DNA from: Monosiga brevicollis MX1
Lineage: Eukaryota > Opisthokonta > Choanoflagellata > Craspedida > Salpingoecidae
NCBI RefSeq assembly: GCF_000002865.3
Contig: NW_001865055.1
Location: 396,578-460,577, forward strand
DNA length: 64,000 nt
Reading direction: 5' to 3'
The position numbers and the translations under genes are program-made. Each line of letters opens with the position of its first letter. Positions within the stretch are counted from its first letter, which is position 1. Positions 1-64,000 of the stretch are shown here, in pieces. The notes under the pieces were generated by a model. That model had not been told where the DNA came from, searched no databases, and saw only the letters and a list, made by a program, of their open reading frames with translations.

Positions 1-1251
1 CGATTCCTCTTCTTTGGCGCCGAGGAACTGGGTCTTTTGGGCTCAAAGGCATATGTCCAGCACCTGCAAGACACAAACGTTCGTTGTTGTTTCCGCAACA
101 TATCCGGCGCTCTTCACCCGTGGTTCTCATGCATTACTGCAATTCTGGGTTGTAGATTGAGTCGCTGCGCAACATCAGCTGTATGCTCAATTTTGACATG
201 AGTAAGAACCCTGTTGCTTCGTCAAGATTTGTTTTCTCTCTTTCTTCCTCGCTTTCTTCATAACCTTACTGGGCCTTGTGCAGTTGCATCCCCGAATTTT
301 ATCCGAGGCGTCTACAACGGCAGCTCAGCTGCTCCCGAGTATGGGCAGCGTGTTCTTGATGGATCGACTGTCATTGAGGTTTGTGCTGATACGACACTCA
401 GCCCATGTCCTTGCGCGCACACTCATCTGGCCCCTCCTCGGACCATGGCCACGCCACAGAACCTGTTCACGGACCGCCTGGAAGCCAAAAAACTAGCCCA
501 TGAGCTCACCGATTTTGACGGCCGATCTGACTACGGTCCCTTCATTGCCAACGGCATCCCTTCTGGTGGCCTTTTCACAGGTGCCGAAGTCACCAAAACG
601 ATTGAGCAACGCAACATGTACGGAGGGGTCCCGTATGCTGCCTACGATCCCTGCTATCACCAGGTAAAGGCTCCCATATCGGCGTGGCATCGCTGGGGTC
701 GAGTTGAAAAGTCCAGGCTGAAGTCTCTTATCTTTGGCTTACCGTGCGCTTAGGCTTGCGACACTGTTGAGAATATCAACCAAAAGGTTCTGGCCGAAAT
801 GGCAGATGCAGGGGCCTACGTTGCCTTTCAGCTTGCCATGGCCAAGGATCTCGATGCTCTACTGTTTCCCGAAGGAAAGCCTGGTCTACCCACGACACCA
901 GGGCCGGCAACGACATCAACATCAACATCTATCAAGACGACCACGACCACAGCTGGCCCCGCAACCTCCACCACGGCCGCCCCCACGACTACGACCATGA
1001 CCACGGCCGCCCCCACGACCACGACCACAACAACGACCACGGCCACAACAACGACCACGGCTGCCCCCGCGACCACGACCACAACCACGGCAGCTCCGAC
1101 GACTATGACCACAATTACCGCGGCCCCCACAACCTCCACCACCGCTGCTCCCACTGCCTCTCCCACGGCTGCTTCCTCAACGCACAGCCCCACCGATGCT
1201 TCTTCATCCACCGCCAACTCGACAGCGGCTGCACCGTCCACCTCTACCTGA
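1..1251 (+). CDS. M28-family zinc aminopeptidase, 3' part, with Thr-rich tail
   Basis: Secreted or lysosomal/vacuolar exopeptidase that removes N-terminal amino acids using two zinc ions. Exons read as <1-78, 156-201, 284-378, 460-663 and 754-1251; all junctions keep phase with GT-AG borders. Seen: FFGAEELGLLGSKAYV (the Glu-Glu pair holding catalytic base and zinc ligand), MLNFDM spliced to IASPNF (zinc Asp), GRSDYGPFIANGIPSGGLFTG and YDPCYHQACD (last zinc His). These fit the M28 aminopeptidase Y/Streptomyces type. The first zinc motif and the signal peptide lie upstream of the window, so the gene is 5'-partial. After the catalytic domain (about residue 900 nt onward) come some 110 residues made mainly of Thr, Ala, Pro and Ser, like an O-glycosylated mucin stalk; no membrane segment or GPI-type hydrophobic end follows, so the protein is probably soluble. 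Converges on the kinase gene. Confidence 0.88.
895..1248 (+). repeat. Thr/Ala-rich coding microsatellite
   Basis: Imperfect runs of ACC, ACG, ACA and GCC codons within the last exon of the M28 peptidase encode Thr-rich blocks alternating with A-A-P or A-P. It is translated as a mucin-like tail; the long open frame on the opposite strand (Val/Ala-rich) is a shadow of this composition. Confidence 0.8.
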
Positions 1252-1693
1252 GAAGTTACGAATTGCCGACTCGCTGGCCGGATTGACGTGACGCTAGAGC
1301 TATTTTCCCATAGACATCTTCCTCATGGCATTGTGGAAGAAGCCATGAAACTGTAGAATACCCAATTTAATGTTCAATTTCCAATCCAAGCCTTATATGT
1401 TCAATACGACTATCAACAAGTACGGAAACAGCGCATCAGATTCAGCCGGGTCATCTTTCTTGGGCCCCCTTTGTCAGCAAAGACAGAGCACGCAGGAATA
1501 GGGATATCATAATGAAGGGGCACACACACAACTGGCGCATAGCAAGACAGCATATCTCGATCGCTTGCTTGCGGGAACAATTCAAGAGTGCAGGAAACAA
1601 AAATCGATCGTAAAACAATTCATGGGCTCGACTCCCGAGCCAGTCCGAAAGTGCAGGCGTTGTGGTACGTTGACTTCATGCCGTGGAAGAGCT
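1252..1693. other. Convergent intergenic region, no gene seen
   Basis: Holds the 3' flanks of the M28 peptidase (plus) and the kinase (minus). I see no conserved coding segment, only a short CA run near 1522. No canonical AATAAA is evident next to either stop. Confidence 0.6.
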
Positions 1694-4015
1694 TCAAAGC
1701 GTAACCACACGCTTGAAGAAGCTTGACGTCATGGAACGACTGTGCCGCCGTGCAATGGACGGGGCAGAGTTACGTGGGGCGCGATGTGCATCGATCAGAG
1801 GATGAGGGGGGTGAGCGCGACTGAAGGATCCTCGTGCGCCGGGAGGACGAAACCAGGGTTGCTCTGCAGCCAAGAATCCCCAAATGTCATCCAGCGAAGG
1901 TCGCTCTGTCGGATCAGGGGCCAATATGCGCAGTAGCAGTTCGTGAAGGTCGTCGGTAATTAGAGCCAGGGCACTGCTTGGTCCGGGAAGACGTCCAGTC
2001 ACACAATAGCGGTGATAGTGAAGGTCGCTGGGGCGGGCGCGGTCCCAGGGAAGATCGGCAAACAGCACCGCATACCAAACAAGTCCCAGAGCCCAAATAT
2101 CTTGCTCGGCGGCACATGGGGCACGATGAAAGGACTCGGGAGACATGTACAGTTCGGTTCCGGGGATGAGACGCTCGAGATGAATGGTGCCTTGTTGGAC
2201 GGAGGAACCAAAGTCATGGAGATGCAGGTTGCCTTCTTCATCGAGGAGGCAATTCTCTGGCTTGACATCACCATGCACCAAGTCAGCTGCATGCACCTCT
2301 TGCAGGGCCAAGACCAGTTGAAGCATCCATTGTCGCGCTTGGCGTTGTGTGACCTGATGCAGGCTTTGGGGCTTGATGCGATCAAAAAGGGTGCCACCGG
2401 TCATGTGCTGAAGCACAATGAAACAATGCTTGTCCTCTTCGAAATGCAGGCGCATGACGCCTAAATATCCAGCATGGGCCAAACGTTGATAGGCACGGAG
2501 CTCATTCTGAGCAGGCTGGCCTGGAGCACTCAGTAGTACGCCCTTGATCACAACAGCATCGTCGGTGAGCGTATCGACGGCAAAGTACACCGTCGAGTTG
2601 CGTTGGGACGCCAGGGTCCCAACCACAGCAAAACGCCCGTGATACAGAGTCGTTCTTGCGTGTGCATTGCTACCAGCTGACGCCACGGTCCCAGCAGGCT
2701 CCGATGCTGTGTTGGCCGAGGCTGTGTCGCTTGAGTTTTTGCGCCTCAACTGGTCAACGACGCGAGCCGCAGAAGACAAAGTGTTGTTGAGGGGCAACGT
2801 TGACCTCGTCGAAGATGCATCACTCGGGCTTTGAGCTTGAGTTGCTGAACCATGCTCCTCGCCCGCAGCATCGTCAGGCAAACGTTCCGACAAGCTGCTG
2901 CTGGAGGAGGTTGAGCAAGATTCTGAAGCGTCGAGATCTTCAGGACCAACCACCTCAGCCATACTGCTGATGCTGGCTTGCCGCAGCTGCGCCTCAAGTT
3001 GTGACAAGCTTGCCGCAACGGCACCCTGGTAGAACTTTTCTCGAGCTTGCCGGCGGCGCGTTAAAGCCCTACTTGCATCATTGTCCGTCCGGTCTTCCTG
3101 ATCAAAATCCTCGCTATCGTCTTCCATCTCCGGCTCTTCCTCTTCCGACCTGTGACTGGAAGTATCACAATCTGATTCGATATCCTCAGCCTCGTTGCTC
3201 TCGTCTTCCTGTTCCTGCGTCAGAGTGTGACTTGGCACTAAAGAATTGTTCCCGAAGTCAGCCTTCTTTGAGATTGAGCACTGGATATGGCCGCCAGGTG
3301 GTGAAATAGCAGAGGTGGTAGTATCAGCCAGGTCAGAAGATTGCCTGTGGACGGTGTTCTTGGAAGCACCTTGGCGGGCGCTGGCTTCGACCTTGAGCTG
3401 AGCTGCATGTAAACGGCGCTCATTGCCGAGCTGAGCAGCAGCCGCCAGCTGAAGCTCCAATGAGGTTGGGTGCTCCAACTCCGACTCGATGGGACCGGCC
3501 ACTTCGGCAATTTCTGCGAGGTGGTGGGGCTGGTGAAGCAAAGTGGCTCGCTGGTTCCATCCAACAGGGCGATGACGCCGTACAACGTGTGCGCTATGGC
3601 GCCGGGGTTGTTGGGGTGCCACGGGTTTGGCGGGCAGGTGGTGGTGTGAGCGTGAACGCCCTCCCTGTCGAATAAATGGGACGTCTGTTGCTACATTGGA
3701 GCCCGCAGCGACGGCGCCATTGGATGACCCGGCTGAAGCGGTGGCAATGGTCGGGGATGGGAGCTCAAGCAAAGGTGCATCAAGAGCACTAGTTGGGGGC
3801 ACGGCTGTCGCATCCTCGGAAGTCCTCGGGGTTGTGCAAAAGCGGGCCAGGCTCTGATATTCAATGTAGCCATGGCAGTATTCCTGTGAACTACGCTTGA
3901 GGGCCGGTGAGAGCTTGGGTGGTTTTGCACGTTGAGCAGGTGGCTGCAGTTGTTGCTGCTGATACTGTTCTTGCTGCCCGTGCACGGGAGCGGGAACGAC
4001 CCAGCGTTCTGTCAT
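1694..4015 (-). CDS. Serine/threonine protein kinase with long disordered N-terminus
   Basis: Single-exon gene of 773 codons. The kinase domain is C-terminal, about residues 455-720. Catalytic marks are present: VVIKG (lysine about 491), HGDVKPEN (catalytic Asp about 583), HDFGSS (DFG Asp about 601), ELYMSPESF as the APE-like motif, and DIWALGLVWYAVL. The glycine-rich loop is degenerate: GTLASQRNSTVYFA in place of GxGxxGxV. Residues 1-450 are low complexity (poly-Gln near the start, Ser-rich, an acidic block about 260-310), with no fold I recognise. A basic Arg/Ser/His tail of about 50 residues follows the kinase. I cannot place it in a kinase family; CAMK/STE-like features are not decisive. 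The chosen ATG is the first in the frame; a 5' exon upstream cannot be excluded. Confidence 0.85.
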   Translation of the reverse strand: MTERWVVPAPVHGQQEQYQQQQLQPPAQRAKPPKLSPALKRSSQEYCHGYIEYQSLARFCTTPRTSEDATAVPPTSALDAPLLELPSPTIATASAGSSNGAVAAGSNVATDVPFIRQGGRSRSHHHLPAKPVAPQQPRRHSAHVVRRHRPVGWNQRATLLHQPHHLAEIAEVAGPIESELEHPTSLELQLAAAAQLGNERRLHAAQLKVEASARQGASKNTVHRQSSDLADTTTSAISPPGGHIQCSISKKADFGNNSLVPSHTLTQEQEDESNEAEDIESDCDTSSHRSEEEEPEMEDDSEDFDQEDRTDNDASRALTRRRQAREKFYQGAVAASLSQLEAQLRQASISSMAEVVGPEDLDASESCSTSSSSSLSERLPDDAAGEEHGSATQAQSPSDASSTRSTLPLNNTLSSAARVVDQLRRKNSSDTASANTASEPAGTVASAGSNAHARTTLYHGRFAVVGTLASQRNSTVYFAVDTLTDDAVVIKGVLLSAPGQPAQNELRAYQRLAHAGYLGVMRLHFEEDKHCFIVLQHMTGGTLFDRIKPQSLHQVTQRQARQWMLQLVLALQEVHAADLVHGDVKPENCLLDEEGNLHLHDFGSSVQQGTIHLERLIPGTELYMSPESFHRAPCAAEQDIWALGLVWYAVLFADLPWDRARPSDLHYHRYCVTGRLPGPSSALALITDDLHELLLRILAPDPTERPSLDDIWGFLAAEQPWFRPPGARGSFSRAHPPHPLIDAHRAPRNSAPSIARRHSRSMTSSFFKRVVTL

Positions 4016-6874
4016 GACTTTGGTCTTGCGCCACTCTTGTGGAGCTTGATTAGAGGAGAGAGAAGCAAGAGCAAAGACAGTGGAGGTGAGCTATCGCCAT
4101 GTGCACGAGGCAGACGGGCCCAGAGTTGAGGTTTGGTCTTGTCTTGGAACGACAGGGATACAGAGCAAGCAGAGAGTGATATCACAAGTTTTGAGCATGC
4201 AAACGCATGCCAGTGGGCGTCGTGATCAATGGTGGAAGCAAGAGTCCAGGTTGACCGGATGGCGGAGGAATGAAGCGGAGGAAGCACAACAGTTGGAAGA
4301 AGAAGTTGTGGGCCAGCTCACCTCAGACGTGTTCCGGCAAAAAAAAAAAAAAAAAAAAGTGGGGGAAGGCTTGAGCTCTCGCCTTCCAAAAGATTGAAGG
4401 GGATTTGGAGATAAGACTAAAGGCAGACCCAATCTGTCGCTCGGCAAGCAACCGAGCTGTCGGCCTTTTGCTTCAAACGACCAGGCCCGCGCCAGGCGCG
4501 ATCGTTTCGTCGATCACAATGGTCTGTTAACCCTCGTCCTTCTTTTGAAACGGTTGGGGGGGGGGGGGGGGGGGGGGAAAAAAAACTCCAAAAACCCCGC
4601 CCCCGGAAATGATTTTCTTAAAAAAAAACCAAAAAGAAATCCCCCCCCAAAACCCAGGAGCAAAAAGGGGATCNNNNNNNNNNNNNNNNNNNNNNNNNNN
4701 NNNNNNNNNNNNNNNNNNNNNNNGTTGGGGGGGGTGGGGGGGGGGGGGAAGAGAGCTCGGAAAGCACGGCAGCAGGAAGTGATTTGCTGAAAAACAAACG
4801 AGAATGAAGTCCCGTCCAGAAACCGAGGAGCAAAGAGGTGATCCTTCCGGGCAGGGGCCAAGCATGCCCCAATTGCACCCCGAGGCAGCGCTTGTGGGGG
4901 AAGGAGCGGCGTTGAACGGCACAGTACAAAAGGGGAGTTGCAAAAGGAAATTGAGGACCCTTTGGAAAGAGGACTGTCGGGGAGAGGTGTGCGAGTTAGA
5001 TTGAGGCAATCCAAGTTGGTGTGCACTGATTCAATGCGTTTGAGGCGTGGTTTTGCAGAGCATCGGTTGAACGCAGCCGACGCGCGCTTGTCCTGAGATC
5101 AACAACCAACGCCCTGATCGGGGATCAACACGATTCGCACGACGATCCATCTGCCCATGCCTCTGCCGTTTTTTCCAAGAAAGCTCAGAGTCAGCCAGCC
5201 ACACACACACCACACACACACACACGATCGCAACGCCTATGACCATGACCATGCGTACCATCCATCATCTACAGCGTACTATCTACATCCATTACAATCT
5301 GCATGCGTGTGAAATTCAACCCATAGCCATTGCTTAGGCCCCATACAGATGTGCAGATGACGGATATTGGTCTACCATACACACTGCATACGTATGCATA
5401 CGATACCCCCTGAGATGGGTACGGACGGGTACGGTGTATTCTTGCAGTCGAAACGACTTGTTTTTGAAGAACTGTTGTACGCCAGCTATCGAGTTGCTGT
5501 CGAGTTGGGCGGGGGTTTGCGGAGCTGGTTTCCCGTTCTGTCCTGCAAATGTGAGCCAAACAACCCAACACCACTGTGTGCTTGTTCCGACATGAAGTGT
5601 CCAACACGTGGCCCACAAAGACAAAACGGCAGCGACCGCCACACAACAGCACACATAATCGATAGCGACGTCACGACAGTGCTGCTTTTTTCCTTAGAAA
5701 CAGCTGCGAGTTTGGTGCGTAGGGTGCAGACGATACACTGACGTCAGCGCGAGTATGGCATTGGTCTGGTCAAAGCGTGGTAGCGAAATCTCCATCTCGG
5801 CGCCAAAGTGAAGCGCACCCAACTTGCTGTTGCTGCAGGTGCCTTCACATATGACTGGCAGAAGAAAATTGAATTCCTGTTGCTCCATTGTGGCAGTCTC
5901 TGTCTCTGGGTCAGTCCCTGCCCCGTGGTCTCTGCGCTTTACCTCCATTGGCAGCTGTCTATGTACCGGATTTGGTCAATCGGTTTTGCTTCAGATGCAC
6001 AGCCATCGCCAAATACAAGAATAGCGAGGAATAGCTCCGAACATAGCAGCAATTCCAATTGTTCATTTATTTTTTTTCAAAAAAAAAAAAGAGGGGTGCA
6101 CCGCGTCATTTTTGCACCAGGCCCACCCCTTCTCCCCACTGCTGCTTGCTCGCCTTGACCACATAGAAGCGTAACAAACGACACACCTTTACTTTTGTGT
6201 GAAAGAAAAATGCGCCTCGTGTGCAGAAGTCACATCTTTGGTGCTGGGGATATGTGGGGCGCGTGTCATGGTGCCAATGACGTGGAGCAAGTATGCCTCA
6301 TACAACCAAGAGGAATTTTGTGGAAGGACTCAGATATGTGACGACGGGTGCTTTCTGCTGTGGCTGCTGCCCCCCTGTCGATGCCTCTGCCTGGCAGGTT
6401 GGAAGACCCAACGAGCACGCTCACATTATCTGTTTTCTCTTCGTCTCTTCCTTTACAGCTAGTCAGGCACAGCTGCAATCTCAGAGTGATGGTTCTCGGA
6501 TCAATTGAGAACTGGCGGCATGAGCGCCAGCTCGATACGCAAGAAGAAATTAATGAGGAGAAGGACTAGTTCGCACGCATCACAGCGCATCACGTTCAAG
6601 GGCCTTTTCTGACAGCGAGACAAACAACAAACACCGTTTCGCTTATCCACTACTAAATGATCACGCAACACCATCACACAGGCCCTGAATCTTCAGCACA
6701 CTTCTCAGGCAATAGATCAGCTACAGCACCACACACACACACACACACACACACACAGCTTAACCGACCAGAGCAAACCAGACATGACGCGGTCACGCTG
6801 TCAGCTCTGCGCCACCACGAGACCACATCGCCAGAAAGAAAGCCCAACCAACGATGGGCCAAAAGCGAGCGCGC
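4016..6874. other. Intergenic region upstream of kinase, with assembly gap
   Basis: About 2.9 kb between the dynein stop and the kinase start, both on the minus strand. It contains homopolymers (A18 near 4340, G and C runs beside the gap), the 50-N gap, CA microsatellites near 5202-5225 and 6730-6758, and an A-run at 6079-6090. Open frames here are short, overlap in several frames and show no family motif, so I call no gene. It should hold the kinase promoter and the dynein 3' UTR. Confidence 0.55.
4674..4723. other. Assembly gap of 50 N with duplicated flanks
   Basis: Fifty N separate two versions of the same roughly 120 bases. The left flank (4553-4673) is a homopolymer-smeared rendering of the right flank (4724-4843): both run from a GTTG plus G-tract to a GGAGCAAA...GATC end, in the same order and at the same spacing. 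The gap probably has no missing sequence. Confidence 0.85.
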
Positions 6875-9800
6875 TTAATCGTCCAGTTGGCACAGCAACG
6901 CCACGCCTCGGCGAACCCAATGATCCGAAGGCATATCTGACGGCACTCTGATTGGCAAAACGTAGTTGGTTGAGTGGCCTGTCGTCGACAGAGTTCCACG
7001 GCGCTCGCTTGTCTTATACACTGGGCAAAGATAGCTTGGCACATCAGGCAACTCTTCCTTCTTGCCCGGCTTGAGCCAGATGGCAGGCATCACATCAAAG
7101 AGCACCTTGGGCATGGATTCACCGAGCACATGCTTAGACTTGACCCAGCTGTAAAAATCAAACAAACCCGACCGCATACCATGAGAGTCCCTCCATACCC
7201 CATGTGTGGCCGGCGCAAGCGCGCCAAACACTGGACCAGGCACAGAAAGCAAAGTACAGAGATGCGTACCGTGCACCATCCAAAAACAGGCCGTCAATCA
7301 GCACGCCATCTGCCGGCGCGGTGCGTGGGTCCTCGTCCCGCAAAACCTCAAAACCAAAGCCCAAGATGTCGATGGGAATCTTGTACTTGCGCGCATAGTT
7401 TTGCAGCGCACCCGTCAAGAATGCCTACCCCAAGCACGGCGTGTCCATGACATCACGCTCAACACAGGGCACCAACAGACCAAAGGCACAATCGCATCGC
7501 CGAATCGTACCTGTGTGAAATAAAACCCGCTCACCCAGAACACGTCCGGCTTGCCTTGCTCGTACCACGTCTGCAAAAATTGAAGCCGTTGCAAAAAGTC
7601 CGAGACGTAGCTGCCCAATGGCTTCAAACTCGGGTAGGATTTGGCCATCCACATGCCGGGCACCTTGCCAATGGTCAAGCTACGCCCGACCTCCTCCAAG
7701 GCCGGCGACATGAGCACCAAACCTGCAAGAACCCATGCACGACCGTTCATGTGTGAGCACACGCTCGTCCTTGTCCGTGCTAATCCAAGGTCAGAGAGAT
7801 ATCCACGCCCCGCGCTCGCTGCCACACACACACACACAAACCTTTAATGGCTTTGCGCAAATCGCGAAGAGACGTGACAATTACTTGCAGCAAGCGATTG
7901 AAACGTTGCATCTCCTGAACAAGCACCGTGTTCATCGACTCGTCGTAGCGTGTTGGAAACTTGGCCAATGCAGCTTCCAGATCGAAGAGGCTCGGCAACT
8001 ACGGTAGCCATGCAATGTAAGTCGTTCGAGAGAATAGTGAAATAGAAGAAATGAATCAGGACAGCACTGCGCCAACCGCTTACCTTGGCCAAGATGCCTT
8101 CTGCAATCTCATCCATCAACTCTTCCACCCGATGACCCTCGCCGCCGCCACCGCCGCTAGTGCCTAGGTTGATGGGATCATACAGCCAAGTCAGGTCTCA
8201 GGTGACCTGAGAACGTCCCTATCCCTACAAAAGGCAAACTTCACAACCTCAAAAAGAAACGCCAGACTTACCCATGGTCGCAAGGCACGAGTCAAAAAGC
8301 AGGCGCGTTTCTTGCAAGTCCTTGGAAATGTCAACATTGTCATGCATGCCAAAGGCTTCTGGGGGCTGCTCCACCGGCAACTCCTTGATAAACTCGACGT
8401 AGTGATCGTAGCCCTCGGGTGCTGGTACGTGATAGACTCCGCTCGGTGACAACGCATACTTGGTCTGGACACACGCGTCTCGGCAAAAAGTATTTTTGAG
8501 AATCGAGACCAAGCAGCGTCTAATTGCACAGAGCACGAACCAGTCAACAGGTGTCAGGTAAGCTCTTCAAAACTGCAAATTGGCTGCACCATCTACCCGC
8601 CCCGCCGCCACATGCCCTGACGGGACCTCATGCGACTTCAACAAGTCAGCAAAGCCAGCAAGAAAACCCACCGATCCCAATCGTCAGTCACACGGCCACC
8701 ATAGTTGCACTGGCCCGTCAAGTATTGCAGTGCATCCAACGGCAGGTCATCGTACTCCTCCAAGAAAATCTATGGCCGGCAGATTCGGTGCAGACTGTGA
8801 GTTGGCTGACAAAGTTGATGCGACCGAGGCAGGTTTCAAGAGATTGTGTTATAGGAAGAACAACGAGCGCAGCTCACGTTCAACTGGCGCACGCTAATGC
8901 GCAGGTCGCTCTCATTGAAGCCGTAAGGAATGTTCCAGCCCAGCGGACCAAATTTGCGTCGCTCTTGCACGTTAGCATGGAAAAAGCACAAGCCAAAAAG
9001 CAGTTTTTGGAAAGCCTCATGCTTGGCCGGATTGTCCTCGAGTTTGTTGAAAAAGCTCGGATCTGAGATGGGATCCGTCAAGTAAGACTGCAACATATTC
9101 ATGCGCAGGCCTGTTGGCGGCTCATTGGTCATCTTGACACCGTTTTGCAGGACTGAAACAGGAAACTTGTCGGACGGATACGACGTCAGCCACAACCGAA
9201 ACTCTTTGTGGACCTATACATTGTATTGTTTCAGCCAAGACCACCGAGTGGATTGTGAGAGGGTGAAACACGCTGTGACACTCAGGACAAGATGATAGCC
9301 AGACCGCTCTGTCGCCTTGACTCGCAGGGCAGAGCTAAACAACTGAATGGCTGTGCGTACCTTGGCTGGGTCCATTTCTTCGCAGATGCGCTCAAGAGCA
9401 GGCATCCATGAGACGGCCAAGTGGCAATTTTGCAATGCCACCCACGACCCCTCGGCCATGGCTTTGGCAATCATGCGCTCAGCAAAAGGACCTTGCCCCT
9501 GACCCAACGAGATGGCGTTGAACTTGTCCCCGCCAAAGCCCACCGTGTCTGCAAACTTCAATAGCTGCGCCATTGGGTCAGCGCCCGGGCTCAGCACGAA
9601 AATCAGGGGGGCAGTAGCCACAGAGTCGTTGTAACTTTCTTGCAAGTTGAAAGGCGGAGGTTCCGTAAAACGCTGCCCGAGCTTGGACTGTACGAACAAG
9701 CGGCACAGTGGTACCGCCTTATCGGGGCGCATCACACGCAACAAGGTCATGCGCTGAAAGTCCGTCAGCGATCCCTGCCAGGAGTCAGGAAGCTCCTCGT

Positions 9801-12800
9801 TGTAGGGTGTTTTGCTATCGTAAATGTACTTCCACTTGCGCGGGTCGGCCTCGAATTTCTATGCCCAAACAAACATGCAAAGTCAAAAGCCACGTGGCCG
9901 CACGTTAGCGCATGGGCCTCGCCTTTGCCCACACGCGCTCCCATAATCAAGATCTTTGACAAAAGCAGTACCAAAAGAGCCGTACCTCGAGGAATTTGAC
10001 TTCCTGATAACTGGGAAGATCACCCATGCGACACAGCTCGTCCCACATTTTCTGCGAGATCCAACTCTCATCAGGGTTCTTGCGTGTGTTATCCAGACCA
10101 ACACCACCCGTCAGGAAGAACATCAACTCGCTCTGATCCAGCTGATTGCTGCTCATGTGGAACACGGCATCAACACCACACATGGCGCCATGGCGCATTC
10201 AAGAAAAAAGAAAAAAAAGGGGGGCGGGGGATGAGGGGACATGTATCAGATCAGTGGCATCAAGCGGGTGCGAAAAAGCAAGATCGTTTTCATACCGTGA
10301 CTTCAACAAAGCGCAGCAGAGCAAAAACGCAAAGAGAAGCTTGTCCTTTTCAAAGAGCGAACGGCAAACGTTGCAGTAGATGGAATACGTGAAATGATCT
10401 GTCAAGTATCGAAGGCGCTTGTCCAACTACGGCAGCATGAGACAAGGCAATCAGCGTCAGAGGGTGATGACGTATGCACGTCAAGTGAAATGCACATGCA
10501 CATGAAAGGGGAATGGGGAGGAGGAAAGCGGAATAAAATAAAAGGAAGAGCAAGGACAAACGAAGCACTGAAATCGCTGACTCGTTTTAAGCCCCATTGG
10601 AATAAACATACCTGCTTGCTCTTCGTCGAGCTGTCGATGGAGGCAATAAAGAGGTTGACAAACCAAGTCAAAGAGTACTGATACATGGGATCAATGTTGG
10701 CCATGTCAGCAATCACGAAGAAAAGGACAGCCGAGTGAGCGGCCACGGGTTTATAGCCCTTGCGATTTTCGTTGATCTTGGCCTCGGTAGCCTCGGCCAC
10801 CTTCTGCTTAGCCTGGATGTCGTCGGACACGATCTTGGCGTCATCCAGCACCTTGATGGCGCCTTCATCCTCGAGGATGTTGCCCTGAGAGTTGGACAGC
10901 GTGTCCAGAATGCGCTTCTCAATATCCTTGAGTTGACGTTTGTTCTCTGCACTTTGGATGATAAGCTGCTGTCGCTCAGCTTCGAGCTCGGGCTGCTCCT
11001 TGCGCACCACAATCCCGAGGAGTTGATCCTCCAAGCCCTCGGGCGTGATCATGAAATTGATGAGCGTGACCTTGGTAGCCGTTTCGGGCATGTAGTGGGG
11101 GTTTGGCAACTTGGTCGTGATGTAGAAGCGGAAATCGTCGCTGTATTCCAACACGTTCTCGCCAAGCTTCATGCACATGACACCCCCCTGTTTGAAGGTG
11201 GAGCGGAGCAAGAGGGGCTCGAGTGCGGGGTCGAGTTCCTCGCCAATGTTCTCGAGTAGCACGGGGGTGCCAAATTGAATGCCCGTCTCCAGATCACGCA
11301 TAAAGTTGGGGTCGGACAGCTTGATAACCTTTAGTTGGTTGCTTGCCTCCATCTTCTTGATCCACTTGTTGGCCTGACCCTGCGGATCGATCATCAGAGG
11401 CCAGCGACGCGAGTTGTGCAACATCACGCCGTTGTCCACGGAAAAGCCGTCGGTGGGTAGCCCGTCGATGTTCCATGCACGGATCTTGACGGCATCGCCA
11501 AGGATGCTGCGTAGACTAAAGTCGGCCGAGCAGGGCAGATTGGCGGCGCGGCACTGTGCCACCCAGTCAGCAATGGTGCTCTGGCGATACACCGAAGTGT
11601 ACGGCCCAAGGTAGGCCATCACAGCGCCTGCCACAAGAATGTCGCCTGTCAAATTGTCAAAGGCCACCTGTAGGTTGGCAGCCGCTTCGCTCCAACGCTT
11701 CTTCTCGCCACCCAGGCCACCAATCAACTTTTGTGCTCGTCCCAGCTTTTGAGCACAAAGCTCAACCTTTGCCTCCAGATCCGCTTTTTCTCGAAGTTTC
11801 TCATCCAACGCCGCATTGAGTTGCGCCACGCGGTCCTGGACGGCCTTGAGCTCGTCCTGCTTGGCCTTGAGCTCGGCCATGAGGCCATTGACCTCGGTCT
11901 CCTTCTCAACCAGAGCCAGGCGCTTGGGCGCCACCACCTTGGCCACGCGATCATAGATTTCCATGGCTCGCACCCACTTACACAAGCCCTCGGCAGCTTG
12001 CGAAGCCTTGGCAACCTTTTCGGGCACAAAGCCCTCATCCGGAATGTACTTGTCCCGAATCTCCTGCATGATGTGCGGGGGAATGTTGTCCTTGTCGTAC
12101 TCGCGGAGTGAGTCCAAAAACTTCATGTCGCTTAACAGCTTTTTGGCTGGACCCCAGTAGTCGAGCACCTTCTTTGTTCCGCCTGCTGGGTCATTGACCT
12201 TCTCGGGCTTGACGTCCTTCATCACGCACACAGCCTCCATTACAAGCTTCACGCCCGCCGGCGGCGACTTCATCGTTTTGACCACGTCGACGTCTGACTT
12301 TTTCAGCGTGTTCAAAGCTGACAGGGCAGCATTCAGTGCGGGGACGGCATCTGCTAGCAATGCCTCACACTCGGCCTTCTCGGCCTGAGCCACGGCCGCC
12401 TTCTCGCTGACCACGGCCTCGTCTGCCTTGACGTTGGCCTCAATCTTGGCCGCCTCCTCCGACTCCTTGTTGATCTGCACCGTCATGGCCTCGTTCTCAA
12501 CTTGAGCTGCCGCCAGCTTGGGCTGCAGCTCTTCGAGCTCCTGCTGCATCGTGGCCACCTGAGAAGCAGCAAACTCAAGCTTGTCCAACCCGGTGGTATA
12601 CTGGTTCTTGGCCCGCATGACTTCGTCACGCTTGATTTGTAACAGCGACTTGAAGGCCTTGACCGATTCGAGAAAGGAAGTGGGAGTCACGTACGTGTGC
12701 CGGTTCTGCTCCGCTGTGAAGCGACGGCTCAGCTCGCGCGAGCTAATGTCAAAAGCTTGGCACATGGCAATCACGGCGCGACGCTCCGCATCGGCCATCT

Positions 12801-15800
12801 CGATATCGGCCACAAAGGAGGAAGCCACCATTTCCAGGGCTTCCGAGGGCCAGGCTTGAAACCAATCGATCGTGCAGCAGTTGACGAGCGAAGGGAACAT
12901 GCGTAAGCGATCGCGGAAGGTGCTGCCAATGGGGCTAAAGGCCAAAATGACGTGCAGGTTATCACGACACTGGCTAATAAAGAAACTGTAGAGCTGCATG
13001 GGTGTGAGATCCACACCCGGATTGACCGCTTGCGCGGCACTGCGCACACCCTCGCAGATCTCTCCCTTTTCGTCAGGAGCGAAAATATTGGCTACCTCGC
13101 CCGAGTTCAGCAGCGAGTCAATGTCCTCAAGCATCTTGTTTGACTTGAGCTGCGAGTCGGTGAGCAAGAAGACAGTCGGCCGTCCCTCCATGCCGGCCTT
13201 CTTCATAACGCGCTTCACGTCTTCCGCCCATTCCTCGTTGCCGTATTGCTTGCTGATTTCCGGCTGCACGAGCGTGTAGTCAGCCATGTGCGCAGCGAGG
13301 CGCGTGGTGGACTGCCGTCCTGAGCCGCCGACGCCCACAAGTAAGGCGTGGCCGCCATCCTGCTTGAGAACGCGAGAAATGCGGCTGAGGTGCTCAAGAA
13401 CGTAGCGGAAAATGACCAAGTCCATTGGCGACTTGTTGACTTGGTTGTACTCATCCAAACTGCTGCGAACGATATCCTTGAGGGCTTCAAGACTGGAGAC
13501 TTCGTCGTAAGGGCGTGGCGAAGATTCCACCTCCATGAGGTCACAGAAAATAAGAGAGCCAAAGGCTTGACGGTCTACCGTGGTCTTGTCGCCGCTATCC
13601 GGAAGGTTGGAGAAGACAGCATCAAAGCCCAGCTTAAAATGGGACTTGACAGTTTCTTGCAAAAGGCCAAAAAGCCAGTCGTGATCCTCCTCAAAGACGA
13701 GGCGATCACCAAAGACACGATACACCTCATGACACCAGAGGCGGCAGAGTTTGTTTTTGTCTCCAGCGCGGTGGCCATCCATGAGGAGGACGCCATTGAC
13801 AACGCGTGAGAAGTCACGCAGGTTGAAGGTGTAGTGCGACTTGGCCGGTGTTGGTAGCAGGCTTTGAATGGCACTCTTGTAGACGTGCATCGTGGCAGTC
13901 ACAACGTTATTGCTCAAGCCCTGCAGCTCCATTGAGAATTTGCTCTCCTTAAAGGCCCGCGAAACAATCGTGCTAAAAATGCGGGTCATGGTATCGTCGT
14001 CAAACTCGGTAATGCCCACGGTGTTGACGTGGCGCAGCATGCGCGTGGTGACGGGGTTGCGACCACCGCCTGGCGGACCCATGGCAGCTACAAAAAGAAC
14101 GTCCACCAGATCCATGCGCGAGGTGTCCCAAGATCATACCAGAAGCCGTGGTCTAGGAACTGCCGCAACAGCTCAATGGGCGGTTGAGCTCCATATTTCT
14201 CAAGGGCCGGCATGTTGAGATCGTCGACAAAGACAACACACTGCTGGCCCATGCGTGGCCCATAAATGCCTTTGCGGCGTTTGTCAAGCTTGGCCAAGAC
14301 CAAATCCTGTGTTTGGTTGGCCGTGGTCTGTGCCGAGTAGGTGATGAAGAGAGGCTGGTAGGTATCCTCCAAGCCGTTCATGAGCTTGTCCTTAACGTAC
14401 ACGGACTTGCCTGTGCCCGTGGGGCCCACAAAGAGCAAGGGCACGCGGTTACGCACGCACAGATCCATAATGTACGTGTAGCGAGCCGTGTCCGTGGTCG
14501 GCACAATGGCATCCTTCAGCTTTTGGCCCGGGCGCAAATGCAGTTCCGGATCAATGGTATGCATCCAGCGGATCCACTTGCCCTTGCCCTTGGCCTCAAA
14601 AAGGTAATCATACACGGTGGCCTCGTCTGGAACGGGTGAGTCAAACTTGATATTGCTGTTCTCGAGTTCAGGATGCGTGCCAGCGACGAGGCTGCGGACA
14701 AACTCGTCAAACTTGACGCGGCCGTCAGTGTCCGTGGATGCGCCAAAGGACCAGACAAAGCACCAGACAAAGAGACCCTTGGTCCACTGTTCCAAAATCT
14801 TTGCATTCTTCTCTTCGGCAAAGGGCTCGGCCATGCTGCTCTCCAAAAGACGCAAGAGAGCATGCACCATCATCATCTCCTCCACCACGACGTATTGCTT
14901 GAGGTGCTTGCGCACAAACTCAAGGCCGACCGGGACAAAGGCGTCAAAGAGCTGCTGAAGAACATCCTTGAGGGGCTGCTGCACAAAGTCGGGCCGAGCC
15001 TGGAGCCAGGAGTCAGTATGTGGCCGCCAGCCGAGCTGTGAGGGCTCGAGGTAGATCATGCCACAGCGCGAGACGGTGGCCGGTGAGGCCTGCGACAAAT
15101 CCATTGTCTCAAAGATGAGAGACATTGTGTCAGAGAGGGCGATGATTTCGCCCGACATCAGGCAGAGCTTCTTGTTGTCATCCAGCACAGTGTTCATGTT
15201 CTCAATCCAAATGGCATCAATGGGCCCATCAAAAACGACCCACTTGCGCTCCGGACTCGTGTCACTGGCCAGTTGACGGAATGTAGTGGCCAAAACGCCA
15301 TCAGACCACTCGTGTGAGACTGGATCAAAGCAGCCGTAGAGTTGGCCCATGGTAATGGACTTGGGATTGATGATGCGATAATACACGCCGCGGTGTGCGA
15401 TCTCCCCGTCCACCTCTTCGCCCTCGTGAGCAGCGGCGATGCGGGTTAAAGCCGCAGCCAACACTTTCAGAACGGCCGTTTTGGCCGCGAACGGTTCGCC
15501 CACCAGCATAAAGCCATGGCGCACGATCATCATCTCGTACATCTGCGCAAGCTTTTCCAAAAACAGGTCAGTGGCCTGGAGGTTAAACTCAACGCAAGCT
15601 TCGCGAGCTGCACCAAAGAGCTCATCATAGTCTGTCTTGGGCAGCTCAATGCCGGGAAATAGATCGGAAATGATGCCGTGAAACAGCGGCACGTCGTGGC
15701 TCAAGAACTTGGGCAAGTTGACGTCAACAATAGCACGAAGAATGAGGACGCCCTCATCCTCGTCAGGGAACTGCAGCTTGAGGTTACCGGCGGCCGAGAG

Positions 15801-16578
15801 CACGGCCTTGACAGCACGCATGCCGTAGTCATAGTGGAACTGCGACGAAAGCTGTTCAGAGCAGAGCTTGTAGGTCGTGGTAATCTTAATGGACATGGGT
15901 CGGGCGTTTACAAACCCGAACGAGTACAGCATAATCTCAGCAATCATGGCGTAATCCGGCACCATCATGGCCACAGTTCGGAAGAGCACCTTGAGGTTGT
16001 CGGGAAGCTCCGAGCGCCCGGCATAGCCGGGGTTCATGGTAATGTAGCTGTTGCACTTGGCGTTGAGGTCGAGTTCGGTGCCCTCAAAAGCGAATCGCTT
16101 GAGACCGACCTCAACGGCCCGTTGAATGGACTGAATCTGTTGTGCGACCACACTGAGCACCTCAAGGTCAATGCGGTTAAACTCATCAAAACAAGCCCAG
16201 GCACCGGCTGAGGCTAAACCCTTGAAGAATTTGCCCATGGCCTTGTAGTCGAGACCTAAATCGTCGTGGCGCGCACGGCACATGGTCAGCAAGCCCCGGT
16301 GTGAATCTCATTTCGACGGGTCAAGCAGAAAGAGACTGTGACTCACCATCGGAGCAGTTGAAAACCACACATTGGATGGCCAATGCCTTGGCCAAGTCCT
16401 TGACCGTTTCCGTTTTGCCCGTACCAGCTGGGCCCTCGGGAGCGCCGCCAAGATGCAGGTAGTAGGCGCCAATCAGAGTTCGATAGCACCTATAGCAAAT
16501 TCCCCGGAAAAAAAACAAACAAGGCAAAAAATGAGAACGGTCGCTGTCTGCCAGACGACACAGCGACCCGGCATAACC

Positions 16579-16666
<88 letters not shown>

Positions 16667-19600
16667 ACATACATACATACACAAAGGTATACAAGGTAGG
16701 TTACTAACCGATCTGTAAGGGGCGTGACCACGAGGCGAAGGCTGTTTCCGAGGTATTCGTAGCCGTAGTCGCAGGTCGAGTTGATCATGCGCACATACAT
16801 GTTTTCATTCTCCCAGTAATAGCGCAGTTGGCACAACCACTGGAAGTCGGCATCGGAGGCAACCTTGTTATCGCGAAGCTCCATAGTCACGTCACGTGCG
16901 TGCACATCCAAAGTCACAAGTGCGCTCAGGGTTTTGCGGACTTGCTTAGGCAGCTTGCCGCGCACCAAGGCCACAATATCTTGCAACTCAGATTCGAGCT
17001 GATCGCAATAGGCGACGAGTGCACCCTGGCCATCTCGAAGGGCCTTGTGCACGCCGCTTGTCCAGTACGTCTGGCCGACACAAATGACAACCTGCCCAGG
17101 CCATTGCTGCACCCACTGGACGCGTTGGGTGTTGGCATATGCCTCGAGAGCTTTGACAATTTGATCGCGCACCGACATGCGCATCAAACCCTCCAGTTCC
17201 AACAGCCATTTTTCAACCTGGCCGCGAGCCGCCGCTGTGGAAATGATACCCGAGAGCTCAACCTGCTCACCCTCAGAAGATATCATGGTCGTAATGTCTT
17301 GTTCTGCCTCGGTAAAGACAAGTTTGTTGATACCTAATGCACAAACACGAAGTATGGGGTTCAGAAGATGACGGGCGGTCAACACACACACGCACACACA
17401 CACACCAAAATAAAAGAAAAATAAAAGAGAAAAAAAAACCGGAACATAGTGCCATCAGAAGAAGTAAAAACCACAAAGCTGCCCCTGAACACGAGGGCAC
17501 CCAACGTCGAGGCGTCGACAAACCTTCGAAACACTTTTTGAGGTGAGGCTGAACGCGCGTTGGGTCCTTGGTCTCGGACAGAATCTCAAGCATCTCATCG
17601 TTGGAGAGGAAGAAGAAGCGCGCAAAGTAGAGACGCTTCTTCTCGAGGTAGTCATTGAGGCCCTTGAGGATAATTTCCAGCTGCTCGTTGGCATGGGAGA
17701 TACGCTCAAGCAGGCCTTCCAGGCTACAAGCAACCAGGACAGCAGGGTTGGCAGCGCAGTGCGTCATGGTGCTCTTAAACTGACGATCAACCTGGACAAA
17801 AAGATCGCCCTCCGTTGGCATTTGAGCCATAATGTCGGGTGACGAGAAGATTGGCTCCAGGTAGAGCCAGGTTGCTTGCATCTTGAGCCAGCCGTCGATG
17901 ATGTCCTGAGAAGCCACGAGCAGGCGCTCCCAAGCCACAATGCGCTCTTGAAAGGGCTTGATAAAGGGGGAGCCTCGCATGGTTTGGGTCTTGACGAGGT
18001 GATCATCAAGCAGTGTCTGAATCTCATCAACGGAGGAGAGGATGTTCATGCCGCTGTCGCGATAAGGCACAACGTTGAACTCCATCGGTTGCCACTCGTT
18101 TTCCATTTTGTCCATGGCCTTTTCCAGAGAAAACTCTTTTGAGGCACCCGAAGACACGACCTCAAGTTCAGCAAGATGCTCGGTCAGATTAAGGTTGATC
18201 ATGGCTTGCAACGTGGTGCTGGCATCTGGCGCGATGTTGGCGCCAACAAGGTCGGACATGGCCTTCCAGTGGCGCTCGCGGAGGCCCAAATTGCAGAGAA
18301 CCTGGATGAGCTGGGAGTGTGCGCGAAAGTCCTGCACCTCACCCTTGATTTTTTCGCACATGGCATACATGTTGCTATCCTTGGCGTAGCCCTTGGCCTT
18401 CTTATAGAATTCGCGATACACTTCATCCACCTCTGCCAACACCTTATCGGGATCTAGATCACCGAAAGGCCCTTCCATCCAGCGACGCAGCGACTTTTGC
18501 CAGTCAACAATGCCTTGGAAGAGAACCAGGAAGGGCTGGCACTCATTGCTGAGCTTTTCGATGGCCGGGTATGAAGTCTGGTCCCATTCAAACAGGGCTT
18601 CCTCCTTGTTGATAAAGGCCACCTGACTGTTCATGTCAGCCAAACGCTTCAAAATGTTCTTCGAGTCCTTGAGGTAGTGCACTGCAGCACTCAAGTCCGC
18701 AGCCTCCTTGAACTCGTCAATTTGAAGGCGAACCTTCTCCAGCTCCAACAGGAGTTTCTCGCGCTTGCCAACCAAGAGCTGCTCGCTACGCTGCTTGACA
18801 CCGTCCAACAAGACGGCGTTGTCGTCGAAGACGGGAAGAATGTTGGTGGGCCACATGACCGCCAACGTGTTGAGGTCCATGTCTTGCGACGACACCTCGC
18901 AGGTTTCCAGCAAAAATTCCATGGTTTGCTGGCGAACGCCGATATCACGCTTCAACTGTTCCAAGTCGTGGGCGCGCACCTGTAGGAAAAATTGCAGCAC
19001 AGACAAACCAATTGTGAGCATTGGCACCAGGAGGTGAGGCTCAGCTGGGCCAGGAAAGCAGCGAGCACAATAAGATAAATCGTGAGGGCCCGGCGCTTCT
19101 TACCTTGTCCATGTAAGACATGAGTGCAAACATTTCCTTGGAGTCCTCTGGCTCGGTCAAAGCGCGCTTGCGAATGAGCTCAAACTCTTTGCAAATGCGT
19201 GTATTCTCAGCAGCGTGGTGGCTCTTGAGCCTGGTCAAAAGACGTTGGATGGCGCCATCAACCACCTGCAGAAGCTGCTGGCGCAGGCGCACCATGTCCA
19301 AATGAGCCAGGTGGGTGATGCGTGTGTTGTCAATGGCAGTGATTTGTCGACGGATGGCCTGCAGTTCTTGGAGACGAGTTTGATAATCTCGGAGGTCAAT
19401 CTCGCCCTCGTCCAAGAATTCGTCCAATTCTTGATGGACTTCCCCACCAGGCAGCACGCCTCGGAAGGCTTGGTTGCACTCAGCCTGAATGACCGCCAGG
19501 CGCTTGTAAAGCGCCTGTGTGGCCTTGGCAATGGCTGCTCTCGTCGAAGCCAGCTTGGCTGGGTCAACTGCCACCTATGAATTCGCGCAGAGTGGAAGTC

Positions 19601-21458
19601 ACCATGAAGAACGACAACGGAAAAGTGAGAAGGGGAACTGGCAGAAGAAAAACTCGAGAACGTTTGCCCAGTGCAACATACGGTAAGAGTCTTCGTGCCG
19701 CCGGTCATCCAAGCTTGCAGGGTGGCAAACACTCGAGTGTTGTTCAAGACTTGATCTACAAGGCTCTGCATCTGTTCAATCATGGAATCACAGGAGGGCT
19801 GCAGCTCAAGTTTTTGATCCACCAGGACCAGAGCCACTGAAAAGACGGGGTGGTGGGCACCGGCATCGTCGCCGAGCCGGTCTGTAATGGCAGTCAGTGT
19901 CTCATGCACGAGTTGACCCAGTTGTCGGCTCAGCAAGGTTTCAGTCATGACAAAAGCCCGAGCTTGATCAAGCAGCATGGTATTTGCCTCCGAGCTGGCT
20001 GACCCCGAAGAACGGCGACCATTCGTAGAAGTGGCGGCAGCTGCAGCAGCAGCTTCGGGGCTCTGGAGGTAGGTGGAGATGGTATCGGCAATGTCGACAT
20101 ACCAAGTATTGTTGAGAAGCTCGGTGGTCGCAGCCACTTCCACACCAATTTCACGCGCAAACCCGGCAGGGGTATAGAGCATGTTTTCCTGCTGCTGGCG
20201 CAGGATCAGAGCCTCGATGTTTGCCAGGGGAGTATCAGCTTGTGCCTGTGTCTTGGCTGCCACGGTGCGCAGAACTGGATGAGTCAAAAACAGGTTGGCC
20301 CCCAGGTCAAGACGATGTTGCTCAAAAGCATCCCGCCAAGTGCTGCTGAAGTCAAGACCCTCGGGGAGAGGGGTATGCTGAATGCTATCTGCAGCTGATA
20401 CGAGCACCTGCGCCACAGTCAGTTGGCGCAGGACATCCTCGTAGCCTAGTCGAATCTCATCGGAGATGGCCTGATACTGCCGCACAAGGCCCTTGTCAAC
20501 AGGGGTGCGCTCGTCTGGAGGGATTTGATCCCGGTCTTGCCATTGTTCTGGTACGAGAGCGCAAATGCGTGTCCAGGCTTCATCGCTAAGAGGCACGATT
20601 TTGCTTTTGGCGGCTGTTTCTTGCAGCCGCCGCTGGTTGAGCTGAACCCGGCACAAGAGCAAGGGTAGTTATTGAGCTCAGATGAATCCAATCAAGGGGG
20701 TGGGTCGAAAAAAGAAAAAAAAAAAAAAAAAAGCCTACCTCCTCGCGATACTGCTCAGACATGAGAGCTTCAGGTAGCTGGGCAGGTGGGGGCGGTGGAG
20801 CCCGGGTTTTGATATGCTGCTGAACAATGCTCTCGGATGCAAGTCGGTTTTGTTGGCTACAAAAAATGTGATGGACAGCCACAAAACAAAGAAACAACGC
20901 ACACAAGGGAATCGTACGAGAATAGGAAAAGCGGATGAGCCCATCTCTGAGAAGAGAGGAGGGAGAGTAGAACAAATACAAAGGCGGGGGCAAAGCGTAC
21001 ACTAGGGACGAGAGCTTGTCGCGAGTGACAGTAGTAGCACGCCAGTTAACCGCCTGAGCAAGGGTTTCATCGTCTGCATTGCGCCCCGTTCTCTCATTCA
21101 CGGTGCGCCTATCACCAAGGTCAACATTCCAGGGGAGCAAGCAAAATTCAGTGGTCAATGTCACGGACACATCGACTCGTGGATATACAGAGGCAATGCT
21201 GATGCACACCTGCGTGCTGCGGACATGTGCAGTTGCTCTGTAGAGGGAATCGGGGGCAACACTGGAAATGGATTGGTGGCCTAAGACAATCAGATCACAG
21301 ACGGCATGAGCTGTTGCTTGAGAAAAGCGCACACTCTCAGCTTGAGCGCACACTGTCAGCTTGGTGGCCCAGGTCCCCACGAAACAAGCAGCACGGCCGA
21401 TGTATCGTACGCATACCGAGGTTGGGCGCCCATTGGTCGAAGCGCCGGTGTCAGACAT
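6875..21458 (-). CDS. Axonemal inner-arm dynein heavy chain, DNAH3/7/12 type
   Basis: Motor subunit of a single-headed inner dynein arm. Exons on the minus strand, 5' to 3': 21001-about 21458 (poorly defined), 20739-20856, 19682-20641, 19104-19574, 17524-18979, 16709-17333, 16347-16489, 10612-16255, 10296-10426, 9986-10148, 9361-9858, 8878-9213, 8672-8769, 8272-8519, 8084-8163, 7842-7998, 7511-7722, 7270-7424, 6875-7148; junctions from 20856 down are phase-consistent. That gives about 3,920 residues plus the N-terminus, close to DNAH7. Seen: AAA1 [10 protein letters not shown] (exon 16347-16489), AAA2 [11 protein letters not shown]3 [11 protein letters not shown]4 GVGGSGRQ; coiled-coil stalk and MTBD about 11.7-12.6 kb ([13 protein letters not shown]); C-terminus [18 protein letters not shown] to [12 protein letters not shown]. 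The big exon changes frame once at 14127-14130. The MSDTGAS start is plausible, but splicing of 21002-21458 is unresolved. Confidence 0.93.
14127..14130 (-). other. Apparent one-base frameshift in the dynein exon
   Basis: Upstream of this point the frame reads ...HGFWYDLG, downstream it reads [19 protein letters not shown] one frame away. Both halves match contiguous conserved dynein sequence between AAA3 and AAA4. One extra G in the G-run (GGG on the minus strand) would join them. Confidence 0.8.
16582..16681. repeat. (CA)n microsatellite with CATA tail in a dynein intron
   Basis: About 79 bases of uninterrupted CA dinucleotide, then CATA units, inside the intron 16490-16708 just 5' (in gene sense) of the exon that carries the AAA1 Walker A motif. 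In the gene's sense it is (TG)n. Frames through it give Cys-Val repeats and are not genes. Confidence 0.95.
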
Positions 21459-21912
21459 GACGCTGGTTATTAAATGAGGTTGCCGGACAGAGCCAAGAGG
21501 TCGAATCGGGACCAGCCGCGCCGATAACGCCGGCGAGGCGGGCGCGATTCCGTTTTCAACTGGCTTGTGCCCGAGTCACGAGGAGATGCTTCAAAGGGCA
21601 TCAAAAGTGTCTCCAAGGCTGCCTGCCAGGCAGGGTGGCCAGCCGATCGCGGCAAGGCCCTAAGGCAAATCGCAGGTGCTGCCACGCAATATCGGGGCTG
21701 TGTCGATGAGCAGACCAAGCAAGCACAAGGTGACCGTGAGCTTTGTCCTGTACGCAACGTCAAGGAACACACATGCACAACAACTTGGACGTGAAGATGC
21801 TGACGCTGTCAGGTTGCGACACACCCCATCCAGCATCCCAAACACACCACACCCTGAGCCGGGCACCTCGCAGCAACCAAGACTGCCAACCGGCCGTTCA
21901 GCCAGCCGGCCG

Positions 21913-21946
<34 letters not shown>

Positions 21947-22573
21947 TCGATAGCGCGCGAGACACGAGCGAGAGAGAGAGCGAGAGAGAGAGACCTGAAT
22001 TTGAAGCGTTGCGAAGGAAATGGACGTCAACAACAGTTTGCAACAGCTCGACGTGCTCCTTCACACGGACGGAACGAGTGCACAAGGAGGTCGAGTACAA
22101 TTGTTGTTCACAACAAGTGTTTCTCAAGAGTTTGTGACTTACTTGGCAACGAGAAAGAGAAAGAAAAAGAAAACACGATGACCAACAGTTTCTTCTATTT
22201 TCAACGCATCAACTGCCGGTGAAACTCAACGCTGTTACAGTACTACTCTGATCGATTTCTGCACATTCTGCCATTCTTGCTGCTTCTTCTCTCCTTTCAA
22301 GGGCAAGCGTAACAACCGCCGCAGGATCCCGACAACTGCGCGAATTGGCCACACGCGCAGGGACAGGGGAGCTTGCGCAGGGGGTGTTGGTTGGTGGGGA
22401 TTCGACGACGGAGAGGGTGGTGTCTGTGTGTGAGTATACACGTACCAAGCCGAGGCTGGGACTGCGATTTTTCTCGTATCCGCTCGGGTCTGGGTCTCCT
22501 CTGCACTCGTGTGGCCCGTGTGTCTCGTGTGTCTCGTGTGCGCTCGTGAGTCGGCGCACAGGGAGCCAGCAGC
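21459..22573. promoter_or_regulatory. Shared divergent promoter region, dynein and IQUB
   Basis: About 1.1 kb between the 5' ends of two axonemal genes transcribed away from each other. It holds a (CA)n tract at 21916-21943, a GA-rich tract at 21966-21993, an AAAGA-rich stretch at 22151-22175 and GTGT-rich DNA near 22420-22550. Open frames on both strands are low complexity. Single RFX-like half-sites occur (GTTGCC at 21479, GGCAAC at 22145), but no full X-box was found. The promoter role is inferred from position only. Confidence 0.45.
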
Positions 22574-25498
22574 ATGGCGGCACCCGAGGATGGTGTCGTG
22601 GATGCGGTGATTGCTGTACCTCTGGCCAACGAGGAGCCGGGTGAGGTGGAAAGGGACTTCAATGCTGGCCCGTCAGCCTCCGATGCAGTTAGCACGATCG
22701 GTGCGCCCGAGGACTCTGGCGACATCGAAGCTGATGTGGGCGCCGAGGCTGTTGATGTTGAAATCGACGCCGATGGCGATGCGAAAGCCGAGCCCGACGA
22801 ACCAACCTACGATGAGCAAGATGCGGACACGGAAGCGCGAGCTGCTCAGGCCGACGAAGATGCCGAAGCCGGCACCGAAGCGGCTGCACAACCCAGCGGC
22901 CCCCGACACATGAACGTGATTGTCAAAGGTCCGCTGTCGACCCTGATGCGACACAACCGAGTCCTACTTCCTTTCTCATTCACGCCCATTGGCGGGATGA
23001 TTGAATTGTTTTTTTCTCATAGGGGAAGATGACGTTGAAAAGACGTACATTGTACATCTGGAAGGACCCACACATCGCAAGCCATTCTTGGGTGGCTATC
23101 GCCATCGCAAAACAGGCGTTGTCTTTCACAACGCCGCGACTCAGACAATGCGCCGCGCCCGCACGCCCGCGGTAAGCCCGGTGCCGCTCGTGGCGTGTTG
23201 CCCCAGTCGTCCATTGACACCATGCCAACTCATCTGTCTGATACCGTTAAATCGTTGGTAGCGTGACCTGTATCACCGCACCACGCAAACAGCTATCCTG
23301 CGCTCAGAGCCAAAGTTTGCCACTCAGACCTCTGTACACACTTCCACGCAGATGGTACGCAAACCGGGGAGAGGGGCTGGATACCGCCCCATGCGTTCTT
23401 GGTCGCGGCTCTATGCTGGTCACCCAACTCGTTGATCACTCACGCGCATGGCTGTGTCGCTCACACTTCGTGCCGGACATCTAACAGAGCAAAGTGGGGC
23501 ACTATGTGACGCGGGAAACCGACAAGGTCATACAAGGCGCAGGCTACGAAACGGCTCAAGACTGGCATGCGCGCCGGGTCAAGGCTGTGATTGTTATTCA
23601 GACCTTTTTTCGCCGTTGGAAGGCGCAAACTTTTGTCCACCAGCTACGCGAAGCTCGCGACAACTATCAGCGCTGGGTGATCGAGGAGGCGCAGCGCGAG
23701 CGGGATGCCGAGGAACGAGCCTTTGAATGGGATATGTTCCGCCGGCTCAATCCACGCACGGCGGAAGACTTTGATATGCTCTATAGCTCCCTGGAAACTT
23801 GGCGGAGGGAGCAGGAAGAACGCATCCAGACGCTCCCTGCCGAAGCTCAGCAAAAAGCTCGCATGGATTTGCTAACGCAACAGTCCAAGTATGTTTTTGA
23901 GAGGCTGCTTTTCTGCACTCCTTGTACCCCACATGCGCCCACGGACGTGTATGCGGGCCCGGTTTGGTCAAGGGATGCGCCCTCACCGTTGCGGAATGGT
24001 TTGCTTCCTTGGCCTTGAACAACCAACTTCTTCACAGGTACTTGGCCTCAATCGACCAGCTCAAGTTGATTGCGGATGAGGATAATCGCGCCCGTCGCAT
24101 TGATCGCTTTCTGGAGGCTGCTGCAACGCCTCGGCAATGGGAAAATCCGCAGTATGGCTTGTCCGTGGCCATGGAGACGGCAGACACCAAGCGTGCCAAG
24201 GAAATTCGTGATCTCTATCGCCTGCTTAAAATGACTGAACTTGAGCTTGATGAGCGTCTGGATGCCCTCTTACAAGTCAAAGCCGTGGTCGAAAAGTACA
24301 ACACCTCGCTTTGCGCCGAGATCCTGGATCTCATTCAGCGCGAGGCTGATATGATAGGTCGCAACATGACCTCCAGTGTCCTCACTGGTATGTCCACCTC
24401 GTGGGCCACCCGACTCGAAGAAGGCTGATGAGCACTGAGTTTTCTTCCGTGCATGCTCACCTTGGCCACTTGTTGCTTGCCCATGATAGGCTTGCGTCAG
24501 CGGTTGCTGAATCTGTTTTTGCAATTTGCTGAAGATCCACAGTACAACCCCGAGGCAGCACGCTTGCTACCCGTGCACCAGGACAAGTCCTTTTTCCGGG
24601 GCAATGTGGCCCGTGCGGCCGGCACTGATGTCTTTCTCACAACCAATCGCTTCGACGTTCCCACAACTTCCACTCGAGGTACGCCCTTGTGCACCTCATG
24701 CGCTTGCTTCAGCAGGACCTCTCTTGAAGCATGCAGCTTGAGACCATGGTCATTTCACCACCGCTGCCACTGCTGGCGTCGATAACAGGGCTGGGTCGAT
24801 CTAAGGAACAGGAACGAGCTTATAACCGCGCGATTCACCGCGAGGACAACCGCCTTTTCCGGTACGCAATGCTTGGTAGCCGTGTGGCTCGACAACGTCA
24901 CTTGGAGCTCATGGGTCTTGCATGCATGGCTCGTGTGGTGCTGATCGCTGGCAGGATTATGCTGGATGCGGCCCGGGTAGCGGAGCAACGCCGGGACGGA
25001 AACGCAACTTGCGTCATGCTGATGACACCTCGGGATGTCCGTTACCTGGTGGAAAGCATCTGGGGGTCCAAGTCAGCGCTCTCAGAAGAAAGCGACCTTC
25101 GCCGCCTTGTCTTGGCTCGCTGGAACAAGGCCAAACCTCTATCACCCTGGTACGTTAGCGCAGGGCAAGCATTGCGCTTGCGATATCGGCACGGGAAGCA
25201 GAAATCAGGAATTGAAACTCACAACTCGGCTACTGCTGTGCTGCTATTGATGCTGGCTGGGAATTCCCGTCACAGGAACGTCGTACTGCTGGATCAAGCC
25301 GAGGTTGCTGCACATGAAAAGCTCGACGCGGTGGAGCAGAATTATGGACCCGCCTTTTTGGCTCGGGTGCAACAAAAGCATCTTCGGGCTAAGCAACACT
25401 TTGCTACTCTGCGAGCGCACCTCAATCAGGCACGGAAGCAAGACTCCACCCGAGCTGCTGACCTACATGGCAAGCTCCCCAACGCGGTGCCGGCCTGA
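22574..25498 (+). CDS. IQUB: IQUB homologue (IQ motif protein of radial spokes)
   Basis: Flagellar protein; the Chlamydomonas relative FAP253 sits at the base of radial spoke 1. Exons 22574-22928, 23023-23171, 23262-23354, 23488-23888, 24038-24387, 24490-24678, 24789-24861, 24955-25149 and 25276-25498; all phases close and give about 675 residues. Seen: acidic, Ala-rich N-terminus (1-115); RKPFLGGYRHRKTGVVFHNA and ATQT repeats typical of the family (about 130-200); IQ motif KAVIVIQTFFRRW (about 231-243) for calmodulin; then the long conserved helical C-terminus (NPRTAEDFDMLYSSLETWRR, DVRYLVESIWG, LVLARWNKAKPLSPW). No ubiquitin-like domain precedes the FLGGYRH segment: exon 1 goes from disordered sequence straight to NVIVKGEDDVEKTY. 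Starts head to head with the dynein gene and ends convergent with the KIAA0930 homologue, 274 bases away. Confidence 0.92.
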
Positions 25499-25667
25499 GG
25501 TCATCCGTGAAACCATGAACATTGTAGCCTTGTGTGCCGTATCGATTCTCTTTCTTTCTTCTTTAAATTCTTTACGCCTCAGATCAGTCCGAAGACAGAC
25601 AGTCTGACGGCATGTGATGCCAAATTGACTTGAGTGGCTCTTTTGATGTGCATGTGATGAGGCTCAA

Positions 25668-25692
25668 TTAAACAAAACAAAACAAAACAAAG
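25668..25692. repeat. (AAAAC)n run between convergent genes
   Basis: AATTAAAC followed by four AAAAC units in the 274-base gap between the IQUB and KIAA0930-homologue stops. It is A-rich on the IQUB strand and may act near its 3' end processing, but there is no AATAAA to confirm this. Confidence 0.5.
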
Positions 25693-25772
25693 GCATACAG
25701 CAGCAATCCTAGCGGCTCGTGAGGCACCGTAGATGCGGGCAGCAGCCTCGCGTGCCGAGCCTTATGGTCGGG

Positions 25773-28043
25773 CTACGTGGATTCTGCATTATGCAGCTGC
25801 ACCCAATCCTCTGTCTCCACAACGGCAAGCGGGTGTGGCAAACCTGGCGCAGTTTGATCCGCTGTAGCAGTCGGGGGACCTGGTGATGCAGCTGCCTTGA
25901 GGGCGGGCGATGCGGTGGCTTTGGCGGCAGGCTTGCTGGGAGAGGGGCGCAGTGAAGCATTTCGAGACTGACGGCGTTGATGCATGACAAAGAGCTTGGG
26001 TTCGAGTGGCTTGGCTTGGGTCAAAGCGTCAATCACGTGGTGCCACGGCAAGCTGATGTAGGTGACAAACGCTTGAAAGCTCAGGCGCTTGGCGGCAGCC
26101 GGATCTTGTGGGCCACCGCCGCTATTTTTCACCAGACCCAAGAGCTGCTTATATGCACCCCAGGCTCGGCCAGCCCAAGGAGAGGGTGCAGCGGCGCGAC
26201 CTTTGGGTGTTGCATCCGAGCTTGCCGATGGAGCCAATGCCATTTCCACAAATCCCGTGGACTATCCAGCACCGAAGCAGCGTGCATTGTCCATACAGAA
26301 TGGGAGGCGACAAAAGAGACAGTGACTCGACGTGAGAATGAGGATCTGAAAGGGCAGGAAGGAGAGCAGAGGAAACATACGGCTTCCGGGGCGTTGATCC
26401 GAAAAAAGACGAGATTTTGGTGGGCCGAGTGTAGCCAGGACGTTTCACGAGTGTTTTTGTGACCTGCCATGAGAAGAAGGACACGGGTGTCCCAGACCCG
26501 AAAAGATGAGCCAAGCGCCCAGCGGCGAGGCGCCAAGCTGGTGCAAAAGGTGTCTCAAATACCTTGATGCGTTACAAACTCAGAGACCAGGCCACCACTC
26601 TCATTGTGATGAGGAATGCTTCCATTGATGAGAATGGTCTGGCGCTGAAGTCAAGTCAAGGAAGTCAAGCAGTTCAAGCGATGGTCAACCAGGAATGAGA
26701 TGACGCAGGATGGGACTTGGGCTGTTCGCCTTTCGCAGGAGTGCAGACAGCAGCTAACCGGGCCGAGGGTACCGCAGAGTTCAAGGGTAAAAGTTTGTTG
26801 GGGCGACACTTCAAACTGGTCGAAAATACCGTCAAAGTCATCAATAGTGAAGAAAAGGTCCGGATATGTAAACACATCCCCCGCACTCTGTGGCATGAGG
26901 TCGAGGTATAGGGAATGGGCAGTCACGAGTTGGACGTGCGGGATAGAGTTAGGTTCAAGTGGCGCCTGCGCAGGAAGGGAGCTGCATGGTAGGCGGATTG
27001 AGCAGCTGCCTTGCCTTGCTGTCCATGCTGTGATAACTAGGCGACGCATATAGACGACGCTGCTCAAATTTGACGGGCTAAAAGAGAAAAGGTTGTGAGG
27101 GCCGGCGTTGAGCAGGCGAGCTTGGGTAGGCTGACTGGAGTGCGGGATTGCCATGGCTTCAAAGCACGCACCTTGAGCAAACCCGCGGCGCTCGTCTCGC
27201 ACAGCGCCACGGTTAGGGTGTACTCGACATGTTGCATGATGGCGTTCAGGCAGAGGGTTTCTTCCCAAGAGATGCCACGATCGTAGGCCTGGTAGAGCAA
27301 GGAAGCTCTTTGTGGTGAGATTGGGACACGACGCACGGCATGGAGACGCGTAGCATGGCTGCTGGAGTGGAATGCAAGAAGACGCCCAGCACGGAAACCG
27401 ACCACGGGCAAAGGGCGAGTAGCTGCCCCTTTTCGATAGACGTGCAAGCGATCACTTTGCCGGAGCCCATCTTGGCGACCCGAGTTGCTACGCGAGCGAC
27501 GTCGTTCTATCAGGGCCGACCGGCAAGGATTGTGAGGACCACATGAACCAGTCAACATGAAGGATCTTGACGATTGCAGGAGACTCGGGGCTTCCTCCTT
27601 TCAGCGAAGAGCCGGGCGTGTACGCCGTGCTTCGGGGGCGTACCGCGTTCGCGCCGATTGGGAACATAGAACAGAAGATCATCACCATGATCTTGGGCAA
27701 CAAAATGCTCCTGGAAAAGGTTGCAAAAGGCTGCTTCGCGTGCTGAAGGTGGCTGGTAGTTGCCTATCACCAGGCACAGACCGTAGATCGTGAACAGCCA
27801 GGCTCAAAAGAGGCTCAAAAGGAGCCCCCCCCCCCCCGCCCCACATAATGAGTGTTCACGCGAGCAGCTCCGTCGATCGGTATACCTGAAGAGCCTGCAG
27901 CGGTGCTGGTACTGCGCAAAGCTGACATGTCCCGCAGCAACGCCGCCTTGAGACTTGGCAAGGACAAGGTCCGATCGCGTCCATCCGATTGCTCCACCGC
28001 ATCCGCCCCTTCAGCACCCGACGACGACGTCGAACCCGCCGCA

Positions 28044-28048
<5 letters not shown>
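25773..28048 (-). CDS. KIAA0930: KIAA0930 (C22orf9) homologue, function unknown
   Basis: Conserved orphan protein of animals. Minus-strand exons: 27886-28048 (ATG, Ser/Ala-rich), 27644-27763, 27506 down to 27172 (possibly split by an intron near 27310-27399), 27015-27077, 26759-26887, 26563-26638, 26381-26537, about 26265-25773. Family signatures in the same order as the human protein: QEHFVAQDHGDDLLFYVPNRR; DRGISWEETLCLNAIMQHVEY; YASPSYHSMDSK; TYPDLFFTIDDFDGIFDQF; ILINGSIPHHNESGG; and a C-terminal SFQAFVTYISLPWHHVID. The intron 26888-27014 appears to be GC-AG: MDSK then GCAAGG, rejoining at SAGDVFTYPD. The join between exon 26381-26537 and the last exon does not close in phase with the acceptor I can see, so that border is open. 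Its biochemical role is not known; no catalytic motif or membrane segment is visible. Confidence 0.82.

Positions 28049-28075
<27 letters not shown>
28049..28075. repeat. (CT)n tract touching the KIAA0930 start codon
   Basis: Pure CT dinucleotide directly upstream (minus sense: GA) of the inferred ATG at 28048. Confidence 0.9.
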
Positions 28076-28080
<5 letters not shown>

Positions 28081-28182
28081 CGTAGCGTAAGAGATAGAGT
28101 AAAAAGTAATACACTTTGTATTTGTCAGCTAAATTGATTGATGTTGACGCTTGGTAGCAGATGGTACTACTAAATGAAGAAG

Positions 28183-28222
<40 letters not shown>

Positions 28223-28284
28223 TCGCCTCTTGACTCTCTACTCTCGTCTCTACTCTCGTCTCTCTCTCTTTCTCTCCTCTCTTC
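28183..28284. repeat. CT-rich microsatellite
   Basis: CT dinucleotide runs interrupted by CTACTCTCGT units; non-coding, between two divergent genes. Confidence 0.85.
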
Positions 28285-28501
28285 TAACCAATTCAAGGCA
28301 CAGGACCATTGGTCGGTCAACGGGCAGCTCAGGATTGGAATGGCCATGGATGCAGCACCGCGGCATCACCAAAGCGCACCACAGTATCAATGCAAAACAG
28401 GAAAGGAGAAGAGGGAAAGAAAGGAAAGTTTGGTCCTAAGGCAATGGCTTACAATAAAAAATAGAACAGAAAAATAGAACAGTAAAGTAGAACTGTATTC
28501 T

Positions 28502-28512
28502 CGTCTCTCTCG

Positions 28513-28581
<69 letters not shown>
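28502..28581. repeat. (CT)n microsatellite
   Basis: About 80 bases, nearly pure CT, with one CG and one TT interruption. Confidence 0.9.
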
Positions 28582-28585
<4 letters not shown>

Positions 28586-28624
28586 CGATTTTGGAGTTGT
28601 GCACCTCTGCGGTGAGAAGCTGTT

Positions 28625-28670
28625 GGCTGTGCCTCTGGGCTGTGCCTCTGGGCTGTGCCTCTGGGCTGAT
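28625..28670. repeat. 13-bp tandem repeat, three copies
   Basis: GGCTGTGCCTCTG occurs three times head to tail and is followed by a partial fourth copy (GGCTGAT). Non-coding. Confidence 0.8.
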
Positions 28671-29109
28671 CGGGGCTGGATGGTAGAGTGGCAGGGGAGA
28701 AGGTGGGAAGCGTCAAGTGGTGAACATATGCTCACGGCTGTTGGGTGCACTGATTGATGCCACGTACGACTTTCAGAGGAGGCCAGTGGTACGCGACGAT
28801 CACCTTTCCAAGAGAGGCCTCTTGGAAACTGACTGCGCCACCCCCGGTCGGCAAGTGGTAGTGGTGCGTTTGATTTGCTTTGCTTTGCTCGCCGAGTTTG
28901 GGGGCATGTCTGCTCCCTGCAAGTTTTGTCGGCCCTTCTCGTCACTTCCTGACCGAAGCGCTTCAAACAAACGTACCCGCGCTGGCACACACAGCAAAGG
29001 CTCATGCCGTCACCTGCCGAGACCACCGCGTGAGCGCGCCCCTGGTCCCAGCCCAGCGCTCGGCTGCTCTTCGTGACCAGCATCGCCTTCTTCGCTGCCC
29101 ACTGCCACC

Positions 29110-36899
<7,790 letters not shown>

Positions 36900-38239
36900 A
36901 CAGCCTTGTTGTGGCATAAAAACGCAATAGAAATGAATTCTGCCGCCCCTTTTCCTTTTTTCTTTCCCTCCGTATGTGCAGGTGTGGCTTTGGCAAAGAG
37001 CTGTGTATTTTGTTTTGTCTTTTTGGTACCAGACCCTCTAATTCACCACCAGAAGCCAAAGTGCGACTCCTTTGCTTTCCTCGGTCGTGCGCAGACTCTC
37101 CATAAGGCGCGGTGTGGTGTTTAGGGTCACTATGAACAGGCTACATGTGAGCAGATGAGCAGGTCATCTACGTTCAACTTCAAACGTTTGCACTCCTTGT
37201 CCGCGACTTCTCTGGACACTTCGAATTGCGTCATAAACACTTTGGCTTTCACGCCCGATCAACACGTCGTCAATAAATTGAAGGCCCCTACAAGGGACTC
37301 ACTGCCCTCTCCTTGCACGCCCACGCTTTGATACCCGCTCCCGCATAATACAGCGTAATGGCCAACGCGTCTGACCTTTGGTCGTTGTCCAGTAAAACAT
37401 ACCTGTTCTGGAGGACTACGACACCTTTTGACGACAAAATTGCAAAGCTGAAAACAGCCCTTACATACTTTCAGCCCAAAGCCCTGCGTATGTGGTCATG
37501 GCTAGCTCACCGTCGCAGCCGTGTGTGTGTGGGGGGGGGGGGCATTTGATATTGGCAGAATCGTTGAAGCGGATCACAAACGAGTTTGGAATGCTCCAGT
37601 GTTGGCATCGGCTGCCTTGCTGCGGGTCACCACATCCCCGTAATTGGGCTTGTGGTCGTCAGCGGCAAGGACGACGTTGTGCCAACTTCCTCAAAGCATG
37701 ATATTCATTTACATGTTAAAAACAAATCGAGCCTCTCTTTTTTTTTTCAAACCATTCTACAGAAAAACCAGACGCTGGCAGTCGTCTGACCCTTTCATCT
37801 CCCGCTACTCGTTCCAACTACGGACTTGACCCATACAATTAGCTGATCACACTCCCTGCCCCCTCTCATTGCATCAAAACTGGTGAGACTGGAATTTGGA
37901 AATGACATTGTGACCTGCACAAAAAATAAGCGGAAATTAGCCGGAAATTAAGTGAATATTCTGCAAAAAATATCGCAAGCGTTGTGTGAGCAGGCCCTGC
38001 TCTGAAGAATGAGTAGCTGCCCACCCTACTGCTAGAATGTATGCCTGTCAAAAGCAGCTTGTCCATCAAGATGGATGGCATTATATCTGCCGTTGGGGAT
38101 GTGAACCTGCGAGCCACGGAACAGCTTGGTTCTGAAGTTCAATCACGATTATCATGTCAAGATTACTCAAACAACAGCCGCATCATAAACGCCGGCTAGT
38201 GCACGCAAGAAAGATATCCCAATATAAGTGACGAGTGCA
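36900..38239. other. Convergent intergenic region
   Basis: Contains the 3' flanks of Sec16 (plus) and of the coiled-coil gene (minus). A plus-strand frame at 37358-37549 begins MANASDLW after a fair start context, but I see no family match and cannot close a splice model for it. Short T-runs and a G-run (37532-37541) are present. No other coding signal is visible. Confidence 0.5.
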
Positions 38240-41200
38240 TCACAGCTTGGTCTGATGCCGGCTTGATGTCATGGCACTTAGGAGTTCCTGAAGGCGCTGT
38301 CGGTTTGTCGTGACCGTGCCAGTGGACATGCGCATCTGACGCACGGGCAGCGGCTGCGCACTTGGACCGACTCGAACTGAGCTCACAGTTGGCTCTGATT
38401 GCGTGGACGTCTTCCGGCAAGCGATGGTCGTTGGTGGGCCAACAAGGTCTTCAACGGCGTCAAATTCCTCCTCGTCCGATTCGACATGTTCGTCAGGTGC
38501 GCCTCGAGGCTGGGCAAGCTTGCGCACACTGCGCCGACTCGGCTTGCGTCGGGAGCTACCCGCCCGACGACCGCGCACCAAACCCGAGCTGGGTTTAATA
38601 ACCGACCTAACGCTTACACCAGAGGCGTGGGAGTTGCACGAATCGCGACGTTCATCGTCCACGCTGGCGGCCAAGCTGGGCGAGCAGCGGCGGGAAGAGG
38701 TGGGTGAGGCTTCGCGCGAGCCTGACCGGTTCAGCCACTGCTCGGCCAGCGTCGAGACAGAGCTCAACACATGCCCACGGGCCGGGGGTGAGCGGCGACT
38801 ATGACTGCTCACTCCCCGAAACAAGGACTCGTGACCCATGTTTAGTTGACCACTAATTGAGCTTGACATCGGCTCTGACGCTGGCCCAAAGGATGCAGGT
38901 TCGGCCACTTGCTGGTCAGGCGTGGAAGGCACTTGCTTGCTTCTCATGCGCTCTTGCAGCAGTTCGCGCGCGCGTGACGGTACACGTGCCGTCAAGGCTC
39001 GAACCCGGAGAGACTGGTTGCTGTCAGTGCCGAGACAAGTCGAGAGTTCACATTCTTCATTATCATCTGCTGGAGTGTCCTCCGTCGCCAGCGGCCCAAG
39101 ACTGGGTCGTTGCAACACTGGTACAGAACCATGCTTGCGGATGCCAAGTGCACTGCGGATCTCTGCGGTCAAAGCCGACGAGACCTTGCGTGCCGCTGGC
39201 TCGGGGGTTTGTGAACGGGATCGAGTGGCACGCGGCGACCCAGGCACGCTCAGCTGTGAGTCTTCGAGTGTTTGATCTACAACTTCGTACACGTGAGTTT
39301 GGTCGCCCAAGCTCGACGTGTACGCCAAGGAACTGTCCAAGCCGTTCAGGTTATCTGGACCAGCAGGATGTTGCCGGGGAGTAGATTGGCCCGTGACCTC
39401 GACCGCAAGCCAAGCTGACCCCTGTGACGGGGGCAGTGGCGCTGATACAACACGGCCAGGTGTGGTGTGATCGCTGCCAATGTGAAGTTTTGATACACCT
39501 GAGTTGTCATAGGCAACCAGTGCTGCGGTGAGAAATTTTAAACCCACGACAAAAGCCTCACACGAGCATGGTGCAAGGCGGTGCAAAGTGTCATGGTATT
39601 TTGGGTTGTTTGACAGCATACCTCGGGCGATGGCTGCTATGGGGGTCGGCGCCACCTTGTCCACAGCGTCCGTCATCGACTCAAGAAGTGCTGAGCCACC
39701 AGTGGCCTTGACGTAGCTGTTCGGGCGTGGAGAGAGGCGAGAAGACGTGGCCTGGCCCGATTGAAGCGTTGTTGTCGGTGACATCGGGTGTAACAGATCT
39801 GCATCGTTCACCTCAAGCTCCCGATGACCAACCCCCATCAAGTCATGTAGCAGATGTCGCGATCGTGTCATTTTTTGGTTTTGCTGTTCGATAACCGTCT
39901 GCACAATCCGCCCCCCACCACACCAAAAAAAAAACAAAAACAAAAACGATCGTGATGTCGGGTGGGACATGGTATTTGAAAGCGATGCAAACGAGGAAAG
40001 TAGATATTAAATTCGAGTTGCACAAACAAACCTGCATCCTGTTGATTTGTTCTTGCCTTTGCTGTGCCAGCTGCTCTGCCGAGCGTACTCGTATCTGTGA
40101 ACGAGACCCCTTCGTGGTGAGTGCAGGTGACGAGGCAACAAATATTGGGTTGCAAGGAACGCCACTGAGCAAAGAAACTTGAATATTGGTTGAATGCTGA
40201 CCTCAGTTTGTTCCACGCTTGCACGGGCTTGCTCGTCTCGCACCTGCCAAATGCCATCACACTGGCGAAGGCGCTGCAAGAGACAGGTGCCAGTGTGCAA
40301 TGAGAAGGGACTCGCCCGTGATGCGCAACGGTCGTTAAAATATGACAGACGATGACACGTAGAGCACAGCTTGCCTACCTGTTGAATGAGCCCAACAAAG
40401 TCTTCCTTGATGGAAGGGGTCAAGGGTTCAAATGCCACACGACAGCTTTCGGCTTTGAGTCTCACTACACGCGCACACGGTAAATGTAATAAGCTCATAT
40501 CGAGTAAAAGCGCACGCCCTTTGAGAGAAGCGTCATGCGGGCTCTTGCCAAATTGCTTGACAATGACGTCAATCTGTGTAAGTTGTTGGCGGCGCTGTTT
40601 GGCAGCACGCTGGGCCTCTCGCAATTCTCGTTGCTGGGCCTCTGAAGAACTGGGGATTGACATTGGTAGTCGAAGCAGCAGAGCAGTCATATGAGTTTGC
40701 GTGTGGGCCTGTCTGGTGGATACGCTGTGCTCAAACACATGGGCACTGCCGCCGTAATGGTTACTCCTGAGACAGTACTGACCTATGGCCCAAGATTGGC
40801 GATGCTTCTTCATCATGGCAGCTGGGCGTGCCAGCTGAATGCTTAGATTCACGCTTGGATCCTGCTCGGCGCTCATCGGAAGCCGAACCTTGCTGCTTCT
40901 TTCGAAGCTCTTGCATTAGCTGACGTAAAGCCAAATGCTCAGCTTCAAGACGACGCAATTGTTGCTCCAGCAGCGCTGCTTTTCCATGAGCCACTTCCAG
41001 AGCATCTTCTCCCTTTGCCACTTGCTGGCGCGCCTGATTCACAGTCATCGGCATGTTATTGCAAGCTCAGTCCAAGATCACTTGATTGGCTGCCAAAGAG
41101 ACAGCAACACCGACCTCAAAAAGCGACCGTGAAAGTTTCTCTTTCTTAGCGAGGACCAGTTGCACGGTATTTGTCATGTCCAGAACAGGTGACTTGAGGC

Positions 41201-42118
41201 GGTCAATAACAGCCGCTTGCTCATCCGCCAAAAGCTTGCGCTGATGCAGTTGTTGCTACACAAGTTAATCCCCAAATGGGTGTCAGCATGGTTGTAAAGG
41301 GTGGCAAGGGCTCTGATCCATGCTGAGTCACAGCCAGCCATCGGCGCCGAACAGCAAATGTGAACAATGCAAAACTGACCGTTTTCTTATCAATCAGATC
41401 TTGGTAACTCGTTTGTTGTGCCTTGAGATTCTTGTGCAAGGCCTAACGGACCGGGAAATTTCGTGGCAAGCAGAGCAAAATGGTAAAGTTGCTCAGAAAA
41501 CTTCGACCACCACGTGCTAGACATGAGCGTGCGTCTACTGCACCTCAATCGTTTCATTCTGACGAGCCAACGCAGCAACGTGCGATGCAATCACGCGTTC
41601 CAACTCAAGGCGCTGCTTCTCTGCATCGTCCAAACCCTGCGCGTAAGAGATGCAATCCAGGCCGCAACGCAATGGGTTGGCTGAGTGAGCTTCACCTGAC
41701 TTGCGACATGAACGGCAGGCTATAGCACCAGTACCCACCTCCAAGGCTTTGAACAGTGTATCTGCGTACTCATGCTCGGTTTGGACGGCGGAATCGACCA
41801 AAGCTACGGTGCAAGCAATCCGCAAATCAGCTAGGCAGAGGCAGCCTTGTCACGCTGTACAGGTCGTGTGGCGAGGAAAAGAGATGAAAGTTGACTTTTT
41901 GCCAAAACACTCACTTGTGGTCCAGCCTTGAGACGTTTGACGATCCAAGGCCTCAACCTGAGGCCCGAGGGCAATGTCATGGTCATGTAGCATGCTCTTA
42001 AGTTCTTGATTCGCTTGGCGGAGAAAGTCAATCTCAGCTTCATGATTGCTTTGCCGAGCCAAATCTTGCTCCAACGAGACAATTTCTGCTCATTGATGGA
42101 GGGGTGGCAGTGCGTCAT

Positions 42119-42191
<73 letters not shown>

Positions 42192-44301
42192 AAACGATAA
42201 GGAGACGACACATCAAGGCTGCAACACGGGCTTCATCTGTTGTACTTACGCAGCTGAGCTTGCTTGAGCTCGGCCTCTAGCCTAGCCAGGATCTCAGAGC
42301 GCTCTTCATGGTCTTGAGCGACTTGCATAAGGTCGTGTGCACGTCGTTCAGCAGTGTGAATTGTGAATTCATGCTGGCGAAGCTCGCGGCGGCAGTTGTC
42401 CAATTGCTCCGTCAGCCGCTGGACCTCTTGTATGTGTGCTTCATCGCGAGCCTATGTCATGGCATCACATCTTATGAAACAGGCCCTCGATCGGAGGGAA
42501 GAAGAGAGGAAAACAAGAAGGAAACCCAAACCATCGACCAAAGTGTTTGAAATGACCAGGCCAGAACGAGGACGAGAAAACGTACCTTGATGGTGGAGCG
42601 CAGGTGCTGACATTCGATCGAGCGATGTTTCAACTCTTCTTGAGAGTCTTGCAGGCGAGCACGTGAATCACGCAGCTCAGCTTGCAAATCCTTGTTCGTA
42701 GACCGGTCCGCTTGATGAGCAGTCTCCAACTGATCGATATGGGTCTGAGCAATTTCTTGCTGCTCGAGCATCTGCTGGCGATGCTCGGCCGTCTATTCCC
42801 CGGCGGCGGGTTGACAATCGTAGGTCAGGGACCGGCTGTAGCCGGGGAGGAGAGCATGTGATCAAAAAGTATAACCCAGCAAGAGTGCATTCTAGGTTAC
42901 TTTGATTTCAAGAGCTGCTGAGAGGGCTTCGTTCGTGCTACGCAGAGATCGTATGTCATCTTGAAGGTCACGAAGTTGCTTCGAATCGACTTGCAGTGTT
43001 GTCGCTGAGGTGAAGAGCAAATCCGAATGTGCATTCCTACATGACAATGACACAGGGCAACGTGGCGGTGCGTCAGAGCTGGGACGTAGCATCTCGGTCC
43101 TGCAGTCCCAGACATTGTCTTGCAACTCACTCTGAAAGTGGAAAGACTTCGGCTTGGACCTCGAGACCATCCTGCACCTCGACAGCCTCTACCTTGGGCC
43201 GTAGCTCTTCAGGTGCCATTTGCTGCGAGCAAGTTGATCAACAAAAAGGCCGGGGACCAAGTGTTGTGAGCTTGGGCGCCGTTCTAGCGGTCTTGTCGAG
43301 ATTTGAGCACACCGATCAGCACCTGCATGAGTGTCTTGAGCTGGAGCAGCTTTTGAGATGATAACCGGCGCAAAGGCAACACGCCGGGCTCTTCATCAAC
43401 ACTGCATGGTAGGTGGGCATGGACATGTGAGTGCCAGATTAGTCACACGTGCACCGCGTTGACGCTTTTTTTTTGCCTGGTGAGACTGGATTTGAGAAGC
43501 CAACCTTGGGTTACTGCTCGCTAGTTTCTGGGCTTCGCTCAAAAGCCCCTCGGCCAGGGAAATATGAGAGATGGTCTGCTCAGCGGATTGGCCATACGTG
43601 TCGACTAGCAAGGTATGGGTGCATCAAATTTGTGATGTGGCGAGACGTGCTGGGAGGTGCGTATTTTGAGGGGGAAGTCAACACCAAGCCAATAGGCCGT
43701 GCTTCAGGTCGTACTGAGGTATGTGGCCACGTCTATGCGTTCCTGAGCATCTTGAAGGCCAAACTGCAAGAGGAGAGCTTCCACTTCAGCGCCTGAGAGT
43801 TGCCCTGAACACAGCAAACATTCAGTTTTTAAATAAAGAGTGCTACTGCTTGATGATCAAGAACGTTGGCATCCTCAGGGGCGCTAGGCAAAACTGCGGT
43901 CACAAGAAACCGAGAGGGCTAGCGACAGACCTGGTGCATGGCGGCGTTTATGCCAAGGTGCTTGGCGCTTTGAGCTTCGACTACGGTTTATGCGCCATGG
44001 CATGCACAAACATGGATTGGTGAGGCAAAGTGGGGGCGATGAAGCTGACACAGCACTGCATTAGCGGTGCTCGACACGATGACATTCGCTTCAGGTCTAA
44101 GCGTCAACTCTTGCGCGCCGTTTCACGCACCGAGGACCCTTGCGTGTCAGAGTGTTTTGAGAACCTGGTCATACCGAGCATATGCGTGAGCCACAGAGCC
44201 CAAGAAGCTGTCATTCACGCAGATAGGTAGCCTAGAGCGCGGCATTTGCTTCAACTTTATCACCTGGATTGTGCGCCTTAGGCGCTTGGTCTGCAGCGTT
44301 C
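38240..44301 (-). CDS. Coiled-coil protein with Ser-rich C-terminus, many small exons
   Basis: Not recognised. From the 3' end the exons read 38240-39522, 39622-39898, 40032-40094, 40202-40273, 40379-about 40650, 40783-41033, 41115-41255, 41380-41442, 41544-41636, 41739-41803, 41915-42085, 42250-42451, 42586-42792, 42901-43004; further exons up to about 44.3 kb are tentative (segments near 43150-43215, 43470-43615, 43716-43795). Nearly all exons encode heptad-like helices, for example EQLAQQRQEQINRMQ joined to TVIEQQNQ, and ELKHRSIECQHLRSTIK. The last exon (about 427 residues) is Ser/Arg-rich and disordered. A short non-coil segment at 40.4-40.5 kb reads VVRLKAESCRVAFEPLTPSI. The architecture suits a centrosomal, basal-body or cytoskeletal scaffold, but that is inference. 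MNAADQAPKAHNP at 44301 is only a candidate start. No transmembrane or enzyme motif is seen. Confidence 0.6.
42123..42189. repeat. Poly-A tract of 67 bases (poly-T in gene sense) in an intron
   Basis: Lies inside the intron 42086-42249 of the coiled-coil gene. In the sense of that gene it is a T-tract some 37 bases before the acceptor at 42086, so it may serve as a polypyrimidine tract. It has no target-site duplication that I can see, and no retroelement body next to it. Confidence 0.85.
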
Positions 44302-44733
44302 ATGGTTCTGGCAGCTTCTGCCCGCAGACGTGGAGTGTTGCGGGCATTCAGATGCCGGCTTCCGACCTGAAGGCAGATGCTAGAGCTGCGAACGCACCGT
44401 GTCAGCGGCGTGAGGTTGATAGGTGGCGGCAGGGTCGGATTGAGGTTTGGATGGATGGAATGTTGTTGTTCCCAATCAGGTTGCAAAGCCGATCGCCAGC
44501 TACTCCTGCCCTTTGCCCCTTCATTGGCTCTGCTACCCAAGCGCCCCTCTTGTGAGCTTGCTCTGCTTTCCCGGTTCAACTGCATTGGGTACTGCAAGAG
44601 GTGGTTCGGGGTACGAGTAACCAGCTCAGCCAATGTGCTACCTGAATGATGTCGACCAACAAACCGCAGTCTCGGTCATGAGAGCCAGGCGAACTATGCG
44701 CCTTGTCTCCTCATGGAAAAAAAAATAAAAAAA

Positions 44734-44764
<31 letters not shown>

Positions 44765-45837
44765 AAAAAAAAAAAAACCAAACCCAAGAGCAAAAGTACA
44801 CAACAACGAAGATTTAGCCCTCCTGGAGCGGGCACACACACACATCCTTCTGCGAAGCAAGGCCCATATTGTTGAGCCTCGACTTGTTTTTCAACCGGAC
44901 GAGGTCGACGAGCAAGCGCTGAGCATGGCGCGAGGACAAATCACAGCGGACAAGGGTGGTCTGGTATTTTACTGCATGCATGCATGGAGTTTCCAGTTTG
45001 CGACACCCCAAATTTCATCACAGGCGTTCCTACCGTTGCCTGTGAAGAGATGAGCGGGCGAAAGCTTTGTGGCGGAGCATCAGCGGTTTTGCTTTGGCTA
45101 AATACTGTGTTGGGGACTCTGCTATCGGATTGACCCGAACAGAGAACTTTCAGAAGGGGAAGAGCGCAAGCAATGTCCATGGATCAATTACAAACTTAGT
45201 GGCCCCCGATGTGGGGTTAGGCCCGGAACAGGGAGCACACTGATGCATAACATGTCGACCACATCATAACGCCGCACGACAAACACACAAACACACAAAC
45301 AGAGAACACAGACACATGGGCCCATAAAAGCAATGACAGGACGCACTGCCGGGAAATGCCATGAGAACAGCTGCATGAACGAAACAAAGGACATGAGAAT
45401 TGGTGCATGCCTTGCCTGCACATCATCGAAAAGTCAACACAAAAAAACAACAACACAAAATGAGCACATGATACCGGACCCCCGCATGGAGTGTCGTTAA
45501 ACATATTCACGAACATATCAACGTGCAGCTACTGCGCGCGGAGGGTCTGGGCCATCCTCGCTACCCACCTACTCCCAATAGGTGATGACGAGGACAGAGA
45601 GATACAAAGACAAATACAGATCACAGACACATGGCAATGACGTGAGGCACTTCAAAGAAGGCCCTGCATGACAACCAACACGCAAATGGCATCGGAAGCA
45701 AGTGCAGCCCAAAAGTATCGTTCTGACACACATTGCAGGCACACACACAGACACACACAGACACAGACACACATTGAAGTGGGCCAGTCGCCCCTTCACC
45801 TCGACTGCGTCAGAATTGTAATGTGCAGTACGAGTGT
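44302..45837. other. Intergenic region between cadherin and coiled-coil gene
   Basis: Downstream of the cadherin stop (minus strand) and upstream of the coiled-coil gene. Contains A- and CA-runs at 44716-44777, CA-rich imperfect repeats at 45286-45317 and 45738-45775. Frames are short and cysteine-rich from the CA repeats. The cadherin 3' UTR and the promoter of the next gene should be here; no gene is supported. Confidence 0.5.
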
Positions 45838-48800
45838 TTAAATGTCGAGATACCGCTCAAACTCAGCCAATGCCCGGGCGTCTTGGCGGCGCGCCGAGCT
45901 TGGATCATCGTGGTCATACCGTGGTGGCCATTGCTGTGCCACGTACGAGTTCATACCAAACGCTGTTTCTTCGACCTCGTCCTCGGCACGAATGCCGGAC
46001 ACCGCCTGGGGCTGCGGTTGGGGTGAGGCTGATGCCTCGCTCATGGGCGATTTGTGATCCAACGCAGCACTTTCGTCAAAGGCGGCAAACGCGGGTTGAG
46101 GAAGCTGGTCCAGACTATACAAGGGGTTGTTGAAGTCATCCAGCGCGAATTCATCATCAAAGCGCTCAAAGGCCACATCGTTGGCGTCCAGAACCACCGT
46201 TGCAGTTCCAAACTCCGACTCTTGCAAGTCGCCCTCGTCCCAAGCCTCCAGCGGATCAACCAGTTCTGGCTCGGCCTTGATCAACCAGTGCTTCTCATCA
46301 GTGATTAGGCGCGTTGTTTTGGTAGTAAAGCCGGTGTCCCCGTCGTCCTTGGGGGCGTTCACCGTCTTCAACTCCTCAGTGGTCTTGTAAAAGAACGCAT
46401 TACCAGTCTCTGGATCAATCTCACCACCTGAAAAGGTAAACTCAGATGGTCCATCCGGGTCAAGCACGCGTTGTGACTCATCTTTACTTAAGCGATTGAG
46501 CATGACCGCAAAGGATTCCTCCGGCTCAGCAGTGCGTCTATTAGGATTGATGGGGCACAAGGCAATAACACACATGCGTACATGAGACAGACAGGCAAAA
46601 CTCGCGGTTTTATAAACCAAGGTTTGCAATCTACAAACAACAAGATGGAAAGTATAAACACGCGAGAAGTACGTACCGACGATGCACAATAAAGCCCACC
46701 AACAACAGGACCAGGATCAGAATGACCACCAAAGGCAAAACGATGGCCAGAAGCGTTGCTCCTGGGTCACCTGATGATGCATTCGGGTCCAAAGCATAAG
46801 CGCGGAAAGATACGGAGGCGCCTAGTTGCTCTCCAATCTCCTGCTCATAGGGAGATAATTCAGCCTGCAGGGTTGAAGCCGGAATGTTGCCGTAAATGTC
46901 GACCAAAAGAGCCCGGCCTGCCTTCAAAATTTCGTCTGTTGCTGCATTTGTAGCCTCAATGCTTCGCACCGCTAGGACGTGCACGGTGGCCCAGGTCTCA
47001 TCACGGCGGCGCTCAGATTCGCTCACAAGCTCATACACAGCATGTACAGGCAGATAGAGCTCATGATTGCTCACGTCATTCACGTATCGAGCAATCTCAT
47101 CCAAGTGTGCCATTGCTTCTTCGACAGACAAAGCCACATCCATGGCTAGGAGCAGGTCACGACGATACACTTCAACGCGCAATGATGCTGAGCTTGATAG
47201 CGGCACAGCACCACGGTCTGTGGCCGTGACCATCATCGTCACCGTGTCCTCGGAAAGGTCCGACAAGTCGCGAGTCGTGGCAATCACACCCGAAGGAGCG
47301 TCGATTGTTGCAAACTCACTGACAGCGGTGCTGGAGGACAAGTCGAAGAAAAACTCACCATTGACTCCAGTATCCGCGTCGGTAGCATCCACATCCAAGA
47401 TGGTGGCGCCAACAAAGTTGGCAGGGACCACACGCGCTGCCATCACGCTCGTGATAACCGGTGCGTTGTCGTTGATATCAGTCAAGGCGAGCGCAATTTG
47501 CACATAACCAATCTGCAAGCCCGACTGGTTTACACCAGAAGCGGCCAACTCCAAGTCGGTCAAGTAGTTGCTGGCGCCAATGAGAGCAGTCCATGTTTCA
47601 GAAAGCTCGCGATCAAGTTCAGGCACCCCGGAGCGAACTGATAAGACGCCCGTGGTCGCATTGACGAAAACACTGGTCACCTCCACACCAAGCAAGGGCG
47701 TCGTTAGGTGCGGCGCCATCAAAGACACCAGCCCGTAGTAAATTGGGTCATCTCGCTCCACATCAGCATCCGTTGCAGTCAAGGTGCCTAACACGCGCGT
47801 TGACGCATGTTCGGGCAGCGAGTACGTATAGCTTTCAGCCTCAAACACGGGTGCATTGTCATTGAATGACACGGAGATGGAATAGTTCTGCGCTGCGATG
47901 GGTAAGCCGGAGCAGGCATCAATCCACTCAAACTGCAGCAAGTCACCAAAACCTGAGCCAACAGCCTCCACGTGATCGCTACCTACTACCACCACCTGTG
48001 TATCCAAGGATTTCACAACAAGATCGTTCAGGGCAATAGCTTGCCGCACACCATCGCCGTAAACGATGTCAACCAAATAGAATGAGCGGTCACCGTTGTT
48101 CAGCAACAAATTGGAGAGGGACAGGCGCGCCGACAAAGATCCAGCCTCAGTAACCGTGTCAGTTGACAGGTAAAAGATGGCGTCATTGTACAGCAGCGGC
48201 GCAAATCCAAAGATCTCTGCTGGAGTTGAGGTGACTTCCACGTTGACGGGGGCAATGCGGGTTGTGCCATCAACAAACACGGTCGTGAGCCCTGGGGCCA
48301 CGCCCTGAAGCGTTTGGCCGTCCACTGTTGCGACGCTACCATCCGATGTTGTGATTGAACTCTCTAGCCACGTGGTCACGTCGGCAGTAAAGGCTGACTT
48401 AGCGTCCGAAAATGTGGCCTCAACCTTGATTTGCGCGGTACGATATGCAGGCTCGGTGCACGCGTCGTTCATGGCGCCCTCGAGACGACCGAGGGTCGAG
48501 GTGGACAGCGATAGGGAGGCACGTTGCACCGCAAATACATGGAAGGTAGCCGTGCCGGTGGCCCCGGCTGACTCCACAAATACACGGGCCGTCGCTGACC
48601 CCGCAAGTTCTGTGCCATCCAGCACCACAAGCGCGCAGTTCTCCAAAACGTGCACAAGCACATCGTCCTCTGGCGCGCAATTCAGTCCTGAGTCCACGAC
48701 GATCACGCTTCCACTTCGGGCGCGAACTGCCAGGACCACCATGGGCCATGAGAGGGCCTGGCTATTCAATTGCGCTGTATTCACCATCACACCAGCATCG

Positions 48801-51800
48801 CTGTAGGCAAACAAGCCAGCCAGTTGCTGGAGATCGGCATCAATCGTCAGCTCACCGCCATTGCTAGAACGCAATGTGGTACCATCGCGATCCACAACCG
48901 ATGCTGCGTAGGGAAATTGTTGGGTTGCGACATCCGAAGGAAACACAAACTGGTCAGCGGAAGAAAAGAGGTTGTTGACGGTGGCACGAAGAGATGCTGT
49001 GCCTGAAGGTTGGGCAGTGCGAACCGTGACAGTCAATAGCGCAAGCCGCACGGCATCTGCGGAAGAGGTGGAGCCAGATGCACGGTTGCCTGACAAGGTA
49101 ATTGCTTCTTCGCATGCGGAATTGTCTGAGAAGACAGGCTCTGTGCAAGTTACGCGCCCGCTTTGCAAGTATACAAAGTCATCGGATGCGCTGGTCACGC
49201 TCACTAGTCGGAACGCGTTCTGTAATGCCACAGTAATGGAGAATGAGGCCACGCCCGCTGTCGCTTGTGCGTATAAGGCGACCACGAAAGTCTCGCCAGC
49301 GTACACCGTACGTGCTGGCAGCAACAGCCAAGCATCGTTGCGCAGCACCACATCAGATACTCCAGTGTTGCGCGGATGCAGGGTGACAGCTGATACAGCA
49401 CCGAAGCTCGAGCCATCAGCTGCAACAGAGATCAAAGCACTCACATCAGCGTCGCTCGCAAACCACGCGTCGGGCACGGTGAACTCGATTGAGCATACAC
49501 CATTGCTCGCTGTTGTGCAAGAAAGCATCAGCGAAAAACTCGGGTTGGTTGACAACCGCAACCAAAAAGTGAGTTCGATGCCAGCACCGGCGTTGCGATG
49601 ATAGGTCGTCTTGGCCAGGCCAGCAGCACGCACACGCAGGGGAGTGCCAAGGTCCGGCTCGTCGTTAAAAACTTCCTTGTCAAGAACCACGAGATCGGCA
49701 TATGAAGCCGAATCGCGACTGATTTGTGCTGTCACAGGGCCGAGGCCATTGATGCCCGGTAGCGTTACGTTGAATGCAGTAGCGTTGGTCATGAAGAATG
49801 GGCCAAAATTTTGTCGGGCCGAATTGATCGTTGAACTGTACGCTCCACGATAGCCGGCACCAGCCTCAAAGTCAAAACGATGGTTCTCGCTGATCTTCAG
49901 TACTACTTCTGTAGTTGAGCTGAGCGCAGGAATGCCTCGATCGGTTGCCACAAGTGTGACCAAAATTTCATCCCCAACGTCACCAATCAACTGATCGAGC
50001 ACGACACGCGCTCGTCCACCATACGTCAGCACGGACACAGAACCATTGGGCGTCTGCGCCCCAATCGTGTAGAGCAGCTCCGCATTAATGCCAGCATCTG
50101 CATCGCGAGCAACCACATCACGGAGAATACTGCCCGGCTCCGTGCCCAATGGCACGACTACCCGATAAAGGCTGGCCTCAAAAATGGGTGTGTTGTCATT
50201 GACGTCAAGGATGTCGAGCTTGATGGTGGCGAGCGTCGACAGCGCCGGTGACCCGGCGTCGGTGATATTAATCAGCACGTTGTACTGGGCCACTGCCTCG
50301 CGATCAAAAGATTGCAAGGCAATGACAACACCTTCGGGGGTTACATCGATCCAGTCCGCAAAAGTCAGCACACGGATCTGCTGCACTTGAGCATTCACGC
50401 CCAGGTCAGCGTCAGAAATCAGCAGCTGGCCAATCACCAGGGGCGATGCCAGATTCTCCGAAACGGAAATCTCAAGCGAACTGGCATTGACACGCGGCGG
50501 ATTATCGTTTGCATCCAAAACTGTCAGGTTTACGGCCCCCACCGTGACGAGGGGAGCGCTCGCCTCAGGACTGTCGCGTGCCGAGACATTAAAGAGAATG
50601 TAGGGCAACACCTCCCGATCCAGCTGCACCAAGAGGGTCACCTCACCTGTGATCTCATCAATAGCATACAGCGCGGGGTCGAGCGACGTGTAAACAACGA
50701 CTGCATTAACGCCCTCGTCGGGATCTGTGGCGCTCACGGTTCCAATGACAACACCAGCAACATTCTCCATGACTGAAAACTGAAATATCTCCATGGAAAA
50801 CTGCGGCGCATTGTCATTCACATCGGATACAACGATGTAGACCTGAGCTTCCAAGGAGAATTCAAGCACCTCCATCGCCACAACCAGCGCATAGCTTGCG
50901 CGCGCCTCCCGATCCAAAGCCTGTGCCACCTGCAAGTTAAAGTTTTGCGAGTTGACCTCGAAGGCATCTGGTGAAGTGCCTGAAATGGAAAATTCCACGG
51001 CAGCATTACGCGGCACGCCAAGGCCTGAGTCATACTGGACAATGAGTCCGAGATCAGTTCCGATGCTCACGTCCTCTGACACCGTAAAGTTGAACACAGC
51101 GCCATCTTGCGCACAGAAATCAGATCGCAGAGCATTATCAAACAAGATGAACGGATTGAAGCCGTTGCTGCGATAGGCATTCGCTTGGAGCACGCCAACA
51201 TCAATATCGAGCCGGCCTGCATGATGATAGGGTGCCAAGGAGGAGCCATCCAGGAAAAACTGGCGCGAAACATCGGAAACTCCATTGGCATCTGTCGTCA
51301 CCATGACCAAGGAGACACCAAGGTCATCCAGCGACATGCCCGTGCGTAAGGAGACACGGAAAACGCCATTGGGGCGACTGGCGGCTCGCATAATCGAGTA
51401 TGAGGTCAAATCCAAGACAGTGCCCGAATTGACCGAGACGGCGGAGGAGGTACCTTCGATGAGGTCGACGTTGTCAAACAGATCTTGATTAGAGACATCC
51501 GCATGCGTCAGCATGAAATGCAAAGCTGTCTGGCTGCTATCCACGGCCACGTCACCCTTGGCCATGAGGGTGACATCCAGAGTCATGAGGCAGTTGTCAC
51601 TGTTCTCGACGGGAACGATGGAGATATCCTTGATGAAGCGGAGCTGACGGAAGTTGACACGCGCTAAGAAGGATGAGTCACGGCCGTCAATCACGCCGTT
51701 CAAATCGGCATCCATATTGGCCTCCTGCTCCCCAGAGCTCAGCATATCAGCTCGGAAAGCAGCTCCCGCCGGTGTGGCAAAGCCCAGCGAAGCGTAGACA

Positions 51801-54800
51801 ATGTAGTCTTGGGTATAGCGCACGTCACGAACATCAAAGAGGCAATTGCCATCTGCATCGCCCGTCTCGCGTGCCTGACCATAAACCGATACGCACTCAG
51901 CCGCCGTACAACGTGCATTGGCGCACTCTGCACGGCGTTGACGAACGCCTTGCTGAGGGCCCTCCAAGCCACCATGCTTCGCTATCAGAGCCAACACAAC
52001 CGCACGGCTGTCAGCCGTGGCGGTTGCTGGCAGCAGGCCATCGGCGCCATCCTCAGTCACATCCGCTTCAGAATCAGCATCAGCATCAGCACGACGGCGC
52101 CGGCCAGCACTGGCCACCACCATTTCAACGCTGCCGGCCACAAAGGCACGGTTCTCGGCGCCCATCAAGACGCCGTCTGTATCTGCCATGGTCGTGACCT
52201 GTCCCGTCAACGCCAAGCGCTGACCAACCGTTGCACCTGCCAACACTCTAAACGTCAACACCGCAATCTCCTTGGTGCCCTGCAGACCCGTGGTATCCAA
52301 AGCTCCGCCGAACAGGACCACACCCGGTGGATCGTCCAGCGTTGCTGTCAGCTGCGCGCTGCTTGGCCAGGCACTGCCAGGCGCCACGCTCACCGCCTCC
52401 AGCCGACTGGGGTCGTAATACACAGACAAATCGATGGAGGCTAGCGTGCTGCTGCCGGCATTAACACGGACCGGCACCGTAAACGTGTCGCCAATGGCGC
52501 GGGCGCTCAGTGGCAAGCCTGTTGCAGCCCCCAAATCCACATCAAAGGTGTCAGGGTCTAGGTTGGCCGCAAAAGTCGCCGAGCCCTCGATCCCGCTTGC
52601 CACGGCTTGGGCCGTCACAGTGACCAATTCTGGCCAATTGGCGTGCAACGTCACTTCACCCGTCACCGAATTGGCCGAGGCCACGGTGGGCTGACTGCTG
52701 CGGAAAGTGATGAGACCGGGCAGGTTGACGGCACCGTTCGCGCCGAATAGCGTCGGATAAAAAGTTCCATCGTCAAACCGCGCGCCAAGTGTGACAAACG
52801 CAGAGGCCTCATCCTGCACGCCCCGCAGCGTCGACGTGAACGTGACAGATCCGACTGGCGCTGTTTGGCCAGTTGGTACAATGGCATTGACCATAACTTG
52901 GTCCGAGGAAATCGTTAGCGAAAATGCGCTGCTCGTGATCAATCCATGGAAGTCGGCGATGAATTGCGCAGTGCCACTGCTAACGCCCGAACGTACATTC
53001 ACAACCTCGTTCACAATTTGTACCAAGGAGTCACCGGATGCGATCGCCAGCGACAAGCCTTCTTGCCCGGAAACATCGACTTCCTCGCCGTCTGTTAAGA
53101 CCGCCGTGCTTTCCAGCACGGCTTGCTGGTAGACACCGGTATTTGCGAGTGGGTGCAGTGTTGACATGACAACAGCTGACGAGCCGCTGTACGCGGGAGT
53201 CGGCCGAGCAGTCAGCTCAAGACTTGTCATGTCAACGGCTCGGAGTTGCAAGGCCGCCGTAATGTTGTAGTGCACAAAACTCACGTTGATCCAAAAGTAA
53301 CCCGCAACCGCGCCTGAAGGGCGGACGAGCAAGTTTTCGCCGAGCTGCTCTATTGTTGCAGTCACTCCTGACGCGGAGGTAACTGTAAGAATGGTGCGCT
53401 CATCAGCAGACATATCCAGCGTACGGCCGTTGAAAACCAAAGCCACTGTGACAGCCGCTGCTTCAGAGATACCGGCGAAGCGGGCAGCACTACCAGCAGT
53501 TGCCACCCGTGATGCATTGCTCACGATGAGCACCTCATCAGGCTCCGGGATGCTGACGTTTGTAAAAACTGTGGCATTCGAAACCTGGCGTCCAGAGCAT
53601 GAGAGGGCCTCTACGCGGACCAGTTCGCCGACACCTGGCGCCCGGGCGATGACCCGAGTGCCATTTGCGTGCAATACAGAGGGAGAAATCGATACGACGC
53701 GGAGCTGGGCAGCAGACGCAGTATTTGGCAGCACTAAACGCGTTCCATCGGCAAACTCAACCACGGCAAGCACCGATGCGTCATCACCTTCAAGAGAGAG
53801 CTCTTGCACCAATGAGGCCACAGCTGTCGCAGATTGCGTGGACAAAATGCTTGTTGGAAGGTCGAGGCTCAAGCGGGTGACAACAAAGCCTTCGAGACTT
53901 GTGGCCCTGATTCCTGAGGTGGCCACCGTGATCGATGCATTGGCAAGCTGCATTTCGTCACGCATCAGGCTGAGCGTGGTGATGCCCTCGTTCAGCGCAA
54001 ATACGTGAGTACCATCCATCAACGCAACGGTATGGTTTGCAATGCGCAAGTTGTCCTTGATGAGGTTTGTGACGCGATACTTGATGTCCAAGTCCAAGCT
54101 GCCAGCCGAGAACTGGCTGAAGACCTCGACGACGGCATCTTGGTAGAAGATCGGGCACGCCGAGTCCTCAAAGTCGGTCAATCGCTCCAAATAAGGATCA
54201 GAGACCACCATGTCAACATCTGAAGATGGCATCCAGACTTTGAGGCGGACTGTGTCTGCAACGCCATTTGAAGCAGTGACCAGAGCTTCTGCCACACCTC
54301 CATCAACATCAAAGGAGGTCGTCAAAGTGACGTCAGCGCAATCGGTGTTTGCCATTGTCAGTGGAGAGGTACTGGTGCAGAAGACATCGCCGGTCGATGC
54401 CGGGGCACGAGCACCAGAAAGTCGAACCACTTGGATGGTTATGGGTACCGATACACTCACTCCTGTTAGAGGACCACTGTTCAAAACTTCAGCCGAGGGA
54501 GCATACGCGAACACGCCCGTGATCACGTCTGCAGCTACGAAGACCTGCCCACTCTCATAAACCTCACCTGCAAGGCGCGAGCGACGGTCTACAAACTGTG
54601 CAGGCACAGTTTCAGGGAAAATATCTTCACCCTTGACATTTGTCAACTCCAACACATCCATGGATAGAGCCAGAGTGGCATTGGTCGACGCACTTGAATG
54701 AACGCTCATGGCCACGACAACAAGCGCCTCAGCGTCAACGATGCTAGTTGAGGCACTTGCGGCATCCTTGAGTTGGCCGAAGATGGTCCAGTCGGTGCTT

Positions 54801-57800
54801 GATGCCTCAGTGATGACAAGGGCAAATTTGTTCGAGTCAGCGGCTGCTGCCGATTGGATGCGCAAACCACTTGCAACGGTGAGGCGAACCAGGAAGGTCT
54901 GAACTTGGAAACCGGCATGCCCTTCGATAGAAATGTCAACGCTGTCACCGATAAACAGGTCTTGTTGAGGTACAATCACACGCATCTGCATATCAAGAGC
55001 CTCTGCAGCACCATTCATTGATCGGTGCAAGACCACCGCGCCCAAATCAAGCATCGACGAGCCATCACTAGCCTGCACATTCACCTGTGGGTCAAGATTT
55101 TGTGCCAACAAAGAGGGTGCGGTGAACCAGGAAACTGGAAGGGCACCCGAGGACACTGTACAAAATCCCGCGGGGGCACCAGAGGCCACAACACAGGATT
55201 TGCTGATGCTTGTAGCACCAGCTGCCGACAGCATGCCATCAGGCACAAACGTCACAGTGATTGTACCACCTCCTGTCAGTGTCTGGAAGTCTTCATCGTA
55301 CAGTTGAGCATGAACGATAATTGAAGAGCGTGCCACAAATGCAGTGCGGGTGGCCAAAACGGCCTTGAAGCTGCTCGCCGGCGCAACGGCGCGTGTCACG
55401 ATGCGTTCCCCAATGAGCGATCCGAACGAGGCTGATACGGACATGCTCGCGCTGGGAGTCAACCCAACGGGTCGACCAACTGGCTGCGCGTACACGTCCG
55501 CGGCTAGCCGCGCTGGATTGCCAACCAATAGGGCGGGATTGGCCGAAAAGACAACATCGCGTACGACAGGCAATAAGACCTCGACAATTGCCGTGGCTTC
55601 CAAAGGCGGGGTTTGCTGATCAGAAGCAATCACAAAGAGCTCGAAGCGAGGCTCTAACGCGGGTAGCTCAGCGATCAACCGCAATGCACCCGATGCAGCA
55701 TCGACAACAAAATATGGCGATGGTTCGCGCAAGCGGTAAGCCACGACATCTCCATCGCCATCGGTGGCCTCTAGCACAACCAAGGTGGTGCCAACCGGAA
55801 CCGATGTGTTGACGGTCAGCTGGAAGAAGCTCTGCTCAAAAAGAGGGGAGTTGTCGTTCACCGGCAATACAGAAAGAATGATCTCACAGGTAGCAACGAA
55901 GTTTCCATCGGATAGTGCCACGGTGAACTCGTAATGGTCATTGCCCGTATCGTAATCCAACGGCTCGCTCAAAATCACCCGTACGTCACCCGCAACCGTG
56001 GTGGCTCGGAATGGCACTGAGGGTGTCACAATGTAGGCCGACATGTTGCTCAAGGGCGAGTCACGGTCGAAGTAAGGCAAGGACACCACGGTGCTGTTGA
56101 CAGCTAAAGTCTCATCGACGTTGACCTCAACGGCAGGGGACAAAAACTGCGGCGGGATATCGTTTGTGTTGTTGATGTACACATTCACCAACGCCCATGC
56201 CACAAAACTTGCCGCCTGCGTTGAGTCAGTCGCGGTGACATTGAGTGTGTAAGCGGTTGGGTCCGCTTCGTAGTCGAAGCTGCGAAGCGAGCTTACAACC
56301 CCAGAAGCTGACACGGCGAAATCGATACTTTCGTCCACAAGCGCAAAAAGCGGAGGAATGGCGAATTCATCTTCGTCTGTCACCTCGAGAGTGAGGATCG
56401 GGCCGGGGTCTTGATTCTCTGGGACAAAGACAGTGAATGGATTGTGGGTAAACACAGGGGGATGTTCGTTCACACAGCTGTGCGAAGCACGTGTATTGTT
56501 TGCCAAAACGAATGGGTTGTAGCCACTGCCACGATACACGCTGACCGAGAATTGACCAACCAGAACATCAAGCACGCCTGCATATAAAAACGGAGCAGAG
56601 GAGGAGCCGTCCAAGAAAAACTGGCGCGATTGATCGGTTTCACCCAGCGAATTGGTTGTGACCATGATCAATGAGATGCCCACGGAATGTACCACGTCGC
56701 TACGCATTTGCACAACAAAGTGTCCGTCGGTCAGCACGCTGCTCAAGTAGGCTGAAGGGCGTACGTTGCGAATGCTGCCAGAGGAAACAGAAAACGCAGC
56801 CATGGTGCCAATGACAAGATCTGCCTCATCGAAAGGCAGGTCGGACGCATGGCTTGGCGCAACAAAATCGAAATAGACAAATGTCTGAGACGCGTCGACG
56901 GCCACATCACCCTTGGCGACGAGTGTAGCAGCGAGTGTCAAGGCACAATTGTCACTGTTCTCGACGGGAACGATGGAGATATCCTTGATGAAGCGGAGCT
57001 GACGGAAGTTGACACGCGCTAAGAAGGATGAGTCACGGCCGTCAATCACGCCGTTCAAATCGGCATCCATATTGGCCTCCTGCTCCCCAGAGCTCAGCAT
57101 ATCAGCTCGGAAAGCAGCTCCCGCCGGTGTGGCAAAGCCCAGCGAAGCGTAGACAATGTAGTCTTGGGTATAGCGCACGTCACGAACATCAAAGAGGCAA
57201 TTGCCATCTGCATCGCCCGTCTCGCGTGCCTGACCATAAACCGATACGCACTCAGCCGCCGTACAACGTGCATTGGCGCACTCTGCACGGCGTTGACGAA
57301 CGCCTTGCTGAGGGCCCTCCAAGCCACCATGCTTCGCTATCAGAGCCAACACAACCGCACGGCTGTCAGCCGTGGCGGTTGCTGGCAGCAGGCCATCGGC
57401 GCCATCCTCAGTCACATCCGCTTCAGAATCAGCATCAGCATCAGCACGACGGCGCCGGCCAGCACTGGCCACCACCATTTCAACGCTGCCGGCCACAAAG
57501 GCACGGTTCTCGGCGCCCATCAAGACGCCGTCTGTATCTGCCATGGTCGTGACCTGTCCCGTCAACGCCAAGCGCTGACCAACCGTTGCACCTGCCAACA
57601 CTCTAAACGTCAACACCGCAATCTCCTTGGTGCCCTGCAGACCCGTGGTATCCAAAGCTCCGCCGAACAGGACCACACCCGGTGGATCGTCCAGCGTTGC
57701 TGTCAGCTGCGCGCTGCTTGGCCAGGCACTGCCAGGCGCCACGCTCACCGCCTCCAGCCGACTGGGGTCGTAATACACAGACAAATCGATGGAGGCTAGC

Positions 57801-60800
57801 GTGCTGCTGCCGGCATTAACACGGACCGGCACCGTAAACGTGTCGCCAATGGCGCGGGCGCTCAGTGGCAAGCCTGTTGCAGCCCCCAAATCCACATCAA
57901 AGGTGTCAGGGTCTAGGTTGGCCGCAAAAGTCGCCGAGCCCTCGATCCCGCTTGCCACGGCTTGGGCCGTCACAGTGACCAATTCTGGCCAATTGGCGTG
58001 CAACGTCACTTCACCCGTCACCGAATTGGCCGAGGCCACGGTGGGCTGACTGCTGCGGAAAGTGATGAGACCGGGCAGGTTGACGGCACCGTTCGCGCCG
58101 AATAGCGTCGGATAAAAAGTTCCATCGTCAAACCGCGCGCCAAGTGTGACAAACGCAGAGGCCTCATCCTGCACGCCCCGCAGCGTCGACGTGAACGTGA
58201 CAGTGTCAAAGGTGGTGATTGAGCCAGAAGCAGTGATCCGATTGACAAAGGTTTGCTCATCGGACATCGTGATGGTCAAGTCGTTCGAGGCGGCTTCTCC
58301 ATTGAAAACAGCAGTCACCACCACCACACCGGCGCTGGAAGGCAGCACGCGTGACAGGATACGCCCACTCAAAACAGCACGTTGGCTAGCTTGGACAATG
58401 GACAAGGTGGTGGCAGCCAGGCTTGCGACCTCGTGCGTTGCGCCATCACTCAAGTGTGCGGTCACACTGATTCGAAGAGACTCAAAAACGTTCGTTTCTG
58501 CGTATCTCAGCGAGCTTGTCTTGCTCACCGCACTAGAGCCCGCAAATATAGGGTATGGCTGCGAGGCCATAGTCACCTGACTGAGGCGTATGACACTGAA
58601 AGTTTCGCTTCCAGACGCATTGAGGTGCTCAAATGTTACGCGAAGCGTTACCGGGCCCTCGTAGGTAGAATCGGTCACAATTATCATGACGGTCTCCTCA
58701 CCGCGCTCTACTCTGCCGATGCTCGGTTCCAACGAGAAGAGCGTCCGGTTGTCCAACTCACGGGACAGGAGTGCGCTGCCATAGCGCAAGTCAACATGAA
58801 CCCGAGCAGATGTGTCGACGCCGAGCAGCGCCGCTGATGAACCAGGCAGGCAAATTTTGCCAGTGTCAAGTTCAACTTCGACTGAATCCGGTTCAGGGAT
58901 GTCAATGGCAACAGTAGCTGTTCCATTGGCTAAGGCATCAAAGCTTAAGCCGCAAGGTTTGTACTCACCCAAAACAAATTGTCCCACACCGCTTCCAATG
59001 GCAGTCACAGTATCATTTGTGACTGTGACTAACGCTAGGTTTGCACTGGAATATACCATACCATCCTCGACGGTCAGCAGTTCTGATGTCATGTCAGAGT
59101 AAAGTGCGAGTGCCACAGCGTGACCCTCCTCATACTCGAGGTCAAAGGCCTGATCCACCTTGGCAGTCACATTGATCGGCGCGGACACCACCTCAAAGTC
59201 CGGGACAGCCGTCAGGGTTAAGTCCGTAAAAACAGCAACTCGAATTTGAGTGATATCAACGCTGCTCTCATTCACAACGAAAGCACTTGATTCTGCCACA
59301 AGAAGACCATCGCGCAAAACCCGGATAACACTTGTGCCTGGTCCCACGCCGCGAACTTTGCCGCTGACAATCTCCAGAACAGAAGTGTCAGCCGGGGCCA
59401 ACGCGCCCGCGAAGGAGTCAATCACGTTTGCAAAGCGAGCCTCAACACCATCAGAAAACGACGCAAAGGCATCCAAATGGCGGCTTTGATAGACTGAACA
59501 GCCAGAGCCGGAGATAGCATGCAAATTTTGGTCTAGCGCTGTCAAGGGCACAGGTAGAACCGGTGCCCATACACGAAATCTTGCAACGGTGCTTGATGCT
59601 GCCCACATGACCGTGATTGACACCTCGGGACTGCCCACGCTCTGTGTTTTGGGAAGTTGCAACGCTGTGCACCCGGAAGTGGGTTGCATAACACTTGTCT
59701 GCGAAGACAAGCATGCTAACTCACTCGTAACGCGCGAACGTTGACCTGAGCGATAAATGGCATACGTATACAAGGGCCAAGAGGTGGTTTCGCCCGTCAA
59801 CACGCCAATATTGGTTATCTCACCCACATCACCAAAGGCATGGAGCCCACGCACTTCGTCAGGAGCAACGAATATTTGACCGTAAGCAAAGACCTGGCCG
59901 GTAAGCCGTGATCGGTGATCAATAAACTCGCCTGCAATATCAGAAGTAATGAGGTCCTCGCCTCTGATGTTGGTAATCTCCTGCACAACGATGTCGATGC
60001 GGACTGATTGACTTGTGGCGGCGCTGCTGGAGACCACAAAAGTGACGTCTAAAAGCGTCTCTGCGGCAACGGGAGATGAACTTGCCGAGGAAGCATCGTT
60101 CAGCTGACCAAACACAGTCCAATCAGACGCCGAGCTCGCAGTGTTAACAATTGAAAATTTATCGCTATCGCGTGCCTCCACAGAAGTAATGCTGATGGCC
60201 GAGCCAGCTGTGAGGCGCAAGAGGAATGTTTGCAGTTGAAAGCCGGCATGTCCCTCGACTGTCGCCGAGAAGGCGTTGCCAGGGAATATGTCATTAGCAG
60301 GTAGGGTCATGCGCAATTGATTAATGGGGTCTGCCACAACAGGTGGTACCCAACGCGTCAGGACCACCGTGCCGACGGACACCGGAGCACTCCCATGTAG
60401 AGAGACCAACACTTCCACGGTTGGATCCGCAGCATCATCTCGAAGTGCGGCCATAGTGAACCATGAAGCCGGTAGGTTCGTTGACGCAAAGCCACACATG
60501 CCTGAGTTTGTACTGGCTGCAACGGTACAGGAACCTGACACAGCGACAGCGCCCAGGCCCTGCAAGCGAATGTCGGGTTGAATCGTGAAGGCAATGGTTG
60601 CACCCTGCGTGCGCGGATTGAAGGAACCATCAAGAACAAGGGCGGATGCTCGAACCACCCGATCTTCCACGAAAAGTGCGGTTGAGGCCAGCACGACCTC
60701 CAACCGATTTGCTACTGCCCTGGTCTGAGAAAGCGCCTGGGATCCCTTCAGTGAGCCGAGTCTAGCAGAAAGCGTGCCGCCTGCTAAGGCCCTTGGCAAA

Positions 60801-63800
60801 ACGGAGTACGCCTGCAAGTATTGGTACTCGAAGCCTGAAGTTGAGTTCAGAATCGAGGGGCTGTTGGCAAAGAGAGCGCCACTTCCGGAGAAGGACATGG
60901 TGAAGTCCTCTGCCGAGCCAAAGGACACAAAGACGGGGAAGCTTGTTTGACGCTGAGGGGAGCCACGATCTCTTGCGACAACCACGACAACCATTGCCGT
61001 GGAGCCGAGAAGAGAGCCGGCAACCTTCAGGTTGCCGTCCAGGGTGATACTGAATCGGTTTCCAGATGCGGCGGTGTCAACAAAAAAGTCTACCACGCCT
61101 CCGTTCCCGGTGTCAGGATCTGTGGCTGAATAAGAGGCAACAACTGTTCCAATGGCTTCTGCCTCAGATAAGGTGAGAGAAGCCGGGCCCGAAACAGTTG
61201 GGCTGACATCATTGACATCAGCCACTTCAATAAACACGTAAAGCTCAGCATGATGTGACGGAGTGCCACGATCGCTCGCTATGAGCAAAAACCACGCTGT
61301 ACGGGCCTGTTCATAGTCCAATGAAGCATTGAGCGAGACAACCCCGTCGCTAGAGATGATTACACTACAGTTTACGCTTGCAGCAACATTATAGTTGAGC
61401 ATGGCATTGATGCCCTCATCATCATCAGTTGCAAGAAACTGAGCAAAAGCACCACTCTGGTCCTCGGGCACGACCAATGTCATATTACTTGCGTTCACCC
61501 ACACTGGTGGGTTGTCGTTGACATCAGAGATATTAACCAGAACGGTAAAATTTGTCGAAAGCGTTGGCTGTGGCACAACATCGGCGTATGTAGGTTCAAA
61601 TGTCGGAGCGCGGTCTTGTACCATCACCACCAACTCATAGCTGTCAATTGTTTCCCGATCGAGTTGCCCGACAAGAAGTAGAGAGCCGGACGTAGCATTC
61701 AACTCAAACGGAACAACATCTGATGTCAATAGGAGGTATGTCAAGGCTGCATTCCAGTCATAATCGCTATCAACAAAGCTGAGCTTTGTTATCGCTGTGC
61801 CAACAGCAGCATCTTCCAATACTCGCACACTTTGCGACATGTTGGGCAGTGGAGCGTGATCGTTTTCATCAAAAAGAATAATCGACATGTAACCTGTCGA
61901 CGTTTGCATGGGCGAGCCACGATCACTAGCCACAAAAGTCAAGTTCAAAAGCTCACGTGCTTCGGTCAGGAGGGGAGCAGTTGCCATGACAGTGACGATT
62001 TCCCAACAAGATGCGTTAGCCTTGTTCGCACCGAACACGCCTGATAAAGAGGTCAGTGTCATATCAACAATACCAGCTGACTCGCTATCGGCATCATAGG
62101 CACAAAGCAAAGCCGCAACGTGGCCGCTCGGTGCCAACTCTGACAAGAATGAAGGTGATGTAAATACGAAGATAGGCGCATTGTCATTGACATCAATGAT
62201 TTGAACGTGGATGGTGACGTTGGTTGCCAAGCTGATGGGGTCGCCTCGATCACGCGCCTCGACGACGATGGTGACATCTTGCCGGTGCTCATAGTCAAGA
62301 GGATTTTCAAGAGTGACAGATCCGGTCACTGCATCGACTGCAAAGTAGCCGTCCTCATTGCCAGCCACAATTGCATATCGAACGATGCCACTTGCACCTG
62401 AATCTTGATCCACGGCGAAGATGAGCTCAATCTCTGTTCCAACGGCATGGTCTTCAAACAGAAGCACCTCCCGAGAGGGAGAGGTGACCACTGGAGCGTA
62501 GAGGTTTGCGCTGCCGATAGATATCAAAACCGTATCAGAACTTGAGAAAAACGGCGAAGCAAGGTTCGTCACAGTCACAGTGAAAAAGAAGGAAACAGCA
62601 ACAGTCTTGTCCAGTGGTTTCTTGAGGATTAGGGACCCCGAGGATGAGTTGAATGCGAATGTGGTTGTATCCACCACCGGGGGCGGTTGGCTGTTGTCAG
62701 AAATGGGTGGGTTGGCGCGAATCGTTCCGACGGAGCGGGATGACTCGGCAAATGGCCAGGAATCAGCATCAGCGTAGGTCAGCACGTACACGGAAGTATT
62801 GACATCAGTATTTGATGGAATTTCCAAAGCGGTGCTTGAGGTGATGACTGGAATGTTATCATTGGTATCAATCACAGTGATAGAAACAAAGGCTGTGTCA
62901 TTCAGATGAGAAAATCCTGGAAGTTCGACAAAAGCGGTGATGTTCAAATCACCCATCGCTTCCCGATCCAGTGAGATCAACGTCGACAGAAGTCCGGTCG
63001 ATTTGTTGAACGCAAACAAGGAAGCATTGAGATCTGGAATTGAGAACAGTAAAGGAACTGGCGGGTCGATCCAAGCGGAGAGAGTACCGATGGAGACGCC
63101 TGCGGGCAGGTTCTCAGCCACAGAGAAAGAGAAAGATGTGGCGTTAAAGCGGGGAGGCACATCATTCAGGTTGACGATCGAAACGTTGACCACCACGCTC
63201 GACGAGCGTTGGCGCACAACACCCTGATCCCGGGCCACAATCGTCACCTGATACTCTCGGACATCAACCTCATAGTCGAAATCCTGCAGTGCCGTCACAA
63301 TGCCGCTCACAGCGTCCACGGCAAACAAGCTTGAGGCCTCGCTCAGTTCGTAGCGCACAATGCCCGATTGACCGGTCACGGCCAGGCTGCCATACGCAGC
63401 AGGGGCCACGCCCGAGCTATCCGCGTCAGTGGCATTCACAACCCCAACAACGGCGTCGATGCCAGAGTTCTCGTCCACCTCAAACCGCACAGTTGCAGAC
63501 TCAAACACAGGATCAGCAAAGTTGAAGCACTCGCTACTCGTCACATTGTTACTGAACGTAGTCAGCGGCGAGTAGCCACTGCTGCCCGTAATCACCTCAA
63601 TGCCATCCACTGTCATGCTCAGCTGCGATGAATAAAGCGGCGTGGCACTCGTCTTAAACATGCCCAAGCGTCGGGCCGTGCTGGTTCCGCCCTGTGAATC
63701 ATACGTCTTTTGCAACAACGACAGACCCAGGCCCTCGCCAACTAGCGACGTACTCAGCAAGCGTACCTCAAACCAGCCCTCACCCGTGCCAACGGCCTTG

Positions 63801-64000
63801 ACGACTCCACCATACAGGCTGGCCGAGCGCCCGCCGTCTCCGACGTAAGTGCCGTTCCAATAGTATGCATTGCTGCTCAACGCAGACGTCAAACCACCCA
63901 TGGCGCTGTCCTGGGCTGACGTAACAGAGACATCGAAGAACACTTCCGTGTTGCTGGCCGATGCTCCATCATCCCCAGCTTCGGCCAGCTGCGCACGAAG
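45838..64000 (-). CDS. Coherin-type giant cadherin (cadherin, cohesin, BIG, dockerin-like), 5' partial
   Basis: Type I membrane adhesion or sensing protein. Two exons: >64000-46677 and 46537-45838, joined GTGCATCGTCG to ACGCACT (VHRRRTAEPEE); the frame is open at the window end, so signal peptide and start are missing. About 6,000 residues are visible. N to C: about 8 cadherin repeats (60.9-63.5 kb), marked by DVNDNAPIF, DENDHAPL, DVNDNPPVW; module A (56.5-60.9 kb); 3 repeats (55.56-56.47 kb); module B (51.1-55.56 kb); 4 repeats (49.9-51.1 kb); module C (47.9-49.9 kb); 2 repeats; a juxtamembrane region; TM helix LLAIVLPLVVILILVLLLVG; about 233 cytoplasmic residues, acidic, ending FERYLDI. Each module has a cohesin-like fold followed by BIG/Ig-like domains; A and B add a BIG-cohesin-dockerin segment. 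Cohesin plus cadherin repeats defines coherins, known from choanoflagellates and sponges. The tail has NNPLYSL (NPxY) and no catenin-binding motif I recognise. Confidence 0.92.
46690..46775 (-). other. Transmembrane segment of the cadherin
   Basis: Hydrophobic run LLAIVLPLVVILILVLLLVG followed by FIVHRR, a basic stop-transfer signal, then the splice donor. It fixes the orientation: everything encoded above it in coordinate is extracellular. Confidence 0.92.
47870..49880 (-). other. Cadherin module C (TMEM132-like, no dockerin segment)
   Basis: Starts after cadherin repeat 15 with HRFDFEAGAGYRGAY; contains a cohesin-like strand set (LLLPARTVYAGETFVVALYA), then ATFHVFAVQRASLSL and a Cys followed by PAYRTAQIKVEATF, matching the order in modules A and B. 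Unlike them it passes directly into cadherin repeats without the BIG-cohesin-dockerin segment. This is the most diverged copy. Confidence 0.65.
51110..55560 (-). other. Cadherin module B (TMEM132-like plus cohesin and dockerin-like)
   Basis: Begins VVFSANPALLVGNPARL; cohesin-like FQVQTFLVRLTVASGLRI; then RLKVWMPSSDVDM and CPIFYQDAVVEVFSQF, BIG-like strands, the 1,255-base conserved segment, and a tail FFLDGSSLAPYHHAGRLDI before cadherin repeats resume. The VW-x-P motif followed by Cys and YQ is reminiscent of the TMEM132 ectodomain. Confidence 0.7.
51594..52848 (-). repeat. Perfect 1,255-bp internal repeat, copy B (BIG-cohesin-dockerin)
   Basis: Appears base-for-base identical to 56949-58203 at a fixed offset of 5,355; identity starts and stops abruptly (differing bases at 51593/56948 and 52849/58204). 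It encodes about 418 residues: a BIG2-like domain (TLRGVQDEASAFVTLGARF), a cohesin (DTFTVPVRVNAG, SIDLSVYYDPSRLEAVSV), a basic RRRRAD linker, and two dockerin-like calcium loops DADGNCLFDVRD (about 51838) and DADLNGVIDGRD (about 51688). Confidence 0.95.
56470..60905 (-). other. Cadherin module A (TMEM132-like plus cohesin and dockerin-like)
   Basis: Begins TMSFSGSGALFANSPS after the first block of cadherin repeats; cohesin-like FQLQTFLLRLTAGSAISI; then ARFRVWAPVLPVPL and GCSVYQSRHLDAFASF (the clearest TMEM132-like signature of the three modules); BIG-like strands with GKVRGVGPGTSVIRVL; the 1,255-base segment; and FFLDGSSSAPFLYAGVLDV before cadherin repeats resume at EHPPVFTHNPF. Confidence 0.7.
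56949..58203 (-). repeat. Perfect 1,255-bp internal repeat, copy A (BIG-cohesin-dockerin)
   Basis: Partner of 51594-52848, with no difference seen, even at synonymous positions. It lies in module A of the cadherin; the dockerin-like loops fall near 57193 and 57043. Sequence on either side resembles that beside copy B but is clearly diverged. Confidence 0.95.

Follow-up and report, generated by a model that had tools for sequence, protein, structure and literature searches.

A coherin-type giant cadherin of Monosiga brevicollis with repeated TMEM132-like modules and a possible cohesin-dockerin clasp

What kind of adhesion protein is encoded at this locus of Monosiga brevicollis MX1, and how are its cadherin repeats combined with domains of the type found in animal TMEM132 proteins? 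The window analysed here is a stretch of 64,000 nucleotides from contig NW_001865055.1, and every feature given below lies on its minus strand (-). The C-terminal part of a giant, coherin-type cadherin gene occupies 45838..64000 and continues upstream past the window edge. A single open frame, 5789 aa long, extends from 64000 to 46631, and a tail of 232 aa, which ends at 45838, lies on a 3′ exon. The intron before this exon is likely to be 46538-46676, which was picked by splice-site sequences out of seven candidate pairs. At a lenient E<=10, Pfam places 17 Cadherin stretches in the frame, taken over two halves whose Cadherin matches reach 2.8e-85 and 3.2e-49. Coherins are defined by Cadherin repeats and a cohesin domain within one protein. 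Here Cadherin repeats and PF00963 cohesins share one frame, and by its predicted translation the product is thus a coherin, as the earlier note had claimed for 45838-64000. A transmembrane helix, judged by eye, lies at 46685..46753 and is followed by a cytoplasmic tail of 232 aa (45838..46537) containing NPLY and PPRY. Simple patterns find neither WIRS nor PP1 RVxF motifs in this tail, and therefore we class the protein as one that carries TMEM132-like cores, not as a TMEM132 protein.

The existence of three TMEM132-like modules in tandem had also been proposed, and three were found, with limits within 11 bases of those suggested. Modules A (56465..60916) and B (51101..55567) are complete, whilst module C (47864..49885) consists of the TMEM132-like core only. 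The core of A begins with a conserved region (60362..60913), recognised by alignment with B and C, which has no Pfam match and a leave-one-out E of 2.2e-11. This is followed by the TMEM132 cohesin-like domain, TMEM132_3rd (59876..60325; Pfam 8.8e-4, below cut-off; leave-one-out 4.8e-28), by Ig_TMEM132_4th (59558..59824; Pfam 1.6e-13) and by equivalents of the 5th and 6th Ig domains (58898..59557), which are placed by alignment with B and have no Pfam match in A. The same order in B comprises the conserved region (55031..55567; leave-one-out 7.2e-17, no Pfam match), the cohesin-like domain (54545..54994; Pfam 0.0021, below cut-off; leave-one-out 1.3e-29), Ig_TMEM132_4th (54224..54514; 1.6e-6), Ig_TMEM132_5th (53924..54166; 9.1e-8) and Ig_TMEM132_6th (53597..53899; 1.3e-6). 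In C the 4th domain lies at 48533..48808 (2.5e-11) and the 5th at 48272..48466 (1.2e-4, below cut-off).

How well does the TMEM132 assignment hold? The profile comparison proposed in the earlier note bears it out for Ig_TMEM132_4th, which exceeds the Pfam curated cut-off in all three modules. The expected TMEM132 domain order is recovered less evenly: the 5th and 6th Ig domains are both over cut-off only in B, with the 5th sub-cut-off in C and neither matched in A, and TMEM132_3rd stays under cut-off in A and B. Neither TMEM132_3rd nor the 6th domain has a Pfam match in C. Ig_TMEM132_2nd, which we take to be the conserved region, has no Pfam match anywhere in the window; it matches the paralogue C31 at 0.002, and the HMM of the conserved region found no paralogue among the fetched ORFs. 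Leave-one-out HMMs of the block that covers Pfam 4th and 5th recovered all three modules at 50-56 bits, against 9.7 for the best of 100 shuffles. For the conserved region and the cohesin-like domain, A and B were each recovered from the other two modules and C was not. Module C is therefore the weaker one, as had been anticipated, being recovered only in the 4th and 5th block. In the Pfam 6th region none of the three modules was significant. A module C lacking the sixth Ig domain was considered and dropped, as C remains aligned across that domain, which by itself falls short of significance. Structure prediction of the TMEM132-like core for three sequences gave a pLDDT of 35.4, a model too poor to test the fold.

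Beyond the core, A and B run on in a shared order: three Ig-like stretches and a canonical cohesin come first, then a linker bearing two R-x-[RK]-R furin-type sites, and finally a dockerin-like domain and the domain that closes the module. The three further Ig/Big-like stretches lie outside the TMEM132 core, at 57902..58897 in A, where they are Ig-like by position only, and at 52547..53548 in B, where they were identified by HMM as in A. HMMs of the first two find counterparts in C34, C38, C54, C10 and C22a, and that of the third only in C22a and C38, with order conserved; E-values of these paralogue searches refer to a set of 18 sequences, in which the window matches its own HMMs by construction. 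The canonical cohesins (A, 57479..57901, PF00963 7.6e-18; B, 52124..52546, 8.7e-17) score 65.5 and 62.1 bits against a curated cut-off of 24.1 and are separate domains from the TMEM132 cohesin-like domain. The furin-type sites, read directly from the sequence, are RRRR (57446..57457 in A, 52091..52102 in B) and, ahead of the dockerin-like domain, RQRR (57287..57298 and 51932..51943). The dockerin-like domain follows at 56990..57241 in A, with the loops DADGNCLFDVRD and DADLNGVIDGRD, and is the same in B (51635..51886). Both modules close with a post-dockerin domain identified by HMM (56465..56974 and 51101..51619). In module C, Pfam, motif search and alignment revealed neither a Cohesin match nor a furin-type site nor a dockerin-like domain. 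The HMM of the A/B post-dockerin domain also matches 63521..63991 (20.7 bits, iE 2.5e-7 in the set of 18 sequences), which places at least part of one further module upstream; its cohesin and dockerin would fall beyond the window.

Modules A and B share a block of 1.25-kb (56951..58201, 417 codons) with zero DNA differences from the matching block of B. It spans the third extra Ig stretch, the cohesin, the linker and the dockerin-like domain; the local DNA alignment of A and B extends over 1309-bp at 98.9%. The flanks show mostly 20-53% protein identity and the boundary is sharp. Because of these divergent flanks and the sharp boundary we favour recent gene conversion, rather than an assembly artefact, as the probable origin of the block. 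This block, the furin-type sites and the dockerin-like domain were all outside the earlier note.

Is the calcium-loop domain a dockerin? Dockerin_1 (PF00404) does not match the window copies in A and B even at lenient E, and we therefore term them dockerin-like; their identification rests on paralogue similarity, at most 46% identity. Two 12-residue calcium loops are present by pattern in 14/14 members of the aligned family, window copy included. That the domain is an ordinary EF-hand pair and not a dockerin is very improbable. Dockerin_1 matches 10 of the 14 aligned distinct segments at E<=1, although each EF-hand family also matches 1-2 of the 14. When a profile of the 14 paralogous segments was compared with solved structures, clostridial dockerins ranked at the top (4fl4, 1.3e-6), with weaker matches to the cohesins 2jh2 (0.008) and 4ums (0.009). 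Dockerins likewise head the search with a dockerin-only profile (2e-7), and the best dockerin structures align across both calcium loops, although the EF-hand calcium-binding proteins 2jnx (6e-6) and 1jfj (1.1e-5) rank among them and calmodulins follow from 2.8e-4. Moreover, the unit recurs across the genome: at 17 of the 18 dockerin-like places examined, a set that leaves out five other sub-cut-off PF00404 places, an R-x-[RK]-R motif and a cohesin or cohesin-aligned domain lie upstream.

The exception, C11:127398 (Dockerin E 0.6), has no motif and, by eye, no cohesin. PF00404 matches the genome at 14 places at E<=10, 6 of them over cut-off, and the dockerin-like domains of C11 and of the third C34 copy look degenerate. 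The dockerin of C4, first known only as a Pfam match, was later found to have upstream of it both an RRRR site and a domain resembling cohesin (0.0025, below cut-off). Pfam Cohesin matches 7/14 members of the alignment, the others being cohesins by alignment only. An NCBIfam profile search gave nothing useful, and a scan of prokaryote genomes found no relative. A DLG-like protein encoded elsewhere in the genome scores just 66.9 bits against Monosiga mbDLG (6x1p), which is insufficient to infer identity and would fit either a paralogue or a difference of species. Distances among cohesins and among dockerins are correlated (r 0.37, p 0.008), which is uninformative because common descent alone predicts such a correlation. 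Structure prediction of the cohesin–dockerin stretch from one sequence gave an unusable model (pLDDT 32.5).

By its conserved motif the R-x-[RK]-R linker fits a proprotein-convertase substrate, presumably an exposed one. Within ten ORFs, 25 of 33 such sites fall downstream of cohesins, in 1936 of 50143 aa (3.9%), a statistic that duplication of copies, overlap between motifs and the inclusion of three copies found through the motif all inflate. All 16 cohesin starts in these ORFs, which were hand-listed and 3 of which were found by tracing the motif, have an R-x-[RK]-R downstream, the first at +141 to +217 residues. One could instead see here a published-type coherin with TMEM132-like modules, in which cohesin and dockerin have a structural role and stay uncleaved, with the arginine-rich linker as a basic flexible spacer. 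The TMEM132 architecture of coherins is indeed already published (PMC6030884), and looser basic patterns are enriched in the linker too (R[RK] 54/147, RRxR 13/18, [RK]xxR 28/147). However, R-x-R-R before the dockerin is near-invariant in the 14-member alignment whilst the linker is otherwise mostly gapped and unconserved, and R-x-[RK]-R is scarce in the rest of the ten ORFs (8/33 sites). Moreover, P_proprotein domains, of the convertase type, occur at 3 places in the genome (best 4.8e-17), seen as P_proprotein matches alone. We therefore regard a mere spacer as, on balance, unlikely.

We instead read the observed domain order as that of a coherin-type giant cadherin whose repeated unit joins a TMEM132-like core to a convertase-cuttable, calcium-dependent cohesin-dockerin clasp, in which the linker would be cleaved and the pair would bind; we give this reading a probability of about 0.5. 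A secretory-pathway convertase would cleave the R-x-[RK]-R sites that separate cohesin from dockerin; each segment would therefore end in a cohesin and the next start with a dockerin. The calcium-dependent pair would then hold the cut chain together in cis or, alternatively, let segments of neighbouring molecules couple in trans. The outcome would be a giant adhesion chain whose segments meet at defined, non-covalent joints. These would open when calcium falls or force rises, whilst Cadherin repeats and TMEM132-like Ig domains would supply reach and adhesion. Module C, nearest the membrane and without a clasp, would stay joined to the membrane anchor.

The cuts might instead be imagined to serve ectodomain shedding, with cohesin and dockerin binding other partners, such as matrix, bacteria or prey, or other coherins, and not each other. 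Clostridial cellulosomes usually carry cohesin and dockerin on different proteins, and the pair seen here is carried by many different genes, which would permit pairing in trans. Against this, Cohesin matches the genome 7 times at E<=0.1, and every one of these matches lies in such a unit and has a dockerin-like domain further downstream in its frame, a pattern in favour of pairing inside the module. We consider shedding without mutual binding quite unlikely.

Extending the clasp reading, we suggest tentatively, as something possible rather than probable, that the giant cadherins of choanoflagellates are segmented, with a convertase cut in every full TMEM132-like module and calcium-dependent clasps, of a kind otherwise known from cellulosomes, that link the pieces again head to tail, either in cis or from one molecule to another. 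On this view the ectodomain of animal TMEM132 would represent a module core that has lost its clasp, and module C would be that truncated form beside full modules within one protein. In this genome TMEM132 cores lie beside a cohesin together with a dockerin domain that resembles a partner for it. Should the pair bind and the linker be cleaved, this would provide a concrete, testable mechanism for pre-animal adhesion as well as a hypothesis on how the ectodomain of animal TMEM132 arose.

Among literature titles and the starts of abstracts we found no report of the unit; Nichols 2012, Peer 2009 and Abedin & King 2008 may mention dockerins. TMEM132-like cores in coherins are already known: according to PMC6030884, lefftyrins, coherins and hedglings each contain the five TMEM132 domains with their order unchanged, whilst animal TMEM132 proteins, which are neural, disease-linked and poorly known in function, have one set of five. 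Published coherins share with the window protein Cadherin repeats, a cohesin and a putative TMEM132-like five-domain core in one polypeptide. They differ in that the main text of PMC6030884 mentions neither a dockerin nor convertase sites for these proteins, and the full modules described here extend the published core by three Ig-like stretches, a cohesin, furin-type sites and, beyond these, a dockerin-like domain and the domain that closes the module. With animal TMEM132 the protein shares the Ig 4th domain, a putative cohesin-like domain before it and putative Ig 5th and 6th domains after it, in that order, as well as a membrane anchor, and in extent module C is similar to the animal core; unlike animal TMEM132, the module is repeated, A and B have the proposed clasp after the core, and the tail lacks WIRS and RVxF by pattern. 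Bacterial cohesin-dockerin pairs, both cellulosomal and non-cellulosomal, have the same PF00963 Cohesin and dockerin-type duplicated calcium loops, whereas in the window the two occur in cis, separated by convertase-type sites, on a single eukaryotic adhesion chain. Notch and LRP1 are furin-cut receptors whose halves are held non-covalently. They share with our proposal a secretory-pathway cut after which the halves remain together; unlike in these receptors, the holder proposed here would be a cohesin-dockerin pair, repeated along a single chain.

The C-terminal end of a giant protein is encoded at 45838-64000 on the minus strand, in an open frame of 5789 aa that is followed by a likely intron (46538-46676, 139 bp) and then by a cytoplasmic tail of 232 aa. 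This frame holds 17 cadherin stretches (Pfam, lenient E<=10; whole-half E-values of 3.2e-49 and 2.8e-85), in a 39.5-Mb genome that encodes many giant cadherins and coherin-type proteins, as would suit a choanoflagellate host. By eye, a GGE[IV]DP-x-TG-like stretch is common to the cytoplasmic tails of this gene (45838-46537) and of a paralogue on C22 (frame end of C22a). An N run of 50 bases at 4674-4723 of the window is probably an assembly gap.

Three modules, A (56465..60916), B (51101..55567) and C (47864..49885), lie between the cadherin repeats. Module C ends after its TMEM132 core. In A and B the core is followed by three Ig-like stretches, a canonical cohesin (Pfam, 7.6e-18 in A and 8.7e-17 in B), a linker bearing the sites RRRR and RQRR, a domain whose two calcium loops read DADGNCLFDVRD and DADLNGVIDGRD, and a closing domain; this domain order, the loops and the motifs are shown by the analysis. 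We propose that the protein would be cut between cohesin and dockerin, such that one segment would end in a cohesin and the next begin with a dockerin. A calcium-dependent clasp might then hold the segments in cis, or permit exchange between molecules. Cleavage, binding and the cis or trans geometry are what we infer from these features.

The window copies of the calcium-loop domain have no Pfam match, and it is family evidence that identifies the domain as a dockerin. Its relatives occupy 15 places in the genome, two of them the window copies, and Dockerin_1 (PF00404) is found at 14 genome places at E<=10, 6 of which are over the cut-off. Members of a 14-member alignment match Dockerin_1 in 10 cases and Cohesin in 7 (E<=1). 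Against solved structures, clostridial dockerins rank first with the alignment profiles, and the N-terminal half of the profile finds cohesins, weakly. Counting against this identity, the EF-hand calcium-binding proteins 2jnx (6e-6) and 1jfj (1.1e-5) score among the dockerins in the search with the dockerin-only profile, with calmodulins following from 2.8e-4.

Judged by its recurrence across the genome, the cohesin-linker-dockerin arrangement is conserved as a unit. All seven Cohesin matches at E<=0.1 lie within it, and a cohesin or cohesin-aligned domain plus R-x-[RK]-R, a furin-type motif, precedes the dockerin-like domain at 17 of 18 examined places (the 15 relatives, C22b and C4). The one exception is C11:127398 (E 0.6), which lacks R-x-[RK]-R and, by eye, a cohesin. 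This count leaves out five other PF00404 places, all below cut-off, and three copies found by following the motif (C11 twice, C34 third); the dockerin-like domains of the motif-found C11 and C34 third copies look degenerate. Moreover, Ig_TMEM132_4th has 14 matches at E<=0.1, with a cohesin 1.9-2.2 kb downstream in 12 and 5.1 kb downstream in one, the C11 and C34 cohesins being motif-found rather than Pfam matches; only module C has no downstream cohesin.

Ten ORFs (50143 residues) were searched for R-x-[RK]-R, with 16 cohesin starts listed by hand, 3 of them motif-found. The motif is present downstream of all 16, first at +141 to +217 residues, and 25 of 33 motifs fall in the 1936 residues of cohesin-downstream stretches (binomial 5e-29, which is overstated given the dependence among copies and among motifs). 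In the window frame all four lie within linkers. Looser basic patterns are likewise enriched in the linker (R[RK] 54/147, [RK]xxR 28/147), and of the 16 matches to an acidic control pattern none falls in these stretches. By eye, five of the remaining eight motifs are cytoplasmic, next to transmembrane helices, and the others lie one each in a non-coding-looking frame, an EGF-like stretch and an Ig-like stretch. A C54 frame beyond the ten ORFs adds one more. R-x-R-R before the dockerin is near-invariant in the 14-member alignment. P_proprotein domains, counted as such and not as catalytic domains, occur at 3 genome places.

Variant paralogous modules were also observed. L021 (C22:142001-152000) has a Kunitz/BPTI domain (7.3e-14) between two parts of the closing domain; L035 (C54:1934001-1944000) has cohesin, furin-type sites and a dockerin-like segment, followed in the same frame by a membrane helix (by eye) and, after it, a PDZ domain (8.2e-6); L017 (C31:402788 region) has TNFR-type cysteine-rich repeats (1.2e-11) between module and membrane helix (by eye).

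A and B share 417 codons without any DNA difference, running from the third extra Ig stretch through cohesin and linker to the dockerin, and flanked by mostly 20-53% protein identity. Tandem module copies, 4.3 and 4.7 kb long and 98.7-99.8% identical, also occur in two further genes (C38:612961-621992; C11:128152-137782) and probably reflect recent duplication or conversion. The likeness of these modules is probably maintained by gene conversion or unequal exchange. Less probably, both the A/B identity and the tandem copies are assembly errors.

A further module probably ends at the window's upstream edge, since frame residues 4-160 match the A/B closing domain (20.7 bits, E 2.5e-7; HMM, set of 18 sequences). 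Beyond the 17,039 bases that adjoin this edge, on the same strand in another phase, we found cadherin-like repeats and a module start, with conserved region and cohesin-like domain at 0.0015 and 0.0019 (E-values for a 60,000-protein search) and 20 bits each, where no score from 100 shuffles exceeded 2 bits. These would belong to one gene with the window frame.

Lastly, the earlier note had placed three TMEM132-like modules between the cadherin repeats, the third weaker, and the positions were borne out. A, B and C each score above the curated cut-off for Ig_TMEM132_4th. The 5th and 6th are both over cut-off in B only, with no Pfam match in A and the 5th below cut-off in C; for the cohesin-like third domain, A and B score below cut-off and C has no Pfam match. 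With HMMs trained on two modules and searched against the remaining one, the 4th/5th block is recovered in all three, and the conserved region and cohesin-like domain are recovered in A and B; in the Ig 6th region none is significant. Therefore, on profile evidence, the three TMEM132-like modules are real, C being the weakest. TMEM132 proteins are reported to combine a conserved region with a cohesin domain and three Ig (BIG) domains, a set of five that lefftyrins, coherins and hedglings carry complete and in unchanged order (PMC6030884); the idea of TMEM132 domains in a coherin is thus right and already published.
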